64,000 nucleotides of DNA, taken from positions 1 to 64,000 of the forward strand of contig JAFGOZ010000720.1 in assembly GCA_016926235.1 (NCBI GenBank), given 5' to 3'. The stretch is from Bacteroidales bacterium (GTDB lineage: Bacteria > Bacteroidota > Bacteroidia > Bacteroidales > UBA10428). The notes under the pieces were generated by a model. That model worked only from the letters and a program-made list of their open reading frames with translations. It was not told the DNA's origin and made no database searches. The position numbers were made by a program, and so were the translations under genes. Below are positions 1 to 64,000 of the stretch, piece after piece. The first letter of the stretch is position 1. Each line of letters starts with the position of its first letter.

Positions 1-14
1 AAGGATTGAATAAT

Positions 15-150
15 GCCAGCAGGTAACAATGTATAAAAATAATAGCCGAGATATCAGTAGATTCAAGGGTTTTAGCTCGCTTCAATTTTCTTGCAACTTA
101 ACAGGAAAGTGCCACACAATCGGCTACTATTCTTATACTGAACGTTGGCA
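15..150 (+). repeat. attC-like imperfect hairpin upstream of a lone lipoprotein gene
   Basis: The left arm at about 15-52 and the right arm at about 118-150 are imperfect reverse complements; over the best 19 bp (31-49 against 121-139) 17 positions pair. The outer right end reads ACGTTGGCAAC, just ahead of the next gene, and the left end starts GCC..TAAC. Long imperfect hairpins with such ends, lying directly before a single ORF, resemble integron attC sites. The terminal heptamer GTTGGCA does not fit the strict GTTRRRY consensus, so the attC identity is inference. Confidence 0.5.
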
Positions 151-169
151 ACCATAAAAAAAAGGCACC

Positions 170-838
170 ATGAAAATAAAAAAAACACTTATTTTGGTAT
201 TTATAATCCTTCTATTACCAAATTGTAATAAATCTGAACAAGCAGTAATAAAGGAGTTCGAAAATGTTATGGGTGAAACTGAAACACAATACCTCAATGA
301 AATAGTTGAGGATTTTGAATTATATCTTGAAGCAAATTACGGTGATAAGGATATTGAATCAAAATATACATTTTTCTTAAATGATTTATCTAAAAATGAG
401 CTTAATGAAAATTGGCAATTTGATTCTTTAAAGTTTTTGAAATATAAAAACAGCAATCTTTTTGCAAAATATGATACCGTTTACGCGGATACTGCATGGT
501 ATAGTGCTAATATGATTAACTATATGTGGGAAAACGATGATTTAATTCAAGCAGAAATAATTATAAGCAAGAGGGATAGACCATTAAATATTGATTCTTT
601 AATACAAGATATAAAATCAACTCCATTCCTTAGACAAGTCAGTGAATGTGGATTTTATGCTGCAATTGATTCGGTTTCTGCTTGTGATTCACTAGTCAAT
701 ATTATAAATGAATTTAAGCATATGGGAGGTAATGATCTAAGATTTAGGATAGCAAATAAAATATTTCAGTTTAATCCTGATTATTCAGATTATTTTGTTA
801 AAAGAATAGTAGCGATAGAAACAGCAGATTTTGAATAA
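170..838 (+). CDS. hypothetical lipoprotein (cassette-like gene)
   Basis: This 222-residue protein starts with a lipoprotein signal: basic MKIKK, a hydrophobic stretch and LLPNC, with the acylated cysteine at residue 19. The remainder is acidic and rich in Lys, Asn and Asp, with no domain I recognise; a pair of cysteines lies near residues 160-173. It is probably anchored on the outer or inner membrane facing the periplasm. It has no co-directional partner. A hairpin ends about 20 bp before the start codon and another attC-like element begins about 7 bp after the stop codon, so it has the layout of a one-gene integron-type cassette. Function is unknown. Confidence 0.75.
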   Translation: MKIKKTLILVFIILLLPNCNKSEQAVIKEFENVMGETETQYLNEIVEDFELYLEANYGDKDIESKYTFFLNDLSKNELNENWQFDSLKFLKYKNSNLFAKYDTVYADTAWYSANMINYMWENDDLIQAEIIISKRDRPLNIDSLIQDIKSTPFLRQVSECGFYAAIDSVSACDSLVNIINEFKHMGGNDLRFRIANKIFQFNPDYSDYFVKRIVAIETADFE

Positions 839-844
839 ATTACG

Positions 845-964
845 GTTGCCAACAGGCCAATAAAATCAAGCCGTTCAAGCGTTTAATAACGAAGTGTATC
901 TCGACTCCGCTTCTCGGTGACCGACATGAAAGCGACATTGCGTAAAATAAAAAAAGCAGTACAT
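845..964 (+). repeat. attC-like repeat, right arm missing (copy B)
   Basis: This block matches the minus-strand element at 56190-56323 (copy A). Both share GCCAACAGGCC or GCCCAACAGGCC followed by AATAAAATCAAGCCGTTC, then GCGTTT, TAACGAA, ACATGA, CATT-CGTAAA and AGTACATT in the same order. Copy B has about 25 extra bases in the middle (near 897-923), and I cannot find the closing right arm that copy A has. It lies immediately after the stop codon of the preceding lipoprotein gene. It may be a decayed cassette recombination site. Confidence 0.5.
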
Positions 965-1016
965 TATTGATATGAAATAATGACCTTTGATGAATTATAC
1001 ATAACCTGCATTCTAT

Positions 1017-1931
1017 TCAGTCAATCTTCCTGTATACCCTCACATAATCAATCTTATATGTAATTGGGAGGATTGAGTATTCTGGATTACCACCATTTGC
1101 TCCTATAGCCAGATTTAATAAAAGGTAATGTGGTTGCCTGAAAGGATTACTTCCTTCAGGATTCAATGTTTCAGTCAATAGCGTGGTGTTGAGCAGCTCT
1201 CCGTCCAGAAAAAGAGAGATAGCGCCTGTATCCCATTCCATGGCCCAGATATGGTATTTTCTATGCCATTCAGCATCCTTTGATGTAAAATGTGAAAAAG
1301 GTATTTTTTCACTGTCCCATTTTGCAGTCCGGCGCATTTCAGTTCCCCAGGCAACATTGGCCAGAATATGTGGGATATCGTTTATCCTGTAAAATTCCAT
1401 AATATCAGCTTCACCACATATTGGCCATTCTCCATTCACTCCTAATGTCCAGATAGCAGGCCATGAACCCAATGAAGTATCAATCATTGCCTTTACTTCA
1501 ATACGGCCATATTGCCATTGATGCAGGCTTCTTGTTGTAAGGCTTGATGATGTATATTCAGCAAATGCACGGTTTTTTCTCCAGTCTCTGCTATCCGGTT
1601 TATAATCCGGATTTTTTATCTTTTCTCTGCGACCTTCGATAATCAGAATGCCCCCTTTACAAAAAGCATTATCTTTTTGATACCATTGTAGTTCATGGTT
1701 TCTCACGAAGCCGGTCTCATATTCCCAATTTGTTGAATCAGGTTTACCATCCATGTCAAATTCATCATGCCATACTAACTGATATCCGGGGATATCAGCA
1801 GGAATACCTGGTAATGGTTTATGAGGATCAACATCTTGTGAATATAAAATTGTGGTTATAAAAAGAAAACACATGAGGGTAGTGAATTGGAGCATTTTCT
1901 TACAATGTATAATGTGTATATATTTTTGCAT
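1017..1931 (-). CDS. glycoside hydrolase family 16 (laminarinase-like endo-beta-glucanase)
   Basis: The protein should hydrolyse internal beta-1,3 (or mixed beta-1,3/1,4) linkages of glucans outside the cytoplasm. It is 304 residues long: a signal region to about residue 31, then a GH16 domain beginning LVWHDEF. The catalytic core reads GEADIMEF, giving nucleophile Glu174, Asp176 and acid/base Glu179. Most laminarinases have EIDIME, so the Ala at the second position is a small deviation. Trp-rich stretches such as GSWPAIWTLG and the closing DYVRVY are typical of the family. A second ATG at residue 13 (1895) would also give a good signal peptide. It is divergent to the secreted hydrolase gene that follows. 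The exact glucan cannot be told from sequence alone. Confidence 0.9.
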   Translation of the reverse strand: MQKYIHIIHCKKMLQFTTLMCFLFITTILYSQDVDPHKPLPGIPADIPGYQLVWHDEFDMDGKPDSTNWEYETGFVRNHELQWYQKDNAFCKGGILIIEGRREKIKNPDYKPDSRDWRKNRAFAEYTSSSLTTRSLHQWQYGRIEVKAMIDTSLGSWPAIWTLGVNGEWPICGEADIMEFYRINDIPHILANVAWGTEMRRTAKWDSEKIPFSHFTSKDAEWHRKYHIWAMEWDTGAISLFLDGELLNTTLLTETLNPEGSNPFRQPHYLLLNLAIGANGGNPEYSILPITYKIDYVRVYRKID

Positions 1932-2166
1932 TAATACTATAAAATTTTATAATCTTAAAATTAAATAATCTTCACTTATGTGCTAATATAATTTATTTGA
2001 TGTTAGATTATTTATTGTAAAAATGTCTTATTTCTCAGCCTATGTTTTATTTTTTGATTAAAATAATTAAGGAATAATATTTTCACTTATTCAGCGAATA
2101 TTGTAGATTTACAGCGAATTGATTAAGAAGAATAGTACTAAGAATAAAGCAGCGAATGAAAGATAT

Positions 2167-4455
2167 ATGCTTTTGAAGAAAAACTCAAAAATTAAATATT
2201 CAAAAAAATTATTCAATCTGCACTTATACTTCCGGATAGCAGGATTGATCCTGCTATTTCTGTCCGTTAGTTCCCGGGCAGCAACAGGTACCTGGACCAG
2301 TGTGGTTACTGGAGGGGATATCGAGTATACAACAACGGAATCTGCTGCGCCTATAAGGGATTATAATGGCAAATATCTGACGGTTGTCTATCTTGAAAAT
2401 CTGGGTTTTAGTAAAGTTGGGAGGAACAGTAATGCCGCAGATGTAGCCTGGTTACTTTCCCAGGGTTACAGGGTAATCGAACTTGATTATGCCAACAATG
2501 TGAATGCTGTTTCCCCTTTAATTAACCAGGACATTATTGCGATAAATGATGCTATTGCAGCCGGATCGTTTTGTGGATACAGCAACTGTTCACTTTACAG
2601 ATCATATGTTTTGTTTGAAGGGTACCGTATCCTGCTCGATGTGCCTTACTTTAAAGATGATCCGACAATCTATAATTATCCTGAGCAGTATATTGTAGGA
2701 GATACGCTTCACATGGATATAATCTATCCGGCAAATGCCTCTGCACCTGTACCTGTTGTTTTGTCTTTTTCCTATAGCAACAGTTATGCAATCAATGATG
2801 GAACCAGAGATCAAAGGATGAATCTGGGATTTACGTTAGCAGGATTTAACGATTCATTTCTGGAAGGATTACCTGCCAATGGTATTGCATGGGCCATAGC
2901 CGACCACCCGAAATACTGTCCCTGGGGGAGTGGTAAGCCTGAAGGAGGGGCAAACGATACGTATAAATCCTATGAAACGAATCCTGATGCTGCTCAGAAG
3001 GTGAAATCTGCAATTCGTACTCTACGTGTAATCGGTTCAGGTCTTGGCCTTTCTGACAGTATAGGTATCTTTGGATTTTCGCGGGGGTCAGATGCCGGAT
3101 CCATGGCTGTCGGCGATCGGGCTGACTCAATTCTGGAAAATACAGGTTTTAATATCGGCATTTCTGATGATATTCAGGCAGCTGCACTCGGCCCGGGTGT
3201 TTTTGATTTTACCCAGATTTATAATGTTTCCGGAGATGGCGATATAAACCTTGAAACAAGATGCCCATGGGCATGGGGTGCTTTAGCCGAAAACTATGAT
3301 TTTTGGCAATCCATGGGGTCTGCTTATCTCGCTCAATCTTCTGCTACAGCACCTGTCTTATTTTTTTACAATACTAACGACCAGGGTTATTACAGGGATC
3401 AGATCGCGCATTTCAAGGCAAGGTTGGATTCTTTGGGTGTTCCCACTTCTACTTTGGTCAACTATGGTAGTGGCCATTCTGTACCACAAACCGATACTTC
3501 GCTATATAAACTATACAACTTCTTTTATCCATACCTTGCTCCACCTGCACTTATTAACGGAAATGACGACATGGTACAGATATGTTTTGTCACTATTGAT
3601 TTGGAATCAGGAAAGAATTTAGTGATATGGGAACATAAAAGCGGGTATAACATTAAAACGTACAGGATTTACCGTAAATCGAATGAGGAGAATGAATATC
3701 TGCTGCTGGGTTCCATCCCGTACAATGATACTTCACTATTTGTTGACAGTACATCATTACCCGAACAATTTCGATATAAATATAAAATATCGATAGTTGA
3801 TTCATTCAACCACGAATCAGCAATGGGCAGATACCATAAACCCATTTTACTTCAATTCATTGGGAATAATGACGGAATAAACCTGAGCTGGAAAAAATAT
3901 GAGGTAGAAAGCAGTTCGATGGACTTTGCCAGTTATATAATTTACAGGGGAAGCGACTCAACAAATTTGCAAGCGATAGATACAGTAGAAGCGGACCTAA
4001 ATGAATATTTTGACACTGACTCAATTGCTGCAAAACCAATTGCATTTTACCGTATTGCAGGACTAAAAGCGGAAGCTTGTGCATCCACAGGTTTGAATAA
4101 TGTTATAGTCGGATCTTATGTCGAGTGTTTTTCTAATTTGGTTGATAATATCCATCCTTCAACCGGTGATATAGAGATCAAGGTAAATACACGTAACATC
4201 CCACTTTCGTTATCACCCAATCCGGTTAGCGATGAAATGAATATTTTATTTAGCCTTGCTAAAGCTGGTAAAGTAGAAATTGAAGTGTATAATTTATCTG
4301 GAATTATGCTGTACAAAACAGAAAAACTATGTTGCCAGGCAGGACCGCAAAGTGAAACAATAAACATTGATGAATTAAACCTCCCGCAAGGTATTTACTT
4401 TATGAAACTGTCTAGTGATAGCATGCAGGGTTTCAGGGAATTTGTGAAAAATTAA
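2167..4455 (+). CDS. T9SS-exported alpha/beta hydrolase with fibronectin-like region
   Basis: This secreted hydrolase of the prolyl-oligopeptidase/carbohydrate-esterase type has a visible catalytic triad: Ser305 in GFSRG, Asp405 in NTNDQ and His437 in GSGHS. A beta-rich, fibronectin-like stretch follows (about 475-660). The last 75 residues form a type IX sorting domain (SPNPVSDEM ... YNLSGIML ... LPQGIYFMKL), so the protein should be exported and surface-attached. The reading frame extends upstream to a TTG at 2119, but the ATG at 2167 gives a proper signal sequence (basic start, then GLILLFLSVSS) and was chosen. It lies 45 bp before the GH28 gene in the same direction. An esterase acting on decorated polysaccharide fits the context but is inferred. 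Confidence 0.75.
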   Translation: MLLKKNSKIKYSKKLFNLHLYFRIAGLILLFLSVSSRAATGTWTSVVTGGDIEYTTTESAAPIRDYNGKYLTVVYLENLGFSKVGRNSNAADVAWLLSQGYRVIELDYANNVNAVSPLINQDIIAINDAIAAGSFCGYSNCSLYRSYVLFEGYRILLDVPYFKDDPTIYNYPEQYIVGDTLHMDIIYPANASAPVPVVLSFSYSNSYAINDGTRDQRMNLGFTLAGFNDSFLEGLPANGIAWAIADHPKYCPWGSGKPEGGANDTYKSYETNPDAAQKVKSAIRTLRVIGSGLGLSDSIGIFGFSRGSDAGSMAVGDRADSILENTGFNIGISDDIQAAALGPGVFDFTQIYNVSGDGDINLETRCPWAWGALAENYDFWQSMGSAYLAQSSATAPVLFFYNTNDQGYYRDQIAHFKARLDSLGVPTSTLVNYGSGHSVPQTDTSLYKLYNFFYPYLAPPALINGNDDMVQICFVTIDLESGKNLVIWEHKSGYNIKTYRIYRKSNEENEYLLLGSIPYNDTSLFVDSTSLPEQFRYKYKISIVDSFNHESAMGRYHKPILLQFIGNNDGINLSWKKYEVESSSMDFASYIIYRGSDSTNLQAIDTVEADLNEYFDTDSIAAKPIAFYRIAGLKAEACASTGLNNVIVGSYVECFSNLVDNIHPSTGDIEIKVNTRNIPLSLSPNPVSDEMNILFSLAKAGKVEIEVYNLSGIMLYKTEKLCCQAGPQSETINIDELNLPQGIYFMKLSSDSMQGFREFVKN

Positions 4456-4500
4456 AGTTATTTTTTTTGATATCTTAGCTTCTTATCCAAAATTCAAACC

Positions 4501-5871
4501 ATGAAAAAAACGGCTTTTCTATTTTATTCGATCTTATGCATTGTGCTTTTTTCTTGCAGTCATAGTAAATCATCTGTTGAGCTGCAGAAAGTGTTTGTTT
4601 CTGCGCCTTTTGATATGCCTGCTATCAGGATTCCTGATTTTAGTAGTTGCCCAAAGATGTCCATTACAGAATCTGGTGCTGTGTCTGGCGATAAAGATAA
4701 AACGACAGCAGCTATTAATAAAGCAGTTGATAAAGCAAATCAGGAAGGTGGAGGTATAGTTGTAATTCCGGAAGGAGAATGGGTAACAGGAAAAATTCAT
4801 TTAAAAAGCAATGTTAATCTTCATTTGGATAAAGGAGCAGTACTTGTTTTCTCGGGGGAGCCAACTGACTATTTACCTGCAGTGTTTACAACCTGGGAAG
4901 GGATGGAGTGTTACAATTATTCTCCGTTAATATATGCTTTTAAATGTAAAAATGTAGCTATCACTGGACAGGGAGAAATAAAAGCTGAGATGGATATTTG
5001 GAAAATATGGTTTGCACGTCCTCAAGCACATATGAACAGTCTTAAACATTTATATACTTTAGCATCTGAAAATAACCCTGTAGTGGAGAGGAATATGGTT
5101 AATGATACTTCCAACTTGCGTCCTCAGTTTATACAATTTAACCGATGCGAGAATGTATTATTGGAAGGGATCACTATAACCAATAGTCCATTTTGGGTCA
5201 TCCATCCTTATTTATCAAAAGATGTTGTTGTAAGAAATGTAAAAGTTATGGCACACGGGCACAATAATGACGGTGTTGACCCGGAAATGTGTCAGAATAT
5301 GTTAATTGAGAATTGCATTTTTGACCAGGGAGACGATGCCATAGCTGTAAAATCTGGCCGGAACCAGGATGCATGGCGACTGAATACCCCGACAAGAAAC
5401 CTGGTGATAAAAAATTGTACGGTTAAAAATGGGCATCAGCTATTGGCTATAGGAAGCGAATTATCCGGAGGTATTGAAAATGTATTCATGGATAGTTGTG
5501 AGGTTGTTGACTGTGCAAAATTGAACCACCTGGTTTATATTAAAACCAATGAACGTCGGGGTGGTTATGTTAAAAAAATTTATGTGAACCATATCAAAGC
5601 GGGTAAAATTGACCAAGGAATTCTGGGAATTGAAACCGACGTGCTTTATCAATGGCGTGATTTAGTCCCGACCTACGAAAAAAGATATACACCCATTAAA
5701 GATATTTATCTTGAAAATATTGAAGCAACGAATGTCATGTTTATCTCAAAAATATCAGGTCAGAAAGAATTACCTGTTGAAAATATAAACCTGAAAAATG
5801 TATCTGCCGATACAATACAGGATGTAAAATATATAAATGAGAATGTTCTGAATTTTAAGGATGAGGATTGA
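4501..5871 (+). CDS. glycoside hydrolase family 28 lipoprotein (pectinase type)
   Basis: This GH28 enzyme hydrolyses galacturonan or related pectic linkages. The 456-residue protein begins with a lipoprotein signal ending LFSC (Cys19), followed by the parallel beta-helix. The family motifs are in order: NNDGVDP with Asp257 (and Asp260), GDDA with Asp278-Asp279, GHQLL with His312 (the usual GHG has Gln here) and YIKTN with Lys348 in place of the RIK motif. The start ATG follows the upstream hydrolase by 45 bp, so the two are probably co-transcribed. Residue differences at the GHG and RIK sites suggest a substrate other than plain homogalacturonan, possibly rhamnogalacturonan or an unsaturated oligosaccharide; that is inference. 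Confidence 0.9.
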   Translation: MKKTAFLFYSILCIVLFSCSHSKSSVELQKVFVSAPFDMPAIRIPDFSSCPKMSITESGAVSGDKDKTTAAINKAVDKANQEGGGIVVIPEGEWVTGKIHLKSNVNLHLDKGAVLVFSGEPTDYLPAVFTTWEGMECYNYSPLIYAFKCKNVAITGQGEIKAEMDIWKIWFARPQAHMNSLKHLYTLASENNPVVERNMVNDTSNLRPQFIQFNRCENVLLEGITITNSPFWVIHPYLSKDVVVRNVKVMAHGHNNDGVDPEMCQNMLIENCIFDQGDDAIAVKSGRNQDAWRLNTPTRNLVIKNCTVKNGHQLLAIGSELSGGIENVFMDSCEVVDCAKLNHLVYIKTNERRGGYVKKIYVNHIKAGKIDQGILGIETDVLYQWRDLVPTYEKRYTPIKDIYLENIEATNVMFISKISGQKELPVENINLKNVSADTIQDVKYINENVLNFKDED

Positions 5872-5912
5872 TAAAATATTCATCCAAATAGTATGTGAAG
5901 AAGAAGAAGAAA

Positions 5913-5938
5913 TCCCGAATAATCGGGAATCATTATTA
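5913..5938 (+). terminator. possible terminator after the GH28 gene
   Basis: A 6-bp stem (TCCCGA, loop ATAA, TCGGGA) lies 40 bp after the GH28 stop codon and is followed by an A/T-rich tract (ATCATTATTAT). The stem is short and the T tract interrupted, so this is only a weak terminator candidate. Confidence 0.3.
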
Positions 5939-6040
5939 TGTATTCTACAACCAGAAATCTTTGTTATTTAATAATTTGTACAATTTCATTTGATCCGATC
6001 AATCTATAATTATTAATGTTAAGTTTATTTCAACTTCTGT

Positions 6041-6070
6041 TTTGTATTTTAAAAATATATTGTACATTCG
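6041..6070 (+). promoter_or_regulatory. Bacteroidota-type promoter of the heme operon
   Basis: TTTG at 6041-6044 and TACATTCG at 6063-6070, separated by 18 bp, match the Bacteroidota -33 TTTG / -7 TAnnTTTG pattern with one mismatch. Transcription would start near 6075, about 75 bp before the receptor start codon and directly before a perfect inverted repeat. This is the only good promoter match I see ahead of the operon. Confidence 0.5.
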
Positions 6071-6077
6071 TGCCATT

Positions 6078-6108
6078 AAAATAAATATCGTGTTACGATA
6101 TTTATTTT
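6078..6108 (+). promoter_or_regulatory. 13-bp perfect inverted repeat at the heme operon start (operator or leader hairpin)
   Basis: The arms AAAATAAATATCG (6078-6090) and CGATATTTATTTT (6096-6108) are exact reverse complements around the 5-base centre TGTTA. The repeat begins within a few bases of the predicted transcription start. It could bind a dimeric metal- or heme-responsive repressor, or form a hairpin in the 5' leader with a T-rich 3' side. It is not a textbook Fur box. Function is inferred from position. Confidence 0.5.
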
Positions 6109-6151
6109 TTGATTTAATAGTAGCACGAAATTATATTAAGTATCACAATAG

Positions 6152-8476
6152 ATGCCGAAGCTATTTATACATCTGTTAATCCTGTTATTTAGTTCACTGA
6201 TTTTTGTTCAGACTGTTTTAGCACAAAAAGAAACAGAATGCCGCCTGTCAGGGATCATTAAGAATGATTCAGGAGAACCTGTATCAAGTGCTTCATTACA
6301 AGTTAAAGGTACTTCTCAGGCTGCTATTTCAACAGATGATGGGTTTTTTACAATAACAGGCATTTCTCCCGGCAAGTATAAAATTATAGTCAGCCATGTT
6401 AGCTATGCAACATATACTGTCGATATATCCATTTCGGAGGGAGACAATACTTTAAAAGGTGATATTATATTGCATCCTCTTTCCCATGAGTTGGAGGATG
6501 TAGTTATTACTGCCACAAGGACAAAAAAGAATATTTCAGATGTCGCGGTTCCTATAACAGTTATTGACAGAGAGGAGATTGATAATATGGCGTCTCCAAG
6601 GCTTGATGAGATACTTGCCGAACAAACCGGCATAACAATTACATCAGAGGAAGGTGTTCAGGTACAGGGCTTTGATCATAAATACACTCTTATAATGATC
6701 AATGGAGACCCGATAATCGGTAAACTGAAAGGGGATGATTATCTTAACAGGATTACCGTAAATAATATTAAACAAATTGAAATCATCAAAGGACCTACTT
6801 CATCTTTATATGGAAATGAAGCCATTGCAGGCGTGATAAACATTATTACTGAAGATCCCCAGGAAGGATTTGATGCTTCATTAAAAGCTATGGCAAGGTC
6901 GCATAATACCTATGACCTGAATGGCGATATGAATATAAAGTATAAAAAAGCAGGTATAAATTTTAATGTTAACAACTATAGCTCTGACGGATATGACCTG
7001 GATCCAGAAAATAACCTGCAAACTGTTCCTTCATTTTTAAGCACAACCCTTGATGGAACAGTATATTATCAGCTTAATGATAAAATACGAATGAGCGTTA
7101 ATGGCAAATATTTTAAAAACCATCAGGATAATGAGGATATGGTCACGATAGATACGAATGATTATGTTATTACTGCCGACCGGGATGAGCAGGAATGGAA
7201 TGGTGTATTTAAATTTGATTGCCAGTTTAATTCCAGGGCAAATCTTGAGTTCAAAAACTATATTTCTGGATATAGCAGGGAAACCGACTACACATATGCC
7301 GAAGGCGATTCTTTGCAGGATCATACTTTTACTGACCAGTTATATAACAAAACGGAAGCGCAATTCAATTATAGAATCAATGAAAATAATGAAATAGTAT
7401 CAGGTGCAGGTTTTATTGCAGAAAGTATTGAGTCTTCCAGTTACAGTGACCAGTATAATTTTAATGCCAAATACCTGTATGGTCAGCATGAATGGACACC
7501 TTTCAATAACAAACTGAATATTACCACAGGTGTTAGATATGATATGCCCAGCGAATATGCTCGCAAGGCCAGTCCTAAATTGAGTGTCAGCTATAAACTG
7601 GCAAAATGGATTACTATAAACGGATTTACCGGTACAGGTTTCAGCGCTCCGGAATTCAAACATTTATTCATCGATTATATCAACCCAACAAGTGGTTTTC
7701 GTATTATGGGTGCCAGTATTATGAAAGAAAGCATAGAGGCTTTGGAAAATGCCGGGATGATCGATGAGTTGTATTATGATTATACAACCTGGAAAACACT
7801 GAAACCGGAAAGTTCTATATCGTTCAATCTGGGTTTTTCTTTAACTCCTGCCAAATATGTAACGTTTAAAGCCAATGCTTTCCGTAACGATCTGAAAGAT
7901 ATGATTGGCACAACTATTATCGGAACAAGTAATGGGAGCAATATTTATGTTTATGAAAACATTGAAAGTGTTTTTACACAGGGTATTGAAAGTGACCTGA
8001 ATGTAAGTTTTTTCGATGATCAACTCAACCTGTCGGCAGGCTATCAATACCTTGAAGCAAAAGACAAGCAGGTAATTGAAGATATCAAAGACGGTAAAGT
8101 ATTTACTACAGAACCTGAAACAAGAAGGTTGGACCTGAACGGATACGGAGGATTATTTAATCGTTCCAGACATTCGGGTACTTTTAAAGTATTCTATAAT
8201 AACAACAAGTATAAGTTTAATGCAAATGTAAGGGTTGTGTATAAAGGCAGGTACGGTGAGGGGGATAGTAATGGCAACGGCATATTGGATATTGATAGCG
8301 AATATACCCCCGGTTATTATATTTGGTATGCTGGAATATCTAAAAGATTAATGGACAGCTTTGTTATTAAAACGGGGGTAGATAATATTTTTAACTATAC
8401 AAATTTAAACAGGACACGAATCCCGGGGAGAATATTGTATTTTGGGATTGTGTATGAATTTAACAACCATAAATAA
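6152..8476 (+). CDS. hmuR: TonB-dependent heme receptor, HmuR-like
   Basis: This outer-membrane receptor should take up heme, using energy passed from the inner membrane by TonB. The 774-residue protein has a signal peptide (to about residue 24), a carboxypeptidase-regulatory-like beta domain (about 30-112), a plug domain (about 115-235, with YGNEAIAGVINI) and a 22-strand-type barrel. A GFSAPEF motif at about 496 followed by an NP sequence resembles the FRAP/NPNL box of heme receptors such as HmuR. Seven bases separate its stop codon from the HmuY-like gene, and the CobN-like hmuS lies in the same operon; this context is what supports heme over another ligand. The promoter and palindrome upstream suggest regulated expression. 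Confidence 0.8.
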   Translation: MPKLFIHLLILLFSSLIFVQTVLAQKETECRLSGIIKNDSGEPVSSASLQVKGTSQAAISTDDGFFTITGISPGKYKIIVSHVSYATYTVDISISEGDNTLKGDIILHPLSHELEDVVITATRTKKNISDVAVPITVIDREEIDNMASPRLDEILAEQTGITITSEEGVQVQGFDHKYTLIMINGDPIIGKLKGDDYLNRITVNNIKQIEIIKGPTSSLYGNEAIAGVINIITEDPQEGFDASLKAMARSHNTYDLNGDMNIKYKKAGINFNVNNYSSDGYDLDPENNLQTVPSFLSTTLDGTVYYQLNDKIRMSVNGKYFKNHQDNEDMVTIDTNDYVITADRDEQEWNGVFKFDCQFNSRANLEFKNYISGYSRETDYTYAEGDSLQDHTFTDQLYNKTEAQFNYRINENNEIVSGAGFIAESIESSSYSDQYNFNAKYLYGQHEWTPFNNKLNITTGVRYDMPSEYARKASPKLSVSYKLAKWITINGFTGTGFSAPEFKHLFIDYINPTSGFRIMGASIMKESIEALENAGMIDELYYDYTTWKTLKPESSISFNLGFSLTPAKYVTFKANAFRNDLKDMIGTTIIGTSNGSNIYVYENIESVFTQGIESDLNVSFFDDQLNLSAGYQYLEAKDKQVIEDIKDGKVFTTEPETRRLDLNGYGGLFNRSRHSGTFKVFYNNNKYKFNANVRVVYKGRYGEGDSNGNGILDIDSEYTPGYYIWYAGISKRLMDSFVIKTGVDNIFNYTNLNRTRIPGRILYFGIVYEFNNHK

Positions 8477-8483
8477 AAAAAAC

Positions 8484-9101
8484 ATGAAGACAAAAAACGT
8501 ATTTAGAATTATTTTTTCATTGGCGCTGTTATCAGTTATAATAATAAGTTGTTCAAAAGATGATGATAATGATGATTCCGGAGAGACAACATTAGAAGTG
8601 AAGACTGCAGTGAATATCGTCGGCGACACGGCAAAGACGGGCATACATACCTTATACAGCATGAGGGAAAGCAAGGTGATCGCAATTACAGATTCAGCCA
8701 CAGACAAATGGGATATTGGCTTTACAAGTTCTGCCAGTGTCATTTTTAATAATGGTACATATTATAGTAGTACTGGCCAGGGAGGTGCAGTTTTATTAGT
8801 AGGTCTGTTTGACGAACTTGAAACAGCTCCTGATGACGGGTATACTTCTGAATTGCCTGGTAGTAAAGATGATCCTACATGGTATACTTTTAATATTAAC
8901 GGAGAGCACATAGTAAGAATGATTCCTGGTCGTGTAATTGCATTTAAAACAGCCGACGGTAAATACGGTAAAATGGAAATGATCAGCTATTATTTAGACA
9001 ATCCTGAATTAACTGATGATACAAAAGGTGACGACGTTGAACCAAGGTACTTTACATTTAAATATGCTATTCAGCCTGACGGATCAAAGAATTTGAAATA
9101 A
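8484..9101 (+). CDS. hmuY: HmuY-like heme-binding lipoprotein
   Basis: HmuY-family proteins are surface lipoproteins that capture heme and hand it to HmuR. The 205-residue protein starts at the ATG 7 bp after the receptor stop codon, which gives a clean lipoprotein signal (IIISC, acylated Cys23) followed by an acidic linker (KDDDNDD). A longer frame starting inside the receptor gene was rejected because it would bury the signal. The globular part contains ATDKWDIGF and a GRVIAFKTADGKYGKMEM stretch that are characteristic of the family (alternating beta strands, KWDIGF near the front). The axial heme ligands differ among HmuY homologues and I cannot assign them here. Confidence 0.85.
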   Translation: MKTKNVFRIIFSLALLSVIIISCSKDDDNDDSGETTLEVKTAVNIVGDTAKTGIHTLYSMRESKVIAITDSATDKWDIGFTSSASVIFNNGTYYSSTGQGGAVLLVGLFDELETAPDDGYTSELPGSKDDPTWYTFNINGEHIVRMIPGRVIAFKTADGKYGKMEMISYYLDNPELTDDTKGDDVEPRYFTFKYAIQPDGSKNLK

Positions 9102-9140
9102 TTTCACTTAAAAATATTGGGTTAATAACTAGTAATAAAT

Positions 9141-9827
9141 ATGATTCTATTTATTATCATATTTGTTTCATTTGCTTTTTTGAGTACAATACTCAAATTC
9201 TCTCTTATTGAAAATCGACCATTACAAATAGCCGGAATAGTATTAGTTTCCGGCTATTGTTTGGTCGTTTATCCTTTATGTATTAAGCAAAATAATCAAC
9301 ATGTCTTCGAAATCCTGCAAAATAAAAATATTATACATGCCATTGCTGCATTGCAGATATTTGAATCGATATTAATGATCGCTATTTCTTTACAATACAT
9401 AAAGGGTCATTTTAGTAAATCAATCAAACCATTCATTGCGCTATTATCGGTAATTCCTTCTTTCGTATTTCTGGGAGGATTATATTTATTTCAATTGTTT
9501 CTGTTTCAGAAAATCACAGGAATGTCATTTGTTACTATTGCTGTTTTATATGCTTTTATTACAGGTTTAATAGTGCTGTTTTTTATGTTTGTAACAAAAG
9601 TTATTATCAAACAATGGGAAGTGAGGGTAGAACTAAAAATACTCATACATTTTATGCAAATCCTGCTTGCTATGTTTTTACCTTTAATTGTAAATGAAGT
9701 TAAGGTCCCGTTTTCAAACCTGGTTACCGATACCAGTTCTATTCTCATAATACTGTCCATCATCCTGGTTTTCGGATTGCTGGGTATTCTGGAATATAAA
9801 TATTTACGTAAAAGAAAAAGATTATGA
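9141..9827 (+). CDS. multi-pass membrane protein of the hmu operon (HmuV-like position)
   Basis: This 228-residue protein is almost entirely hydrophobic, with about six membrane segments, and ends in a basic tail (KYLRKRKRL). I do not recognise a catalytic motif. Its last 4 bases overlap the start of the ExbB-like gene (ATGA), so the two are translationally coupled. In Porphyromonas the hmuYRSTUV locus encodes, besides HmuS, three small membrane proteins (HmuT, HmuU, HmuV); this gene, the ExbB-like one and the DUF2149 one make up the same trio. Assignment to a specific hmu letter is not secure. A role in heme transport or in partnering HmuS at the inner membrane is inferred from context. Confidence 0.7.
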   Translation: MILFIIIFVSFAFLSTILKFSLIENRPLQIAGIVLVSGYCLVVYPLCIKQNNQHVFEILQNKNIIHAIAALQIFESILMIAISLQYIKGHFSKSIKPFIALLSVIPSFVFLGGLYLFQLFLFQKITGMSFVTIAVLYAFITGLIVLFFMFVTKVIIKQWEVRVELKILIHFMQILLAMFLPLIVNEVKVPFSNLVTDTSSILIILSIILVFGLLGILEYKYLRKRKRL

Positions 9828-10417
9828 CACAACTAACTAATGTCCTGTATTGGATATCAACAGGCCTTTTAATACCTGTTATAGTGTTATTGTTGATAGC
9901 TTTTGTAAGATCTCTGATGATGCTCGGAGGCTTCGGGAGCATGTATATTTCACGGTTGAAGTTTAGTAACCAGTTTAGTGAAACTATTAAGAACCTTAAA
10001 AGCACTAAAGATATCTCTGTCTTAAACGCAGGGGATTTAAAGGGAAATCCTTTATTTACATCTTTTTTAAATGAACTGCTTACCTGTAAGGATAATAAGT
10101 TTTTTGCAGAAAAGGCGGTACAGGATTTTGAGGTTGCCTGTGAAAAGGACCTTGCTGCAGCAAAATCAATTACCCGGACCGGCCCAATGCTGGGTCTGAT
10201 GGGGACTTTAATACCCATGGGGCCGGCGCTGGCAGCTTTGGCTTCGGGGGATATTACTTCTATGGCACAGAATATGCAACTGGCTTTTTCAACAACGGTT
10301 GTTGGCTTGTTGGCAGGGGCTCTGGGTTTTATTATCCAGTTGATAAAAAAAAGGTGGTATGTGTCGGATATGAATAACCTGGAGTTCATTTATAATTTAT
10401 TATTTGACCATGCGTAG
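9824..10417 (+). CDS. MotA/TolQ/ExbB-type proton channel protein of the hmu operon
   Basis: This 197-residue inner-membrane protein has one N-terminal membrane segment, a cytoplasmic loop and two C-terminal segments, the ExbB layout. The TGPMLGLMGTLIPMGPAL stretch at about 125-142 is the conserved ExbB/TolQ channel region. Such proteins couple proton flow to movement of a partner across the envelope. It overlaps the upstream membrane gene by 4 bp and the downstream DUF2149 gene by 14 bp. It probably energises HmuS/heme handling together with the DUF2149 protein, which would take the ExbD place; that pairing is inferred. Confidence 0.85.
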   Translation: MTQLTNVLYWISTGLLIPVIVLLLIAFVRSLMMLGGFGSMYISRLKFSNQFSETIKNLKSTKDISVLNAGDLKGNPLFTSFLNELLTCKDNKFFAEKAVQDFEVACEKDLAAAKSITRTGPMLGLMGTLIPMGPALAALASGDITSMAQNMQLAFSTTVVGLLAGALGFIIQLIKKRWYVSDMNNLEFIYNLLFDHA

Positions 10418-10736
10418 AGAAAGAAAATTCTTGAACAAACATGTAGAGGATGAAGATCCTCTGTCAGGGATGGCAAACCTTTTTGATGTAGCCATGGTAT
10501 TTGCAGTTGCCTTGATGGTTGCTATTGTGAGCCATTACCGGATGAACGAGTTTTTCTCCAAAGATGATTTTACACTCATTAAAAATCCCGGAAAGGAAAA
10601 TATGGAGATTGTTACAAAAAAGGACGATCAGATAATAAAATACAAAGGCACCCAGGGAAGTGGTGAAGGAAAAGGAAAACGGATAGGATCAGCCTATAAG
10701 CTGGAAACGGGTGAGATTATTTATGTGCCGGAGTAG
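10404..10736 (+). CDS. DUF2149 single-pass membrane protein of the hmu operon
   Basis: The 110-residue protein has a basic N-terminus, a short acidic stretch (VEDEDPLSG), one membrane helix (about 25-45: ANLFDVAMVFAVALMVAIVS) and a C-terminal hydrophilic domain that ends in a short GEIIYVPE strand. This matches DUF2149, which is found next to ExbB-like and CobN-like genes in heme loci. The topology, an N-terminal helix with an Asp (FDVAM) and a periplasmic tail, resembles ExbD. ATG codons at 10404 and 10410 are both usable. It overlaps the upstream gene and lies 8 bp before hmuS. Confidence 0.8.
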   Translation: MTMRRERKFLNKHVEDEDPLSGMANLFDVAMVFAVALMVAIVSHYRMNEFFSKDDFTLIKNPGKENMEIVTKKDDQIIKYKGTQGSGEGKGKRIGSAYKLETGEIIYVPE

Positions 10737-10744
10737 ATAACAAT

Positions 10745-13700
10745 ATGAAGAAAAGGGCAAAAAGAATCTGGAGTATTTCTGTTTTAATTCTTCTGCTTGC
10801 AGGAGGTTATATATTATTCCTTCTGCCTACCCGCATCGTTTTTGTAAATTTTAATGATTCAAATATCTACGATATTGTTCAGGCCAATAAAAACCCCTTT
10901 ATTAAAATAAAATTTATTGATTTTGAAAATAGCTTTTCATCCATTGTACACTGCGATGCTATTTATTTTTCACGCGTAAGTGAGCTTACACAAAAACAAA
11001 TTTCAAACCTGGAGAGAGCTTCAAACAAAGGGATCAAGATTAACATGATGTCCACCCAGGGTGATCACCTCGATTTTACAAATATTACTGATAAAGACAA
11101 AGAATATGTAAATACATGCCTTAATAATACCAGCGTTAAAAACTTTGAGTTACTGCTTGACTATACACGCCAGGAACTCGATGGTAAAAAACTATTCAGC
11201 AATGGAGTATTGGAACCGGAAGAATTTCCTGATGATGCGTTTTACAGGATAGGCACGGAAGATTATTTTACCAACACTGACGACTATTTTAATTATTGTA
11301 AGGAGAAAGGATTGTATAAAGATGGCCGGCCTGTCATTGCCATTGTCAATATTCATGTTACTCCACAAACATCACTGCGTACCTACCAGGATGAGCTTAT
11401 TCTTAACCTTGAAAACCGGGGATATAATGTAGTTTCATTATCAGGAAGAAGGAAGAGGCTTGAAAACCTGAAAGCTGTTAATCCTGATATGGTTATATAT
11501 TTTGCCCGTGGCCGCCTGGCTAGCGGGAAAAGTGACGAAACTATCGAATGGCTGAAGAAAAACAATATTTTGGTACTGGCCCCATTGCTGGCTATAAAAC
11601 CTTATGATGAATGGTTAAACGATAAACAGGGTATGACAGGGAAGCTTGTTGGACAATATGTTGTGATACCTGAAATGGATGGAGCGACCACTCCGTATGT
11701 TATTGCAGCTAAGAAACAAATGGAAGAGCAAGACAAGAGTTATCTGTCATATCAACCCATAGAGGAGAGAATAGAACAGTTTTGTGAATACATTGATCAT
11801 TGGATGAAATTGAGGGCAAAACGCAATGCTGAAAAGAAAGTATGTATTTACTACTATAAAGGCCCCGGGAAAAATGCTTTGGTGGCCGGAGGACTTGAAG
11901 TAGGGCCTTCCCTGCTGAATGTTTTACGGGAATTAAAAGCAGCAGGCTATACTACCGGTGATTTACCATCCAATACAGATCAACTCCTTGCAAGATTGCA
12001 GAAGGAAGGCCCTGTTCTGGGTGAATATGCTAAAGGAAGCTTTAAGAATTTTGTAGAACAGGGAAATCCTGAGCTTATACCTGTTGACGAATATAAAACA
12101 TGGTGCAGGAAATGTCTTGATACGAATGCATTTCGGGATGTCGTTAAAATGTACGGAGAAGCTCCTGGTGATTACCTGTCAATTACGAAAAATGATACAT
12201 CCTATTTGGTAATTCCACGGGTACGATTTGGGAATATTGCGTTATTGCCCGTTTTGCCTGCAGCTTTAAATGAAAATGAGTTTAAATACATACATGGAGT
12301 TAAACATGCCCCTCCTCATGCTTATATTGCATCATATCTTTGGGCACGTGAAAAATTTCAGGCTGACGCAATCGTTCATTTTGGCACACACGGAAGCCTG
12401 GAGTTTACTCCCGGGAAACAACTGGCACTTACCCATAAGGATTGGCCCGAAGCATTAACATTTCCATTACCTCACCTGTACGTGTATACCATTAACAATA
12501 TCGGGGAAGCCATGTTGGCTAAAAGAAGGACCTATGCAACCATGTTATCGCATCTCACGGCATCATTTTCTGAAGCTGACATTGGAAACGCATTTACAAA
12601 GCTTAACTATGCCATAGACCAGTATGAAGATGCCGATAATGATGCGCTAAAAGCAATTCACACAAAAACTATACAGTATTATGTTGATTCTTTAGGCCTG
12701 GCAGAAGATCTGGAAATACCGGCCGAAGACATGAAAGAATGCAACCAGGAAACCATAGAACTGATCCATAATTATCTGCATCACCTTAATGATGAAAAAA
12801 TTACTATTGGCCTTCATGTTTTGGGAGAAAGTTATACGGATAATGAAATTACTGAAACGGTGCGTATGATGTCTGTTGATGCTTTGAGTACCGCTATGGA
12901 ACAGGTCGCTGTGTTGAATGGAGAGAACGGTTTTCCCCACAGTTATTTTAAAGATAAAGCGGACAGGATAATTCTGGACATAGTTAAGAAGAATATTGAT
13001 CCGCGTAATTTTATTGCTTCTGAAGATATCCAGATCCTTGATTCGCTGCAAAAATGTGATACCCTTACAATGGAAGACCAGAGGAAATTACAGGCTTTAC
13101 TGCAATACAAAGAAGCAGTAGAAGCTATCCCAATATACCATCAGGCATTAATTGAATCTTCGGGGGCTGAAATAAATGCCTTGCTTAATGGGTTAAAAGG
13201 GGGTTATATAGCGCCCTCGTCAGGAGGTGATCCGGTTTCGAATCCGGAAGCAGTTCCGACAGGCCGTAATTTATTTTCGCTCGATGCAGAAAATACACCT
13301 ACGAAAGAAGCATGGGAAACCGGTAAAAAGCTGGGGGATATGTTACTTAAACAACACCTGGCGAAACATGGCAGTTATCCGAAAAAAATCGCTTATTCCT
13401 TGTGGGGCGGTGAGTTTATCCGTAATGAAGGGATTAATATAGCCCAGGTGCTTTATATGCTGGGAGTAAAACCAGTGTGGAATATGGTTGGCAGGGTATA
13501 TGATGTGGAACTAATAACTTCGGAAGAGTTAAAAAGGCCACGGATTGATGTGGTGGTCCAGACTTCCGGACAGTTTCGTGATATAGCAGCTTCAAGAATA
13601 TATCTTATAAATAAGGCAGTGGAAATAGCGGCCCATGCCGATGATCATGATGCCTATCCGAATTATGTACGTGAAGGCACATTTGATGCGGAAGAATTGC

Positions 13701-14758
13701 TAAAAGGAAAAGGCTTGTCTCCTGCTGACGCAAGATTATTTTCTACTGCCAGGGTTTTTGGCGGCCTGAACGGCAGTTATGGAACAGGGATTATGGGAAT
13801 GGTGGAAAAAGGAGATGCCTGGGAAACACAGGATGAAATAGCCAGCCAGTACATCAATAACATGGATGCTGTTTATACGGCTGAGTATTGGGCTTATCAC
13901 CAGGAGGGTATTTTTGAGACCATGTTACATAATACGGAGGTTGTTGTACATCCACGTTCATCAAATATTAACGGGCCTGTTTCACTCGACCATGTATATG
14001 AGTTTATGGGAGGTGTTTCTGCCGCTATACGAAAGGTTACAGGCAAATCTCCTGATGCCTATTTTAATGACAATCGCAATAAATATAACCCAAAAGTCCA
14101 GGGGCTGAGAGAAGCTATTCAAACCGAAGTACGGACAAACGCCTTCAATCCTAAATATATTGAGGAGCAAATGAAAGAAGGTGCTACGGCGGCAGAAAGT
14201 TTTTCAGAGATATTTCGTAATACCTATGCATGGAATGCCCTTAAACCAGATGTGGTGAATGAAAACACCTGGGAGAAGTATTACGATATTTATATCAGGG
14301 ATACGTTAAACCTTGATATTATCAATTTTTTCAAGGATAAAAACCCATATGCTATGCAGGAGATGACCGCCGTTATGCTGGAGTCGGCGCGTAAAGGATT
14401 TTGGGATCCAAACCAGGCAACCCTTAAAGAATTAACAAAACTGCATGTGGAACTTATCCGTGATTACGAAGCAGGATGCAGTGGCTTTGTATGTGATAAT
14501 GCGAAGCTTCATGATTTTATTGAAAAGAATATCAGCAATGAGTTAAAGGAAATATACATTAACGAGATAAACAGAATAATTGAAGAAGCACCAGGTGCTG
14601 AAAAGAACGGGATGATACTGGAAAAAGAGGTGATGAATGTAGATAAGGTAAAAGAAATAATAAGGGATAACCTTTCTGCTGTTATTACTTTGCTGATAAC
14701 TATGTTGATATTTGTAGCAGGAATAGTGCTGGGAATAATTAAAAGAAGACGGGAATAA
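10745..14758 (+). CDS. hmuS: HmuS, CobN/magnesium-chelatase-like membrane protein
   Basis: HmuS belongs to the large-subunit chelatase family (CobN, BchH) and in Bacteroidota heme loci is thought to act in reverse, removing iron from heme without oxygen. The 1337-residue protein has an N-terminal membrane helix (about 9-28), a CobN-type body (family signatures such as HFGTHGSLEFTPGK, YGTGIMGMVEKGDAWE and HNTEVVVHPRSSNINGP) and a C-terminal helix (about 1307-1329) ending KRRRE. Membrane anchors at both ends distinguish it from soluble CobN. No cobS/cobT genes are present, which argues against cobalamin synthesis. It is the last gene of the operon; a REP-like region follows. Confidence 0.9.
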   Translation: MKKRAKRIWSISVLILLLAGGYILFLLPTRIVFVNFNDSNIYDIVQANKNPFIKIKFIDFENSFSSIVHCDAIYFSRVSELTQKQISNLERASNKGIKINMMSTQGDHLDFTNITDKDKEYVNTCLNNTSVKNFELLLDYTRQELDGKKLFSNGVLEPEEFPDDAFYRIGTEDYFTNTDDYFNYCKEKGLYKDGRPVIAIVNIHVTPQTSLRTYQDELILNLENRGYNVVSLSGRRKRLENLKAVNPDMVIYFARGRLASGKSDETIEWLKKNNILVLAPLLAIKPYDEWLNDKQGMTGKLVGQYVVIPEMDGATTPYVIAAKKQMEEQDKSYLSYQPIEERIEQFCEYIDHWMKLRAKRNAEKKVCIYYYKGPGKNALVAGGLEVGPSLLNVLRELKAAGYTTGDLPSNTDQLLARLQKEGPVLGEYAKGSFKNFVEQGNPELIPVDEYKTWCRKCLDTNAFRDVVKMYGEAPGDYLSITKNDTSYLVIPRVRFGNIALLPVLPAALNENEFKYIHGVKHAPPHAYIASYLWAREKFQADAIVHFGTHGSLEFTPGKQLALTHKDWPEALTFPLPHLYVYTINNIGEAMLAKRRTYATMLSHLTASFSEADIGNAFTKLNYAIDQYEDADNDALKAIHTKTIQYYVDSLGLAEDLEIPAEDMKECNQETIELIHNYLHHLNDEKITIGLHVLGESYTDNEITETVRMMSVDALSTAMEQVAVLNGENGFPHSYFKDKADRIILDIVKKNIDPRNFIASEDIQILDSLQKCDTLTMEDQRKLQALLQYKEAVEAIPIYHQALIESSGAEINALLNGLKGGYIAPSSGGDPVSNPEAVPTGRNLFSLDAENTPTKEAWETGKKLGDMLLKQHLAKHGSYPKKIAYSLWGGEFIRNEGINIAQVLYMLGVKPVWNMVGRVYDVELITSEELKRPRIDVVVQTSGQFRDIAASRIYLINKAVEIAAHADDHDAYPNYVREGTFDAEELLKGKGLSPADARLFSTARVFGGLNGSYGTGIMGMVEKGDAWETQDEIASQYINNMDAVYTAEYWAYHQEGIFETMLHNTEVVVHPRSSNINGPVSLDHVYEFMGGVSAAIRKVTGKSPDAYFNDNRNKYNPKVQGLREAIQTEVRTNAFNPKYIEEQMKEGATAAESFSEIFRNTYAWNALKPDVVNENTWEKYYDIYIRDTLNLDIINFFKDKNPYAMQEMTAVMLESARKGFWDPNQATLKELTKLHVELIRDYEAGCSGFVCDNAKLHDFIEKNISNELKEIYINEINRIIEEAPGAEKNGMILEKEVMNVDKVKEIIRDNLSAVITLLITMLIFVAGIVLGIIKRRRE

Positions 14759-14797
14759 AATTATATTGAAATTATTTGTTATCCGGTTGTAGGTTTG

Positions 14798-14941
14798 TAT
14801 CTGTAGGGAGATACAGATAAAACATAAGTTGACAATTATTAGTAATTTACTACTTTTAAATCCCGAAGGGATTTGATATAAATAGCCACCGGCGAAGCCG
14901 GTGGAAGATTAGAACAGACAAAAAATAACCCGGAACGGGTT
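14798..14941 (+). repeat. REP-like cluster of four short hairpins
   Basis: Four inverted repeats follow in 144 bp: TATCTGTA/TACAGATA (14798-14819), AAATCCC-GAA-GGGATTT (14858-14874), CCACCGGC-GAA-GCCGGTGG (14886-14904) and AACCC/GGGTT (14927-14941). Two share a GAA loop. Such blocks are seen as dispersed intergenic repeats in Bacteroidota genomes. It lies between hmuS and the glycosylase gene and could stop transcription from hmuS. Confidence 0.6.
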
Positions 14942-15035
14942 AAATTTGAATATATATGGGCAGATACAACCTGCTACTGTCAATTAAAGAGTATCAACAA
15001 GAAAGTTTATCAAAGTAAAATAAATATAATTTCAA

Positions 15036-15620
15036 ATGACTGATCTTGAAGAATTAAAAAAAGAAGTATTAACCTGTTCAAAATGCCCCTTGCACCAGAC
15101 AAGAAATAATGCCGTATTTGGTAACGGAAACCCTCAGGCTGAGATAATGCTGATAGCTGAAGCACCCGGATTTTATGAAGATAAAAGCGGTGTAGTGTTT
15201 CAGGGGAAATCAGGTGAACTTTTGGATAAAATATTGGCTGCAAGTGGTTTTACCAGGAACGAGCATATTTATATTAGCAATATTGTGAAATGTCGTCCGC
15301 CTGATAACAGGGAACCAAAAGAAGATGAAAAAACAGCGTGTCTACCTTATTTACATATGCAAATAAAGCTAATTGATCCAAAAATTATTATTCTACTGGG
15401 GGCAACAGCATTAAAAGGACTGATTGATCCAAATGCCAGAATTACTCAAATAAGAGGTAAATGGATGGATTGGCAGGGCAGATTGGTAATGCCTACGTAT
15501 CATCCTTCTGCATTATTGAGAAATCAGGACCTGAAACGCCCGGTTTGGGAAGATTTTAAGAATGTAGTGGCTAAATACTGTGAAATGATAAACCCCAAAC
15601 ATAATTCGGCTCATTGTTAA
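15036..15620 (+). CDS. uracil-DNA glycosylase, family 4 (iron-sulfur)
   Basis: This enzyme excises uracil from DNA as the first step of base-excision repair. The 194-residue protein has the four cysteines expected for the [4Fe-4S] cluster: Cys14 and Cys17 (CSKC), Cys86 (VKCRPP) and Cys102 (TACLPYL). The family-4 active-site motif AEAPG lies at 41-45 and the uracil-binding loop YHPSALLR at 155-162. The length matches bacterial and archaeal family-4 enzymes. It stands alone downstream of the REP-like block and converges with selD. Confidence 0.95.
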   Translation: MTDLEELKKEVLTCSKCPLHQTRNNAVFGNGNPQAEIMLIAEAPGFYEDKSGVVFQGKSGELLDKILAASGFTRNEHIYISNIVKCRPPDNREPKEDEKTACLPYLHMQIKLIDPKIIILLGATALKGLIDPNARITQIRGKWMDWQGRLVMPTYHPSALLRNQDLKRPVWEDFKNVVAKYCEMINPKHNSAHC

Positions 15621-15667
15621 ATAAATACCTGGATTAGTACAAGAAGCTTTATACTTAATCTATAATA

Positions 15668-16714
15668 CTATTTTACTTCAATCAAAACCTTACCTCTGTT
15701 CATTGTTTTTCCAAATACCTCTGCTTCCAATCCATTATTTTTCAATATTTTCTCCACTTCATCTTTTCCGTCTTCTTCTACAGCAATTAACAAACCACCA
15801 CTTGTTTGGGGATCGCATAATACATAGCGATAGGAGGGATCGGTCAGTTTTACTTGTTGCCCGTAGCTATCCCAGTTGTTTCGTGTACCCCCGGGCATGC
15901 TTTTCTGGGCAATATACTCATCCAGCATGGGTAGTTTGGGTATTTTATTATAATTAATTTGCGCAGAAACATTGCTTCCCTCGCACATTTCCGACAGGTG
16001 GCCTATTAAACCGAAGCCGGTAACATCTGTCATGGCTTTTACAGAATTGAGCCCAGCGAGCTCAAGACCCGCTTTGTTGAGAATGCACATATAATGAGGG
16101 GCAATATCCGAATGCTCGGGCTTTAAAATGCCTCTTTTTTGAGCAGTTGTAAGAATCCCTATTCCAAGTGGTTTCGTCAGATATAAGCTACATCCCGGAG
16201 TTGCAGTATTGTTTTGTTTTAACTTTTTAACTTCAATACTTCCGGTAACTGCCAGTCCGAATATTGGTTCGGGACTATCAATACTGTGACCACCTGCAAT
16301 ACTGATACCTGCTTCTTTACAAGCAGCACGACCTCCGTCAAGCACTTCCTGTGCTATTTCACAGGATAGTTTATCAATTGGCCATCCTAATATGGCGATA
16401 GCCATCATGGGTGTGCCTCCCATGGCATACACATCGCTAATGGCATTTGTGGCGGCTATCTTCCCGAAAGTAAACGGATCGTCTACTATGGGCATAAAAA
16501 AGTCGGTTGTGCTAATGATGGCCGTGCCATTTCCAAGGTCGTATACCGCTGCATCATCGCGGCTGTCGTTACCTACCAGCAGACGGGGATCATTAATAGC
16601 TGCCATATTGGTTTTAAGAATAGAAGTCAGCAATTTGGGAGATATCTTGCATCCGCATCCGGCTCCATGACTATATTGCGTCAATCGTACTTTATCCATT
16701 GTTATGTTGTTCAA
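15668..16714 (-). CDS. selD: selenide, water dikinase (selenophosphate synthetase)
   Basis: SelD makes selenophosphate from selenide and ATP, the selenium donor for tRNA 2-selenouridine and selenocysteine. The 348-residue protein begins with the family motif GAGCGCK; Cys20 replaces selenocysteine and Lys23 is the catalytic lysine (equivalent to Cys17 and Lys20 of E. coli). The AIR-synthase fold motifs follow ([25 protein letters not shown]). It overlaps the end of mnmH by 23 bp, which couples translation; a start at the second Met (16699) is also possible. The neighbouring gene uses its product, so this pair serves tRNA modification. No selA/selB is seen in the window. Confidence 0.96.
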
Positions 16715-17729
16715 AATAGTTAATTATTAATTGAGCATTCTTCTTATGATTGATTGTATTTGCCTTAATTGTAAATACTTTATCCTGATCCCGGTTTGAA
16801 AGTCCTTTCATGTAAGCTTTGTCATAGTAATGCAGCGAAATGATTGCTACCTCATAAAAATCATCATGATCAAGGTATTCCAGGGCTTTCTTTACATTGT
16901 CACCTCCAAGTCGTTTGGCAATACGCTGAATGGCTGCTGAAAGCTTGGCTTTATCACAATTCGCATATTCATCTACCAGGTGTCTGGACCTCTCTTCTTT
17001 AGGGATATCTAAAAAGTAAACCGGACTTTGGCGAATTTTCCGGAACATGGAAAGCGGGATGTTTACTGTCCCAATGTTCAGACTTTCGTCTTCCATCCAT
17101 AACGGTTTGGTAAGATCAAGTTCTTTCCATTCCCAATACAGGTTGTTCTCAAATTGTTCCACCGTTGGCTGAGGCAATTGATTAATACTCCCAAAAGCAG
17201 AACCTTTATGGTGTGCTATACCTTCCAGATCAATAACCTGGCACCCCATTTCTCTTAGATATTTAAGAATATGTGTTTTGCCGCTTCCGGTATAACCACC
17301 CAATACATTTAGTTGAAAATCCTGGCCAAAAGCTTTTAATGCATGCCTTCTGAAAGCTTTATAACCATTTTTAATTACGTATACCTCCTTAAAACCATTG
17401 GAGGAAATGTGATTGGCAAATGATTGCGAGCGCATTCCTCCCCTCCAGCAATGAACAACCACTCTCCCTTCAGGGGCAACCTCTCGTGAATCGGTAATAT
17501 AAGATTCCATCTTCGGTTCTGCATATTTATAGGCAAGGGCTATTGCTTCATCACGTGAGCGTTGTTTGTATATAGTACCGATATGGGCTCTTTCTTCATT
17601 AGAAAAAAGAGGAATATTATATGCCCCGGGAATATGTCCCTTCTCAAACTCAACGGGTGCACGTGCATCTATCAGGGGAAGCGCAAGATGCTGCTTCAAA
17701 TACTCCTCTATGGTGATTTCGGTATACAT
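16692..17729 (-). CDS. mnmH: tRNA 2-selenouridine synthase (MnmH/SelU)
   Basis: MnmH converts 2-thiouridine at the wobble position of some tRNAs into 2-selenouridine, through a geranylated intermediate, using selenophosphate. The 345-residue protein has an N-terminal rhodanese domain (about 10-130) with catalytic Cys94 in HCWRGG, and a P-loop domain with GGYTGSGKT at 144-152. Length and order match the family. A TACCTTTG promoter element ends 4 bases before the start codon, implying a leaderless or nearly leaderless message. selD follows with overlapping reading frames. Confidence 0.96.
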
Positions 17730-17733
17730 GGGG

Positions 17734-17741
17734 CAAAGGTA
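17734..17741 (-). promoter_or_regulatory. -7 promoter element abutting the mnmH start
   Basis: On the minus strand TACCTTTG (17741-17734) fits the Bacteroidota -7 consensus TAnnTTTG and is followed by CCCC and then the ATG of mnmH. With a start site a few bases downstream, the mRNA would carry almost no leader. The -33 element is poor (TTTC-like), so confidence is moderate. Confidence 0.4.
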
Positions 17742-17760
17742 GATAATTTATAAAGAAACA

Positions 17761-18134
17761 GGATTTAATTGAATATCTTTATATATCCGGTTTTTGTAAA
17801 ATGGCAATATCCTGTTGTGAAGAGGGTCTGAAAGATTCTTTAATGCCAATTTCCATGGGTATTTTGGTTTTAAAGGTTTTTTAATACCTGCATATTTTTG
17901 TATATGGGTATTAAAATGTTTTTTACTGCCAATATCTTTCAGGTTATTGATATTAAAAAGTTTTCTAATGGCAATGAATTGTTGATTGTTGCTATGTAAA
18001 ATTCATTCAGGGCAATTTCTTCGTGTACATTATTTCTAAAATGTTTTTTAGGGGTGTTTTCTTCCCGAAGATTGGCATTTTATGGTTTGGTATCAGGTTT
18101 TATTAGAAATTCTCCTGCTTTTTAATGTATTCAG
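17761..18134. repeat. degenerate 41-42-bp tandem repeat (about nine units)
   Basis: The 558-bp gap upstream of the next gene has no credible ORF but shows a regular period. GGCAAT or GCCAAT occurs at 17803, 17845, 17928, 17970 and 18011, i.e. steps of 42, 83, 42 and 41. Each unit ends in a related T-rich block such as TTTAAAGGTTTTTTAAT (17869-17885), ATTAAAAAGTTTTCTAAT (17952-17969) and TCTAAAATGTTTTTTAG (18035-18051). Weaker units precede (17761-17802) and follow (18052-18134). Each unit may itself consist of two 21-bp halves. No spacer/repeat alternation of the CRISPR kind is seen. Confidence 0.6.
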
Positions 18135-18288
18135 GGAAAAGAATAAACTAAGTTCTTATATTTTTAATTTAATATGTGTTTTTGGATTATATGCACTAAC
18201 TTGGTGTAAAATTTGATTTAAATCAAATAACATACTAATCACATACTTAGAAACACAAATTTTAAAATCAACTAATCAACAATTATCT

Positions 18289-18768
18289 ATGAAAGACTCA
18301 TTAAAAGAAATAAAACCCGGTTATGGCCTGGGGAACATTAAATTCGGTATAACAAGGAATGAGGTAAAAGCCATCCTCGGTGAACCGGATGATATTGATG
18401 CATTTTCATATACGGGAGATGATGAAAATCTTACTGAAACCTGGATTTATGGCGAGCTGGAACTAACAATTGGTTTTGATCAAGAAGAGGACTGGCGATT
18501 GGTCATGCTGACAATTGCTTCTGATTTTTATACTCTGAATGGGAAATCCTTAATTGGCTTAAATCGCGAAGAATTGGAAAGACAACTCAAACAGATGAAT
18601 ATACACGATATTGAGTTTGAGGATATGTCATCAGATGATGAACCCAACCAGGTTTTACTTGAAGCGGATTCATTATCCATCAATTTCTGGCTGGATGAAG
18701 ATCGATTGGATGAAATTCAATGGTCGCCTGTATTTATTGATGATGATACTATTAAATGGCCGGAATAA
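18289..18768 (+). CDS. hypothetical acidic cytosolic protein
   Basis: The 159-residue protein has no signal peptide or membrane segment and is strongly acidic (many Asp/Glu, e.g. DMSSDDEP near 108-115). Its N-terminal part (GLGNIKFGITRNEVKAILGEPDD) resembles the 'G-t-xxxV-xxLG-P' strand-turn of small two-layer alpha/beta proteins such as the BamE/SmpA type, but without a secretion signal. I do not recognise the family. The start ATG follows an AT-rich leader. It lies 37 bp before the DUF3127 gene in the same direction and may share its transcript. Some immunity-type proteins look like this, but no toxin gene is nearby. Confidence 0.7.
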   Translation: MKDSLKEIKPGYGLGNIKFGITRNEVKAILGEPDDIDAFSYTGDDENLTETWIYGELELTIGFDQEEDWRLVMLTIASDFYTLNGKSLIGLNREELERQLKQMNIHDIEFEDMSSDDEPNQVLLEADSLSINFWLDEDRLDEIQWSPVFIDDDTIKWPE

Positions 18769-18805
18769 TAAAATGATTATATTTGCCATAAGGTAAAGCA
18801 AAATT

Positions 18806-19174
18806 ATGGAGATTAAAGGAAAACTATTTGAGATACTTGATGCCCAGAAAGGTTCCTCTGCCAAAGGGCAATGGAAAAAGCAGGATTTTATTATTGAAAC
18901 GGATGAAAAATTTCCAAAGAAAATCTGCATCTCAAACTGGAACGATAAAGTGGATTTAAACAGTTTACGAAAAGGTGATATTGTAAATGTTTCGATAAAT
19001 CTTGAAAGCCGCGAATTTAATGGTAAATGGTATACTGATGTTAAAGTCTGGAAGATAGAAAAGGAATCAAATCCGAATTCCGGGGATGACGGTATTCCTG
19101 AAATGCCTCCTCCACCTGATGATGAAATGTTCTTCGATAATGTTGAGGATGAAACGGATGACCTTCCTTTTTAA
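18806..19174 (+). CDS. DUF3127 protein with SSB-like C-terminal tail
   Basis: The 122-residue protein has a single compact domain (about 1-88, starting MEIKGKLFEIL and including KKQDFIIET and FNGKWYTDVKVW) that matches DUF3127, a Bacteroidota family with an OB-fold-like pattern. An acidic linker follows (PEMPPPPDDEM), and the protein ends DDLPF. That ending is very close to the DDDIPF tip with which single-stranded DNA-binding protein (SSB) recruits repair and replication enzymes. The whole architecture (OB-like domain, flexible linker, acidic tip) is that of a small SSB. A nucleic-acid-binding hub role is inferred, not shown. RNA-binding RRM genes follow. Confidence 0.85.
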   Translation: MEIKGKLFEILDAQKGSSAKGQWKKQDFIIETDEKFPKKICISNWNDKVDLNSLRKGDIVNVSINLESREFNGKWYTDVKVWKIEKESNPNSGDDGIPEMPPPPDDEMFFDNVEDETDDLPF

Positions 19175-19255
19175 AAAGGGAAATAGGGAAATCTTACTAT
19201 AAAGCTGTAAAACGAAGATTTTAGTGTTGACTTAAACAATTCCGGGATAATTGTA

Positions 19256-19283
19256 TTTGCTATTTAAATTATACTTATCTTTG
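19256..19283 (+). promoter_or_regulatory. promoter candidate before the RRM genes
   Basis: TTTG at 19256-19259 and TATCTTTG at 19276-19283 give a perfect -7 element TAnnTTTG with a 16-bp spacer, slightly short for the class. It would leave a leader of about 200 bases before the first RRM gene. Long leaders are common for autoregulated RNA-binding proteins, which fits but is not proof. Confidence 0.45.
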
Positions 19284-19493
19284 CTGCGATCATTATAAAG
19301 ATTTAAAGAAACGTTATACATAACTATAACTGTATTGAATTAATACATTTCCAGCCACTCTTTAAATTCTTAGCGGATTATTCTTTTATTATTTGCATAA
19401 TTGGATCAAGTAATTTGAGAGTTGTTTTAAATGATTATTAATCATTTCTTTACCTGGGAGAAAATGGATGCCGGGCCTAATTTTATAATGCTT

Positions 19494-19733
19494 ATGAAAA
19501 TATATGTGGGGAACCTTGATGAAAAGATAAATAGTGATCATTTGAAGACTGCATTTCAGGACTTTGGCAAGGTTACATCAGCTAAAGTAATTACTGACAG
19601 GTATACAGGGAAGTCCAGGGGATTTGGTTTTGTTGAAATGCCTGTTGAAGAAGAAGCATTAAATGTAATTAAAAATGTTAACTCAGGTACCTGGGAAGGA
19701 AAAGTAATCATTGTTAAGAAAGCACGAACTTAA
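19494..19733 (+). CDS. single-RRM RNA-binding protein
   Basis: This roughly 79-residue protein is one RNA-recognition motif and nothing else. RNP2 (IYVGNL) is at the start and RNP1 (KSRGFGFVEM) is near residue 43. These small bacterial Rbp-type proteins bind single-stranded RNA and are abundant in Bacteroidota and cyanobacteria. The frame is open upstream to 19431 but the preceding residues are not part of the fold; ATG codons at 19488 and 19494 are the likely starts. The next RRM gene begins 24 bp after the stop codon, so they form an operon. Confidence 0.9.
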   Translation: MKIYVGNLDEKINSDHLKTAFQDFGKVTSAKVITDRYTGKSRGFGFVEMPVEEEALNVIKNVNSGTWEGKVIIVKKART

Positions 19734-19757
19734 CCCAGTACTGATAAAACTAAAAAT

Positions 19758-20048
19758 ATGAAAGTATTTGTTGGAAATTTGAGTAATAAGGTTAGTAAAT
19801 ACGACCTTAAAGATATGTTTGAAATGTATGGCAAAGTTGTGACTGTAAAACTTATGGTTGACAGTTATAAAGAAAACAGCAAAGGGTATGCAGTTGTTGA
19901 GATGGAAAATATGCATGAAGCAAGAAATGCAATATGCGAACTAAACGGTCGCACATTGCAGTCCAAAAGGATCGTTGTAAACGAGGCCAGGGATGATAAT
20001 TACCAACGCACTAATAATTATTCTAAATATAAGAATGGGAATTATTAA
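19758..20048 (+). CDS. single-RRM RNA-binding protein with Asn/Tyr-rich tail
   Basis: The 96-residue protein is an RRM with RNP2 VFVGNL (3-8) and RNP1 NSKGYAVVEM (about 40-49). The C-terminal 18 residues are rich in Asn, Tyr and Arg (NYQRTNNYSKYKNGNY), a low-complexity tail often seen on bacterial and eukaryotic RRM proteins that self-associate. It is a diverged paralogue of the preceding gene: the core fold is shared but RNP1 loses the aromatic GFGF pair in favour of GYAV, which may alter RNA affinity. Confidence 0.9.
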   Translation: MKVFVGNLSNKVSKYDLKDMFEMYGKVVTVKLMVDSYKENSKGYAVVEMENMHEARNAICELNGRTLQSKRIVVNEARDDNYQRTNNYSKYKNGNY

Positions 20049-20121
20049 GCAGTGGGAATCGGAGTAATATAAGATATGTCCGATTTCGAATATATAAATC
20101 CTGCAATCTTCATTACACTAT

Positions 20122-20943
20122 TTAGTTTTCCATTTTTTTAAGCCTGTAGCTCCAGTATTCAAATTTCCCATTTGTAAAGGAATGATATCTTTCTGTTCCT
20201 TTGGTACCGGCAAACTGGGCAAAAGAGTTTTTCAGAAATCCGGGAACCTTTTCTTGTATTAACGACTCTCTTCGTTCCGAATCATTATCCAAAGCATGGG
20301 CAATATTTTTTGTAATGTTTTTGTTTTCTATGATTTCAAATCCACATGATTTTAATTTATCATGCATATCTTCCACTTCGCCTTTATCAATCATGTCGGC
20401 AAACAAAAAATGGCCTCCAGGTCTCAATAAGCGATGTACTTCATTAAAAAATACTTCCAGGCTTCTGTAGCATCGGGCTGATTCAACATTAACTATCACA
20501 TCAAAAGAATGATTATCAAAAGGAGGATTCTCCGCAACGCCTTTTACAAATGAAAGGCCGGGGGTTTTATAGTGCCGGTTACAAAAATCAATCAGGCTTC
20601 CAGACATATCCAGTCCTGTATAGGTCCTGGGTTTATAATAACGTGCAATGTATGAAGCTCCGCCTCCTCTGCCTGAGCCCACTTCAAGGACATCCGTATT
20701 GGCCAGGTCGGCTTTGTTTACAACATGGTCATATAGTTGTATGCAATATCTGTTTGTTTCGTCTTCCTTTTTTAAAATCACAGGTTTGTCCCCATTCAAG
20801 CTATGATACCCGTAATTCATAAAATTTACGCGAGCATCTTTATCATACTTAATCAGCAATTTATGCCATACATGCCACATGGGTCTTCTTAATGCTTTTG
20901 GAAATTCACAGTATTTTTCCACAAATTTGTCTAATACAGCCAT
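20122..20943 (-). CDS. class I SAM-dependent methyltransferase
   Basis: The 273-residue protein has a Rossmann-fold methyltransferase core: motif I VLEVGSGRGG at 85-94, the acidic residue Asp112 (TGLDMSG) that binds the ribose, FDVIVNVESA (post-II) near 147-156, and LLRPGGHFLFAD at 172-183. It resembles enzymes that methylate lipid or polyketide products (phthiotriol-methyltransferase-like annotations). A helical N-terminal extension of about 65 residues may interact with membranes. It starts 24 bp after the radical SAM gene, so the two are likely co-transcribed and act on the same, unidentified molecule. Confidence 0.85.
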   Translation of the reverse strand: MAVLDKFVEKYCEFPKALRRPMWHVWHKLLIKYDKDARVNFMNYGYHSLNGDKPVILKKEDETNRYCIQLYDHVVNKADLANTDVLEVGSGRGGGASYIARYYKPRTYTGLDMSGSLIDFCNRHYKTPGLSFVKGVAENPPFDNHSFDVIVNVESARCYRSLEVFFNEVHRLLRPGGHFLFADMIDKGEVEDMHDKLKSCGFEIIENKNITKNIAHALDNDSERRESLIQEKVPGFLKNSFAQFAGTKGTERYHSFTNGKFEYWSYRLKKMEN

Positions 20944-20967
20944 ACTTAAAAGTTTAGTTAATAATCA

Positions 20968-22449
20968 TTATTGCAATTCTTTAAATATTTTCCTGAAATG
21001 ATATCCATAGATACTATATGTAACAGCCAATGTAAAGGATTTAGGCTTGTTAAAAAGGCTCCAGAATATCAGGTTCCAGTAGTATTTTTGGTTTTTCTTT
21101 AAAATGCCTATAAAAAGGATGGATTTGAAGAAAGCCATTAACCGCACAAAGGATATTTTACGTTGTTCTTTGAACGGGGGGTTGTAGCTTTTAAGGAATA
21201 ATCTTACCCTTTCGTAATATGATTTACTGGAGTAAATTCCTCTTATTATTTTCTGATATCCCTTCATTAATTCTTCTTTGTCCATTACAGGGACTATGTT
21301 CATTGAATAATTTGTATTGTCACCTGTAAAGGTATCTATAATACGGTCTTCGCCTTTAAGTCTTTGATATAACTTTGAAAGCCGGGGTGCATTAAGTAAT
21401 CCTACCATTGCGGTGATAATACCACTACGTTGTATAAAATCAATTTGACGCTGGAAGATATTGGATGGGTCATTATCAAAACCTACAATAAATCCGGCAT
21501 ATACTTCCATCCCGGAATGTTGAATGGTATGCACGCAATGAATAAGATCCCTGTTGTTATTATGCGTTTTATTACATTCTATCAAGCTTGTTTCTTCAGG
21601 TGTTTCAATTCCTACAAATACTTTGGCAAAACCAGCTTTTACCATTTGTTGCATCAGGTCATTGTCATCAGAGAGGTTTATTGAAGCTTCGGTGATGAAT
21701 ATAAAAGGATTTTGATGCGCTTCCATCCATTCAATAATAGCAGGAAGAAGGTCGTTTTTAAGCTTATTTTTATGACCTATAAAGTTGTCATCAACGAAAA
21801 ATATGCTGCCACGCCATCCTATGTTGTATAGGTTATCCAGCTCGGCGACAATCTGGGATGAAGATTTTGTGCGTACTTTTTGTCCATATAGTGCTGTGAT
21901 ATCACAAAATTCGCAATCAAAGGGACATCCCCTGGAGTATTGAATACCGGCAGACATATATTTATTGAGCTTTACCAGGGAGTAATCTGGTATTGGAGTT
22001 TGAGTAATGTCGGCAAATAAGGTTGATTGATATATTCTTTTGGGATGGCCGTTTTTTAAGTCTTTAAGAAAAAAGGGCAGGGTAATCTCAGCTTCATTGA
22101 GTACCAGGTGGTCTATTGTGCCAAATTTTTCATGTTCTTCGGTAAACAATGGGCCTCCTGCTACTATTTTTGTTTTTAAAAACTTGCATCTTTCAATGAT
22201 CTTATTAACCGAAGATAACTGAATTGACATGGCGCTTATAAAAACAAAATCGGCCCGGATGATATCTTTATCTTTCAATTCAGAAACATTCAGGTCGATA
22301 AATTTTTTATTCCATTCATTGGGCAATAATGAGGCTATCGTAATGATTCCGAGGGGAACATTGGCAGCCTTTTTATGTATAAATTTTAAAGCATGTTTAA
22401 AGCTCCAGTACGTATCGGGATAATGTGGATGTAATAATAAGATATTCAT
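20968..22449 (-). CDS. B12-binding-domain radical SAM protein (DUF4070 type)
   Basis: The 493-residue protein starts with a cobalamin-binding-like Rossmann domain (about 1-140; it lacks the DxHxxG His-loop, as in other 'base-off without His' members). The radical SAM core follows, with the cluster motif CPFDCEFC giving Cys175, Cys179 and Cys182. The C-terminal third, with several basic and aromatic residues, fits DUF4070. This subfamily includes hopanoid and lipid-modifying enzymes, for example C-methylases. The methyltransferase gene lies directly downstream. The pair probably modifies a lipid or secondary metabolite; the substrate is unknown. Confidence 0.88.
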   Translation of the reverse strand: MNILLLHPHYPDTYWSFKHALKFIHKKAANVPLGIITIASLLPNEWNKKFIDLNVSELKDKDIIRADFVFISAMSIQLSSVNKIIERCKFLKTKIVAGGPLFTEEHEKFGTIDHLVLNEAEITLPFFLKDLKNGHPKRIYQSTLFADITQTPIPDYSLVKLNKYMSAGIQYSRGCPFDCEFCDITALYGQKVRTKSSSQIVAELDNLYNIGWRGSIFFVDDNFIGHKNKLKNDLLPAIIEWMEAHQNPFIFITEASINLSDDNDLMQQMVKAGFAKVFVGIETPEETSLIECNKTHNNNRDLIHCVHTIQHSGMEVYAGFIVGFDNDPSNIFQRQIDFIQRSGIITAMVGLLNAPRLSKLYQRLKGEDRIIDTFTGDNTNYSMNIVPVMDKEELMKGYQKIIRGIYSSKSYYERVRLFLKSYNPPFKEQRKISFVRLMAFFKSILFIGILKKNQKYYWNLIFWSLFNKPKSFTLAVTYSIYGYHFRKIFKELQ

Positions 22450-22585
22450 TATAAAAATATTGTAATGCTATTGGATGTAAAGTTACAGCCAAAACAATGT
22501 TTAGGAAAATAAAAGGGAGGAATGCCGGAAAATATGGGGCGTAAAGGATGAATTTGGGTTGTGTGGCAAAAAAACGGGGTAAATG

Positions 22586-23449
22586 CTATTCATCCCTGTA
22601 ACCAGGAATTGCTTCCCTGATGTGCATTAGGTGTTGTCTTGATACCGCAATGGATTCCTCATAGCCTTTCAGGCTAAGCCAGTAATTATTAAATTTTTTT
22701 GTCAATGATTTGGCAAAATGTATATTAACAATACATGTGCGGTGACAGCGAATAAAATTGGTGTATTGATTTATCAGGTGTGCAATATTTGTCAGAGTAT
22801 TTCGGATCAATTTCTTTTTAACCGCATCTTCATCAATATATACCACCTCAACATAATTATTTGCAGAGTTGATCATGATAACATCATTTACCTGCACAGA
22901 AAGCTTCTCGGAATTATTTTCAGAAATGAACTCAATAACCTTTTGTTCATTTTTGTCTTCCATGTTTTTTATCTGATGCTGCTTGTGAATAATTTCTGAC
23001 TCCAGTACTTTATTTTGTTGTTTCAGGTTTGTAATTGTATCATAGATACGTAGCAACATGGATGGCACCATGCAAATTACAACTATTTTAAACATGATGT
23101 AGAAACTAATATTTATACCTCCAACATATTTAAGATAAAAAGCGAAAGCAGCAGAAGTAAGTGTAAGTGTAATAAAATTTCGCATATAGGAAGGAAGGAT
23201 CGCTTCTTGCTTATTATCAGTAGCTTTTTTGACAATACGTGGCAAAATAATACGACCGATAACCATGAATAGAAAAACAATGATACCAAACCCTGCAATA
23301 ATAAGAAGACGGTTGTTAAAGTCTAAGGATTTCAGGGTAAAAGGTTGGAAGAATAAGATAAACAAAAATATGCCAATGCTGATGCTTAATAATAAGCTGA
23401 ATTCTTTGCTTATGCTATGAAATAACCGATTAAATTTGTTGTTTGTCAA
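22586..23449 (-). CDS. membrane-bound LytTR-family transcription regulator
   Basis: The 287-residue protein has four predicted membrane helices (about 18-38, 48-68, 91-110 and 115-136), a coiled-coil linker (about 140-172) and a C-terminal LytTR DNA-binding domain (about 185-280, with VIMINSANNYVEV and FIRCHRTCIVNI). It has no receiver domain, so it must sense a signal through its membrane part or by interaction. LytTR proteins bind direct repeats upstream of their targets. It stands alone between the radical SAM operon and the caspase gene; its targets are not evident. Confidence 0.9.
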   Translation of the reverse strand: MTNNKFNRLFHSISKEFSLLLSISIGIFLFILFFQPFTLKSLDFNNRLLIIAGFGIIVFLFMVIGRIILPRIVKKATDNKQEAILPSYMRNFITLTLTSAAFAFYLKYVGGINISFYIMFKIVVICMVPSMLLRIYDTITNLKQQNKVLESEIIHKQHQIKNMEDKNEQKVIEFISENNSEKLSVQVNDVIMINSANNYVEVVYIDEDAVKKKLIRNTLTNIAHLINQYTNFIRCHRTCIVNIHFAKSLTKKFNNYWLSLKGYEESIAVSRQHLMHIREAIPGYRDE

Positions 23450-23658
23450 GGTAAGATTTTTAGGTTCTTATTTTCTAATCCATTAAAAATCCTTATAAGT
23501 AGTATTTTGGTAGAAAATACGCCCCGACAAAGTTCGTAGGGACCTGCTATCATATATACATGAACCAATCAGGCATGTATGATTGATCCCATCAATATAA
23601 GGTATTACTTTTGTAAAGGTACGAAATAAAAAGGATACTTTTGTATATAGAAGTAACA

Positions 23659-26460
23659 TTATTTGTTTACCAGTACCAGTGGGAAGTCCATTCCCCAACC
23701 GTACACATTAGGATATTGATAAGCCCCCCTGTATTTCATAGATAGTTCCGGAATTTTGTCATCCAGGTAGGAGCTAAGCTCCTTCACGGTTATTTTTCTG
23801 TCATTGTTTTTACCATCGGCCTCACCATTCAGGCCTTGAAGTATAGCATATGTGAATAACCCGTGCCCCAGGTCCTTAAACTCAGAGGCAAATTGATCAG
23901 AATTTGTGGCAGTAAGCCAAAATGTACCCGTACTTCTTGCAAGCTGAGCAATAGCCCTTTCTTCAGCAGCTCCTCTGGAAGCTAATGTTTCGCTTAATCC
24001 GCCTGACTGGCATGCATCAAAAAGATAAACCTGTTTCTGGGCTGATAGTTTTTGTGAGAATGATTTTAGCTCAGAGGCTGAAATAGCTTTTTCTGCAAGT
24101 TCATCAGGATCATATAGTTTAATTACATCATAGGGAATAATATAAAACTCAGGAACTTCAGATTCACTCATGACACCATGGCCTGCATAATAAAAAACAA
24201 AAACGTCCTCAGGCTTTACAATCTCCTGGAGCAAATTGAATTCCCGGATTATCCGTTCCCGGCTTGCTTCTTCATCTTTAATAAACCTTATATCTGTGGT
24301 CTTAAATAGCAATTTGCTGTTTTCTTCTATCATAGATTTATAAGCCATAGCATCTGCCAGGGCATAGTTAAGTTGAAGTTGTGGTTTTTTATACTGGTTA
24401 ATCCCAATTATCAGCATATATAGATTGGATGATGGTTTATCACCTTCATATACAATCGAAATTTCCTTTGGTATAGCTTCCGTACGCTGATCATTAAACG
24501 CAGTGATCTTTATATGGTTTTCACCCGAAACCAATGGGATGATATAGGTTAGATTTTGTACTCTATCCTTTTCCATTACCACATTTGCGCCTCGTTGGGA
24601 TACATCAAATACCTTGTCATTGTGATAAACTCTTACTTCATTAATACCTCCGCCCATGTCCGTGATTTTAATTTTTATTTCGATCGTTTTATCAACGGTT
24701 TTAATATTTGTTACAGGTGAGATAATTTCTACTTCGGGAACACCCTGTAATACTTCTTCTACCTGCCTCTCTGTTCTTTCAGGAATTGAGCTTGTATTGT
24801 AAATTTCTTTAATTATTTCAGGGCGGTAAAACTCATCAAACAGGTTTTCGGCAGGATAAAATTCAGGAAACTCTTCAAGTGTTTTATTAATTTGCCAGCC
24901 AAACAGCTCGCTGCCTCCCGATGAACATGCAAAGTAACCCTGAGGTGACCAGCAGATCCATTCCTGGTTAATAGTCCCCATAAAAGTCAGCAATAGCTCA
25001 CCACTATGGTAGTTCCAAATTCTAATGGTATTATCGCTGCTGGCTGTAGCAATTTTGTTATCATCCAGTTGCACTATACCCCATATTACTCCTGTATGTT
25101 CAAAAGGATAATATCCCAGGTATTCTCCCTGTATAGAATATAGATATAAGCCCCAAATGCCGCCCACAACCAACATATTATCTGATGTTACAAAGTATGA
25201 TATGATCCAGTCATTTTCTGAATGCAGGGGTATTGAGTTATTGATCAACAGGTTTTGATGATCTACCCGGGTGATAATATTGTTAGTTGTCGTAATATTT
25301 TTTGAAATTGCCTCAGTAGTTGAAGGTGTAATGTACCTGAGATTTTCAAAGTTGAAATATTCAGAGATTTCCCCATGATTGTTGGTTTCCTTATAGTGTA
25401 CCATCATTCCCTGGTTTCCAAATCCTACTATTCCATTTCGGGAACAAGCTATGGATGTCTTTTCACTTCCAAGGCTTCCCAGCTTTTGAAGGACCTTCTT
25501 ACTAACGATGTCTCCAATAATAAGACTCTGATCATCAGCATCAGCGCTTATCCATTTTTTACCTGAAGGAAATATGGTATAATGGTAGATGAAATCATCA
25601 TCGTGTGAGTACAGAACTTCAGGGGTTTCACCTGAAACTCTCCCTTTAAACAAATCTTTATAGGAACCAGCGATGTAAGTGTTATTATCGAGGTATTCGA
25701 TACTTCCTATCAGGTAAGAAAATTCCTGAACAACTTTTATCAGACTGCCATCACTACTCCAAAGTTTTATTTTATTGTCGTTGCCACCGGATAGAATCTG
25801 TTTTCCATCAGGAGAAAATGCAAGGGCCAGGATTGTACCTTCATGTGCATTGTTGAATGCTTTAAGTTGCATTGCCTGTAAATCCAGCAAAATCAGAGAG
25901 CCGTCTTCTGTGCCTAAAGCCACCAGGTCTGATGTTGAGATATCAATGCTTCTTACCTGGGAATTAACCGAAAATGTCTTCACCGCTTTATACCTACCAT
26001 TAACTAGCTTCCAAATCCCGATCGTTTTTCCTTTTGGTGCAATAAGAAAATTATCATTAGCTGAAAACCTTACAGATGCTGTAAGAAGTTGTTCTTCTCC
26101 ATACAAGGTTTGTTTAATAGATTGGCTTGAAACATCGATGATATGTATCTCCCCTTTTAGTGAGAATAAGGATGCTGCAAGTAGTTTGTTGTTATGTGAC
26201 AGGTCAATAAAATGGTATCCTGAGCAATCCTCGTTAATGATTGACCTGAATGTATGGGTTACTTCTCCGGTTTCTACATTCCAAACATTAATGATCTTAT
26301 CATCGGCTACGGTATATATTGTTTTTTCATCCGTCGATACTTCCACTCCTCTTATTATTCCGTTGTGTCCACCAATATTCATGCGCAATATAGGTATTTC
26401 CTGAGCACTAATTAAGCCTGAAAATATAATCATTCCTGCGATCAAAATCCTTCTCATCAT
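23659..26460 (-). CDS. secreted WD40-repeat protein with C-terminal caspase (C14) domain
   Basis: The 933-residue protein has a signal peptide (to about residue 19), a WD40 beta-propeller region (about 28-510; blades such as DDKIINVWNVETGEV, GGNDNKIKLWSSDGS and ASSDNTIRIWNYHSGE), a short beta domain (about 575-650) and a C-terminal caspase domain from about 660. The catalytic dyad is visible: His761 in YYAGHG and Cys817 in DACQSGG, both with intact family context. Such proteins are orthocaspase-like cysteine proteases whose propeller may bind partners. Export by the Sec route places it in the periplasm or outside, unlike cytosolic cell-death metacaspases. Substrate and trigger are unknown. 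Confidence 0.9.
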   Translation of the reverse strand: MMRRILIAGMIIFSGLISAQEIPILRMNIGGHNGIIRGVEVSTDEKTIYTVADDKIINVWNVETGEVTHTFRSIINEDCSGYHFIDLSHNNKLLAASLFSLKGEIHIIDVSSQSIKQTLYGEEQLLTASVRFSANDNFLIAPKGKTIGIWKLVNGRYKAVKTFSVNSQVRSIDISTSDLVALGTEDGSLILLDLQAMQLKAFNNAHEGTILALAFSPDGKQILSGGNDNKIKLWSSDGSLIKVVQEFSYLIGSIEYLDNNTYIAGSYKDLFKGRVSGETPEVLYSHDDDFIYHYTIFPSGKKWISADADDQSLIIGDIVSKKVLQKLGSLGSEKTSIACSRNGIVGFGNQGMMVHYKETNNHGEISEYFNFENLRYITPSTTEAISKNITTTNNIITRVDHQNLLINNSIPLHSENDWIISYFVTSDNMLVVGGIWGLYLYSIQGEYLGYYPFEHTGVIWGIVQLDDNKIATASSDNTIRIWNYHSGELLLTFMGTINQEWICWSPQGYFACSSGGSELFGWQINKTLEEFPEFYPAENLFDEFYRPEIIKEIYNTSSIPERTERQVEEVLQGVPEVEIISPVTNIKTVDKTIEIKIKITDMGGGINEVRVYHNDKVFDVSQRGANVVMEKDRVQNLTYIIPLVSGENHIKITAFNDQRTEAIPKEISIVYEGDKPSSNLYMLIIGINQYKKPQLQLNYALADAMAYKSMIEENSKLLFKTTDIRFIKDEEASRERIIREFNLLQEIVKPEDVFVFYYAGHGVMSESEVPEFYIIPYDVIKLYDPDELAEKAISASELKSFSQKLSAQKQVYLFDACQSGGLSETLASRGAAEERAIAQLARSTGTFWLTATNSDQFASEFKDLGHGLFTYAILQGLNGEADGKNNDRKITVKELSSYLDDKIPELSMKYRGAYQYPNVYGWGMDFPLVLVNK

Positions 26461-26596
26461 GTCAATTTTAGGTTTTATACTTTTTCAATCAGGTTTTGTT
26501 ACAATGTTTTATAATGAATTAATATTTACAGTATGAATTGTAACCCGGATTAGGAAACATTTTATCTCTCATAGAAGAGATTATTTTTTCAAATAA

Positions 26597-27169
26597 CTAA
26601 TTAATGCTGTACTTTTTTACTAATTCTTTAGCCTTTTTCTTTGTTTTTCCACTTGAACTGATCGTTTGAAGTTTAATATAATCATCGATTTTCGTTTTAT
26701 CTGAGATAATATTATAATACATATCAATGGCAGAAAGCACGTATGCTTTTTGCAGGTCCAGGTGCCTGCATTGACTGGTTTCATCCGTATTTAACAAGTA
26801 TGAAGTTATCTTTTTTTCAAGTTTAGGTTTTGCTTTAACGATCATACCTGACTTTTCAGCTGTATGTAATGCAACTACAGGACTCTCATCATTTAATAAT
26901 TCAACAAACCAATGGTTAAAAATTGCATTAAACTTATCCTCAATATCTGTTACGATTAGCTGTGAAATAAAGTGTATTCCATAGTATTTGTTCGATACTT
27001 CAGGTTTGTAAAGTAATTGTGCAAATATGTCCCAGTAAGGATAAAGCAAGTCAGGCTTTGTTTCACATACCGTATAGAGCTCTTTAAAGTGTTTTTCACG
27101 GATTTTATCATTATTTGATAGTAACCCGTTGATGTTGTCTTGAATATGGGTTATTGTTTTGTTTAGCAT
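26597..27169 (-). CDS. hypothetical helical-repeat (HEAT/ARM-like) protein
   Basis: This 190-residue protein has no signal or membrane segment. Its sequence is a series of amphipathic helices with recurring patterns (HFKELYTVCETKPDLLYPYW, YGIHFISQLIV, VALHTAEKSG), like HEAT or ARM repeats that scaffold protein contacts. It ends KKKAKELVKKY, which is strongly basic. Similar small helical-repeat proteins occur in Bacteroidota without known roles. It lies 136 bp upstream of the caspase gene on the same strand, but the gap and a short inverted repeat between them make co-transcription uncertain. Confidence 0.7.
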   Translation of the reverse strand: MLNKTITHIQDNINGLLSNNDKIREKHFKELYTVCETKPDLLYPYWDIFAQLLYKPEVSNKYYGIHFISQLIVTDIEDKFNAIFNHWFVELLNDESPVVALHTAEKSGMIVKAKPKLEKKITSYLLNTDETSQCRHLDLQKAYVLSAIDMYYNIISDKTKIDDYIKLQTISSSGKTKKKAKELVKKYSIN

Positions 27170-27230
27170 TTATCCGTATTAGTATATTTTTTTCAAAGCT
27201 ACAAAAAAAATAATACTTTATAAGAAAGGG

Positions 27231-27263
27231 AAGGCCCAGATCCAAAAAAGGGAAGAGGGCCTT
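27231..27263 (-). terminator. possible terminator after the T9SS beta-helix gene
   Basis: AAGGCCC (27231-27237) and GGGCCTT (27257-27263) form a 7-bp perfect stem with a 19-base loop. On the minus strand it comes about 35 bases after the stop codon at 27299 and is followed by CCCTTTCTT. The large loop makes it weak. Confidence 0.35.
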
Positions 27264-27298
27264 TGTTAACTTCACTAATTCACCAAATCTCAGAAATT

Positions 27299-29836
27299 CT
27301 AATCTACTATTATTTTTTGTTGTACGTTTTTTACTCTTATACTATATAAACCTGTTATAAAACCTGAAATATCCAGAGTTGATGTATTTTGATCAATTCT
27401 TTTAGATAATAACTCTTTTCCGTTAGCATCGTGCACATATAGCATATTTCCAATCAGGTTTTCAGGTATCTCAATTGTAATATTTTCTTTTGCCGGATTG
27501 GGATAAATCTTAAGTAATTCGTTTGTTTCATGCAATACTGTAGTCACTGAGTTTACGTTAATAGTATAGAGGTTGGAGGTTGAAAAATCTTGTGATTTGA
27601 CAATTACTAATGCCTCCCCTGGAATAGATGAAAAACTTCCTGCTCCGGTAACCCTGGCTGCCAGATCAGATGTTGTTACCGATATGTTAATACTGCTTAT
27701 ATTCTCAGGTATATTTACTGTATATGATTTTGTTTCGGGATTAAAAGCTCCTTCAACAAATTCGTAACCATCAACAGCCAGGTTAGTGACGGATGCATTT
27801 GACGAAAGCGCCGGGAGATCATAACTTGAATACAGAGCTACAATGTCTGAGTCTGATAATGCTTTGCTATAAATTCTTACATCATCTAAAAATGAATTTG
27901 TGTCTTGTGTGTAGTTTTTTAATAACAAAGATATGCCACTTTCAATAGATGCATTTGTATTGTCTTTTGTGGATCCAACTTTTACTCCATCAAGATAGAG
28001 ATACATATAGTCTGCTTTTCTATCCCTTACTCCAACAATATGGTGCCATTGACTTGAATTGTAATTTTCGGGAAGCGTATATGGCAAGTTCGTTTTTGTA
28101 ATATTATCATCAACTGTAAATCTTAATTCACGACTCTTAAAAGATAATGCGTACCATTTACCAAGCCCTCCGGTTGTGCCTTTAATTAACAGGAATATCT
28201 CACCTTGATAATTTACCGGGTCATTTTTGGTAAGGAGTGATAGAGAAAAACTTGCATCCGTTTTAAAATCAAGGCTGTCAGTATGAGGTATATTAATATT
28301 TGCATAACTTGAGTTTTTATTAAAGCAGACAGCTTTTCCACTCAAACCGTCCGTCCTGGTAATAGATGCATAACTATTTACACCATGTGAGTAGTCAGCT
28401 TCATCACGTATAAATGGGCCAAATTCTTCATCCATTTTCCAATAAGCCCGTAATCCGGCATCAAGATCAATGAGCTCGTCTACGGCATCATAATAAAAAG
28501 GAATAAATTGTGGATTTGTGAGCGTTGTATTGTTAAGATATAATGATACAGAATCGTTGATAATAACAGAATCCTTGGCAACAATAGTGGCTGGTATAGT
28601 GTCTAATTGCATTGGCTTTAATAACAAGTCGTTCATTTTAGGGTTGTGCTGTAACCCATTTAGGTTTGCCGGAAATACCATACTATCAATTTGTATTTTA
28701 TTTGTTCCATTGTTGCTAATAATGATTTGTCTGGTTAAGGTATCTTTAAGATCCATTGTATAAATCAAAGCTGTTAATACCTGAATATCTTCATCAACAA
28801 GATCCGGGAATATTGTCGCATAAGGTCCTCCATATGCTCCCATATCGTTTCTTGAACCGTCCTTATCATTATAAATTACATCAGCGTGACCAGCATCCAA
28901 ACATGGAGATACAGGATCCAAACCAAAAAGGGTGTTTGTAAATTCAGGATAAATTGAGATGTTACCGGAAGAATTACTTATTCCGCATATATCATTATTT
29001 TCAACAACTGTTGCAGCTATAAAAGCATACTCATTTCCGGAGGTTTGTGTATTTCCCCATATGATGTTATTACGGACCGTGGTTGTTCCGCTGCGATTTG
29101 TCGATAAGCCTCCTACCGTGCTTGAAGAAGAGTTTCCTATAATGGTGTTATTCTCAATAAAAACGGGGCTCTCATTTTGCCAAACCATTATTCCTCCACT
29201 TCCAAGTCCACCGGCAATATTTTTGTAAAATATATTGTTTCTTACTGTTCCTCCACACCAGTTTAAAACCAAACCACCTGCATATCCATTTCCAACATTA
29301 TAGGCAATTATATTATTATAGATATGAGGAGTTCCTCCGCTTCTAAATGAAGAGATACCACCTCCACCATCAGGAACTTCATTATGGATGATAAGATTAT
29401 TTTTAATTGTTGCGGATGAACCCTGTAAAATGATGCCACCACCTTCTATCCATGATTCCGTTAACGTTCCACTGCCATTTTGTATCGTAAATCCCTGAAT
29501 TACGGCAGTTGAATTTTCACCATGCTTAAATTCAACACAACTTCCATTTACACCCCGTACTCCGTTACTTCCGTCTATAATTGTATTTATGATATGTGAA
29601 GGGTCATTGTCAAGTATAAATTTGCTGGCAACAACTATGTTCTTTCCGTTAAAACTAATGTTCTCATAATACGTGCCATCATCAACCAGCACTGTGTCGC
29701 CATTGCTTACTCCATTTATGGCACCCTGAATAGTTGTGGAATCCTGTGGTACCTTTATGGTATTGCTATAGCTTGAGATGACAAATAGCAATAAAAATAC
29801 CAATACGTAAATAAATCTTAGTTTGTAGTTTTTCAT
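27299..29836 (-). CDS. T9SS-exported beta-helix and LamG protein
   Basis: The 845-residue protein has a signal peptide (about 1-24), a right-handed parallel beta-helix (about 28-330, with runs such as IKNNLIIHN, IYNNIIAYN and IENNTIIGN), a linking beta domain, a LamG/concanavalin-like domain (about 455-665, opening GLRAYWKMDE), a cadherin-like beta-sandwich (about 670-765) and a type IX sorting domain (about 775-845, YPNPAKENITIEIP ... GLYSIRV). It should be secreted and attached to the cell surface or released. The parts suggest glycan or cell-surface binding; no catalytic motif was found. It is monocistronic. Confidence 0.85.
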   Translation of the reverse strand: MKNYKLRFIYVLVFLLLFVISSYSNTIKVPQDSTTIQGAINGVSNGDTVLVDDGTYYENISFNGKNIVVASKFILDNDPSHIINTIIDGSNGVRGVNGSCVEFKHGENSTAVIQGFTIQNGSGTLTESWIEGGGIILQGSSATIKNNLIIHNEVPDGGGGISSFRSGGTPHIYNNIIAYNVGNGYAGGLVLNWCGGTVRNNIFYKNIAGGLGSGGIMVWQNESPVFIENNTIIGNSSSSTVGGLSTNRSGTTTVRNNIIWGNTQTSGNEYAFIAATVVENNDICGISNSSGNISIYPEFTNTLFGLDPVSPCLDAGHADVIYNDKDGSRNDMGAYGGPYATIFPDLVDEDIQVLTALIYTMDLKDTLTRQIIISNNGTNKIQIDSMVFPANLNGLQHNPKMNDLLLKPMQLDTIPATIVAKDSVIINDSVSLYLNNTTLTNPQFIPFYYDAVDELIDLDAGLRAYWKMDEEFGPFIRDEADYSHGVNSYASITRTDGLSGKAVCFNKNSSYANINIPHTDSLDFKTDASFSLSLLTKNDPVNYQGEIFLLIKGTTGGLGKWYALSFKSRELRFTVDDNITKTNLPYTLPENYNSSQWHHIVGVRDRKADYMYLYLDGVKVGSTKDNTNASIESGISLLLKNYTQDTNSFLDDVRIYSKALSDSDIVALYSSYDLPALSSNASVTNLAVDGYEFVEGAFNPETKSYTVNIPENISSINISVTTSDLAARVTGAGSFSSIPGEALVIVKSQDFSTSNLYTINVNSVTTVLHETNELLKIYPNPAKENITIEIPENLIGNMLYVHDANGKELLSKRIDQNTSTLDISGFITGLYSIRVKNVQQKIIVD

Positions 29837-30055
29837 AATAATTATTTTAGATTACACATTAAAATTTGGGAGAGCAAGATAGATTTCAATAACACATATG
29901 TCGTCCGGAATTATAATTCCGAACCATATTGGTAACAGGAAAAATATTGATAGAGGTTATGAAATGACGGAGGGAGCTATGAATTAAAAGATGCTGTAAA
30001 TTTTATATTATATCTGCCCTTGTTTAAATATGCATTTATCTGTTATTGACTTTTA

Positions 30056-30772
30056 TCAGGATAATAATTCACAATACCAAAATCCCTTTGTTTTTATTTC
30101 TGAAGGAAGAGGACAACTATATGCTTCTTTTATCTCAAGGGATTTGTAAATATGATCTCCGGGTGAAAAGGATATTTTTTTACTAAATATGGGACCATCA
30201 AAACAAAATGTATGAAATTCGCCATTTTCACCGCAAGGATCAACATTTGAAGGCAATTCTTCAACAAATGATTGGTTTATTTCCCTGCCAATCCAGCTTT
30301 CACCTAAATAACCATCGTTAGTACAACAAACAATGGTCTTGAAATTCTGATTAATAAAATCTTTCATAATCTCTTTTGTATCCATCTTCCATAAAGGAAA
30401 AACAGCCTTCATTCCAACTTTAGCCAGTTTGTTTTCACGATAAATCCTTAAATCTTCAAGGTAGATGTCACCAAATATCACATGTTCTATTCCTTCCTCT
30501 TTAACTTTCAGTAAAACTTTCTCCATCTCTCTTTCGTACTCGTTGTTTGTCCCTTCTGAGACGCCCACTTTTATTAATGGAATACCTATTGATTCGGCTT
30601 GCTTGTCAAGCAGTTCTTCTCTTATACCATGCATGGAGATACGTTTGTAATTGGTATTGATGGTAGTAAGCAAATATTTTACTTTATATTGCTTCTCAGT
30701 AAGTACTTTATGAAGGCAGTATGAGGAGTCTTTACCCCCGCTCCAACTGAATATGGCTTTGGATTTTCTCAT
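30056..30772 (-). CDS. Dph6-like ATP pyrophosphatase (diphthine-ammonia ligase family)
   Basis: The 238-residue protein has the PP-loop SGGKDS at 11-16 that binds ATP in adenylating enzymes of the nucleotide-alpha-hydrolase superfamily. It shows Dph6-type features: YLLTTIN, SIGIPLIKV and EHVIFGDIYLEDLR. In eukaryotes Dph6 amidates diphthine; bacteria lack diphthamide, so the bacterial homologues must amidate or adenylate something else, still unassigned. Its start ATG overlaps the stop codon of the pentapeptide-repeat gene by 4 bp, so the two are translated together. Confidence 0.85.
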   Translation of the reverse strand: MRKSKAIFSWSGGKDSSYCLHKVLTEKQYKVKYLLTTINTNYKRISMHGIREELLDKQAESIGIPLIKVGVSEGTNNEYEREMEKVLLKVKEEGIEHVIFGDIYLEDLRIYRENKLAKVGMKAVFPLWKMDTKEIMKDFINQNFKTIVCCTNDGYLGESWIGREINQSFVEELPSNVDPCGENGEFHTFCFDGPIFSKKISFSPGDHIYKSLEIKEAYSCPLPSEIKTKGFWYCELLS

Positions 30773-31335
30773 TCATTATCAATTTGAATATCATACTTGC
30801 TCAAAAGTCTTACGACTTCAGGCAATGAAAATCTTGCCTTTTTAATTTTGTTTTTATCAGGGTCAATAGCGTAGTTAAATGAGGTGCGAAAATCAGCTTT
30901 TTCCAAAATTGTATTTTCAAAAATAGCATTCTTAAGATCGCTGTTCTCGAAAACAGAACCCGTTAAATCACACTCAGCAAAATCAACGTCTGTTAGCTGG
31001 CAATCTTTGAGGATAGTATTCTTCATTTTTGTTTTATAGAACGTTGAGTTATTCAAGGAGCAATTCACAAAGGTGAAAGTGAGAGCATTTGCGTTGCATG
31101 TATCAAACCGTAATCCCAGCATCTTACATTCAATAAATTTCACATCGTGAAAGGCCGTTAAAGTAAGTTTTGCCAGGCTTATATTACATTGTTTGAATTC
31201 ACACTCCAGGAATACTATCTCGGAAAGGTCTGCATTTTCAAAGTTACAGTTGATGAAGGTACATTCCTCGTATTCCCCTTTGGACAGTGGTTTTTCATTA
31301 TAGTTAATGTTTTCAAATTTCTCTTCAAATATCAT
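30769..31335 (-). CDS. pentapeptide-repeat protein
   Basis: The 188-residue protein is a series of pentapeptide repeats (A(D/N)LxX pattern: FENADLSEI, FKQCNISLA, FENSDLKNA, LEKADFRTS), which fold into a right-handed quadrilateral helix that mimics DNA. The length and the short break near the middle resemble Qnr-type gyrase protectors, but that role is not shown here. The N-terminal part (YEECTFINCNF) fits the same fold, and no signal peptide is visible. It is 7 bp downstream of the unusual lipoprotein gene and overlaps the Dph6-like gene by 4 bp. Confidence 0.9.
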   Translation of the reverse strand: MIFEEKFENINYNEKPLSKGEYEECTFINCNFENADLSEIVFLECEFKQCNISLAKLTLTAFHDVKFIECKMLGLRFDTCNANALTFTFVNCSLNNSTFYKTKMKNTILKDCQLTDVDFAECDLTGSVFENSDLKNAIFENTILEKADFRTSFNYAIDPDKNKIKKARFSLPEVVRLLSKYDIQIDNE

Positions 31336-31341
31336 ATGTGT

Positions 31342-31935
31342 TTATTTACTTAAAATTTCATATTCCCAAATATTGGGTGAATAGGGATCAGCTATGGAAT
31401 ATGCATGAATAATTGTGTGTATGATCTTTATTATTGCTTTTCTCTTCCTTTTTTCATGATAAAATATTTCAATTTTTACTGCTTTATTTCCATTATACAT
31501 AAATTTTTGAGGTTCAGTCAGAAAAATTTCGGGTTTATAAGATTCCATAGTTAGATATATGGAAGCTATTTCTTCGGGTGAAATAAAATTGTTGTCATCA
31601 AGAGGAATGAACCGATCCTTAAAATTATTATTGTTAATATTATCAGCATTATTATAGTAGTTATCTATTTGTCTATTAATTTTATCAATAGATAAGCCCA
31701 AATTCTCGATTTTAATTGTGTCAAACGTATATTTTATTACTGATTTGTAAATAGGTAAACCTATAATATGAAGGCTGTCAATAAATTCATTCTCTAATAG
31801 TCCGCTTGTCAGAGAATCATAAGTTTCCCGGGGGTTGACTAATTCCGTATAAATGATTACATCTGCTTTCCCAACCTGAGAATAACATGAAACTATTAGG
31901 ATAAGAAGGGTTGTATAGAAGAGTCCTTTAATAAT
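31342..31935 (-). CDS. lipoprotein gene without a standard start codon
   Basis: The annotatable frame opens with TTG at 31701, but the same frame is open a further 78 codons upstream with a clear lipoprotein signal: GLFYTTLLILIVSC, acylated Cys17 counted from an ATT at 31935. No ATG, GTG or TTG exists between the upstream stop codon (TAA, 31947-31945) and 31701. The full protein would be about 197 residues, hydrophilic after the signal, with an N-terminal part containing KADVIIYTELVNP. Either an ATT/ATA codon starts it or a former ATG has mutated and the gene is decaying. I do not recognise a family. The pentapeptide gene follows directly. Confidence 0.6.
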   Translation of the reverse strand: MIKGLFYTTLLILIVSCYSQVGKADVIIYTELVNPRETYDSLTSGLLENEFIDSLHIIGLPIYKSVIKYTFDTIKIENLGLSIDKINRQIDNYYNNADNINNNNFKDRFIPLDDNNFISPEEIASIYLTMESYKPEIFLTEPQKFMYNGNKAVKIEIFYHEKRKRKAIIKIIHTIIHAYSIADPYSPNIWEYEILSK

Positions 31936-32015
31936 TATTGATTTTTATAAATATTCTTAACAATGATTTCAAAAATAATACTTAAGAATTATGTTTTATA
32001 CATTAATGCAAAAAA

Positions 32016-32041
32016 AAGAGATGCCTGTAATGACATCTCTT
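32016..32041 (-). terminator. strong rho-independent terminator
   Basis: The arms AAGAGATG (32016-32023) and CATCTCTT (32034-32041) are perfect reverse complements, and on the minus strand the second arm runs into a run of eight T. It lies 22-47 bases past the stop codon of the LamG/T9SS gene. The A tract on the other side makes it usable in both directions. Confidence 0.85.
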
Positions 32042-32062
32042 CTTTTTGCTTTTTTTATGGGG

Positions 32063-33682
32063 TTATTTAAGAATTAACTTCTTAACTTGTGTGCCATACT
32101 TGGCTTGAATGCTTATGAAGTATAATCCTTTTTCAGCGTTTCTCATGTCAAGTTGATAATTCCCTTCAAATTGATTTGCGAATAATATAACACCAGCCAC
32201 ATTGTAAACTTTAATAGATACAACATCAGGAGTGTTTGTCACGATGTTTACAATTCCTGTTGTTGGATTCGGAGAGAAGGAGAATAGATTAACCTGCATA
32301 TCTGCAACTGATGTAATTATAATAGTCAGATTGATGGTAATGATACTATCGCAACCTGCAGCATTAGGTATAGTATCCTTGTAAATACCCGTCTCACTAT
32401 ATATTTTGCCACTTGGAGAAGTATACGTGTCATCGTATATTGTATCTGTTAAGCTTGATGAACTGCTAACAGCAAATGTCAGATTATAAGTTATTACACT
32501 ATCGCAACCTGCAGCACTGGTCAGGGTATCGTGATATTCACCAGTTTCTGACCATATTTTCCCTGTGGACGATGTAAAACTGGCCTGGTCACATAATGTT
32601 TCAGTAACATTTGTGTGAAGTACATCTACAATGGAAAGATTAATCGTGATAATACTGTCGCAACCTGCTGCATTATTTATAGTATCAGTATAAGTATCTG
32701 AAACAGTCCATACTTTACCGCTGGGAGAAGTATAACTTACACAAGCCTCGGTTGTTATTTCAGAGTAGGTGTTACCTACTGTTAAGAAAATTGCAATTAC
32801 GCTATCGCCAGTACTTGCAGCATAGGGTATCGTGTCTGTATAAATACCTGACTCAGATAATACTTTACCGCTTGGAGCTACATAAGGGTAACAAACAGAT
32901 TCTGTAATTGCTGTATCTACCGTTTTAACAAAATGCAATGAATCCACTTCTTCTGCTCTTAATACTCTGGAAAAGATGGTTAAATCATCAAATTGAAAAG
33001 CCGGATCTGGATCTGGCCAATTCCATGCCTGATTTCCGCCAAGGCAAATACGGTGATATTCATTCCCATGTTCAAACATCCCATTAACAGTATTTCCATT
33101 CGTGTTAGTTAAGGTCCATGCATTTGCTACGGTATCATCAATGTATATTATTGCGTTTGAAGTATCAAGTGTCATGGTATACATATGCCAATTGTCGTCT
33201 TCAATCCAGGTTACATCAACAGTGTTAGCTCCTGCTACATTTTGGGTGTCAACATAATCACACCATCCCCAAAGATTATGCATCATTTGAGTTCGTGTTT
33301 GCAAAGCAAACATTGGGTAACCATTATTTCCTGATGCATCCGTTGTATCACCATAGGCTGTGAAAATAGGAGACCAATAATAATCGGTTCCTGTACTACG
33401 GTTTACCCAGAAAGAAACGCTCATTTGATATGTGCCAGCTAATGTAATATCCTCAAAAATTCCAGAGTCTAATAGCAGGTAGTTTGTTTTTATCGCCTGA
33501 CCACCAGTGGCATTATGATATATAGAATCGAAACCTTTTGTTGCGTCGTATTCTATTGCTCCAGTTCCTATAATGGTTGCATCGCCTAGTCCATTATTAA
33601 AGTCGTTGTGGTAAATTATATCTTGTGCATAGCTGCCCATTGATATAAGAAATAAAGTTAATAAGGTAAAAATCTTTTTCAT
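32063..33682 (-). CDS. T9SS-exported LamG protein with four ~50-residue repeats
   Basis: The frame is open to 33763, but the ATG at 33682 begins the proper signal peptide (MKKIFTLLTLFLISMGSYA). The 539-residue protein has a LamG/concanavalin-like domain (about 20-235), then four repeats of about 50 residues (257-452; each with SPSGK or close variant, a GxYxDT turn and, in the last three, CDSIITINL) and a type IX sorting domain (about 457-539, SPNPTTGIV ... GLYFISI). The repeats resemble SprB-type or Ig-like modules that extend the domain from the surface. A terminator follows it. Confidence 0.85.
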   Translation of the reverse strand: MKKIFTLLTLFLISMGSYAQDIIYHNDFNNGLGDATIIGTGAIEYDATKGFDSIYHNATGGQAIKTNYLLLDSGIFEDITLAGTYQMSVSFWVNRSTGTDYYWSPIFTAYGDTTDASGNNGYPMFALQTRTQMMHNLWGWCDYVDTQNVAGANTVDVTWIEDDNWHMYTMTLDTSNAIIYIDDTVANAWTLTNTNGNTVNGMFEHGNEYHRICLGGNQAWNWPDPDPAFQFDDLTIFSRVLRAEEVDSLHFVKTVDTAITESVCYPYVAPSGKVLSESGIYTDTIPYAASTGDSVIAIFLTVGNTYSEITTEACVSYTSPSGKVWTVSDTYTDTINNAAGCDSIITINLSIVDVLHTNVTETLCDQASFTSSTGKIWSETGEYHDTLTSAAGCDSVITYNLTFAVSSSSSLTDTIYDDTYTSPSGKIYSETGIYKDTIPNAAGCDSIITINLTIIITSVADMQVNLFSFSPNPTTGIVNIVTNTPDVVSIKVYNVAGVILFANQFEGNYQLDMRNAEKGLYFISIQAKYGTQVKKLILK

Positions 33683-33941
33683 AAGCTTAAATTTTGTTAA
33701 TTGATTAATTAATAGTTTTTTAATAAATAATTTATATTTCAGTTTGATAAATAGGTGTTTCACAAGACAATACTCTAAAAAAATAACTGAAGCAGGGAGG
33801 ACATATGTGTATAATAGGTAGACAAAAGTTTAAAAGGATATTCCTTCAATATTCTTCTTTCTGATTTGTTAAAAATTCTAAAGACGATCTGCTTCCAGAT
33901 CAATATGTGACATGCAATGATTAATATTGAAACAAAAAACT

Positions 33942-34421
33942 ATGAAACTGAAATTGCACAAATCTCAACTATCAATTGTATTGTTTTTTATGTTTTTAGT
34001 AAGTTATGGACAAGAGTTGCCGGATTTTACAGGAGATTGGATATTGAACCTTGAAAAAAGTAAATTGCAGGCATATTGGACATCAGGCCTTACGTATGGT
34101 AATTTTATTATTGACCATAAAGAACCCTATTTCAGTTTATGGAGAACCTTTACAATTAACGGAAAAGAAAAGGAGATGTCATATAAAATACAGACGAATG
34201 GCCAGGAACAAAAGGGCAGACTAGGAACTTTATGGTTTATGAACTGGGATCAGGATACCTTAGTTCTTGTAGTTAAAAGGAAAGGGGCTGTAATTGATTC
34301 AGTCAGATACTCATTATCGGAAGACAGAAAACAATTTACTGCAGATGAAAGGGTGGATACCCCAAAATCTGCATATTATAATAGTTGGGTTTTCGATAGA
34401 CGATCATCATCCAGGGATTAA
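33942..34421 (+). CDS. hypothetical secreted protein (lipocalin-like)
   Basis: The ATG at 33942 gives a 159-residue protein with a signal peptide (KLHKSQLSIVLFFMFLVSYG); a longer frame from a TTG at 33927 would add only five residues. The mature part starts DFTGDWILNLEKSKL, a pattern common to small lipocalin-like Bacteroidota proteins, and shows alternating beta strands. No catalytic residues are apparent. It is the only plus-strand gene in a minus-strand stretch. Function is unknown. Confidence 0.65.
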   Translation: MKLKLHKSQLSIVLFFMFLVSYGQELPDFTGDWILNLEKSKLQAYWTSGLTYGNFIIDHKEPYFSLWRTFTINGKEKEMSYKIQTNGQEQKGRLGTLWFMNWDQDTLVLVVKRKGAVIDSVRYSLSEDRKQFTADERVDTPKSAYYNSWVFDRRSSSRD

Positions 34422-34471
34422 TTCATAAGCATGTCTTTATTAAGCAGTACTTTTTCCCTTTGGAGTAAATA

Positions 34472-35797
34472 CTATTTTACTGTCTTATTTTCTCTAATCA
34501 GTTTTAATGTATATTCCAATGCATAGTCCTTATCATTTAGCAAATCCTCCAATGATGGAGTTACTATATAATCAGGGATAACTCCGTTCACAGTATCATT
34601 GTTATTACATGGCATGTAAACTATTACAAGACTGGTGTAACAAACAAGTTTTGTGTTTGTTAATGTAAATCGGTTCAGATCCCCATTGCTTAATAATGGT
34701 TGGCCTGTCTCTTCTCCTACAATAATGGCATTATTGTAACATTTTGCAGCTGCAGGAAAGCAGGTACCGGTAGAATATGACAATGGCCCTGTGAGTATAT
34801 AGGTGGTTCCCTTAAAACTGTTGTTTTGAGAGCTGTGAGTTGGAATTTCCTGGACAAAATATCCATTTTTAATGTAACCTTCTGATTTTTTACTTTCGAT
34901 AAAATCTGCTGTCAAGGGACTTATTCTTGTCATTTTTTTCTCAAACATACAATATGGTTTGTCAGCAAAATAAGCCATTAAGGAATCTGCGAGGTCAGTA
35001 AAACCTCCACCTCTTTGATTATCGATGATAAGGTATTTTATTTCTTTTTCGGAAATTAAATTGAATACGGAATCCATAAAATGCATAAAATCTTTAGGTG
35101 GCTTAAAACTCCTTTTATAGATATAGGCTATATCATCATCATAAAATCGCAACTCAAATTTTGGTTTTACAGCTTCCCTAAAGTCGTTCCATTTAGCCCC
35201 TTTTACTTTAAAATCCTGATTATTAACCACAATGTTGAATTCGGAAAATGAGCCATAGATAAGTTGGTAATAAATATGAAACTGGTATTCAAGCGATTTT
35301 ATTTTGTATGATTCTTTTTCACCGTGTAAATAACGGGTTAGATTTTTTATGATTACTTGTGCGGGAACACCGTTTATTTATTCTATAACAGAGCCTTTTG
35401 AAAGTATTATATTATCAGAAAGATTTTCCTTTATATACAGAATTCCATTATAAATAACTACTTTAAAAGGGAGAAACGGACTATCCAATTTGGGGTAAAC
35501 TTCTCCGTTATATGTAAATGTTGTATGCCCGTCGATAGAGATAATCGGTTGCATAATTCTGAACAGGTCCAGCGCTGACATTGGATCATTAATTGTCTTT
35601 TTTATACTGTCAATCTTGTTTTGAATATTATTTTTTTCATAAAAATCAATATATGTAGGATGATATTCCTTCATTTTTGAAATCAATGTATCAATATCTG
35701 CTTTTATAAGTGATGGTTCAAAAAGCTCTATTATGTCTTTTTGTCCAAAAATGAATGTTGGAATCATCAAAATCAATGGAATAAGTAGTTTTTTCAT
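34472..35797 (-). pseudogene. S41-family peptidase interrupted by one in-frame stop
   Basis: Reading from the ATG at 35797, 139 residues (signal peptide MKKLLIPLILMIPTFIFG, then the N-terminal part of an S41 protease) end in a TAA at 35378-35380. The same frame continues without a shift (INGVPAQVIIKNL ...) to 34472, giving 442 codons in total. The second part holds the S41 core: RGGGF, GPLSYSTGT with the catalytic Ser region and a GEETGQP stretch. The lost residue is in the PDZ-like 'GSVIE*INGVPA' loop, so a single base change (for example from TCA or AAA) can explain it. It is either a recent nonsense mutation, a read-through stop or a sequencing error. Confidence 0.85.
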
Positions 35798-35847
35798 TGT
35801 TAGATTATTTGTTTTAGTTGATTATTGATTAATATTTTCATAAATAT

Positions 35848-35884
35848 AAACTAAATGATTAGTTTTACAACTACATAATTAGTT
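35848..35884. promoter_or_regulatory. two tandem dyad operators (AAACTA-N6-TAGTTT)
   Basis: AAACTA-N6-TAGTTT (35848-35865) and AACTA-N6-TAGTT (35869-35884) are matching dyads with centres 20 bp apart, about two helical turns. They lie 50 to 90 bp upstream of the S41 peptidase start. The spacing allows two repressor dimers to bind side by side. They resemble operators of BlaI/MecI/CopY-type repressors in layout, but no such gene is in the window. The rest of the 363-bp gap to GH3 (35798-36160) is AT-rich with no ORF. Confidence 0.45.
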
Positions 35885-36160
35885 AATAATAATTTTAGAC
35901 TAAACTTTTAATTTCTATTTGCATTTTATCTTTACAATTATACGACCTCATAGCATGATTATGTAGAAGATAAATAAAAGCAAATATTTTCAATGTTAAT
36001 TTCAATTATCGCATTGATAAATACAAAGAAAAATTTACCTGATTCAGAAAATTTTACTCTGAAAATTTAATTATTCCCTCTTTTCAGAAGAATAAACAAC
36101 TCCTATACTGATAGAAAATGGTTTATTTGTTTAAAGTATTATGATTATAAATTTTCGTAT

Positions 36161-38590
36161 ATGAGATTGGTGTTTAGTACAATGTGGTTTTTTATTATTA
36201 CTGCATGCTTGGCTCAAAAAGCAAATGTAAACATATACCATGGGGATTGGATTGACTTCAACAAAAATGGCAGAAAAGATATATACGAAGATACCACAAG
36301 AACCCTTGAAGAAAGGGTAGAGGATTTACTTTCACAAATGACAATGGAGGAAAAAACTTGCCAGATGGTTACTCTTTATGGTTACGGGAGGGTATTGCAG
36401 GATGAACTTCCAACGTCAGGATGGAAAAATGAACTTTGGAAGGATGGTATAGGAAATATTGATGAGATGCTCAATAACACCACATTTCGCCCTCAGACGC
36501 AAACAGAATATTCTTATCCCTATTCAAAACATGCTGAAGCCATTAATACAATACAAAAATGGTTTATTGAAGAAACACGACTGGGTATACCGGTCGATTT
36601 TACCATTGAAGGTATTCGCGGGCTTGCCCATGACAGGGCAACCTGTTTTCCGGCCAACATTGGAATGGGCAGCACCTGGGATAAGGATCTTTTATACGAG
36701 ATGGGTAAAATTATGGGCAGTGAAGCACATGTTTTGGGTTATACCAATATTTATGCCCCCATTCTTGACCTGGCACGTGATCAAAGGTGGGGTCGTACGG
36801 TCGAAACAATGGGTGAGGACCCGTTTCTTGTTGCTGAGTTAGGTGTACAAGTGGCTACAGGTATTCAGGAACAAGGCGTTGTTTCATCACCAAAACATTT
36901 TGCAGTTTACAGTATTCCAACTGGTGGCAGGGACGGGGATGTCAGGACCGACCCGCAGGTTACATTTCGTGAAATGCACAATATCAATTTATATCCGTTC
37001 GAGCAGGTTTTTTTAAGAGCTGGCGCTTTAGGGGTGATGAGTTCGTATAATGACTACGACGGTATACCCATATCAGGAAGCCATTACTTTTTAACGCAAT
37101 TATTACGCGACAAGTACAAATTTAAAGGTTACGTGGTGTCCGACAGCGATGCTATTGAGTATTTATATACGAAGCATAAAGTTGCTAAAGACTATAAAGA
37201 TGCTATAAAACAATGCCTGGACGCAGGCGTGAATATTCGCACGACCTTTACAATGCCCGATGTTTATGTTAAACCGCTTCGTGAACTTATAAATGACGAA
37301 GAAATTTCTATGGATTTAATAGATAAAAGGGTAAGGGAAATACTTTGGGTGAAATTTTACCTGGGGCTTTTTGATAACCCAATATTTGAAAATACAAATA
37401 GGGCTGATGAAGTTGTGCGTTCAGATAAACATATTGAAATGGCTAAAAAGGCATCCTACGAATCAATTGTTTTACTGAAAAATGAAAATAACGTATTACC
37501 TCTCGAAATTGAAAATTATAAAAAAGTTCTGGTCGTAGGACCAAATGCGGCAAGTACAGAACATGCGATGAGCCGTTACGGACCAAACAATGTGGAGATA
37601 ATAAGTGTACTTGATGGGATAAAAAGGAAACTCGAAGGGAAAACAGAGGTTACCTATGCAGAAGGTTGTTCAATCCAACCAGATAATATGCTTGATCTGG
37701 AGTTATACTATACACCACCCGAAGGTAAAGAAAAAGAACTGATTGACGAAGCCGTAAAACTGGCTAAGGAAACAGAATTAGCCATTTTCGTGCTGGGGAA
37801 TAACACTGGTACTGTGGGCGAAAGCAAATCAAGAACTTCATTGAATTTGCCCGGATACCAGGAAGACCTTCTTAAAGCTATTTATCATACAGGTAAACCG
37901 GTTATCCTGGTATTAATAAATGGAAGCCCGTTAACCATTAACTGGGCGGATAAATACATCCCGGCCATTGTAGAGGGCTGGTTTCCTGGAGAATTTGGTG
38001 GCGAAGCAATAGCAGATGTGCTATATGGCGATTATAATCCTGGTGGCAAATTACCGGTTACTTTTCCTAAAACAGTAGGCCAGATCCCGTTTACCTTTCC
38101 TTATAAGCCTTCAGCTCATGCCGGGCAGGGAAATGGACATTCAAGAGTAATTGAGGGCTTGTATCCCTTTGGATACGGACTGAGTTACACAACTTTTTTG
38201 TATTCAGATCTGGAAGTAAATGCAGATAATGAGGATGAAATAATAGTTACATGTAAAGTAAAAAATTCAGGGAAATATGAAGGTGACGAGGTGGTTCAAT
38301 TATATTTTAGTGACAGTGTTAGTAGCGTTACCGTTTATGAAAAGCAGCTAAGAGGATTTGAACGGGTGCATTTACAACCGGGAGAAGAAAGAATAGTAAA
38401 ATTTATTTTACTTCCCGAACATTTATCCTTGTTGAATAAGAATATGGAAAGGGTTGTTGAACCCGGGTTGTTTGAGATCTATGTAGGCAGTTCATCTAAA
38501 GACATCAGGTTACATCAGACCTTTGAGATAGAAAATAGTAAAAAAATATATAATGAAACTTTAGAGTATAACAATACTCATGGAATATAA
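36161..38590 (+). CDS. glycoside hydrolase family 3 (beta-glycosidase)
   Basis: This GH3 enzyme releases a terminal sugar from beta-linked oligosaccharides. The 809-residue protein has a signal peptide (about 1-18), the N-terminal (alpha/beta)8 barrel with SPKHFAVYS and the nucleophile Asp328 in VVSDSD (usual SDW, so the residue after Asp differs), the (alpha/beta)6 sandwich domain and a C-terminal fibronectin-type-III-like domain (from about 690). The length fits BglX-type family members. It is 21 bp upstream of the PL11 gene on the same strand. In this setting it probably acts on side chains or released oligosaccharides of rhamnogalacturonan; the sugar is not certain. Confidence 0.92.
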   Translation: MRLVFSTMWFFIITACLAQKANVNIYHGDWIDFNKNGRKDIYEDTTRTLEERVEDLLSQMTMEEKTCQMVTLYGYGRVLQDELPTSGWKNELWKDGIGNIDEMLNNTTFRPQTQTEYSYPYSKHAEAINTIQKWFIEETRLGIPVDFTIEGIRGLAHDRATCFPANIGMGSTWDKDLLYEMGKIMGSEAHVLGYTNIYAPILDLARDQRWGRTVETMGEDPFLVAELGVQVATGIQEQGVVSSPKHFAVYSIPTGGRDGDVRTDPQVTFREMHNINLYPFEQVFLRAGALGVMSSYNDYDGIPISGSHYFLTQLLRDKYKFKGYVVSDSDAIEYLYTKHKVAKDYKDAIKQCLDAGVNIRTTFTMPDVYVKPLRELINDEEISMDLIDKRVREILWVKFYLGLFDNPIFENTNRADEVVRSDKHIEMAKKASYESIVLLKNENNVLPLEIENYKKVLVVGPNAASTEHAMSRYGPNNVEIISVLDGIKRKLEGKTEVTYAEGCSIQPDNMLDLELYYTPPEGKEKELIDEAVKLAKETELAIFVLGNNTGTVGESKSRTSLNLPGYQEDLLKAIYHTGKPVILVLINGSPLTINWADKYIPAIVEGWFPGEFGGEAIADVLYGDYNPGGKLPVTFPKTVGQIPFTFPYKPSAHAGQGNGHSRVIEGLYPFGYGLSYTTFLYSDLEVNADNEDEIIVTCKVKNSGKYEGDEVVQLYFSDSVSSVTVYEKQLRGFERVHLQPGEERIVKFILLPEHLSLLNKNMERVVEPGLFEIYVGSSSKDIRLHQTFEIENSKKIYNETLEYNNTHGI

Positions 38591-38611
38591 ACCTATTAAT
38601 ATAAAACCAAG

Positions 38612-41600
38612 ATGATAAAAAAACTATTCGTATTAATTCTCTTGAGCCTTGTGGTTAATACATATGCTCAACGCAAAATGGAGAACCTGGGACGTGGACT
38701 GGTAGCTGTCAGGAAATCCAATAGCCAGGTTTTTTTAAGCTGGCGTATGCTGGGAACCGATTCTTCCGATATAAATTTCAATCTGTATCGTGACGGCTCT
38801 TTGATAACTTCCACAAGTGCCACGAACTATACCGATACAACAAGTGAGAACAGTTATTATTTTGTGCAATCGGTCAGTGGTGGTTTGGCTCGGGACACTT
38901 CAGAAACGGTGGGTGTTCAGTCAAAGGCTTATATTAGTGTCCCTTTGCAAGATATAGGCAATTATTACGTACATCTGGCATGGGTTGGAGATTTGGACGG
39001 TGATGGGGAGTATGATTTTGTTGTTGACAGGATGCCAAATGTTGCTGGTGAAACACCCAAAATAGAAGCATACAGGCGTGATGGGACTTTTCTATGGAGG
39101 GCAGATATGGGACCGGGTAGTATAAAAAATAGTGACGATTGGGATTGCGGACCCAGTGCTATAAGTAATGGCCATGGCGATAATATTACTGTTTATGATC
39201 TGGATAGTGACGGGAAATCAGAAGTAATCATTATCTCTGCCGACAGTGTTAAGTTTGGCGATGGGACGTATTTAACAGATGCAAACTGGCTGACCCAGTA
39301 TATTTCTGTTTTGGACGGTATAACAGGTAAAGAATTAGCCAGGGCCCCGGTACCAACTGATTATGCATCAGACGGGGCGCTTAATGGGCATTTTGGGATA
39401 ATGTACTGTGACAGTGCAAATCCGAGTTTTGTATTCAAGGCAAAGAACCGCCGGGCAGATGGAGGTTTTAATATGATGGTGGTTACATGGGATTATAAAG
39501 ATGGAGCATTAACCCAGCGTTGGAAATGGAATGCCGGCAGTACCAATGCACCCAGCTTTCACCAAATACGTATTATAGATGTTGATGGCGATGGCCGTGA
39601 CGAATTGTGCGATGGGGGTTATTTTTTAGATGATGATGGAACGTTTATGTATGCAGTACCGGGTGTGGTACATGGCGACCGGTTTCATATTACAGATTTT
39701 GATCCTGACCGTCCCGGGCTCGAAGGCTATTGCATTCAACAGGATAATCCGAGTGGGTTGGCATGGGTTTATTACGATGCCAAAGATGGCACTGTCATCC
39801 GGCAACAAGTTTTAGGAAGCCCGGCAGATTTAGCGCGTGGCACAGCCGCTGATGTTGACCCCAGGTATAAAGGCCTTGAGTTTTGGACATTTACAGATGG
39901 AATGTACACCGCCAAAAGTGAAGCGCCTATCTCATCCGGTTATCCCTGGCCTAATTTTAAAATATGGTGGGATGGAGATGTCCTCGCTGAACTTCTCAAT
40001 ACCGAAAATATAAGTAAATGGAATTATACCACTGGTTCAGAGTCCCGTCTGCTGAGTGCCGGCCATTATGGCGCTGTGGATTCCTGGCGTGATGCTGCCC
40101 AGTTTCATGGTGATATAATTGGTGATTGGAGGGAAGAGGTGCTTTTCGAAATGTGGGACCATTCAGAAATTATGATTTTTACTACTACAATTCCATCCGA
40201 CACGCGACTTTATACACTTCCACACAACCCTGGGTACAGGTCCTGTATGACCGTGAAAGGCTACCAGCAATCAAATCTGACAGATTATTATTTGGGCGAC
40301 AGCATGGCTGTGCCACCGGCACCAAACATAAGCATTGTTGTTGATACATCAACCAACGGTATTGATTTGCCACCTTTCAGGCCTCAGAACTTATTTGCGA
40401 AAGCAAAAAATGATACAATTGACCTTTCATGGAACAAAAATACCGATGATGACTTAGCAGGTTACAATATATACCGTTCTGTTGACACGAATATAAATTA
40501 TGTTAAACTGAATGATACTTTATTGACTGATAACTTTTACCAGGATACTGCAGTAATATACGAAACAACTTATTATTATACAGTTTCGGCTGTGGATGCA
40601 GATACGAATGAATCCTTTCCTTCGAATGAAGTCACAGTAACTCCGACGTTATATCCAACCCCTCCAAATGGATTGACTAGTAAGGATTTAGTAGATACTG
40701 TAATACTATCGTGGAATAAGCATGAAGCAACAAATGTTACAGGGTACCATGTTTATCGTTCAATGACGCAGGGCGAATCCTATACCAAAATTAACTCTGT
40801 TTTGGTTCAGGGTACGACGTACATTGATATGAATATTGAAAACGGGAAGATTTATTATTATGTTATTACCTGTATAAATGAGCTTGGGCTGGAATCTGAT
40901 TATTCGGATGAAGCAACAGCTATGCCAGGTGAACAAGATATATATGAAGCAGAAAATGCCGATTTCGGTGGTGGAGCCACACATGATTCGAATCATGATG
41001 GATTTAGCGGTACCGGGTTTATTAACTTTCCGTCAAGCGGTGGATATTGTGAATTTACAGGTATTTCAGGAGGTGAGACTGGAGGTGGTTTTACACTAAG
41101 ATACAGACATGCTCTGGGTAATACTGACCGCACAGGTACATTAACAATAAATGATACGACAAGAAACCTTACTATGGCAGGAACAGGAGACTGGACAAAT
41201 TGGCAAATAACGGATGTTCCAATTACATTGCTTTCCGGCTCTGGTAATGTGATCAGGTTTGCAAGTACAGGACAGGATTTTGGTAATTTAGATAAGATAA
41301 TATTGTTGCCATATAAAATAGTGTCTGTCAATGAACCATTGGTTTCAAGCTTATTCCAAAATTATCCGAATCCCTTCAGGTACGAAACAGTTATTCAGTA
41401 TAATCTGCCCCAATCAGGATTTGTTACCCTGCGTGTAATAGACATACTGGGGCATACTGTATCGGAAGGGGTTAAATACAGACAGTCAGCCGGACATTAT
41501 GAAGTGGTTTGGAATGGAACAGACGGAAATGGTAAATCCGTAAAAGGAGGAATTTATTTCTATGAATTGATAACTGAAGATTATAGGGTTGTTAAAAAGA

Positions 41601-41617
41601 TGATTATGATACGCTAA
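38612..41617 (+). CDS. PL11 rhamnogalacturonan lyase, modular, T9SS-exported
   Basis: Family PL11 lyases cleave the rhamnogalacturonan-I backbone by beta-elimination. The 1001-residue protein has a signal peptide (about 1-19), the PL11 eight-bladed beta-propeller (about 20-585, with Ca-binding GDLDGDGEYDF, DLDSDGKSE and DVDGDGRDE loops), two fibronectin-type-III modules (about 586-680 and 685-775), a CBM35-like domain (about 776-905, YEAENADFGG ... GYCEFTG) and a type IX sorting domain (about 910-1001). It should be a cell-surface endo-acting enzyme that provides oligosaccharides to the SusC/SusD pair downstream. A strong terminator follows. Confidence 0.93.
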   Translation: MIKKLFVLILLSLVVNTYAQRKMENLGRGLVAVRKSNSQVFLSWRMLGTDSSDINFNLYRDGSLITSTSATNYTDTTSENSYYFVQSVSGGLARDTSETVGVQSKAYISVPLQDIGNYYVHLAWVGDLDGDGEYDFVVDRMPNVAGETPKIEAYRRDGTFLWRADMGPGSIKNSDDWDCGPSAISNGHGDNITVYDLDSDGKSEVIIISADSVKFGDGTYLTDANWLTQYISVLDGITGKELARAPVPTDYASDGALNGHFGIMYCDSANPSFVFKAKNRRADGGFNMMVVTWDYKDGALTQRWKWNAGSTNAPSFHQIRIIDVDGDGRDELCDGGYFLDDDGTFMYAVPGVVHGDRFHITDFDPDRPGLEGYCIQQDNPSGLAWVYYDAKDGTVIRQQVLGSPADLARGTAADVDPRYKGLEFWTFTDGMYTAKSEAPISSGYPWPNFKIWWDGDVLAELLNTENISKWNYTTGSESRLLSAGHYGAVDSWRDAAQFHGDIIGDWREEVLFEMWDHSEIMIFTTTIPSDTRLYTLPHNPGYRSCMTVKGYQQSNLTDYYLGDSMAVPPAPNISIVVDTSTNGIDLPPFRPQNLFAKAKNDTIDLSWNKNTDDDLAGYNIYRSVDTNINYVKLNDTLLTDNFYQDTAVIYETTYYYTVSAVDADTNESFPSNEVTVTPTLYPTPPNGLTSKDLVDTVILSWNKHEATNVTGYHVYRSMTQGESYTKINSVLVQGTTYIDMNIENGKIYYYVITCINELGLESDYSDEATAMPGEQDIYEAENADFGGGATHDSNHDGFSGTGFINFPSSGGYCEFTGISGGETGGGFTLRYRHALGNTDRTGTLTINDTTRNLTMAGTGDWTNWQITDVPITLLSGSGNVIRFASTGQDFGNLDKIILLPYKIVSVNEPLVSSLFQNYPNPFRYETVIQYNLPQSGFVTLRVIDILGHTVSEGVKYRQSAGHYEVVWNGTDGNGKSVKGGIYFYELITEDYRVVKKMIMIR

Positions 41618-41667
41618 ATTGAGTTGGTACTAAAATATAGGGTTGATAGATTTTTTTAGCTATAGCG

Positions 41668-41711
41668 CCGGGTAGTAATGAACTCATAAAACTACCCGGT
41701 GTTTTATTTTA
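41668..41711 (+). terminator. terminator after the PL11 gene
   Basis: CCGGGTAGT (41668-41676) and ACTACCCGG (41691-41699) form a perfect 9-bp stem with a 14-base loop, followed on the plus strand by TGTTTTATTTT. It ends the GH3-PL11 transcript before the convergent regulator gene. Confidence 0.85.
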
Positions 41712-41719
41712 AATAAAAA

Positions 41720-44700
41720 TCAATTTCCATCTTTTAATAAATGAATGGATTTCATATATTGATTTGGTGTAACTCCATAGAATTTCTTAAAACACTTTCT
41801 AAAGTAAGAGATATCATTAAATCCTACCTGAATGTACAAATCCAGGTCAGAAATATTCTTTTCTTTTAAAATAAAAGCAGCTTTTTTTAACCTGTAGTTG
41901 ACTATAAAATCGTTAGGTGTTTGTCCGGTAAGTACTTTAATTTTCTTATATAACATATACTTAGTTATGCCCATAATGTCTATAAATTGAGGAATTCCAA
42001 AATTTGAATTACTAATATTTTCCTCCAATATCCTGTATGCCTTTTCAAGAAATTTTTCATCCATTGTTGAAAAGGAGATAGAATTTGGATTTATTTCAGC
42101 ACTTGCATTGTATATACGCTTAAGTTTTTTTCTGGATTCCAGGAGGTTTCTGATTACTGAGTTCAAGTATTTTACAGAAAATGGTTTGGTAATATATGCA
42201 TCAGCACCGGCATCAAGTCCTTCAATTTGTTCTTCAATATCTTCCATCGCAGTAAGTAAAATAACAGGGATATGACTGGTGTCTACTTCATTTTTCAATG
42301 CCCTGCATAAATCTAATCCATTCATATTCTGCATTTTTATGTCTGATATTACTAAATCAGGTTGAAAATTTTTAGCTTTCATTAGTCCTTCTTCACCATC
42401 GTTTGCTTCAATAAACTTATATTGTTTTGATAGTTGTTGGTGTAGGAGCTTCCGGAGTTCCATATCATCTTCAATATAAAGTATCAATTCTTTTTCACCG
42501 GTCTTATGTTCCACTTCCACTGGCATGTGAATCTCAGATTCATGTTCATTATTAACATATTGTATTGTTTTTAGCTGATATTCTTTGCTTGTTTTATTCT
42601 TTTCCTCTGGTTTAAGGAAAGACTCTCCAAATGGTAAATTAACATTGAAAGTAACTCCTTTATCTTTACCTGAGTCAAAATTTATTTCCCCTCTATGGAT
42701 GTCAACATAATATTTTGACAGACTTAAACCTATGCCTGAACCAAAAGTGCTTTCATCACCTTTGTAAAAACGGGTGAATATTTTTGCTGCTTTATCGTCA
42801 GGAATTGTGCTTCCTTCATTATTTACGGAAATAGTTAGTATTCTTTTGCTTTCTCCATGAATAGTTCCGTTTTGTTTGGACAAGCTTATGCAAACCTTTC
42901 CATCTTCGGGTTCAAATTTAAAAGCATTTGATAAAAGATTAAAAATAATATGTTCAAGCTTTTCTTTATCAAACCATGTAATTAAAGTAGGGAAAGGGAA
43001 GGATTGAATAAATTTAATCTTTTTCTTCTGTGCAAGAGAACTAAAACTGCCACACACTGACTTTAAAAACAAAATGATATCATCCTTTTCAGCATTTAGC
43101 GGCAGATTTCCGGTTTCAATCCTTCTAAGGGTGATAATGCGCCTGACCAATTGCATTAACCTTTTAATATTACTATTTATTATGGAGAGATAATGCTTTT
43201 TAATATCGTCGGTCTCAAACCGGTTTAATGTTTCAAGCGGCAGATTTATCAGTGTTAGAGAAGTTCCTATCTCATGCGATATGTCTGTAAAAAATTTTAT
43301 CCTGGTCTGGTTTATTTCAGCCTGCTTTTCTTTTTCTGCTTTTTCGAGAATGATCTGGTATTTTAGCCTTACCCTTGTTTTTATTACTTTCCTGACAAAT
43401 AATATTATAAAAAGCAATAACAATAAATATAAAATGTAAGCATATACTGTAAGCCAGGGAGGTTGGTTGATATGTATAAGAAGTGATGTGCCTTCATTTT
43501 TCATATATCCGTCGCTATTTGCTGCTTTTATAGAAAGATTATATTCTCCCGGTTTTAGGCCGACCAAATTTAAAAACCTCTGATTTCCTATATATATCCA
43601 TTCTTTTTCAATATTGCTCAATTTATAATAAAAACTTACTTTTTCACCAAAGTAATATTCTGGTGCGGTAAATTCCAATCCAATCGTATTTTGATTATAC
43701 TTAAGGTCAATGTTGTGAACAAACATAATCATATTGTCAATCACTGAATTGTCCTGAGCTACATCAATTTTTTTGTTATTTATAAAAATATCTGTAAAAA
43801 CAACTTCAGGAATAAAAGGATTTTCCCAAAATTTATCAGGGTTAAAATAAAGCAAACCATTGATACTTCCCGCATATATAATTCCATCACTGGATATAAC
43901 CATTGAATTCGGATTAAATTCTTTTCCTTTAATACCTTCTTCAAAATAGATGTTCTTAAATTTCTTTTTATCAGGCAGTAAACGGGCCAACCCACTATAT
44001 GTAGTTACCCAAATGATACCGTTCCTGTCTTCAATAATACCTGCGATATTATTGTCGGGTAAACCATCATTTGCGGTAAACAGGAAGGTTTGGTCCAGTG
44101 TGGGATTATAAAGAATAAGGCCGGCTCCGCCTGTTCCTGCCCAAATATTGCCTTTTGAGTCACTGTAGATAGTATTTATCCTCTTAATTTTATCTGCACC
44201 TCTTAAAGTGTCGGGAAGGGGACTTGTAAGTTTTAATGTATTTGAATTTGTGCCTAACAAACCATAATTAACTGTTCCGATAAAAATTCTTCCTGCCCTG
44301 TCTTCAATTATTTTTTTTGAAAAGTCTTCATGAAATATAAATCCCGTTTTATTTTCCGGGAAAAGATAAGTGCCGGATTCAGTAGCAAACCAAAAATTAT
44401 TTTTGCTATCCTGTAAAATATCAAAAACACCCAGATCATGAGGCAGTTGGATTTTCGGATACACTTTTTCCACAGGTACGAACCATTGTTTTATGTTATC
44501 ATATAAAACTATTCCGCCTTTATAAGAACAAATCCAGATGTACCCTTTATTATCCTGCCATATTTTTGTGATAATGGGATTAGTTATTGAAAATTCACCC
44601 AGTTCTTTTTCGCTAAACTGTTGAATGTATTTGTTTTGTAGATTATAAACTGTAATGCCCTGCCTTGTCCCGATCCATAGTTTATTGGTATTATCAGCCA

Positions 44701-45805
44701 ATAAACTCCTTATATTATTATTTATAAGACTGTTTTTATATGGTTGATGAAAAAGGAAGTTGAACCCTTTACTGTATAATGAGGTATAATCAATGCCACC
44801 CATATAAGATCCCAGCCAGAGTATCCCAAACTCATCATCTGCGTATATGGAATAGATTGTATTACTTGAAAGGCTGTTTTTTAAATCAGGAACATGATTT
44901 ATTTGTTTCCATTTTTTAGTTTCAGGACTTACCTCTATTAATCCGTTTCCATCAGTCCCAATAAGTATAGTATTATTTAATCCTTTGCTAAAACTGCTTA
45001 CAATAATGTTTTCAAAATCCTGATTGTGCTCATATTCCACAAATCTATCATTATTAGCATTATAATATAATACATAGCCATTTCGAAAGCATATCCAAAC
45101 CTTTTTATCTTCAGAAATTTCAATAAAGAAATTTCTTTGTAAGTCCTTTAGCTGACTTTCCAAATTATAGTATTCCCGTTTTTTAGTAAACGGATTATAA
45201 TGGATTACACCATTTTGGCTTGTAATCCACAAAGTATTATTATTATCAAAAACCAGATCATATAAACCGATAAAAGGGTATTGGTTTTCAATTGTGTCAA
45301 ATAAAAGGGTTATTTCATTAAATTTATATAATCCTGAAGCAGAACAAGCCCAGATATTATTGTCGCTATCTTTTATATAATTCCAGAATAGTTCTCTGAA
45401 AGGAATTACATAAAACCTATCTTTATATCTGTCAAAATACTCAATGGAATTGCTGGTTTGAATTAGTAAATTATCTTTTTTGTCACCAATTATAAAGTAT
45501 ATCAGATTATCGGAGATACTATTGGTGTCGTTAATATTATGCATATAATGATTGAAACTGACCCCGTCAAACCTGTTTAATCCCCTGCGTGTACCAAACC
45601 ACATAAAGTCTTTCTGGTCTTTATATATAGAGAAAACAGTGCTTTGTGAAAGTCCATCTTCAACCCATAGGTGTTTAAAAGAATAGTTAAGTTCCTGGGA
45701 ATTAACCATACATGCGAATATTATTCCAAGGAAAACTAAAAATGAGGATTTTATTTCAGGTAAAAATTTCATTATTCTATGCAAATTCCTGTGTAAATAT
45801 AACAA
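41720..45805 (-). CDS. hybrid two-component regulator (propeller sensor / kinase / AraC)
   Basis: These one-protein systems sense an oligosaccharide in the periplasm and activate the adjacent locus. The 1361-residue protein has an N-terminal signal/anchor, two-component regulator propeller repeats (about 40-690), a Y_Y_Y domain (about 705-765), a membrane helix (about 788-807), a HisKA domain with phospho-acceptor His844 (DISHEIG), an HATPase domain (about 945-1060), a receiver domain with Asp1155 (VISDIKM) and a C-terminal AraC-type DNA-binding domain (about 1255-1355). A start at the second ATG (45772) would give a better signal sequence. It probably controls SusC/SusD, GH3 and PL11. Confidence 0.95.
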   Translation of the reverse strand: MLYLHRNLHRIMKFLPEIKSSFLVFLGIIFACMVNSQELNYSFKHLWVEDGLSQSTVFSIYKDQKDFMWFGTRRGLNRFDGVSFNHYMHNINDTNSISDNLIYFIIGDKKDNLLIQTSNSIEYFDRYKDRFYVIPFRELFWNYIKDSDNNIWACSASGLYKFNEITLLFDTIENQYPFIGLYDLVFDNNNTLWITSQNGVIHYNPFTKKREYYNLESQLKDLQRNFFIEISEDKKVWICFRNGYVLYYNANNDRFVEYEHNQDFENIIVSSFSKGLNNTILIGTDGNGLIEVSPETKKWKQINHVPDLKNSLSSNTIYSIYADDEFGILWLGSYMGGIDYTSLYSKGFNFLFHQPYKNSLINNNIRSLLADNTNKLWIGTRQGITVYNLQNKYIQQFSEKELGEFSITNPIITKIWQDNKGYIWICSYKGGIVLYDNIKQWFVPVEKVYPKIQLPHDLGVFDILQDSKNNFWFATESGTYLFPENKTGFIFHEDFSKKIIEDRAGRIFIGTVNYGLLGTNSNTLKLTSPLPDTLRGADKIKRINTIYSDSKGNIWAGTGGAGLILYNPTLDQTFLFTANDGLPDNNIAGIIEDRNGIIWVTTYSGLARLLPDKKKFKNIYFEEGIKGKEFNPNSMVISSDGIIYAGSINGLLYFNPDKFWENPFIPEVVFTDIFINNKKIDVAQDNSVIDNMIMFVHNIDLKYNQNTIGLEFTAPEYYFGEKVSFYYKLSNIEKEWIYIGNQRFLNLVGLKPGEYNLSIKAANSDGYMKNEGTSLLIHINQPPWLTVYAYILYLLLLLFIILFVRKVIKTRVRLKYQIILEKAEKEKQAEINQTRIKFFTDISHEIGTSLTLINLPLETLNRFETDDIKKHYLSIINSNIKRLMQLVRRIITLRRIETGNLPLNAEKDDIILFLKSVCGSFSSLAQKKKIKFIQSFPFPTLITWFDKEKLEHIIFNLLSNAFKFEPEDGKVCISLSKQNGTIHGESKRILTISVNNEGSTIPDDKAAKIFTRFYKGDESTFGSGIGLSLSKYYVDIHRGEINFDSGKDKGVTFNVNLPFGESFLKPEEKNKTSKEYQLKTIQYVNNEHESEIHMPVEVEHKTGEKELILYIEDDMELRKLLHQQLSKQYKFIEANDGEEGLMKAKNFQPDLVISDIKMQNMNGLDLCRALKNEVDTSHIPVILLTAMEDIEEQIEGLDAGADAYITKPFSVKYLNSVIRNLLESRKKLKRIYNASAEINPNSISFSTMDEKFLEKAYRILEENISNSNFGIPQFIDIMGITKYMLYKKIKVLTGQTPNDFIVNYRLKKAAFILKEKNISDLDLYIQVGFNDISYFRKCFKKFYGVTPNQYMKSIHLLKDGN

Positions 45806-45877
45806 AAACAGTAAAATAACTGAATTTACATAGGATCAGTAAGAATAATGAATGGTAAGAATTTGAAATACATATTC

Positions 45878-46384
45878 TTAAATATTCACCACTACAGAAT
45901 AGTAGTTAATTGGTTTTAGAATATTTACGTTAACTTTTTTATTTCCGTGCAAGAACCATATTAATACAATCTCATCATCATTATAGTTTTCTTTCAGAGA
46001 ATCTCCATATGTGCTTTTCATTACATTTTTAAAATACTCATAAAAGTCAGGACTAAACTGGGTTATCTGCTCATTCTTAAAACTAACTGTCAATGAATAA
46101 CTCAGTTTTTCAAGTATGTTTTTGTTAAACTGCGGGTTGTTTAAACTACACGTAATTTTTGCATCAAAATTAGTATCTTTTACATATGTGGTTTTTTCAA
46201 AAGAGAATACACAGTTGGTAATTTCTCCTGACTTTGATCCCTCTGACAATTCTTTAAGAATTTTATCTTTTTCCCAACTTAAATTTATTTCCCAAAATGG
46301 ATCAGTCATTTCCTGTTTTTTACAACAATTCAAGAACCAGAATGACGATATTAGAATTACAAATAAAATGTTTTTTTTCTTCAT
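45878..46384 (-). CDS. hypothetical lipoprotein
   Basis: The 168-residue protein has a lipoprotein signal ending WFLNCC, with acylation at Cys20 or Cys21. The remainder is a mix of beta-type strands with no family I recognise (FEKTTYVKDTNFDAKI, SLNNPQFNKNILEKL). It lies between the regulator and SusD, on the same strand as both. The strand and spacing allow co-transcription with SusCD, but a MITE-like element separates it from SusD. A role in substrate binding is possible but unsupported. Confidence 0.65.
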   Translation of the reverse strand: MKKKNILFVILISSFWFLNCCKKQEMTDPFWEINLSWEKDKILKELSEGSKSGEITNCVFSFEKTTYVKDTNFDAKITCSLNNPQFNKNILEKLSYSLTVSFKNEQITQFSPDFYEYFKNVMKSTYGDSLKENYNDDEIVLIWFLHGNKKVNVNILKPINYYSVVVNI

Positions 46385-46408
46385 ATTCTATATTTTAGTT
46401 AATAGAAT

Positions 46409-46481
46409 AGGGTGTCTGAAAAGAATGTGTGTGAAGGATTTTATAAAACTGTTGGATATAATTATACATTTCAGACACCCT
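46409..46481. mobile_element. 73-bp MITE-like inverted-repeat element
   Basis: AGGGTGTCTGAAA (46409-46421) and TTTCAGACACCCT (46469-46481) are exact 13-bp inverted repeats around 47 bases that encode nothing. Terminal repeats of the GGGTGTCTGA type are found at the ends of some insertion sequences, so this is probably a miniature (non-autonomous) transposable element or solo remnant. No clear target-site duplication is seen. It lies between SusD and a lipoprotein gene, in an intergenic gap. Confidence 0.45.
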
Positions 46482-46518
46482 TAAACAAATAAACTTTACC
46501 TGATGATAATTACATCAA

Positions 46519-48627
46519 TTAATAACCCGGATTTTGATACATTCCCTCAGGATTCCCTTTATTTGCATTAATTATTTCAATTGGGATTGGCCTTAGCCTG
46601 TGTTTTTCGTATACAAAATTATTTTTCGCAAGGATATTATATTTCATTACCCTGTCCCATTTTTTAAGCCTCTTAATTTCAAACCATCTAAATTCTTCGG
46701 TAAATAATTCCCTCCCTCTTTCGTCCAAAATCCAATCAATTGTAATTTCTTCAGGGGTTATTTGCCATCTCACAGGAACATTTCCATTGTTAAATGCTCT
46801 TTTTCTGACAACGTTGAAATGTTGGGCAGCTTCTTCTAACTTACCCTGGTGAAATTCGGCTTCACCTGCAATTAAAAAGGCTTCGGCATACCTGAATAGA
46901 ATTATGTCTCCCGGGCCACCAGATGAACCAATATAACTTTCTACTTCTTCTTTTGTGGCAGCAGAGCTTTCTTCATTTCTTACCCAGTATGAATGCTTCT
47001 TACAACCAACTGCTGCAGACTGCCAATCGATCTGTGATCGCGGAAAGAATTCATCACCGGGCCTTGGACCCCAAATGGTATCGCCATTATAATATACCCG
47101 TTTAGGATACCATTCTTCATAATACGGTATTCCCCATTTACTGTTACCGGGAGCACCTGCATAATTGGTTATGATCGGTTGGACAAATACGGAGTCAACA
47201 CTTACAACAAGATAATTTGCTGTATAGTAGGTATTCCCGTTTTTTCCCCAGCGAATGGTGTCATTTCTAACAATGGTGCCGGTTTTTCCCGTCCGGGTTG
47301 AAATTGCTCCTGAAAGAGCCCTCCAACCGTATAAAGTATCAACTCCTACACTTGGATTACTAAATTGTCTGATATATAAAAAATGATCTTTCAGGGCTTC
47401 CTCATCATTGAAATAGTAAAGGTGTTGATATGCCCCTTGCTTACGTTCATCATAGTTTTCCCCTCTTCTATAATCCCTGTAGTCCCATATGTCATAACTC
47501 ATGTAGTCGGTTAGTTTTACCCTGCCCCAGGCACGTCCTCCCTGGTAAAAATCACGAGTAAAACCATTAGCCCTGGAAATATATGGCATCCATATCAACC
47601 GTATATAGTTACGTCCGTATTCATCCATGGTACCTCCCTGAAATGCTATTCTGAAAATAGTTTCTGTATTACCATCTTCAGGTCCTTCAAACCGGTTTTG
47701 GAACAAACATGAATAGTAATTGGGATGGCGTACCATATATTTTTGCTGCATACCATCGCGCATACCGGGGTATCCGGCAACTGCCCAGTTAACAGGTCCA
47801 GGTATCGTATCAGCATCATCCGCATAGGGTCCAACTTTCTGAGTGATGAGAGCAAATTCACCTGAAGAAATAATATCTTCAGCAACCTTTTCAGCTTTAG
47901 CCCAATAAGGGGATTCACTTCCAGCCACTTCACCGGGTTTCTGGTAAACGTCACCTGCAGCGGCCATGTAAACCTTTGCCAGAAGCATCCTGCATGCGTT
48001 TTTACTTACCCTTGCGTTCGATGTGTTTTCGGGTAGTACATCAATTGCCTCCAAAAGATAAATCTCAATCTGGTCAATTATGTCTTTAACCGGGTCACGT
48101 TCAAAATCATCTCTGGCGCTTGAAACCGGATCGATTATCAAAGGCACATCACCAAACGACATAAACAGCTCATAATATGCTAAAGACCACATAAATTTTG
48201 CTTCTGAAACTGCTTGTTTTGCCGTTGCATCGTCAATAATGGATTCATTCGAACCGCTTTTAATAATATTGGCTGCTTTATTAATGATCCTGTATTCAAA
48301 ATTGAAGAGCCTGCTAATGGCAGGTGCGTCAGCATTTAATCGGGCATCATAATAGCAGTAGATTTCACTATTAGGTTTTTCTTCGTACCTGTATTCATCA
48401 TAAGTACCCAGGTCTGTCCCAACATGTTCCCATGGTCCCCAGGCATCAATATTACGACCCCTGTCTAACCATTCATTAAATATTGTATTAACGGCACCTG
48501 AAAGAATTTCAGGATCATTTGCGAAAAGTCCGTCGGTATTTACAAAATCACGAGGTACAATGTCAAGTTTCTCTTCACAACTTATTAATAATGCCGTAAT
48601 TATGAGTAATATAATTGATTTTTTCAT
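46519..48627 (-). CDS. SusD/RagB-family glycan-binding lipoprotein
   Basis: SusD-like proteins sit on the cell surface and cap the SusC channel, binding oligosaccharides before import. The 702-residue protein has a lipoprotein signal ending LLISC (Cys17), tetratricopeptide-type helices and SusD/RagB features (AEAFLIAGEAEFHQGKLEEA, ERGRELFTEEFRWFEIKRL). At 702 residues it is longer than most (about 500-600), the extra length lying in the middle. It starts 24 bp after the SusC stop codon, the usual arrangement for a co-expressed pair. Confidence 0.95.
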   Translation of the reverse strand: MKKSIILLIITALLISCEEKLDIVPRDFVNTDGLFANDPEILSGAVNTIFNEWLDRGRNIDAWGPWEHVGTDLGTYDEYRYEEKPNSEIYCYYDARLNADAPAISRLFNFEYRIINKAANIIKSGSNESIIDDATAKQAVSEAKFMWSLAYYELFMSFGDVPLIIDPVSSARDDFERDPVKDIIDQIEIYLLEAIDVLPENTSNARVSKNACRMLLAKVYMAAAGDVYQKPGEVAGSESPYWAKAEKVAEDIISSGEFALITQKVGPYADDADTIPGPVNWAVAGYPGMRDGMQQKYMVRHPNYYSCLFQNRFEGPEDGNTETIFRIAFQGGTMDEYGRNYIRLIWMPYISRANGFTRDFYQGGRAWGRVKLTDYMSYDIWDYRDYRRGENYDERKQGAYQHLYYFNDEEALKDHFLYIRQFSNPSVGVDTLYGWRALSGAISTRTGKTGTIVRNDTIRWGKNGNTYYTANYLVVSVDSVFVQPIITNYAGAPGNSKWGIPYYEEWYPKRVYYNGDTIWGPRPGDEFFPRSQIDWQSAAVGCKKHSYWVRNEESSAATKEEVESYIGSSGGPGDIILFRYAEAFLIAGEAEFHQGKLEEAAQHFNVVRKRAFNNGNVPVRWQITPEEITIDWILDERGRELFTEEFRWFEIKRLKKWDRVMKYNILAKNNFVYEKHRLRPIPIEIINANKGNPEGMYQNPGY

Positions 48628-48651
48628 GACTATTATTTTAAAGGTTTGAAA

Positions 48652-51600
48652 TTAAAATGTTGCCTTGAGGCCAAATATCAGGTTTTTAATTGTTGGATAT
48701 TCCTGTACCCTGTCAATACGTCCTCCGGTTTGATTGGAAGTATATTCAAATGCAGGATCGTATCCAATATAGTCACTGATTGTAAAAAGGTTTTGTCCTG
48801 TGAAATAGGGCCTGATACTACTAATACCAGCTTTTTCTAATAACGGGGATTTTATTTCATAGGCAATAGTAACATCCTGTAAACGGGTATATGATCCGTC
48901 TACATAATATGATAAGTACTCATATTGATTACCAATTCTACCAAGGGCAGGCCAGGCTGGTCTTCCATATTGTGAGTTTGGATTTTCATCAGTATAATAG
49001 GGGATATCCATGGAATGGGGCCTGTCGGATACATTTATTGGTATCCGGCGGGTGGTCCCGTGCACGTGATTAATAAACACAGATATACTAAGGTTTTTGT
49101 AACTGAAATTCAATCCGAAGCTACCGAACCATTTTGGATGAATTTGCCCGATTATCTGCATATCTGCTTCATTGATAATACTGTCTGATATATTTGCTAT
49201 ATCAGTTGTTACAGTACCATCCTCCAATGTAATGAAACTTCCTGCATCTCTAACTTTTACCTCTCCCGGTAACAATAAAGGCTGATATATTGGTGCAGTT
49301 TCTCCTTCCTGTAAAACTCCATTAAATACATAATCGTACACAACTCCGATTGGTTCTCCAATAAAAAGCCTGTCATTCACAAAATCTTCTTTGGAGCCAT
49401 CCAGATCAATAATTTTGTTTTTATTTGCAGAGAAGGTCATTATTGCACCAAGGCTAAAATCATTAGTTTTAATTATTTCGTTATTAAGTGTTACCTCAAT
49501 ACCATTGTTCTGAACAGACCCTATATTATCCCTGATGCTTGTATAACCCGTTATTGAGCTTATAGTCCTGTCCCATAACAAATCAGTAGTCAGGGTGTTA
49601 TAATATTCAATAACACCTGACAGTTTGCCATTAAACAAGGTAAAATCAAGGCCGGTATTTAATTGTGTTGATTTTTCCCATTTAAGGTCTTTATTTGCAA
49701 GGGATACTTGTTCTAAGCCTTCAACAATCTGGCCCGCTCCATCTTGTCCGGTGGTGTAATATACTTTGTCACCAATATTAAACCTGTCCCTGTAACCAAT
49801 GCCTTCATTTCCGGTAGTAGCATAAGAAACCCTTAATTTAAGGTCGTTAAGAAATGCAAGGTTGTTCATAAAGGGTTCATCACTAATTCTCCATCCTACT
49901 GATCCGCCCGGAAATATGGCATCACGGTTTTCCTCACTGAATTTTGATGACCTGTCGTTTCTCAGAGATAACTGGAGAAGGTATTTACCTTTATAATTAT
50001 AATTGATCCTTCCTATATAAGAGATCAGATAAGTCCTTTCTTCAAGGCTTTCAACTTCAAAGGCAGTAGGATCGCCTAGTTGAAGTGCTGTCCATTCATA
50101 ATAATCGCTGCCATAACCTCTGGATTTTGCCCATAACCTGTCACGCCGGTAGTCTTCGGTGGTAAAAACAAATGTCCCGGTGATTTGGTGACCTCCAAAT
50201 TTTTTATTATAACTCAGGAGGTGTTCCATGTTTAGGTTTAACCTGTCGACGTATTCGATGGATGCATTATTAACTTTATCAAAAGCAAGTACCTGTTTGG
50301 TCCTGGTAGGCACAAAATAATCCTCTTTTTCATAATCTAATACTGTATTCACAGTCATTCTGTAAGTTAATTCCGGAATAAAGCTAAACTCCAGAAAAGT
50401 GCTGTTTAATAGTTTTGTTCGGGTAACAACATCCTTAATTTCAATTTCTGTAAAAGGGTTTGTAATAAACTCGTCGGGATACATTGGATAAAGTTCATAA
50501 TCTCCCGAATCAGGATTATGTTCATTTTCATATTTGGCCCCTAACGGACTTAACTGGTAAGTAGAGGTAAATATACCAAATGGCACGTTCTCCTGTTTAC
50601 TATGGTTAACTAATACATTTGTGCCTACTTTGAACCAGTCCGTAACTTTGCTTGCAACATTAACCCTTACCGCTTGTTTGTTATATCCTGATTTTTGAAT
50701 TATACCAGTTTGGTCGACCATACTTGCCGACAAAAAATATTGTGTTTTGTTATTACCACCTGATAATGAAAGGTTGTGGCTTTGTATAGGTGCTCTTTGT
50801 GTAATTTCTTCCAGCCAGTTATATGATTTGCCCATATTGTACATTTCAAGTTCATTGCCTGCCAGTATGTCTTCAATAGCAATATTTTGGGCATCTTCGT
50901 AACTCATAATTTCAAAGGTTGTATCTCTGCGGTTATAACGTGAATTTTGCATCCGGTATATTTCTCTCTTTTTTGCCACGTATTCCTCAGCTGATAACAC
51001 ATCTACTTTTTTTGCCACGTATGAAAAGCCGTATGACATATTATATGTAATTACCGGCTTGCCGATTTTACCAGTATTTGTAGTTATTAATATCACACCA
51101 TTTGTTCCCCGTGCCCCATAAATTGCAGTGGCAGACGCATCTTTTAGCACTTCAATGGATTTAATATCATCGGGGTGGATATCATTAATCGAACCTCCGG
51201 GGATACCATCAATTACCACTAAAGGAGAATTCGTGGCTTTTAAGGATTTTACACCTCTTATCAAGATATTTGAACCACTTCCGGGGCTGCCTTTGTAGGT
51301 GCTAATACTTACTCCGGCAACAGAACCTTGCAGGGCACCTTCCAGGTTGGTAACAGGGATATCACGTATTCTTTCTTCATTAACAGAAGCAACCGAACCG
51401 GTAAGATCTCTTTTCTTCTGAACTCCATATCCAATTACTACCAGTTCTTCAAATCCTTTTATATCCTCTTGCAGTACAACATCTATATTGGCTTGCCCCT
51501 TTAGTGGGATTTCCTGTGTCAGGTAACCAATATATGAGATTATCATGGTAGCATTGGTATCTTTAACATTTATTGTAAAGTTGCCATCAAAATCAGTAAT

Positions 51601-51783
51601 TACACCCTTATTGGTCCCTTTAACTATTACTGATGCTCCAATTAATGGGTTGTAACTATTATCTCTAATTGTGCCTTTAATTACTATTTGAGCGTATCCT
51701 TGTATACAGGATACTATTAAAAAACATAAAATTAGAAATCCAAATTTTAAAAATAAATCTGGCTTTTTGTTGAGTTTTTTCAT
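48652..51783 (-). CDS. SusC/RagA-family TonB-linked outer membrane transporter
   Basis: This is the channel of the SusCD complex: it imports glycan fragments using TonB energy. The 1043-residue protein has a signal peptide, a carboxypeptidase-regulatory-like domain (about 33-115, LIGASVIVKGTNKGVITDFDG), a plug domain (about 125-235, with RDIPVTNLEGALQGSVAGV and the SusC signature YGARGTNGVILITT) and a barrel of about 22 strands ending KATF, as outer-membrane proteins do (terminal aromatic). It is the first gene of the SusCD pair. The regulator and the PL11 lyase nearby point to rhamnogalacturonan oligosaccharides as cargo. Confidence 0.96.
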   Translation of the reverse strand: MKKLNKKPDLFLKFGFLILCFLIVSCIQGYAQIVIKGTIRDNSYNPLIGASVIVKGTNKGVITDFDGNFTINVKDTNATMIISYIGYLTQEIPLKGQANIDVVLQEDIKGFEELVVIGYGVQKKRDLTGSVASVNEERIRDIPVTNLEGALQGSVAGVSISTYKGSPGSGSNILIRGVKSLKATNSPLVVIDGIPGGSINDIHPDDIKSIEVLKDASATAIYGARGTNGVILITTNTGKIGKPVITYNMSYGFSYVAKKVDVLSAEEYVAKKREIYRMQNSRYNRRDTTFEIMSYEDAQNIAIEDILAGNELEMYNMGKSYNWLEEITQRAPIQSHNLSLSGGNNKTQYFLSASMVDQTGIIQKSGYNKQAVRVNVASKVTDWFKVGTNVLVNHSKQENVPFGIFTSTYQLSPLGAKYENEHNPDSGDYELYPMYPDEFITNPFTEIEIKDVVTRTKLLNSTFLEFSFIPELTYRMTVNTVLDYEKEDYFVPTRTKQVLAFDKVNNASIEYVDRLNLNMEHLLSYNKKFGGHQITGTFVFTTEDYRRDRLWAKSRGYGSDYYEWTALQLGDPTAFEVESLEERTYLISYIGRINYNYKGKYLLQLSLRNDRSSKFSEENRDAIFPGGSVGWRISDEPFMNNLAFLNDLKLRVSYATTGNEGIGYRDRFNIGDKVYYTTGQDGAGQIVEGLEQVSLANKDLKWEKSTQLNTGLDFTLFNGKLSGVIEYYNTLTTDLLWDRTISSITGYTSIRDNIGSVQNNGIEVTLNNEIIKTNDFSLGAIMTFSANKNKIIDLDGSKEDFVNDRLFIGEPIGVVYDYVFNGVLQEGETAPIYQPLLLPGEVKVRDAGSFITLEDGTVTTDIANISDSIINEADMQIIGQIHPKWFGSFGLNFSYKNLSISVFINHVHGTTRRIPINVSDRPHSMDIPYYTDENPNSQYGRPAWPALGRIGNQYEYLSYYVDGSYTRLQDVTIAYEIKSPLLEKAGISSIRPYFTGQNLFTISDYIGYDPAFEYTSNQTGGRIDRVQEYPTIKNLIFGLKATF

Positions 51784-51999
51784 AGTGATTGATTTAATGC
51801 ATTTAGTTGCTTAAATTTAAGCAGGTAGTATTTTCTTGCAGGATCAATTAATCTGAAACGAAGGTTTTTTTTGAAAAGAAAAGTATTATTTTCTGAAAAG
51901 GGATTTATTTTCCTAAGAGGGATTTATTTCTCAATATTTAAATTGCTTGCAGATAAAGAATAATGGATTTGTAGCCGTGCTGGAATGAAATGGAAGGCT

Positions 52000-52135
52000 G
52001 TTAGCCATTATTTATTGGCTTTTAGCGGGCCTCTTGTGTTTAGGATACTTCTTTTTCTCAATTTACGATAATGTCTCTCTCATGTTCATTATACCGTTAA
52101 AAAACGCTGGTACGACTTGTTTTTATGTCCCAGTT
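52000..52135 (-). repeat. attC-like repeat after a lipoprotein gene (copy C)
   Basis: This element lies just after the stop codon (minus strand) of the lipoprotein gene at 52186-52704. Its central 75 bp aligns with copy A (56220-56310) with about 70% identity by eye: shared CAATTTACG/GATTTACG, AATGT..CTCTCATGT, CCGTTAA/TCGTTAA, AACGC and ACTTG/GCTTG. The arms pair more weakly than in copy A. On the minus strand the far end reads GGCCCGC..AGCC..GGCTAAC. It is the third member of the same repeat family. Confidence 0.5.
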
Positions 52136-52185
52136 AATACATTTTTAAAAAACAAAAGGCTGATTCACAAAAAGAACAAATTTAC

Positions 52186-52704
52186 CTATTCTAAAATTGG
52201 TATCCAGGATATTAATTCATCACAATATGATATGGAGGTAACTTTCCAGTAGTTGTTTCTATTTATAGGAATAACTGTCGAACCAGGTACAAAATTTACC
52301 ATACCCACAATTGTTGACGGATTACTTGTACTATCTGAATAAATGTAACCTTGAATAGTTCCATAGTTAGTACTACTTGAATATTGAACAGATAAAAAAC
52401 CATCCGTGCTTGCTTGATAAATTTCTCCGGCAATAAAATCTGACTGTGCTTCACCCAAAGCTAAGGTTCCAACAACATTACATATAAATTCAGAATTTTG
52501 AATTTCAGTAGAGTCTAAGAGATTATTCCTATTGATATCAATTCCTGATTCAATTTTATAACCTCCAGAATTACAGTTCACTCCAGCTAATTCCTGTTTA
52601 ATATTGATCAAACTTGTTAAGCCATCATTTACATCCTTTTCGCAGGATACCATAACGATTAATGAATAAATGCATAATGAAAATGAAAGAGTTTTAGATT
52701 TCAT
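52186..52704 (-). CDS. lipoprotein with a DUF7151-like module (cassette gene)
   Basis: The reading frame is open to 52767, but the ATG at 52704 begins the true lipoprotein signal (MKSKTLSFSLCIYSLIVMVSC, acylated Cys21). The following stretch NCNSGGYKIESGIDINRNN..LDSTEI and FICN matches the short DUF7151-type motif 'GGxxIxxGxDxNxNxxLDxxEI', often repeated in surface proteins. The C-terminal half (FIAGEIYQASTDGFLSV ... GTIQGYIYSD) looks beta-rich. The gene lies between two attC-like hairpins and is alone on its strand as a unit, so it is a candidate cassette. Function unknown. Confidence 0.7.
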   Translation of the reverse strand: MKSKTLSFSLCIYSLIVMVSCEKDVNDGLTSLINIKQELAGVNCNSGGYKIESGIDINRNNLLDSTEIQNSEFICNVVGTLALGEAQSDFIAGEIYQASTDGFLSVQYSSSTNYGTIQGYIYSDSTSNPSTIVGMVNFVPGSTVIPINRNNYWKVTSISYCDELISWIPILE

Positions 52705-52778
52705 AATTATTGGTTTTTCATTAAAAGTAAGTTTATATTTTGAACCCGTTAAATTCAAATTGCACAAATTTATTAATT

Positions 52779-52910
52779 GCCCACGTTGAGTGTATGATTT
52801 CGTAAGGGATTGCGGGCTTCAAACTTATCAAGATACCACTCAAAATTGATGCGGGCGATAATGCTCGAAAACCTCTGAAACCCTTATGCTCTATACACAT
52901 TATTAGCGGC
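52779..52910 (-). repeat. attC-like imperfect hairpin between two cassette-like blocks (copy D)
   Basis: The left arm (52779-52811: GCCCACGTTGAG, TGTAT, CGTAAGGGATT) pairs with the right arm (52878-52910: AAACCCTTATG, ATACACA, TTAGCGGC). On the minus strand it opens GCCGCTAAT and closes ACGTGGGC, framing roughly 66 bases of loop. It starts 10 bases past the stop codon of the DUF4249 gene. This looks like a folded attC site, although the end heptamers only partly fit the consensus. Its sequence differs from copies A-C, so it is a second subtype. Confidence 0.5.
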
Positions 52911-52920
52911 AGTTGATGCT

Positions 52921-53868
52921 TTAATTCAAGTCATATTTCAATAAATCCTCTATTATTATTTCTTTTTTTAATAAATCAGAGACGTAAAAAAATCCTGCTC
53001 CTCCCTCACTTACATTGGTTGGCAAGTTTCCTGAAATTGTTGCAAATGTACTTTCTTTCCAGTCTGTTTCGTTAAATCCTTGGTGCAGATATGCATAGTA
53101 ATTATCTGATATAGTTTGCAAAATTGTCACCACTGTATCTTTAACCGAATCCTCTCCACCAACAAAATGTGTATAGTAGTTTATATTGGCAAAAACACCT
53201 TGTACATCAGCAAATTGATGAACATAGCTTTTAGCATTAATATTTAAGTAATCTAATGTATCTGATACACTCTTTTTTCTATCCCACAGATAAATACATG
53301 AGTTAGGAAAACCGAAATGATGCTTTTTTACTGATAAATCAAGTGTGGCTTGTACTAAATCGCCATTATCATTAGTATAATATTCGCTTGAGTTTTCGCC
53401 TTGATAGGGCAAAGGTATTTCGTTATAATCAAAATCCTTTGCCACAGGAGCAATGTCGGTAGCTGTATAAATTTCATGATTATATTCAACATGTAAAACA
53501 TATTCCTGGCCTGCAATTGCACTAAACTTTTTTATCGATTGATAATATGGCATTTCTAACTCTATATATTGTTGACTATATTCATTCCAGGAGTATTCTA
53601 CTATTTCGTATCGGAAAGTATCCATATCGGACACAACAAAAACATTTGCGTCTACTATTGGTTCCGATTTGGTTTTATCAATAAAACTACCGGGTTTTAT
53701 CAGATATATGCGATGGTTTATATATTGAGATGAAATGCCACCATTAATAAATAGTTTAATATTATGATTATCTGTTCCGTAATTAAAATCATCAATATTG
53801 TAATAATCCCAGGTTTCGCATGATAACAGCGTAACAATTAATATAAATAAAGATATTATTTTTCTCAT
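52921..53868 (-). CDS. DUF4249 lipoprotein
   Basis: The 315-residue protein has a lipoprotein signal (IVTLLSC, acylated Cys17) and a beta-rich body in which DUF4249 features appear: NIKLFINGGISSQ, PIVDANVFVVSD, YVLHVEYN, and YTATDIAPVA around 130. DUF4249 proteins are nearly always encoded next to a carboxypeptidase-regulatory TonB receptor, as here: the receptor gene stops 4 bp upstream. The pair probably forms a surface complex for capturing or exporting a ligand; in some Bacteroidota it relates to peptide or metal uptake, but nothing here names the ligand. Both genes lie between attC-like hairpins. Confidence 0.85.
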   Translation of the reverse strand: MRKIISLFILIVTLLSCETWDYYNIDDFNYGTDNHNIKLFINGGISSQYINHRIYLIKPGSFIDKTKSEPIVDANVFVVSDMDTFRYEIVEYSWNEYSQQYIELEMPYYQSIKKFSAIAGQEYVLHVEYNHEIYTATDIAPVAKDFDYNEIPLPYQGENSSEYYTNDNGDLVQATLDLSVKKHHFGFPNSCIYLWDRKKSVSDTLDYLNINAKSYVHQFADVQGVFANINYYTHFVGGEDSVKDTVVTILQTISDNYYAYLHQGFNETDWKESTFATISGNLPTNVSEGGAGFFYVSDLLKKEIIIEDLLKYDLN

Positions 53869-53872
53869 CCTG

Positions 53873-56137
53873 TTAAAACTTAAAGTTATACGAAATATAA
53901 GGTATCATACGATAAAGGGTATAAACATAAACTGTTTCATTGTATCCTTGTGCAAAATTTACCCCAATTGGATTAAACTTATTATAGGCATTATAAACAC
54001 CTGCTGACCATGTTCCCTTCCATCTTTTGTCATTTTCTTTTGGATACCAGAAAAAAGATAAATCCAATCTGTGATAAACAGGGAAGCGGCCGCTGTTGCG
54101 CAATGCATATAAGTATTGACCATTAGCATAACCTACAGGCAGCGTAAGTACAAATCCTGAATGTACATTGAAAAAAGCACTGATTCCAATGCGTTTAACT
54201 GGTTTATATATTGCAGTTATTTTAAAATCATGTGGAATATCGTGTAAAGCCGGGTATTCCTTATCGCTGTTAACACCATGAATTTTATACAACACTCTTG
54301 AGAAAGTGTAGGAAGCATCTATGTCTATTTTTGTTCTTTTATATTTGGCTAGTAATGTTATACCGTAAGCTGTTCCGTTTCCTGTCCGTATTTGAGACTC
54401 TATGTACGGATAGTTTATTAACTGTGCCCTTTCAATATAATCACAGATGTTGTACATTTTCTTGTAGTATCCTTCTGCAGACAGGCTCAGTTCGCTATTT
54501 GACTTTAAAAAGTAATTAACCGAAATAATATCAGCATGAAGTGGTTTTATGTTTTTATTTGCAGGCATCCATGTTTGTATAGATGTATATGAAAATAAGC
54601 TGTTTTGCAATACCTGAGAGAATTGCGATGTGCGAGCATATGATAACTTTATTACTTGCGATAAAGTTGGTCTTAAATTTATTGTTATCCGGGGTTCTAA
54701 CGAATGGTACGAGTTATAAATACCGTTATCATTTGTATTGCTTCCAGTGGGGCTGTAATCCGAATATGTATACCACTCTGCTTTTCCAGTATTTTGAAAT
54801 ATAGTGTATCTGATTCCATAATTTAATCCTAACCAATGTGTTAGATTATAATCATTAAGAATATAGCCTGAGTTCTCTATAGCATTTACCCTGAATATGC
54901 TTTGTTCCGGTATCCCATTTTCGCCAGGTTTGTATTTGTGATAAATAGATTCTGTCCCGAAATTAATTTTATTAGATTTTGATATATACCATGTAAAATT
55001 CAACTTTGCAAAAATATCCTCAACACCTGTAAACCAACTGTAATTTTTATTCTCATTCACAAAATCCATATTGTTTTTATAGTCGCTATAGATTGTGGAG
55101 AAATTCATAAATAATTTTTGAGAAAGAATGCAATTCCAGCGAAAGGTTATTGTTGTATTTCCCCAATTATTAATGTAATCGTTATCGGACATAATTTTAT
55201 CGTTTCCATTGTAGAAAGAAAAAAATATGCGGTTTTTACTATTAATGTTCCAGTTAATCTTGGCATTAATATCATAAAACTGGGGTACATAATACACGCC
55301 ATCATCTTCAGGATTTTGGAATAAGTCTCTTATACTGCGACGTATCGCTAACAAATAAGAAGCAGTATCTTTTTTTATTGGCCCGTCAAATGCCAAACGA
55401 GATGTTAATGTACCTATCCCTCCGGACAAGCGATGGGTGTGTTTATCGCCATCGTTCATTTGACTATTTATCACAGATGATAATCCTCCTCCAAATTGTG
55501 CAGGAATAGCCCCTTTATAAAACTCAACGTTCTTAATAGCATCAGGATTAAAAACTGATACTAAGCCAAACAGGTGCGATGGATTATAAACGGGTGCATC
55601 GTCAATTAACATTAGGTTTTGGTCTGTATTCCCTCCTTGAACAAACATACCCGATGAACCTTCTCCAAGTGTTGTTACACCAGCTTTTAGCTGTAATACT
55701 TTAATAACATCTGTTTCACCGAAAGCAATTGGCGCAGTTTCAATGTCTTTTGGCGTAAGAATATTTATGTTTGAAATATTAGTGTTTATTGGATTATCAT
55801 GACTTTTACCTACAACAACTACTTCATCCAATTTAAGCTCCTGAGGTTTTAGTTTAATATTTAACTCCGTAGAAGTTAAGCTGTTAATCACTATTCTGTG
55901 AGGTTGATATCCAATATATGAGACTTCAATCTCGGTTGGTATTTTATCTAAGGGAATAGAATAATATCCATATTGGTTAGTAGTGATTCCCAATTCTGAA
56001 TTTAAGTCATAAATTGTAGCTCCAATTAAAATTTCTCCTGTTGTTTTATCACTAACATATCCACTTATCACTTTTTGTTGCGTGTAAGCATACGATGATA
56101 AAAGAAAAATCAATGGAATAATCAGTGTTTTTTTCAT
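53873..56137 (-). CDS. TonB-dependent receptor with carboxypeptidase-regulatory domain
   Basis: The 754-residue outer-membrane receptor has a signal peptide (MKKTLIIPLIFLLSSYAYT), a carboxypeptidase-regulatory-like domain (about 22-105, GYVSDKTTGEILIGATIYD), a plug domain (about 115-230, with FVQGGNTDQNLMLIDDAPVYNPSHLFG) and a barrel ending YNFKF. These features match the DUF4249-partnered TonB receptors, and the partner gene follows 4 bp downstream. It starts 52 bp after an attC-like hairpin, so the receptor and DUF4249 together look like a two-gene cassette of about 3.2 kb, large for an integron. Ligand is unknown. Confidence 0.9.
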   Translation of the reverse strand: MKKTLIIPLIFLLSSYAYTQQKVISGYVSDKTTGEILIGATIYDLNSELGITTNQYGYYSIPLDKIPTEIEVSYIGYQPHRIVINSLTSTELNIKLKPQELKLDEVVVVGKSHDNPINTNISNINILTPKDIETAPIAFGETDVIKVLQLKAGVTTLGEGSSGMFVQGGNTDQNLMLIDDAPVYNPSHLFGLVSVFNPDAIKNVEFYKGAIPAQFGGGLSSVINSQMNDGDKHTHRLSGGIGTLTSRLAFDGPIKKDTASYLLAIRRSIRDLFQNPEDDGVYYVPQFYDINAKINWNINSKNRIFFSFYNGNDKIMSDNDYINNWGNTTITFRWNCILSQKLFMNFSTIYSDYKNNMDFVNENKNYSWFTGVEDIFAKLNFTWYISKSNKINFGTESIYHKYKPGENGIPEQSIFRVNAIENSGYILNDYNLTHWLGLNYGIRYTIFQNTGKAEWYTYSDYSPTGSNTNDNGIYNSYHSLEPRITINLRPTLSQVIKLSYARTSQFSQVLQNSLFSYTSIQTWMPANKNIKPLHADIISVNYFLKSNSELSLSAEGYYKKMYNICDYIERAQLINYPYIESQIRTGNGTAYGITLLAKYKRTKIDIDASYTFSRVLYKIHGVNSDKEYPALHDIPHDFKITAIYKPVKRIGISAFFNVHSGFVLTLPVGYANGQYLYALRNSGRFPVYHRLDLSFFWYPKENDKRWKGTWSAGVYNAYNKFNPIGVNFAQGYNETVYVYTLYRMIPYISYNFKF

Positions 56138-56189
56138 CTTTTTTTAACTGTATCAATGTTTTAGGTTTCTGTATGTCTCTGACCCAATT

Positions 56190-56323
56190 GCCGCTAACGA
56201 CAGCAATAAAAGCTGGCCGTTTCTCAAATGTACTACTTTTTGTTGATTTACGTAATGTTGCTCTCATGTGTTTCAATTCGTTAAGAAACGCGTGAACGGC
56301 TTGATTTTATTGGCCTGTTGGGC
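56190..56323 (-). repeat. attC-like imperfect hairpin with GCCCAAC core (copy A)
   Basis: On the minus strand the element opens GCCCAAC (56323-56317), which fits the attC core RYYYAAC, directly after the TAG of the DUF6602 gene. The outer arms pair imperfectly: GCCCAACAGGCC..AATAAAATCAAGCCGTTC against its complement in GCCGCTAACGACAGC..AATAAAAGCTGGCCG, with the 134-bp element closing at GTTAGCGGC. The central part carries the ACATGAGAGCAACATTACG block shared with copies B and C. It is the best-formed of the sites here. Confidence 0.65.
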
Positions 56324-57094
56324 CTAGTTGTCTTTGTTCAACATTTTGCTAATTAATTCTTGATCTCTTATATAAATACTTAACCAATCCTTATGTTCTT
56401 CACTTAAAGCATATGGTTTTTTATTTGACATGGTTCTAATATTATCCAAAAATACAGCTAAGAATCTTTTAGTTTCTTCAAATGTTTTTGGATCATGATA
56501 ACATATAGACCAATCCTTTATTTTAGATTTCAACCATGTGTATTTTCCAACTAAACATATGCTGAATTGATTATTTATATTCTTATTTAACCAATTTACT
56601 CCATTTGGATCTCGAATTTCATTTGATCCAATACCATAAAATCCTATTAATCCACATAATGGCTTAAATTCATCCTTTTTATATAAATTATATTCTCTAC
56701 TGCATATATTATTTCTTAGGTACATAAATTTATTTTCAGTTTCAGTAATAGCTGTTTTTGTCAATTTACTCTTTACTTCTATTACTCCTAAAACAGATTC
56801 TACCGGATAAACACCTATGTTTTTCTGTTTTATAAAAGGGGGTAGAATTCTCTTATCGTATATTATGATGTCATTCTGATTACTTTGCTTTCCAGCTTGG
56901 TTAATAATAATACCTGTTCCAATGCCAAATTGTTCCGTTAAAAATAAGCTTAACACTTCAGTTACAAAAAGTTCGATTAACTCTCCTTTTGTTAGTTTAT
57001 GATCCAATCGTGATAAAGATTTAACCTTTTCATAAAATCCGCTTATGATAGCAGTTGCGTATTGTTGTATTAGTGTCCTTTGCATTTTATTCAA
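56324..57094 (-). CDS. DUF6602-type protein, possible PD-(D/E)XK nuclease (cassette gene)
   Basis: The 256-residue protein fits DUF6602: an N-terminal helical part, then SNQNDIIIYD, VYPVESVLGVIEVKSKL and a C-terminal helical region. The Asp in NDIIIYD and Glu-x-Lys in IEVKS match the D...ExK core of restriction-endonuclease-like folds, so DNA cleavage or binding is a reasonable inference; a defence role is speculative. Its start codon lies 4 bases after the box GTTGGGC... (57105-57099) and its stop codon abuts GCCCAAC, an arrangement expected of an integron cassette. No toxin, methylase or helicase lies next to it. Confidence 0.7.
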   Translation of the reverse strand: MNKMQRTLIQQYATAIISGFYEKVKSLSRLDHKLTKGELIELFVTEVLSLFLTEQFGIGTGIIINQAGKQSNQNDIIIYDKRILPPFIKQKNIGVYPVESVLGVIEVKSKLTKTAITETENKFMYLRNNICSREYNLYKKDEFKPLCGLIGFYGIGSNEIRDPNGVNWLNKNINNQFSICLVGKYTWLKSKIKDWSICYHDPKTFEETKRFLAVFLDNIRTMSNKKPYALSEEHKDWLSIYIRDQELISKMLNKDN

Positions 57095-57098
57095 TTAG

Positions 57099-57105
57099 GC
57101 CCAAC
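57099..57105 (-). promoter_or_regulatory. cassette start box GTTGGGC
   Basis: On the minus strand GTTGGGC (57105-57099) fits the attC/attI core GTTRRRY and is followed by CTAATTGAATAAA and the DUF6602 start codon. The upstream arm needed for a full attC hairpin was not found in 57106-57428, so this may be a truncated site or the array's outer border. I call it a candidate recombination core. Confidence 0.4.
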
Positions 57106-57428
57106 ATTCGCATATAGTTATTGTTTTTATTTCTGCATTAGCAATACCCTTGTTTTTCCCTTTCATTTCAACTATTACCTATTGGTTTTACCTTCTTTTC
57201 CTTCCGTAATATTCATAATTAATCTTTCCAGGTTTATCACTAATATATTCTCTCAAATGTAAATTTAATATCAGCTTTTACCAAAAAATTTTAAGTATTT
57301 TTGATTTTCAGGTTGTTTGTAAGGTTTATTATTTCCATTAAGTGCTATTTTTAGTTGACTTTATACAACCATATTTAGTAAATAAAGTCACCTTTTTCTC
57401 CTGTAGTCCCCGGTTTATGGTAAAAAAG
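57106..57428. other. AT-rich gap, no gene seen
   Basis: This stretch between the cassette box and the tandem repeats is T-rich on the plus strand and holds no credible ORF. I see no hairpin, promoter or repeat worth naming in it. Confidence 0.6.
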
Positions 57429-57458
57429 TTAATGTATTACAGGCAGATTTAATAAGGC

Positions 57459-57752
57459 AGCGATATCCTGCGCTAAAGAATTTTCATCATTCCATGTCGC
57501 AGCAACATGATTCGGTATGGAATTATCATGCTGCCCTGTCGCAGCAACATGCTGCGGTAAGGAATTATCATCATTCCATAGGGAATCATTACAATTCCAT
57601 AGCGCAGCAGCATAATTCGATAAGGAACTGTATTGGTTCCATAGCGCAGTAACATAATTCCAAAGAGAATTGCCTTGCTGCCGTGCCGCAGTATCATGAT
57701 TCCATATTACAGCGTCATGCTGCCATGTAGAATTATCATAATTCCGCAGGGA
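57459..57752. repeat. 21-bp degenerate tandem repeat (14 units)
   Basis: Fourteen consecutive 21-bp units run from 57459 to 57752, alternating between two forms: one like AGCAACATGATTCGGTATGGA (57501-57521) and one like ATTATCATGCTGCCCTGTCGC (57522-57542). The conserved pieces are CAT-ATTCC and A-GGA or GCGC at the unit ends. Read on the minus strand the array stays open in two frames and would encode a 7-residue repeat (NSLWNYV, TALWNQY, NSLPQHV ...), simply because 21 is a multiple of 3. No spacers are present, so this is not CRISPR. Confidence 0.85.
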
Positions 57753-57853
57753 AGAGTGTGGATTTCTGGTGAAAGGGAGGGTTTTCAAGGGGTGTGCAGG
57801 GCTTTTCATATCCCCTGATGGTTCAATCGCATGAGCGGGCAGGGATAAGTAAG

Positions 57854-57880
57854 CAAACCTGCCCGGTCCGGGCAGGTTTG
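57854..57880. terminator. near-perfect 27-bp palindrome after the small helical gene
   Basis: CAAACCTGCCCGG (57854-57866) and CCGGGCAGGTTTG (57868-57880) are exact reverse complements around a single base. It lies 14-40 bases past the stop codon (minus strand) of the 105-residue gene. The stem is very strong, but no T run follows, so it may be a terminator assisted by other factors or a protein-binding site. Confidence 0.55.
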
Positions 57881-57893
57881 TATAAAACAAGGA

Positions 57894-58211
57894 TCAGTTC
57901 CTGATTTGTTTTAGTTTTTGCACCAGTTCATGGTCTTTGCCCAGCAAACCCACGATCAGCTCTACTGTTGCCGAGGCTTCTTTGTAGGCTTTGTCTAAAG
58001 CGGCTTTTGCCAGCTGGGTAGCCTTCAGGGCTTCGGCCTGGGCCTGCTGCTGGGCCGTTTCGGCCAAATCGGCCCTGGTCCCATAATCTTTAAGTAATTT
58101 GAGTTTAGGTTCCGTGTCAAATCCTTTTGCCTTTAATGTGGATTTGTTCTGATCTACTGTGTTGATCATCTGGTGCACGAAATCGCGCTTGTCTGAATCG
58201 TTTAACGACAT
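57894..58211 (-). CDS. hypothetical small helical protein
   Basis: The 105-residue protein is hydrophilic and almost entirely helical by pattern. Its middle (about 50-78: TAQQQAQAEALKATQLAKAALDKAYKEAS, in parts) is an Ala/Gln/Lys-rich amphipathic stretch that could form a coiled coil. There are no cysteines, no signal peptide and no membrane helix. I do not recognise the family. It stands alone between a palindrome and a 408-bp gap; a leader of about 40 AT-rich bases precedes the start. Confidence 0.6.
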   Translation of the reverse strand: MSLNDSDKRDFVHQMINTVDQNKSTLKAKGFDTEPKLKLLKDYGTRADLAETAQQQAQAEALKATQLAKAALDKAYKEASATVELIVGLLGKDHELVQKLKQIRN

Positions 58212-58526
58212 AGTAATTAAATTTTAAATTAAACATTTATTTAGTTAACTGGCAGCGTCAACTGCCATTTTCTTTGGGCATTATGTGTTAATTATGTATT
58301 TTCAGATATAACCGTTACGGTTTCACTATTTTTTCTTACCTGTTACTGTACATTGTTTTAACCTAACCAACATGAAACCAACTTCAATAATTAATCATAA
58401 CAATTATACGTAATGTGATAAGGGTTTCCAAAAGTAAAAAAAAATATTAATATGCATTAAGAATAAAATCAATTTTTTAATCTTATTACAATAAGGCTGT
58501 ATGCCGAAGGACATTGAATCCTTGGT
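58212..58526. other. intergenic region, possible small RNA in its last part
   Basis: No ORF with coding character is seen in this stretch; it is AT-rich with an oligo-A run near 58440. The last 60 bases lead into a plus-strand terminator that no known gene needs, so a small RNA could start in this region. I could not find a convincing promoter. Confidence 0.4.
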
Positions 58527-58550
58527 CCCTGCTTGGGCAGGGTCTTTTTT
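58527..58550 (+). terminator. orphan plus-strand terminator (possible sRNA end)
   Basis: CCCTGC (58527-58532), loop TTGG and GCAGGG (58537-58542) are followed by TCTTTTTT. It is a textbook rho-independent terminator for plus-strand transcription, yet the nearest plus-strand gene ends 17 kb upstream. The preceding AAGGACATTGAATCCTTGG (58507-58525) also forms a short stem, giving two adjacent hairpins, as small RNAs often have. Confidence 0.6.
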
Positions 58551-58574
58551 GTATTATGTTAAAATCATTTCAAC

Positions 58575-58607
58575 AAAAAAAAGCCCGGTTTTGCCGGACC
58601 TTTTTTT
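58575..58607 (-). terminator. terminator after the lipoprotein gene
   Basis: A GC stem (CCCGG/CCGG, loop TTTTG) is flanked by eight A on one side and seven T on the other, so it can end transcription in either direction. On the minus strand it lies 13-45 bases past the stop codon of the following lipoprotein gene. Confidence 0.8.
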
Positions 58608-58619
58608 GTAAGCTTATTT

Positions 58620-59411
58620 TTATTCATACGAAATCACAAAATCAGCCATATTCTCCATATCAGGCGGGCATTCGATAATCATATCATCTATGCCGCAATC
58701 CCAAATAAGGTTATCATTTAAATCGATTAAATAGTTTATACAGGGTTCCGTAGCACCGGCTCCGAAACGCCATGCAACAATTACAGTTTTTGCCTCTTCA
58801 ATAGTAAATCCGGCAATGGTTTCCCCGGGAGCCACCACTTCAAACACACCGCCATCATTTATCTTATGGTTTCCTGCTGCTGAGAAGTAGTTTGTCTTTG
58901 TCCATGAGGTATCATTGGGATCACAGGGATCAAAAGTACTTCCCATTGTTTCCAGCAGCTCGTATTTCACGGATGGGTCGGATGCAAGTTCTACATGACG
59001 GTAGAAGATATTTTTCAGGGTCATCTTTATGCTCTTGTAGGTTCCAACAGGTAGTTCAATTGGATCGAAGGTATAGTCTTCAATCAGCTTTAGCTCCCGG
59101 TTAGTTTCTGAAGTAAGCCGCACCCATTCCAGGTCGTCTGTCCCTCCTGCTACTACTTCCTCCTGCGACACCCATACATCACCTATACATACCTGCATAC
59201 TTGTGTTTATGGTTTCTGTTGTATCGCCCGTTAAAGCGGGATTTGTTGCCAGCATACTTTTTGTAGCTGAAGTCAACGGGTTTAAAGTTTGAAATTTAAG
59301 CGTTCCTGTTTTTTCTTTCGATTCATCGTTATCATCTTCACTTGAACAGGCAAAGCTAAATGCTAAGGCTGCCAATACTGCATAGATAATGGTTCTGTTT
59401 TTCATGTTCAT
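58620..59411 (-). CDS. hypothetical lipoprotein (DUF4382-like?)
   Basis: The 263-residue protein has a lipoprotein signal (AFSFAC, acylated Cys22) followed by an acidic linker (SSEDDNDES). The body is beta-rich (GTLKFQTLNPLTSA, QVCIGDVWVSQEEV, LPVGTYKSIKMTLKN), and the 'LPVGTYxSIxMTL' strand recalls DUF4382-type beta-sandwich lipoproteins, though the match is weak. Four cysteines (two in CDPN/CINY, one in CGID, one in ECPP) could form disulfides. A rho-independent terminator follows. It is monocistronic; function unknown. Confidence 0.65.
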   Translation of the reverse strand: MNMKNRTIIYAVLAALAFSFACSSEDDNDESKEKTGTLKFQTLNPLTSATKSMLATNPALTGDTTETINTSMQVCIGDVWVSQEEVVAGGTDDLEWVRLTSETNRELKLIEDYTFDPIELPVGTYKSIKMTLKNIFYRHVELASDPSVKYELLETMGSTFDPCDPNDTSWTKTNYFSAAGNHKINDGGVFEVVAPGETIAGFTIEEAKTVIVAWRFGAGATEPCINYLIDLNDNLIWDCGIDDMIIECPPDMENMADFVISYE

Positions 59412-59547
59412 TCCTCCTGGTCTTTAGTTAAATCAATATTCTGCCCAATCTCTCCTGAAATTTATCACAAAGGATGGTATTTTAAATTTAGGGAAAGTTT
59501 TTGGAATATCAAAATGGAAATTGGTGGTTTATGAAAAAGGAATACTA

Positions 59548-60639
59548 TCAGATTTTTCCTCCGGCACCATAAGCAATAAAACCTCCGTCAGTATTGTTAA
59601 AGAAGAAATGCATTATTAGATCCCCGCAAATCACGCAATAAACAGAAACATTATAACCACCAATACTTGCATTGTTTGTATAGTACGTATTTTTAAGATA
59701 ACTGCATTGAGCAAGACTGAAGCTGCCTGATTCCTGCAGGTCTGATGTTGTAACATGGTTCCATGTTACGGATCCGGATGAATTAATGTTGTAGTTTCCT
59801 GCTCCTTTATAACCTGTATTCCATACATCAACAAAGCTGTAGTTTCCTGCTATCTGGGACAATGTAACGTTGGTGTTTTTTATTCCCAACAGGAAACCAT
59901 TACCTGTTCCCAGGTCGAGTAAAAATGCAGCTGAGTTCGCATCTCCATATACATAACCTGTTAATGTTCCTGATGTTCCGTTGATAGATACATTAAGCCT
60001 TTCCTGGTGTGTGCCGTTTACTTCCCATGTCCCGGTTTCATCTCCGGATGCCAGAGGCAGGGTTTCATTAAATAAATCGGGCGAAAGGTAACCGGGATTG
60101 ACATAGCCTGAGCCCCCTTTATAATTCTTTTTTATCCATGTTCCGTCACTTTTAACTGTCATTACTCCCCATTCCTTATTAGAAGTAGAACCATCAATTT
60201 CTTTATTGCACATAATAATCCAGGTATAATCACCCGTAATATTTGTACTATTGTTTAAATAACTTAATGAACTTGAAACGCCAAAAGAGATATTGTTATC
60301 AGAATTTCCTGTAGGGAAATTCGCTGCAAGTATTTCATCAGCAACTTCTACTGCGAAAAAAGTGCCGCTATTTGCTGTCACCTTATAAATTCCATTAAAG
60401 TTACCGGACATTACAGAATAAGTCCCTTCATTATCGGTATTAGTTGTTTCATTATGTACGGTATATGTTTTTTGTGTCTGGTTAATAGCAAAAGTTATCA
60501 GGTCACCTTTTGCCCCTGAACCGGAATAATCGTTTATTACATCAGTTGAAGTGTCATCATCACCGTTGTTATCATCATCCTTATTACATGAAATAATGAG
60601 GATTGATGCCATTGATAAAACCCAAAATAATTTTTTCAT
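59548..60639 (-). CDS. hypothetical lipoprotein
   Basis: The 363-residue protein has a lipoprotein signal (SILIISC, acylated Cys18) and an acidic linker (NKDDDNNGDDD). The rest consists of beta-strand/turn patterns rich in Asn, Ser, Thr and Gly (GTYSVMSGNFNGIYKV, SGTLTGYVYGDANSA, IAGNYSFVDVWNTGY), typical of surface-exposed Bacteroidota lipoproteins that bind large ligands or pack against others. Two tandem halves with similar 'IxGxYxxxxxxxxG' turns may be an internal duplication. No catalytic motif was seen. Function unknown. Confidence 0.7.
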   Translation of the reverse strand: MKKLFWVLSMASILIISCNKDDDNNGDDDTSTDVINDYSGSGAKGDLITFAINQTQKTYTVHNETTNTDNEGTYSVMSGNFNGIYKVTANSGTFFAVEVADEILAANFPTGNSDNNISFGVSSSLSYLNNSTNITGDYTWIIMCNKEIDGSTSNKEWGVMTVKSDGTWIKKNYKGGSGYVNPGYLSPDLFNETLPLASGDETGTWEVNGTHQERLNVSINGTSGTLTGYVYGDANSAAFLLDLGTGNGFLLGIKNTNVTLSQIAGNYSFVDVWNTGYKGAGNYNINSSGSVTWNHVTTSDLQESGSFSLAQCSYLKNTYYTNNASIGGYNVSVYCVICGDLIMHFFFNNTDGGFIAYGAGGKI

Positions 60640-60821
60640 AATCTTTTTTTTAATAATTCATACAAATTGTCTTTCCTGCGATGAATTAAATATAGATAAT
60701 TAAAAAGAGGTATGGAAATATTTTCAACGGTGATTAATAGATGATTTATGGGTGATGTAAAAGCATTCAGGGCATATTTTAGTATCTGCTTTTGCTTTAT
60801 GTAATTAATTGGAAATAGCTC

Positions 60822-61727
60822 TTAAATATTATGGAGATATTGTTTTAATAAAATCTCAGATCCTTTCAAACTGAGTTTCCGTCGAATGTTTTTCGAATGT
60901 GTATTAACGGTTGAAAGGGTTAAACTAAGCATTTGAGCTATTTTGCGTTGAGAATACCCTTCATATATCAGGTTGCATATTTTTATTTCGGAAAGGGTAA
61001 GATTTTTTTCCAGTAAATGTTTTTTTAGTAGTATTGTCTCGGGAGAGGTATAAAGACTTTTACACAGGAGTTCAATGTCTTCATGATTTACTTTCTTTTT
61101 ATCTTTCCATTTTTCGATGAACGGTAAAATATTACTTTGTATTTCATTTGCCATTTGGGTACAAATTGTCTTCTTTTTTTCCTCAAATTTTGAAATAATG
61201 CTTATAAGCTCAGATTTAGCGTCGATTATTGATTTTGTCAGCTGTCTGTTCTCCGCCTCAAGCATTTTTGCCTCCGTAACATCAATATAAATAAACAAGT
61301 AACAATCAATTTTATCTTTCTCATTTACGAGCGGGGTAATTGTGGTTTCAAACCATATCGGGTTATCCGGACCATCGGGATGGGCATCTTTTGAGTTATA
61401 GGGAACAGCCGGAAACTTAATAACATCCCCCTTTTTAATTTCCAGAAAACTTTCGTACACTTCCCATCCCTGTATTACAGGATCATTAAATATAGAATAA
61501 TCAGGTGGCGGGGTGCCCATAAATAATTGCTGATATCCCATATTCCCTGCAATAAAATGTCCACCGTTATCCCAGATTGCCATAGGAAAGGGATTTTGGT
61601 TGATTATGTTCTTTAATAACAGGATTTTATCTTCTACATATTTAAAGATATATTTTAATTGTTCCTGGGATGGAATGTCATCAGGGTGAAGATTATTCAT
61701 CAAGTCTATTTTATTGTGGTCATTCAT
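60822..61727 (-). CDS. PAS-domain LuxR-family regulator (second of a tandem pair)
   Basis: The 301-residue protein has a PAS-type sensory domain (about 40-165, FPMAIWDNGGHFIAGN ... YLFIYIDVTEAKMLEAENRQL), a coiled-coil linker and a C-terminal LuxR helix-turn-helix (about 240-295, LSEIKICNLIYEGYSQRKIAQMLSLTLSTVNTH). It is a cytosolic one-component regulator that senses a small molecule or redox state. It starts inside the end of its paralogue (8-bp overlap), so the two are co-translated and may form heterodimers. Target promoters are not known. Confidence 0.9.
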   Translation of the reverse strand: MNDHNKIDLMNNLHPDDIPSQEQLKYIFKYVEDKILLLKNIINQNPFPMAIWDNGGHFIAGNMGYQQLFMGTPPPDYSIFNDPVIQGWEVYESFLEIKKGDVIKFPAVPYNSKDAHPDGPDNPIWFETTITPLVNEKDKIDCYLFIYIDVTEAKMLEAENRQLTKSIIDAKSELISIISKFEEKKKTICTQMANEIQSNILPFIEKWKDKKKVNHEDIELLCKSLYTSPETILLKKHLLEKNLTLSEIKICNLIYEGYSQRKIAQMLSLTLSTVNTHSKNIRRKLSLKGSEILLKQYLHNI

Positions 61728-62613
61728 GGTTGTTCATGATAAAAGTCTGCAGATTTATTTTTTTGCCGGTAATATTTATTTTTTTCCTGATGTGGTTTAC
61801 ATGGGTATGAACCGTGGAGTATGACACGTGTAATGATTGAGCAATTTCTTTTCCTGATAGCCCTGCTTTAAGCATTTCATATATTTTTTTTTCACTTGGG
61901 GTGAAATTAAAACTGGTCCCGGTTTTTTTCAATTGGTATTTAGCACAGGTATGGTTTATAATCTTTTCTATTTTTTTGATGTCAGGCCCTGTTAGAGCCT
62001 CTATTCCCATGTATTTATCCATTAGGAAGGCCAGGTTGTTTTTTATTTCACTTAAGATATGATCTTTTGCATGATTCTCATTTTCTTTTAAAAGGGCATG
62101 AACGGTTTCTATAGTCGTTTTAAGTTTTAAGTATTCATCATTGAGCTGCTGGTTTTCCCTTTTCAGGGCAATAGATTCAGAATTATCAAGAAAGTAGATC
62201 AGGATCAGTTCAACGGCATTTTTCGAGTTACGTACAGGGCACACTATAGCTTCGATCCCGGATAATTTTTCGTGGCATTTTCCCGTCAGCTGGTTCACAA
62301 AACCTGGCATTGATGGCACTTTTATCTGCCAGGTGACCGGATTATCTGATTGAATGGCATTTTTGTGTTTTTTTATAACCCTGTCTTCCCATATACAATA
62401 ATTCTCCAAATGGTCCATATTGCCCAATAATTCAAGGGCCTCGTTATTTGCACAAAGCAATGTCCCGTCAGCGTCCCACAAAGTAACAGGATAGGGTGCA
62501 ACCCTGATCAGGGCTTTGAATAACTCCCTTGTGCTTTTAAAACTTGTAAGCAGGGCTTTAAAATCAGAAAAACCTTGTCGTGAGTTTGAAATATGTTTTA
62601 AATAATCTTTCAT
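61720..62613 (-). CDS. PAS-domain LuxR-family regulator (first of a tandem pair)
   Basis: This 297-residue paralogue has the same plan: a PAS domain (about 35-155, PYPVTLWDADGTLLCANNEA), a coiled-coil linker (about 155-225) and a LuxR-type helix-turn-helix (about 233-285, FTPSEKKIYEMLKAGLSGKEIAQSLHVSYSTVHTHVNHIRKK). The PAS pocket residues differ from those of the downstream copy (C/NxGN against the DADG/CAN here), so the two probably sense different signals. The overlap with the next gene shows they were made by tandem duplication. A DUF2905 gene diverges upstream. Confidence 0.9.
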   Translation of the reverse strand: MKDYLKHISNSRQGFSDFKALLTSFKSTRELFKALIRVAPYPVTLWDADGTLLCANNEALELLGNMDHLENYCIWEDRVIKKHKNAIQSDNPVTWQIKVPSMPGFVNQLTGKCHEKLSGIEAIVCPVRNSKNAVELILIYFLDNSESIALKRENQQLNDEYLKLKTTIETVHALLKENENHAKDHILSEIKNNLAFLMDKYMGIEALTGPDIKKIEKIINHTCAKYQLKKTGTSFNFTPSEKKIYEMLKAGLSGKEIAQSLHVSYSTVHTHVNHIRKKINITGKKINLQTFIMNNHE

Positions 62614-62926
62614 TCCTATTCAAATATATAATTTCTATCATTAATAAACGAATAAATACTATTTCGTCCCTGACTTTCCGGGATAAAATACAGGTAGGAT
62701 GATTTAGTTGGGGACGACATAAAATTAAGAGGTTATTGGGTTTACAAGAATTCTGTTGGCCAATGGTGGTTTTTTATTTATTATTTGATATTGCCCTTCT
62801 TTTTCTTCTCCCGTTTTATACTATTTACATTGAATTGTTCCTGATGCGGTTACATGTTAAACATAGATTGATTTTTGTGGCAGATTAAAAATTCTAAAGT
62901 ATTTTTACCCGATATTTAACAATTAT
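62614..62926. other. divergent promoter region, no ORF
   Basis: This 313-bp gap separates the divergent LuxR pair and DUF2905 gene. It is AT-rich and carries TGGGGACGACATAAA near 62709-62723; part of it (GACGACATA) also occurs upstream of the T9SS beta-helix gene. I found no strong promoter match and no hairpin to name. Confidence 0.45.
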
Positions 62927-63151
62927 ATGCACCCGTCTATCGGTAAAATACTAATGCTATTTGGTGCCGTCTTATTGGCCATTGGCGCCATTGTATATTT
63001 TTTTGGTGATAAGATGAAATGGTTTGGCCGCCTGCCGGGAGATATCCGGATTGAGGAGGGTAATACCAAAGTATACATTCCTATCGTTACTATGATTATT
63101 ATAAGCATTGTATTAACAGTGTTGATCAATTTGATCAGGAAGTTGTTTTAA
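62927..63151 (+). CDS. DUF2905 small membrane protein
   Basis: The 74-residue protein has two membrane helices (about 8-26 and 50-70) joined by the conserved loop FGRLPGDIRIEEGNTKVYIP, which is the DUF2905 signature. Function of the family is unknown. It starts 'ATGCACCCG' after an AT-rich leader and lies 54 bp upstream of the GNAT gene on the same strand, so they may be co-transcribed. Confidence 0.93.
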   Translation: MHPSIGKILMLFGAVLLAIGAIVYFFGDKMKWFGRLPGDIRIEEGNTKVYIPIVTMIIISIVLTVLINLIRKLF

Positions 63152-63205
63152 CAATAGAAAGGTGGATCTTTAAATGGATGGAATGGGAATTAAATAAAAA
63201 CTGCC

Positions 63206-63688
63206 ATGACGAAAATGACCCATATTATACCATATGATTTTATTGACCCGGAACAGATTGAAAGTGTAAAAATCCTTATGAACACTTACATGACGGATAG
63301 AATGGGAGGTGTTAAGCCCTTAAATGCAATTCAGCAGGAAGCATTAATTAAGGGTTTAAGGGATACACCAGGGACGATAACCCTTTTGGCAAAAGTTGAA
63401 GATAATTATGTAGGATTGCTTAATGCCTTTATTCACTTTGCTACATTTACCGTGAAACGCATGATAAATGTGCATGATGTAATTGTTAAGCCTGAATACA
63501 GAGGTCTTGGTGTTGGCAAAGCGCTTATGAATGGAATAATTGAAATGGCAAAGGAAATGGATTGTTCAAAGATTACCCTGGAAGTAAGAACAGATAATAT
63601 AGTGGCACAAAACTTATATAAGCAGCTTGGATTTGAGGAAGGCAATCCTCCAATGCTATTTTGGACAAAGAAGTTAATGCAGGGTTAG
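63206..63688 (+). CDS. GNAT-family N-acetyltransferase
   Basis: GNAT enzymes transfer the acetyl group of acetyl-CoA to an amine. The 160-residue protein shows the family's motif A, VHDVIVKPEYRGLGVGKALMNG (about 90-112), with the R-x-x-G-x-G pyrophosphate loop, and the C-terminal motif B (QNLYKQLGFEEGN, about 140-152). A start at the second Met (63215) is possible. The substrate cannot be told. The length and order match RimI-like or small-molecule acetyltransferases. Confidence 0.92.
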   Translation: MTKMTHIIPYDFIDPEQIESVKILMNTYMTDRMGGVKPLNAIQQEALIKGLRDTPGTITLLAKVEDNYVGLLNAFIHFATFTVKRMINVHDVIVKPEYRGLGVGKALMNGIIEMAKEMDCSKITLEVRTDNIVAQNLYKQLGFEEGNPPMLFWTKKLMQG

Positions 63689-63871
63689 GTGTGCTGTTAT
63701 GCAGTAATTTGGTAATGTGGTAATGTTACTGTTTTTATTGCATTTAGTATTCATTAAAAGGGGTTATGCCATAAATAAAAGAAAAAGTAGTGACCGGAAA
63801 AAATTTGATAAAGTGGCAAAAAGCCTTAAAATATCTGATAAATATAGCGAGGCTTTCCAAAAAGAAGGCTT

Positions 63872-63950
63872 CACGCAAAGAACGCTAAGATTTTCGCAAA
63901 GGACGCAAAGTGTAAATTGTTATTATATTGCACTTTGCGCATTTTGCGTT
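63872..63950. repeat. GCAAAG-rich dispersed repeat with inverted arms
   Basis: CACGCAAAG, CGCAAAGGACGCAAAGTG (63895-63912) and, in inverse, CACTTTGCGCATTTTGCG (63931-63948) form a hairpin with an 18-base loop. Repeats of the CGCAAAGnACGCAAAG type are widely scattered in Bacteroidota genomes. An ORF of 87 codons runs through it but its end is made of repeat sequence, so it is not reported as a gene. Confidence 0.6.
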
Positions 63951-64000
63951 TTTCAATTTTGCGACCTACTATATAACTAAAATCTATTTCAAAACTTTCC

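Follow-up and report, generated by a model that had tools for sequence, protein, structure and literature searches.

Gene content of the locus

The window analysed here is the whole stretch of 64,000 nucleotides taken from a Bacteroidales contig of 64,419 bases. By domain search, its genes include SusC/SusD, hybrid two-component and TonB genes, families that point to a Bacteroidota genome fragment. The region 52000-57105 carries minus-strand gene blocks in the set and order given by the first-pass annotation, which had described them as an integron-like array of cassettes lacking an integrase, that is, a CALIN (clustered attC sites lacking an integrase). The DUF7151, TonB Plug and DUF6602 domains named there were all recovered by domain search; the DUF4249 label attached to 52921-53868 was not, no Pfam family being found for this gene even at E<=5. 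Three sites—j3, j2, and a truncated j1—lie within 52000-57105, each of them 3′ of minus-strand genes (Table 1). The core-like boxes reported at the junctions are present, with GTTGGGC/GCCCAAC at 56317-56323 and 57099-57105, CCGCTAAC at 56191-56198, and ACGTGGGC inside j2. Next to the main array, at 57440-57753, lies a degenerate tandem repeat of families D1 and D2 with a spacing of 21/42 bases. Elsewhere in the window, an S41 peptidase-like gene on the minus strand (34472-35797) may be split into the frames 34472-35230, in which the domain was found, and 35378-35797, and is a possible pseudogene.

Comparison of the sites with the whole window revealed a second array on the plus strand at 18-965, which the first-pass annotation had missed. 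It lies 51 kb from the main array, in the opposite orientation, and comprises the sites S1 and S2 and the gene between them, whose 222-aa lipoprotein-like product has three homologues besides itself. In the S1 stem, two mismatches on the top strand become G-T pairs on the bottom strand. The R″ box at 18-27 belongs to a preceding cassette whose gene falls outside the window. The loop of S2 contains about 23 extra bases relative to j3 (900-923), resembling a small insertion. Box positions in both arrays were set by the analyst from homology and hairpins.

Table 1. Features of the two arrays in window coordinates, with third-position GC content (GC3) set against 32 compared genes
Feature	Position	Strand	Remarks
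attC-like site S1	18..153	+	R″ AGCAGGTAAC at 18-27, 19-nt stem, R′ GTTGGCAACC at 144-153
222-aa lipoprotein-like cassette gene, no confident family	170..838	+	GC3 0.179, below all 32 compared genes
attC-like site S2, 3′-truncated	844..965	+	R″ GGTTGCCAAC at 844-853, then j3-homologous
j1, degenerate 3′-truncated j3-type site	52046..52142	-	R″ ATGTATTAAC at 52133-52142
DUF7151 lipoprotein gene, probable fourth cassette	52186..52767	-	Ends unmatched; GC3 0.216, below all 32 compared genes
attC-like site j2	52775..52911	-	R″ TGCCGCTAAT and R′ GTGGGCAATT, each with a mutated core triplet; 61% similarity with S1
Cassette gene adjoining receptor (family unconfirmed)	52921..53868	-	GC3 0.234, below all 32 compared genes
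TonB-dependent receptor cassette gene	53873..56137	-	CarbopepD_reg_2 + Plug; GC3 0.281, below 29/32 compared genes
attC-like site j3	56189..56326	-	R″ TAGGCCCAAC, stems CAATAAAA and GCCGTT, R′ GTTAGCGGCA
DUF6602 cassette gene, NucC-like PD-(D/E)XK nuclease	56324..57094	-	GC3 0.210, below all 32 compared genes
R′ box GTTGGGCCTA	57096..57105	-	Bounds the DUF6602 cassette on its upstream side; no complete site found beyond it

The genes in both arrays stand apart in composition. The GC3 of the five cassette genes ranges from 0.18 to 0.28 and is lower (one-sided P 1.6e-5) than the mean of 0.334 for the 32 genes used as a comparison set, which are ORFs chosen by the analyst with some short or doubtful ones left out. 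Four of the five lie under the whole comparison set and the fifth under 29 of its members.

Homology and folding of the sites

The sites of the two arrays are related to one another. S2 and j3 are homologous (E 1e-12) and have 27 identical nucleotides in common (AACAGGCCAATAAAATCAAGCCGTTCA); S1 and j2 are homologous at E 2e-4. Homology between j1 and j3 extends over 90 bases (73%, E 1e-11), and j1 therefore looks like a truncated copy of a j3-type site. In j1, j3 and S2, a conserved body continues well past the boxes. The core triplets are intact in S1 and j3 and changed to AAT and GTG in j2, and S2 and j1 keep AAC without an R′ box.

The hairpins that had been reported behind all three gene blocks of the main array fared unequally. 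That of j3 is clear: its folding energy lies at a z-score of -2.4 on the top strand and -2.3 on the bottom strand, and the energy of its arms (-15.9) was equalled by 6 of 2000 shuffles. That of j2 is marginal, with arms equalled by 100 of 2000 shuffles and a minimum free energy over the whole site equalled by 187/200 and 189/200. That of j1 is absent, its 3′ arm being missing: the best candidate was equalled by 182 of 200 shuffles. In the second array, the S1 arms reach -14.9 on the bottom and -13.0 on the top strand (3/2000 shuffles as good), and no 3′ arm was found for S2, the best candidate being equalled by 25/200 shuffles. S1, j3 and j2 contain the unpaired spacer and have bottom-strand arms more stable than those of the top strand, a preference that is not diagnostic, as no more than 6 of the 13 class 1 control sites show it. 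The S1 stem has no extrahelical base.

When all AAC...GTT pairs in the window were scanned, hairpin energy alone was not significant. The arms of j3 and S1 (best and third on their own strands, respectively) were exceeded by a pair at -17.1 that belongs to no site, and the best pair in each of 20 shuffled windows ranged from -12.5 to -17.5. The hairpins by themselves would not have convinced.

Complementarity of the cassette ends

An integron cassette exists as a circle in which R′ pairs with R″; insertion places R′ at the head of the cassette and R″ at its tail. The two halves of any one site in an array therefore stem from different cassettes. Pairing of R′ with R″ is not required within an array, and the lengths given for attC sites range from 57 to 141 bp (PMC5371416).

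Most of the cassettes in the window follow this arrangement. In the lipoprotein, DUF6602 and TonB receptor cassettes, the start of the cassette matches the reverse complement of its end at 10/10, 10/10 and 9/10 positions, respectively. Among the seven flank bases outside the core, agreement is 7/7 in each case (GTTGGCAACC...GGTTGCCAAC, GTTGGGCCTA...TAGGCCCAAC and GTTAGCGGCA...TGCCGCTAAT, respectively), so that three of four cassettes start with the complement of their own R″; in the fourth, the DUF7151 block, the ends agree at 2/7. The R′ and R″ boxes of one and the same site agree at 2/7 flank bases in all three complete sites. In the 20 possible combinations of four R′ and five R″ boxes, a 7/7 agreement occurs exactly three times, each time between the two ends of one cassette. 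As background, 16 of 116,882 GTT-AAC pairs spaced 0.4-3.5 kb apart agree at 7/7, and the choice of GTT triplets upstream of DUF6602 is limited to three.

In class 1 integrons, used as controls, eight neighbour pairs agreed at 7/7 (four pairs), 5/7 (three pairs) and 3/7 (one pair, perhaps not true neighbours), and same-site pairs at 2-5/7. The own-end match is the decisive sign, marking cassettes that entered attC sites as circles, and the class 1 controls largely conform to it. When the cassettes were rejoined as circles by script, j3 gained an R stem of 10 bp and j2 one of 9 bp, with bottom-strand energies of -18.9 (j3) and -8.9 (j2) falling to -25.8 and -16.1 kcal/mol, respectively (top strand of the rejoined circles: -22.8 and -15.5 kcal/mol). 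This gain in stability follows from the end match and therefore illustrates it rather than adding independent evidence.

Searches for attC sites, integrases and related loci

A covariance-model search for attC sites, as suggested for this region in the first-pass annotation, was run with a surrogate model (R1) trained on 13 class 1 sites. Of 21 class 1 candidates, 13 were kept (four near-duplicates and four judged not to be attC were dropped), two of 12 candidates from R388 were added, and two long sites misplaced by the aligner are left out of R1. The model matched none of the sites in the window, its best score there being 9.2 bits and nothing rising above noise. It performs poorly on long sites, missing a 126-nt class 1 site (L018) and giving 14.5 bits (E 0.59) to one of 114 nt (L021) and 22.3 bits to one of 133 nt (L025), so that its failure in the window carries little weight as evidence. 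A rigid 47-column model failed as well. With each training site left out in turn, it scored these sites at 5-62 bits, against 14.0 bits for the real window and 13-29 bits for shuffled windows; it thus separates poorly and could decide little. A strict box scan (7-bp boxes, at most one mismatch) returned seven matches per strand, none of them at j3, j2, j1, S1 or S2, and an Rfam search at gathering scores gave no match.

The claimed absence of an integrase was borne out as far as the window extends. The best tblastn match to IntI1 has an E value of 0.9, and neither an integrase nor a transposase domain was found in 32 scanned proteins, a set smaller than all ORFs of the window, several large ORFs lying outside it. 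No attI site was seen in the window. Outside it, blastn of the sites against plasmids and phages found nothing, and a reading frame running through j3 has no homologue. Exact site patterns gave no match in viral contigs, where a 17-mer returned 12 stretches, none with attC-like surroundings by eye. The site pattern likewise gave no match in genome contigs, a collection in which a CobN protein query returned only four archaeal loci. Five IMG/VR loci around IntI genes (L007-L011) showed few and weak attC candidates and were judged not to be arrays. A further IMG/VR contig encodes an integron-integrase-like protein 59% identical to IntI1 (L012:8001-8948), with neighbours that resemble a transposable phage by eye, from ORFs only.

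The DUF6602 cassette gene

NucC is an effector of CBASS and type III CRISPR systems. The DUF6602 protein has a NucC-like sequence and PD-(D/E)XK fold, with 14-19% identity to solved NucC structures, and DUF6602, annotated as a domain of unknown function, is therefore probably a NucC-family nuclease; such cargo would plausibly be anti-phage. No genes for cyclic-nucleotide synthases or CRISPR effectors were recognised among the scanned proteins between 52186 and 60639, several of which have no family assignment. Homologues of DUF6602 occur in 76 plasmid records, all below 60% identity, and in 3 of 148 archaeal genomes. In viral contigs, a single-sequence search found none and an alignment-based search found two at 27% identity. 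Alignment A2 comprises 22 of the 120 homologues listed, that of the window among them. A distant relative with 27% identity lies on an IMG/VR contig at L014:6001-6684. No literature on DUF6602 was found.

Origin of the arrays

Both clusters are very probably made up of integron gene cassettes inserted by IntI-type recombination, with the integrase not encoded in the window. The integron-cassette reading put forward in the first-pass annotation is upheld, though not in all its details, by the complementarity of own ends, by homologous sites in two arrays 51 kb apart and by the unusual composition of the cargo; the surrogate class 1 model gave no match to the sites. Where a CALIN is defined by two or more attC-type sites spaced under 4 kb (PMC9668308), j3/j2 (3.3 kb) and S1/S2 (0.7 kb) both lie within the limit, the sites having been called by homology and hairpins rather than by an attC finder.

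The conserved body that j1, j3 and S2 share beyond their boxes could also be that of a lineage-specific family of interspersed repeats or terminators located at gene ends and flanking AT-rich genes by chance, and the blindness of the class 1 attC model to the sites and the fact that neither attI nor IntI was seen would agree with such an origin. It is nonetheless unlikely, as a repeat family does not explain why a cassette starts with the reverse complement of its own end, in a sequence that differs from cassette to cassette. Mobile elements bounded by terminal inverted repeats, either transposons or MITEs, might have brought the genes in, which would account for their composition and for the inverted 10-nt ends around the gene blocks; however, these ends differ among blocks (GTTGGCAACC, GTTGGGCCTA and GTTAGCGGCA), having only GTT in common, and no transposase domain occurs in the 32 scanned proteins, part of the ORFs of the window. 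This is the least probable of the explanations weighed here. Genuine cassettes might instead have been moved by a tyrosine recombinase other than IntI that uses folded sites of a similar kind, in line with the position of the sites outside the class 1 model and with the lack of extrahelical bases in S1. Known attC sites, however, have only three nucleotides in common (PMC5371416), and among long class 1 sites, too, the model overlooks one and only just picks up another, so that poor recognition says little. A recombinase of this kind is highly improbable. An origin of the sites by chance was rejected, as was one from a constant-end transposon, an interspersed repeat or a terminator.

If the clusters are integron cassettes, each gene or gene pair would once have been a small circle bearing a folded attC site of its own. 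An integron integrase would have cut G/TT within GTT and inserted the circle, leaving a cassette that starts with TT and the complement of its own R″ and ends in that R″ and its hairpin. Neighbouring cassettes would then form hybrid sites in which R″ and R′ remain unpaired. The recombinase would have been of the IntI type and the bottom strand its substrate. In the most likely history, the integrase would have been encoded elsewhere or since lost, with decay setting in afterwards; the arrays now appear to be static or decaying remnants, since the j2 cores are mutated and the 3′ arms of j1 and S2 are missing. The routes given for the formation of integrase-less clusters include off-target insertion, rearrangement and the loss of intI (PMC8618304), and two small, oppositely oriented arrays with a truncated site at the end of each fit either off-target insertion or the break-up of a larger array.

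Relation to known systems

The locus is best described as a CALIN-like array of integron cassettes in decay, of an ordinary kind but in an uncommon host. If this is right, a NucC-like nuclease and a receptor unit of 3.4 kb would have moved as cassettes. The boundaries were revealed by end complementarity, not by an attC model, which suggests a model-free search for cassettes where attC sites have drifted. As a tentative and rather doubtful extension, some Bacteroidota might carry a lineage-specific integron family whose long attC sites, with a conserved loop and in some cases no extrahelical bases, evade class 1 models, so that cassette traffic in this phylum, with NucC-like nucleases and entire TonB receptor units among the cargo, would be under-counted.

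Genes for IntI have been reported from the Bacteroidetes/Chlorobi group (PMC2426708, 2008), and Bacteroidota are included among the integron-bearing groups (PMC8618304). There are few descriptions of such arrays from the phylum. The IntegronFinder 2.0 paper names one complete Bacteroidetes integron, in Salinibacter ruber M1, and describes the previous survey there as having yielded only integrases without cassettes (PMC9024848). Titles and abstract openings among the matches listed described no such arrays in Bacteroidia. Compared with NucC systems, the DUF6602 cassette has no recognised cyclase or CRISPR gene alongside, and its product shares the low identity to NucC given above. The arrays resemble CALINs in having genes in one direction, hairpin sites with AAC/GTT cores, intact in S1 and j3, own-matching cassette ends and no integrase nearby, and differ in sites that a class 1-trained model misses, in truncated end sites, in the three to four cassettes of the main array and in the Bacteroidota host. 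A further comparison is offered by the sedentary chromosomal integrons of Treponema, with attC sites of 63-132 bp and, in T. phagedenis, integrase-less remnants (PMC3607928). Whereas neither intI nor attI was identified here and the sites are spread over two arrays 51 kb apart, both systems feature long sites (about 135 bp in the window) that are similar to each other within one genome.
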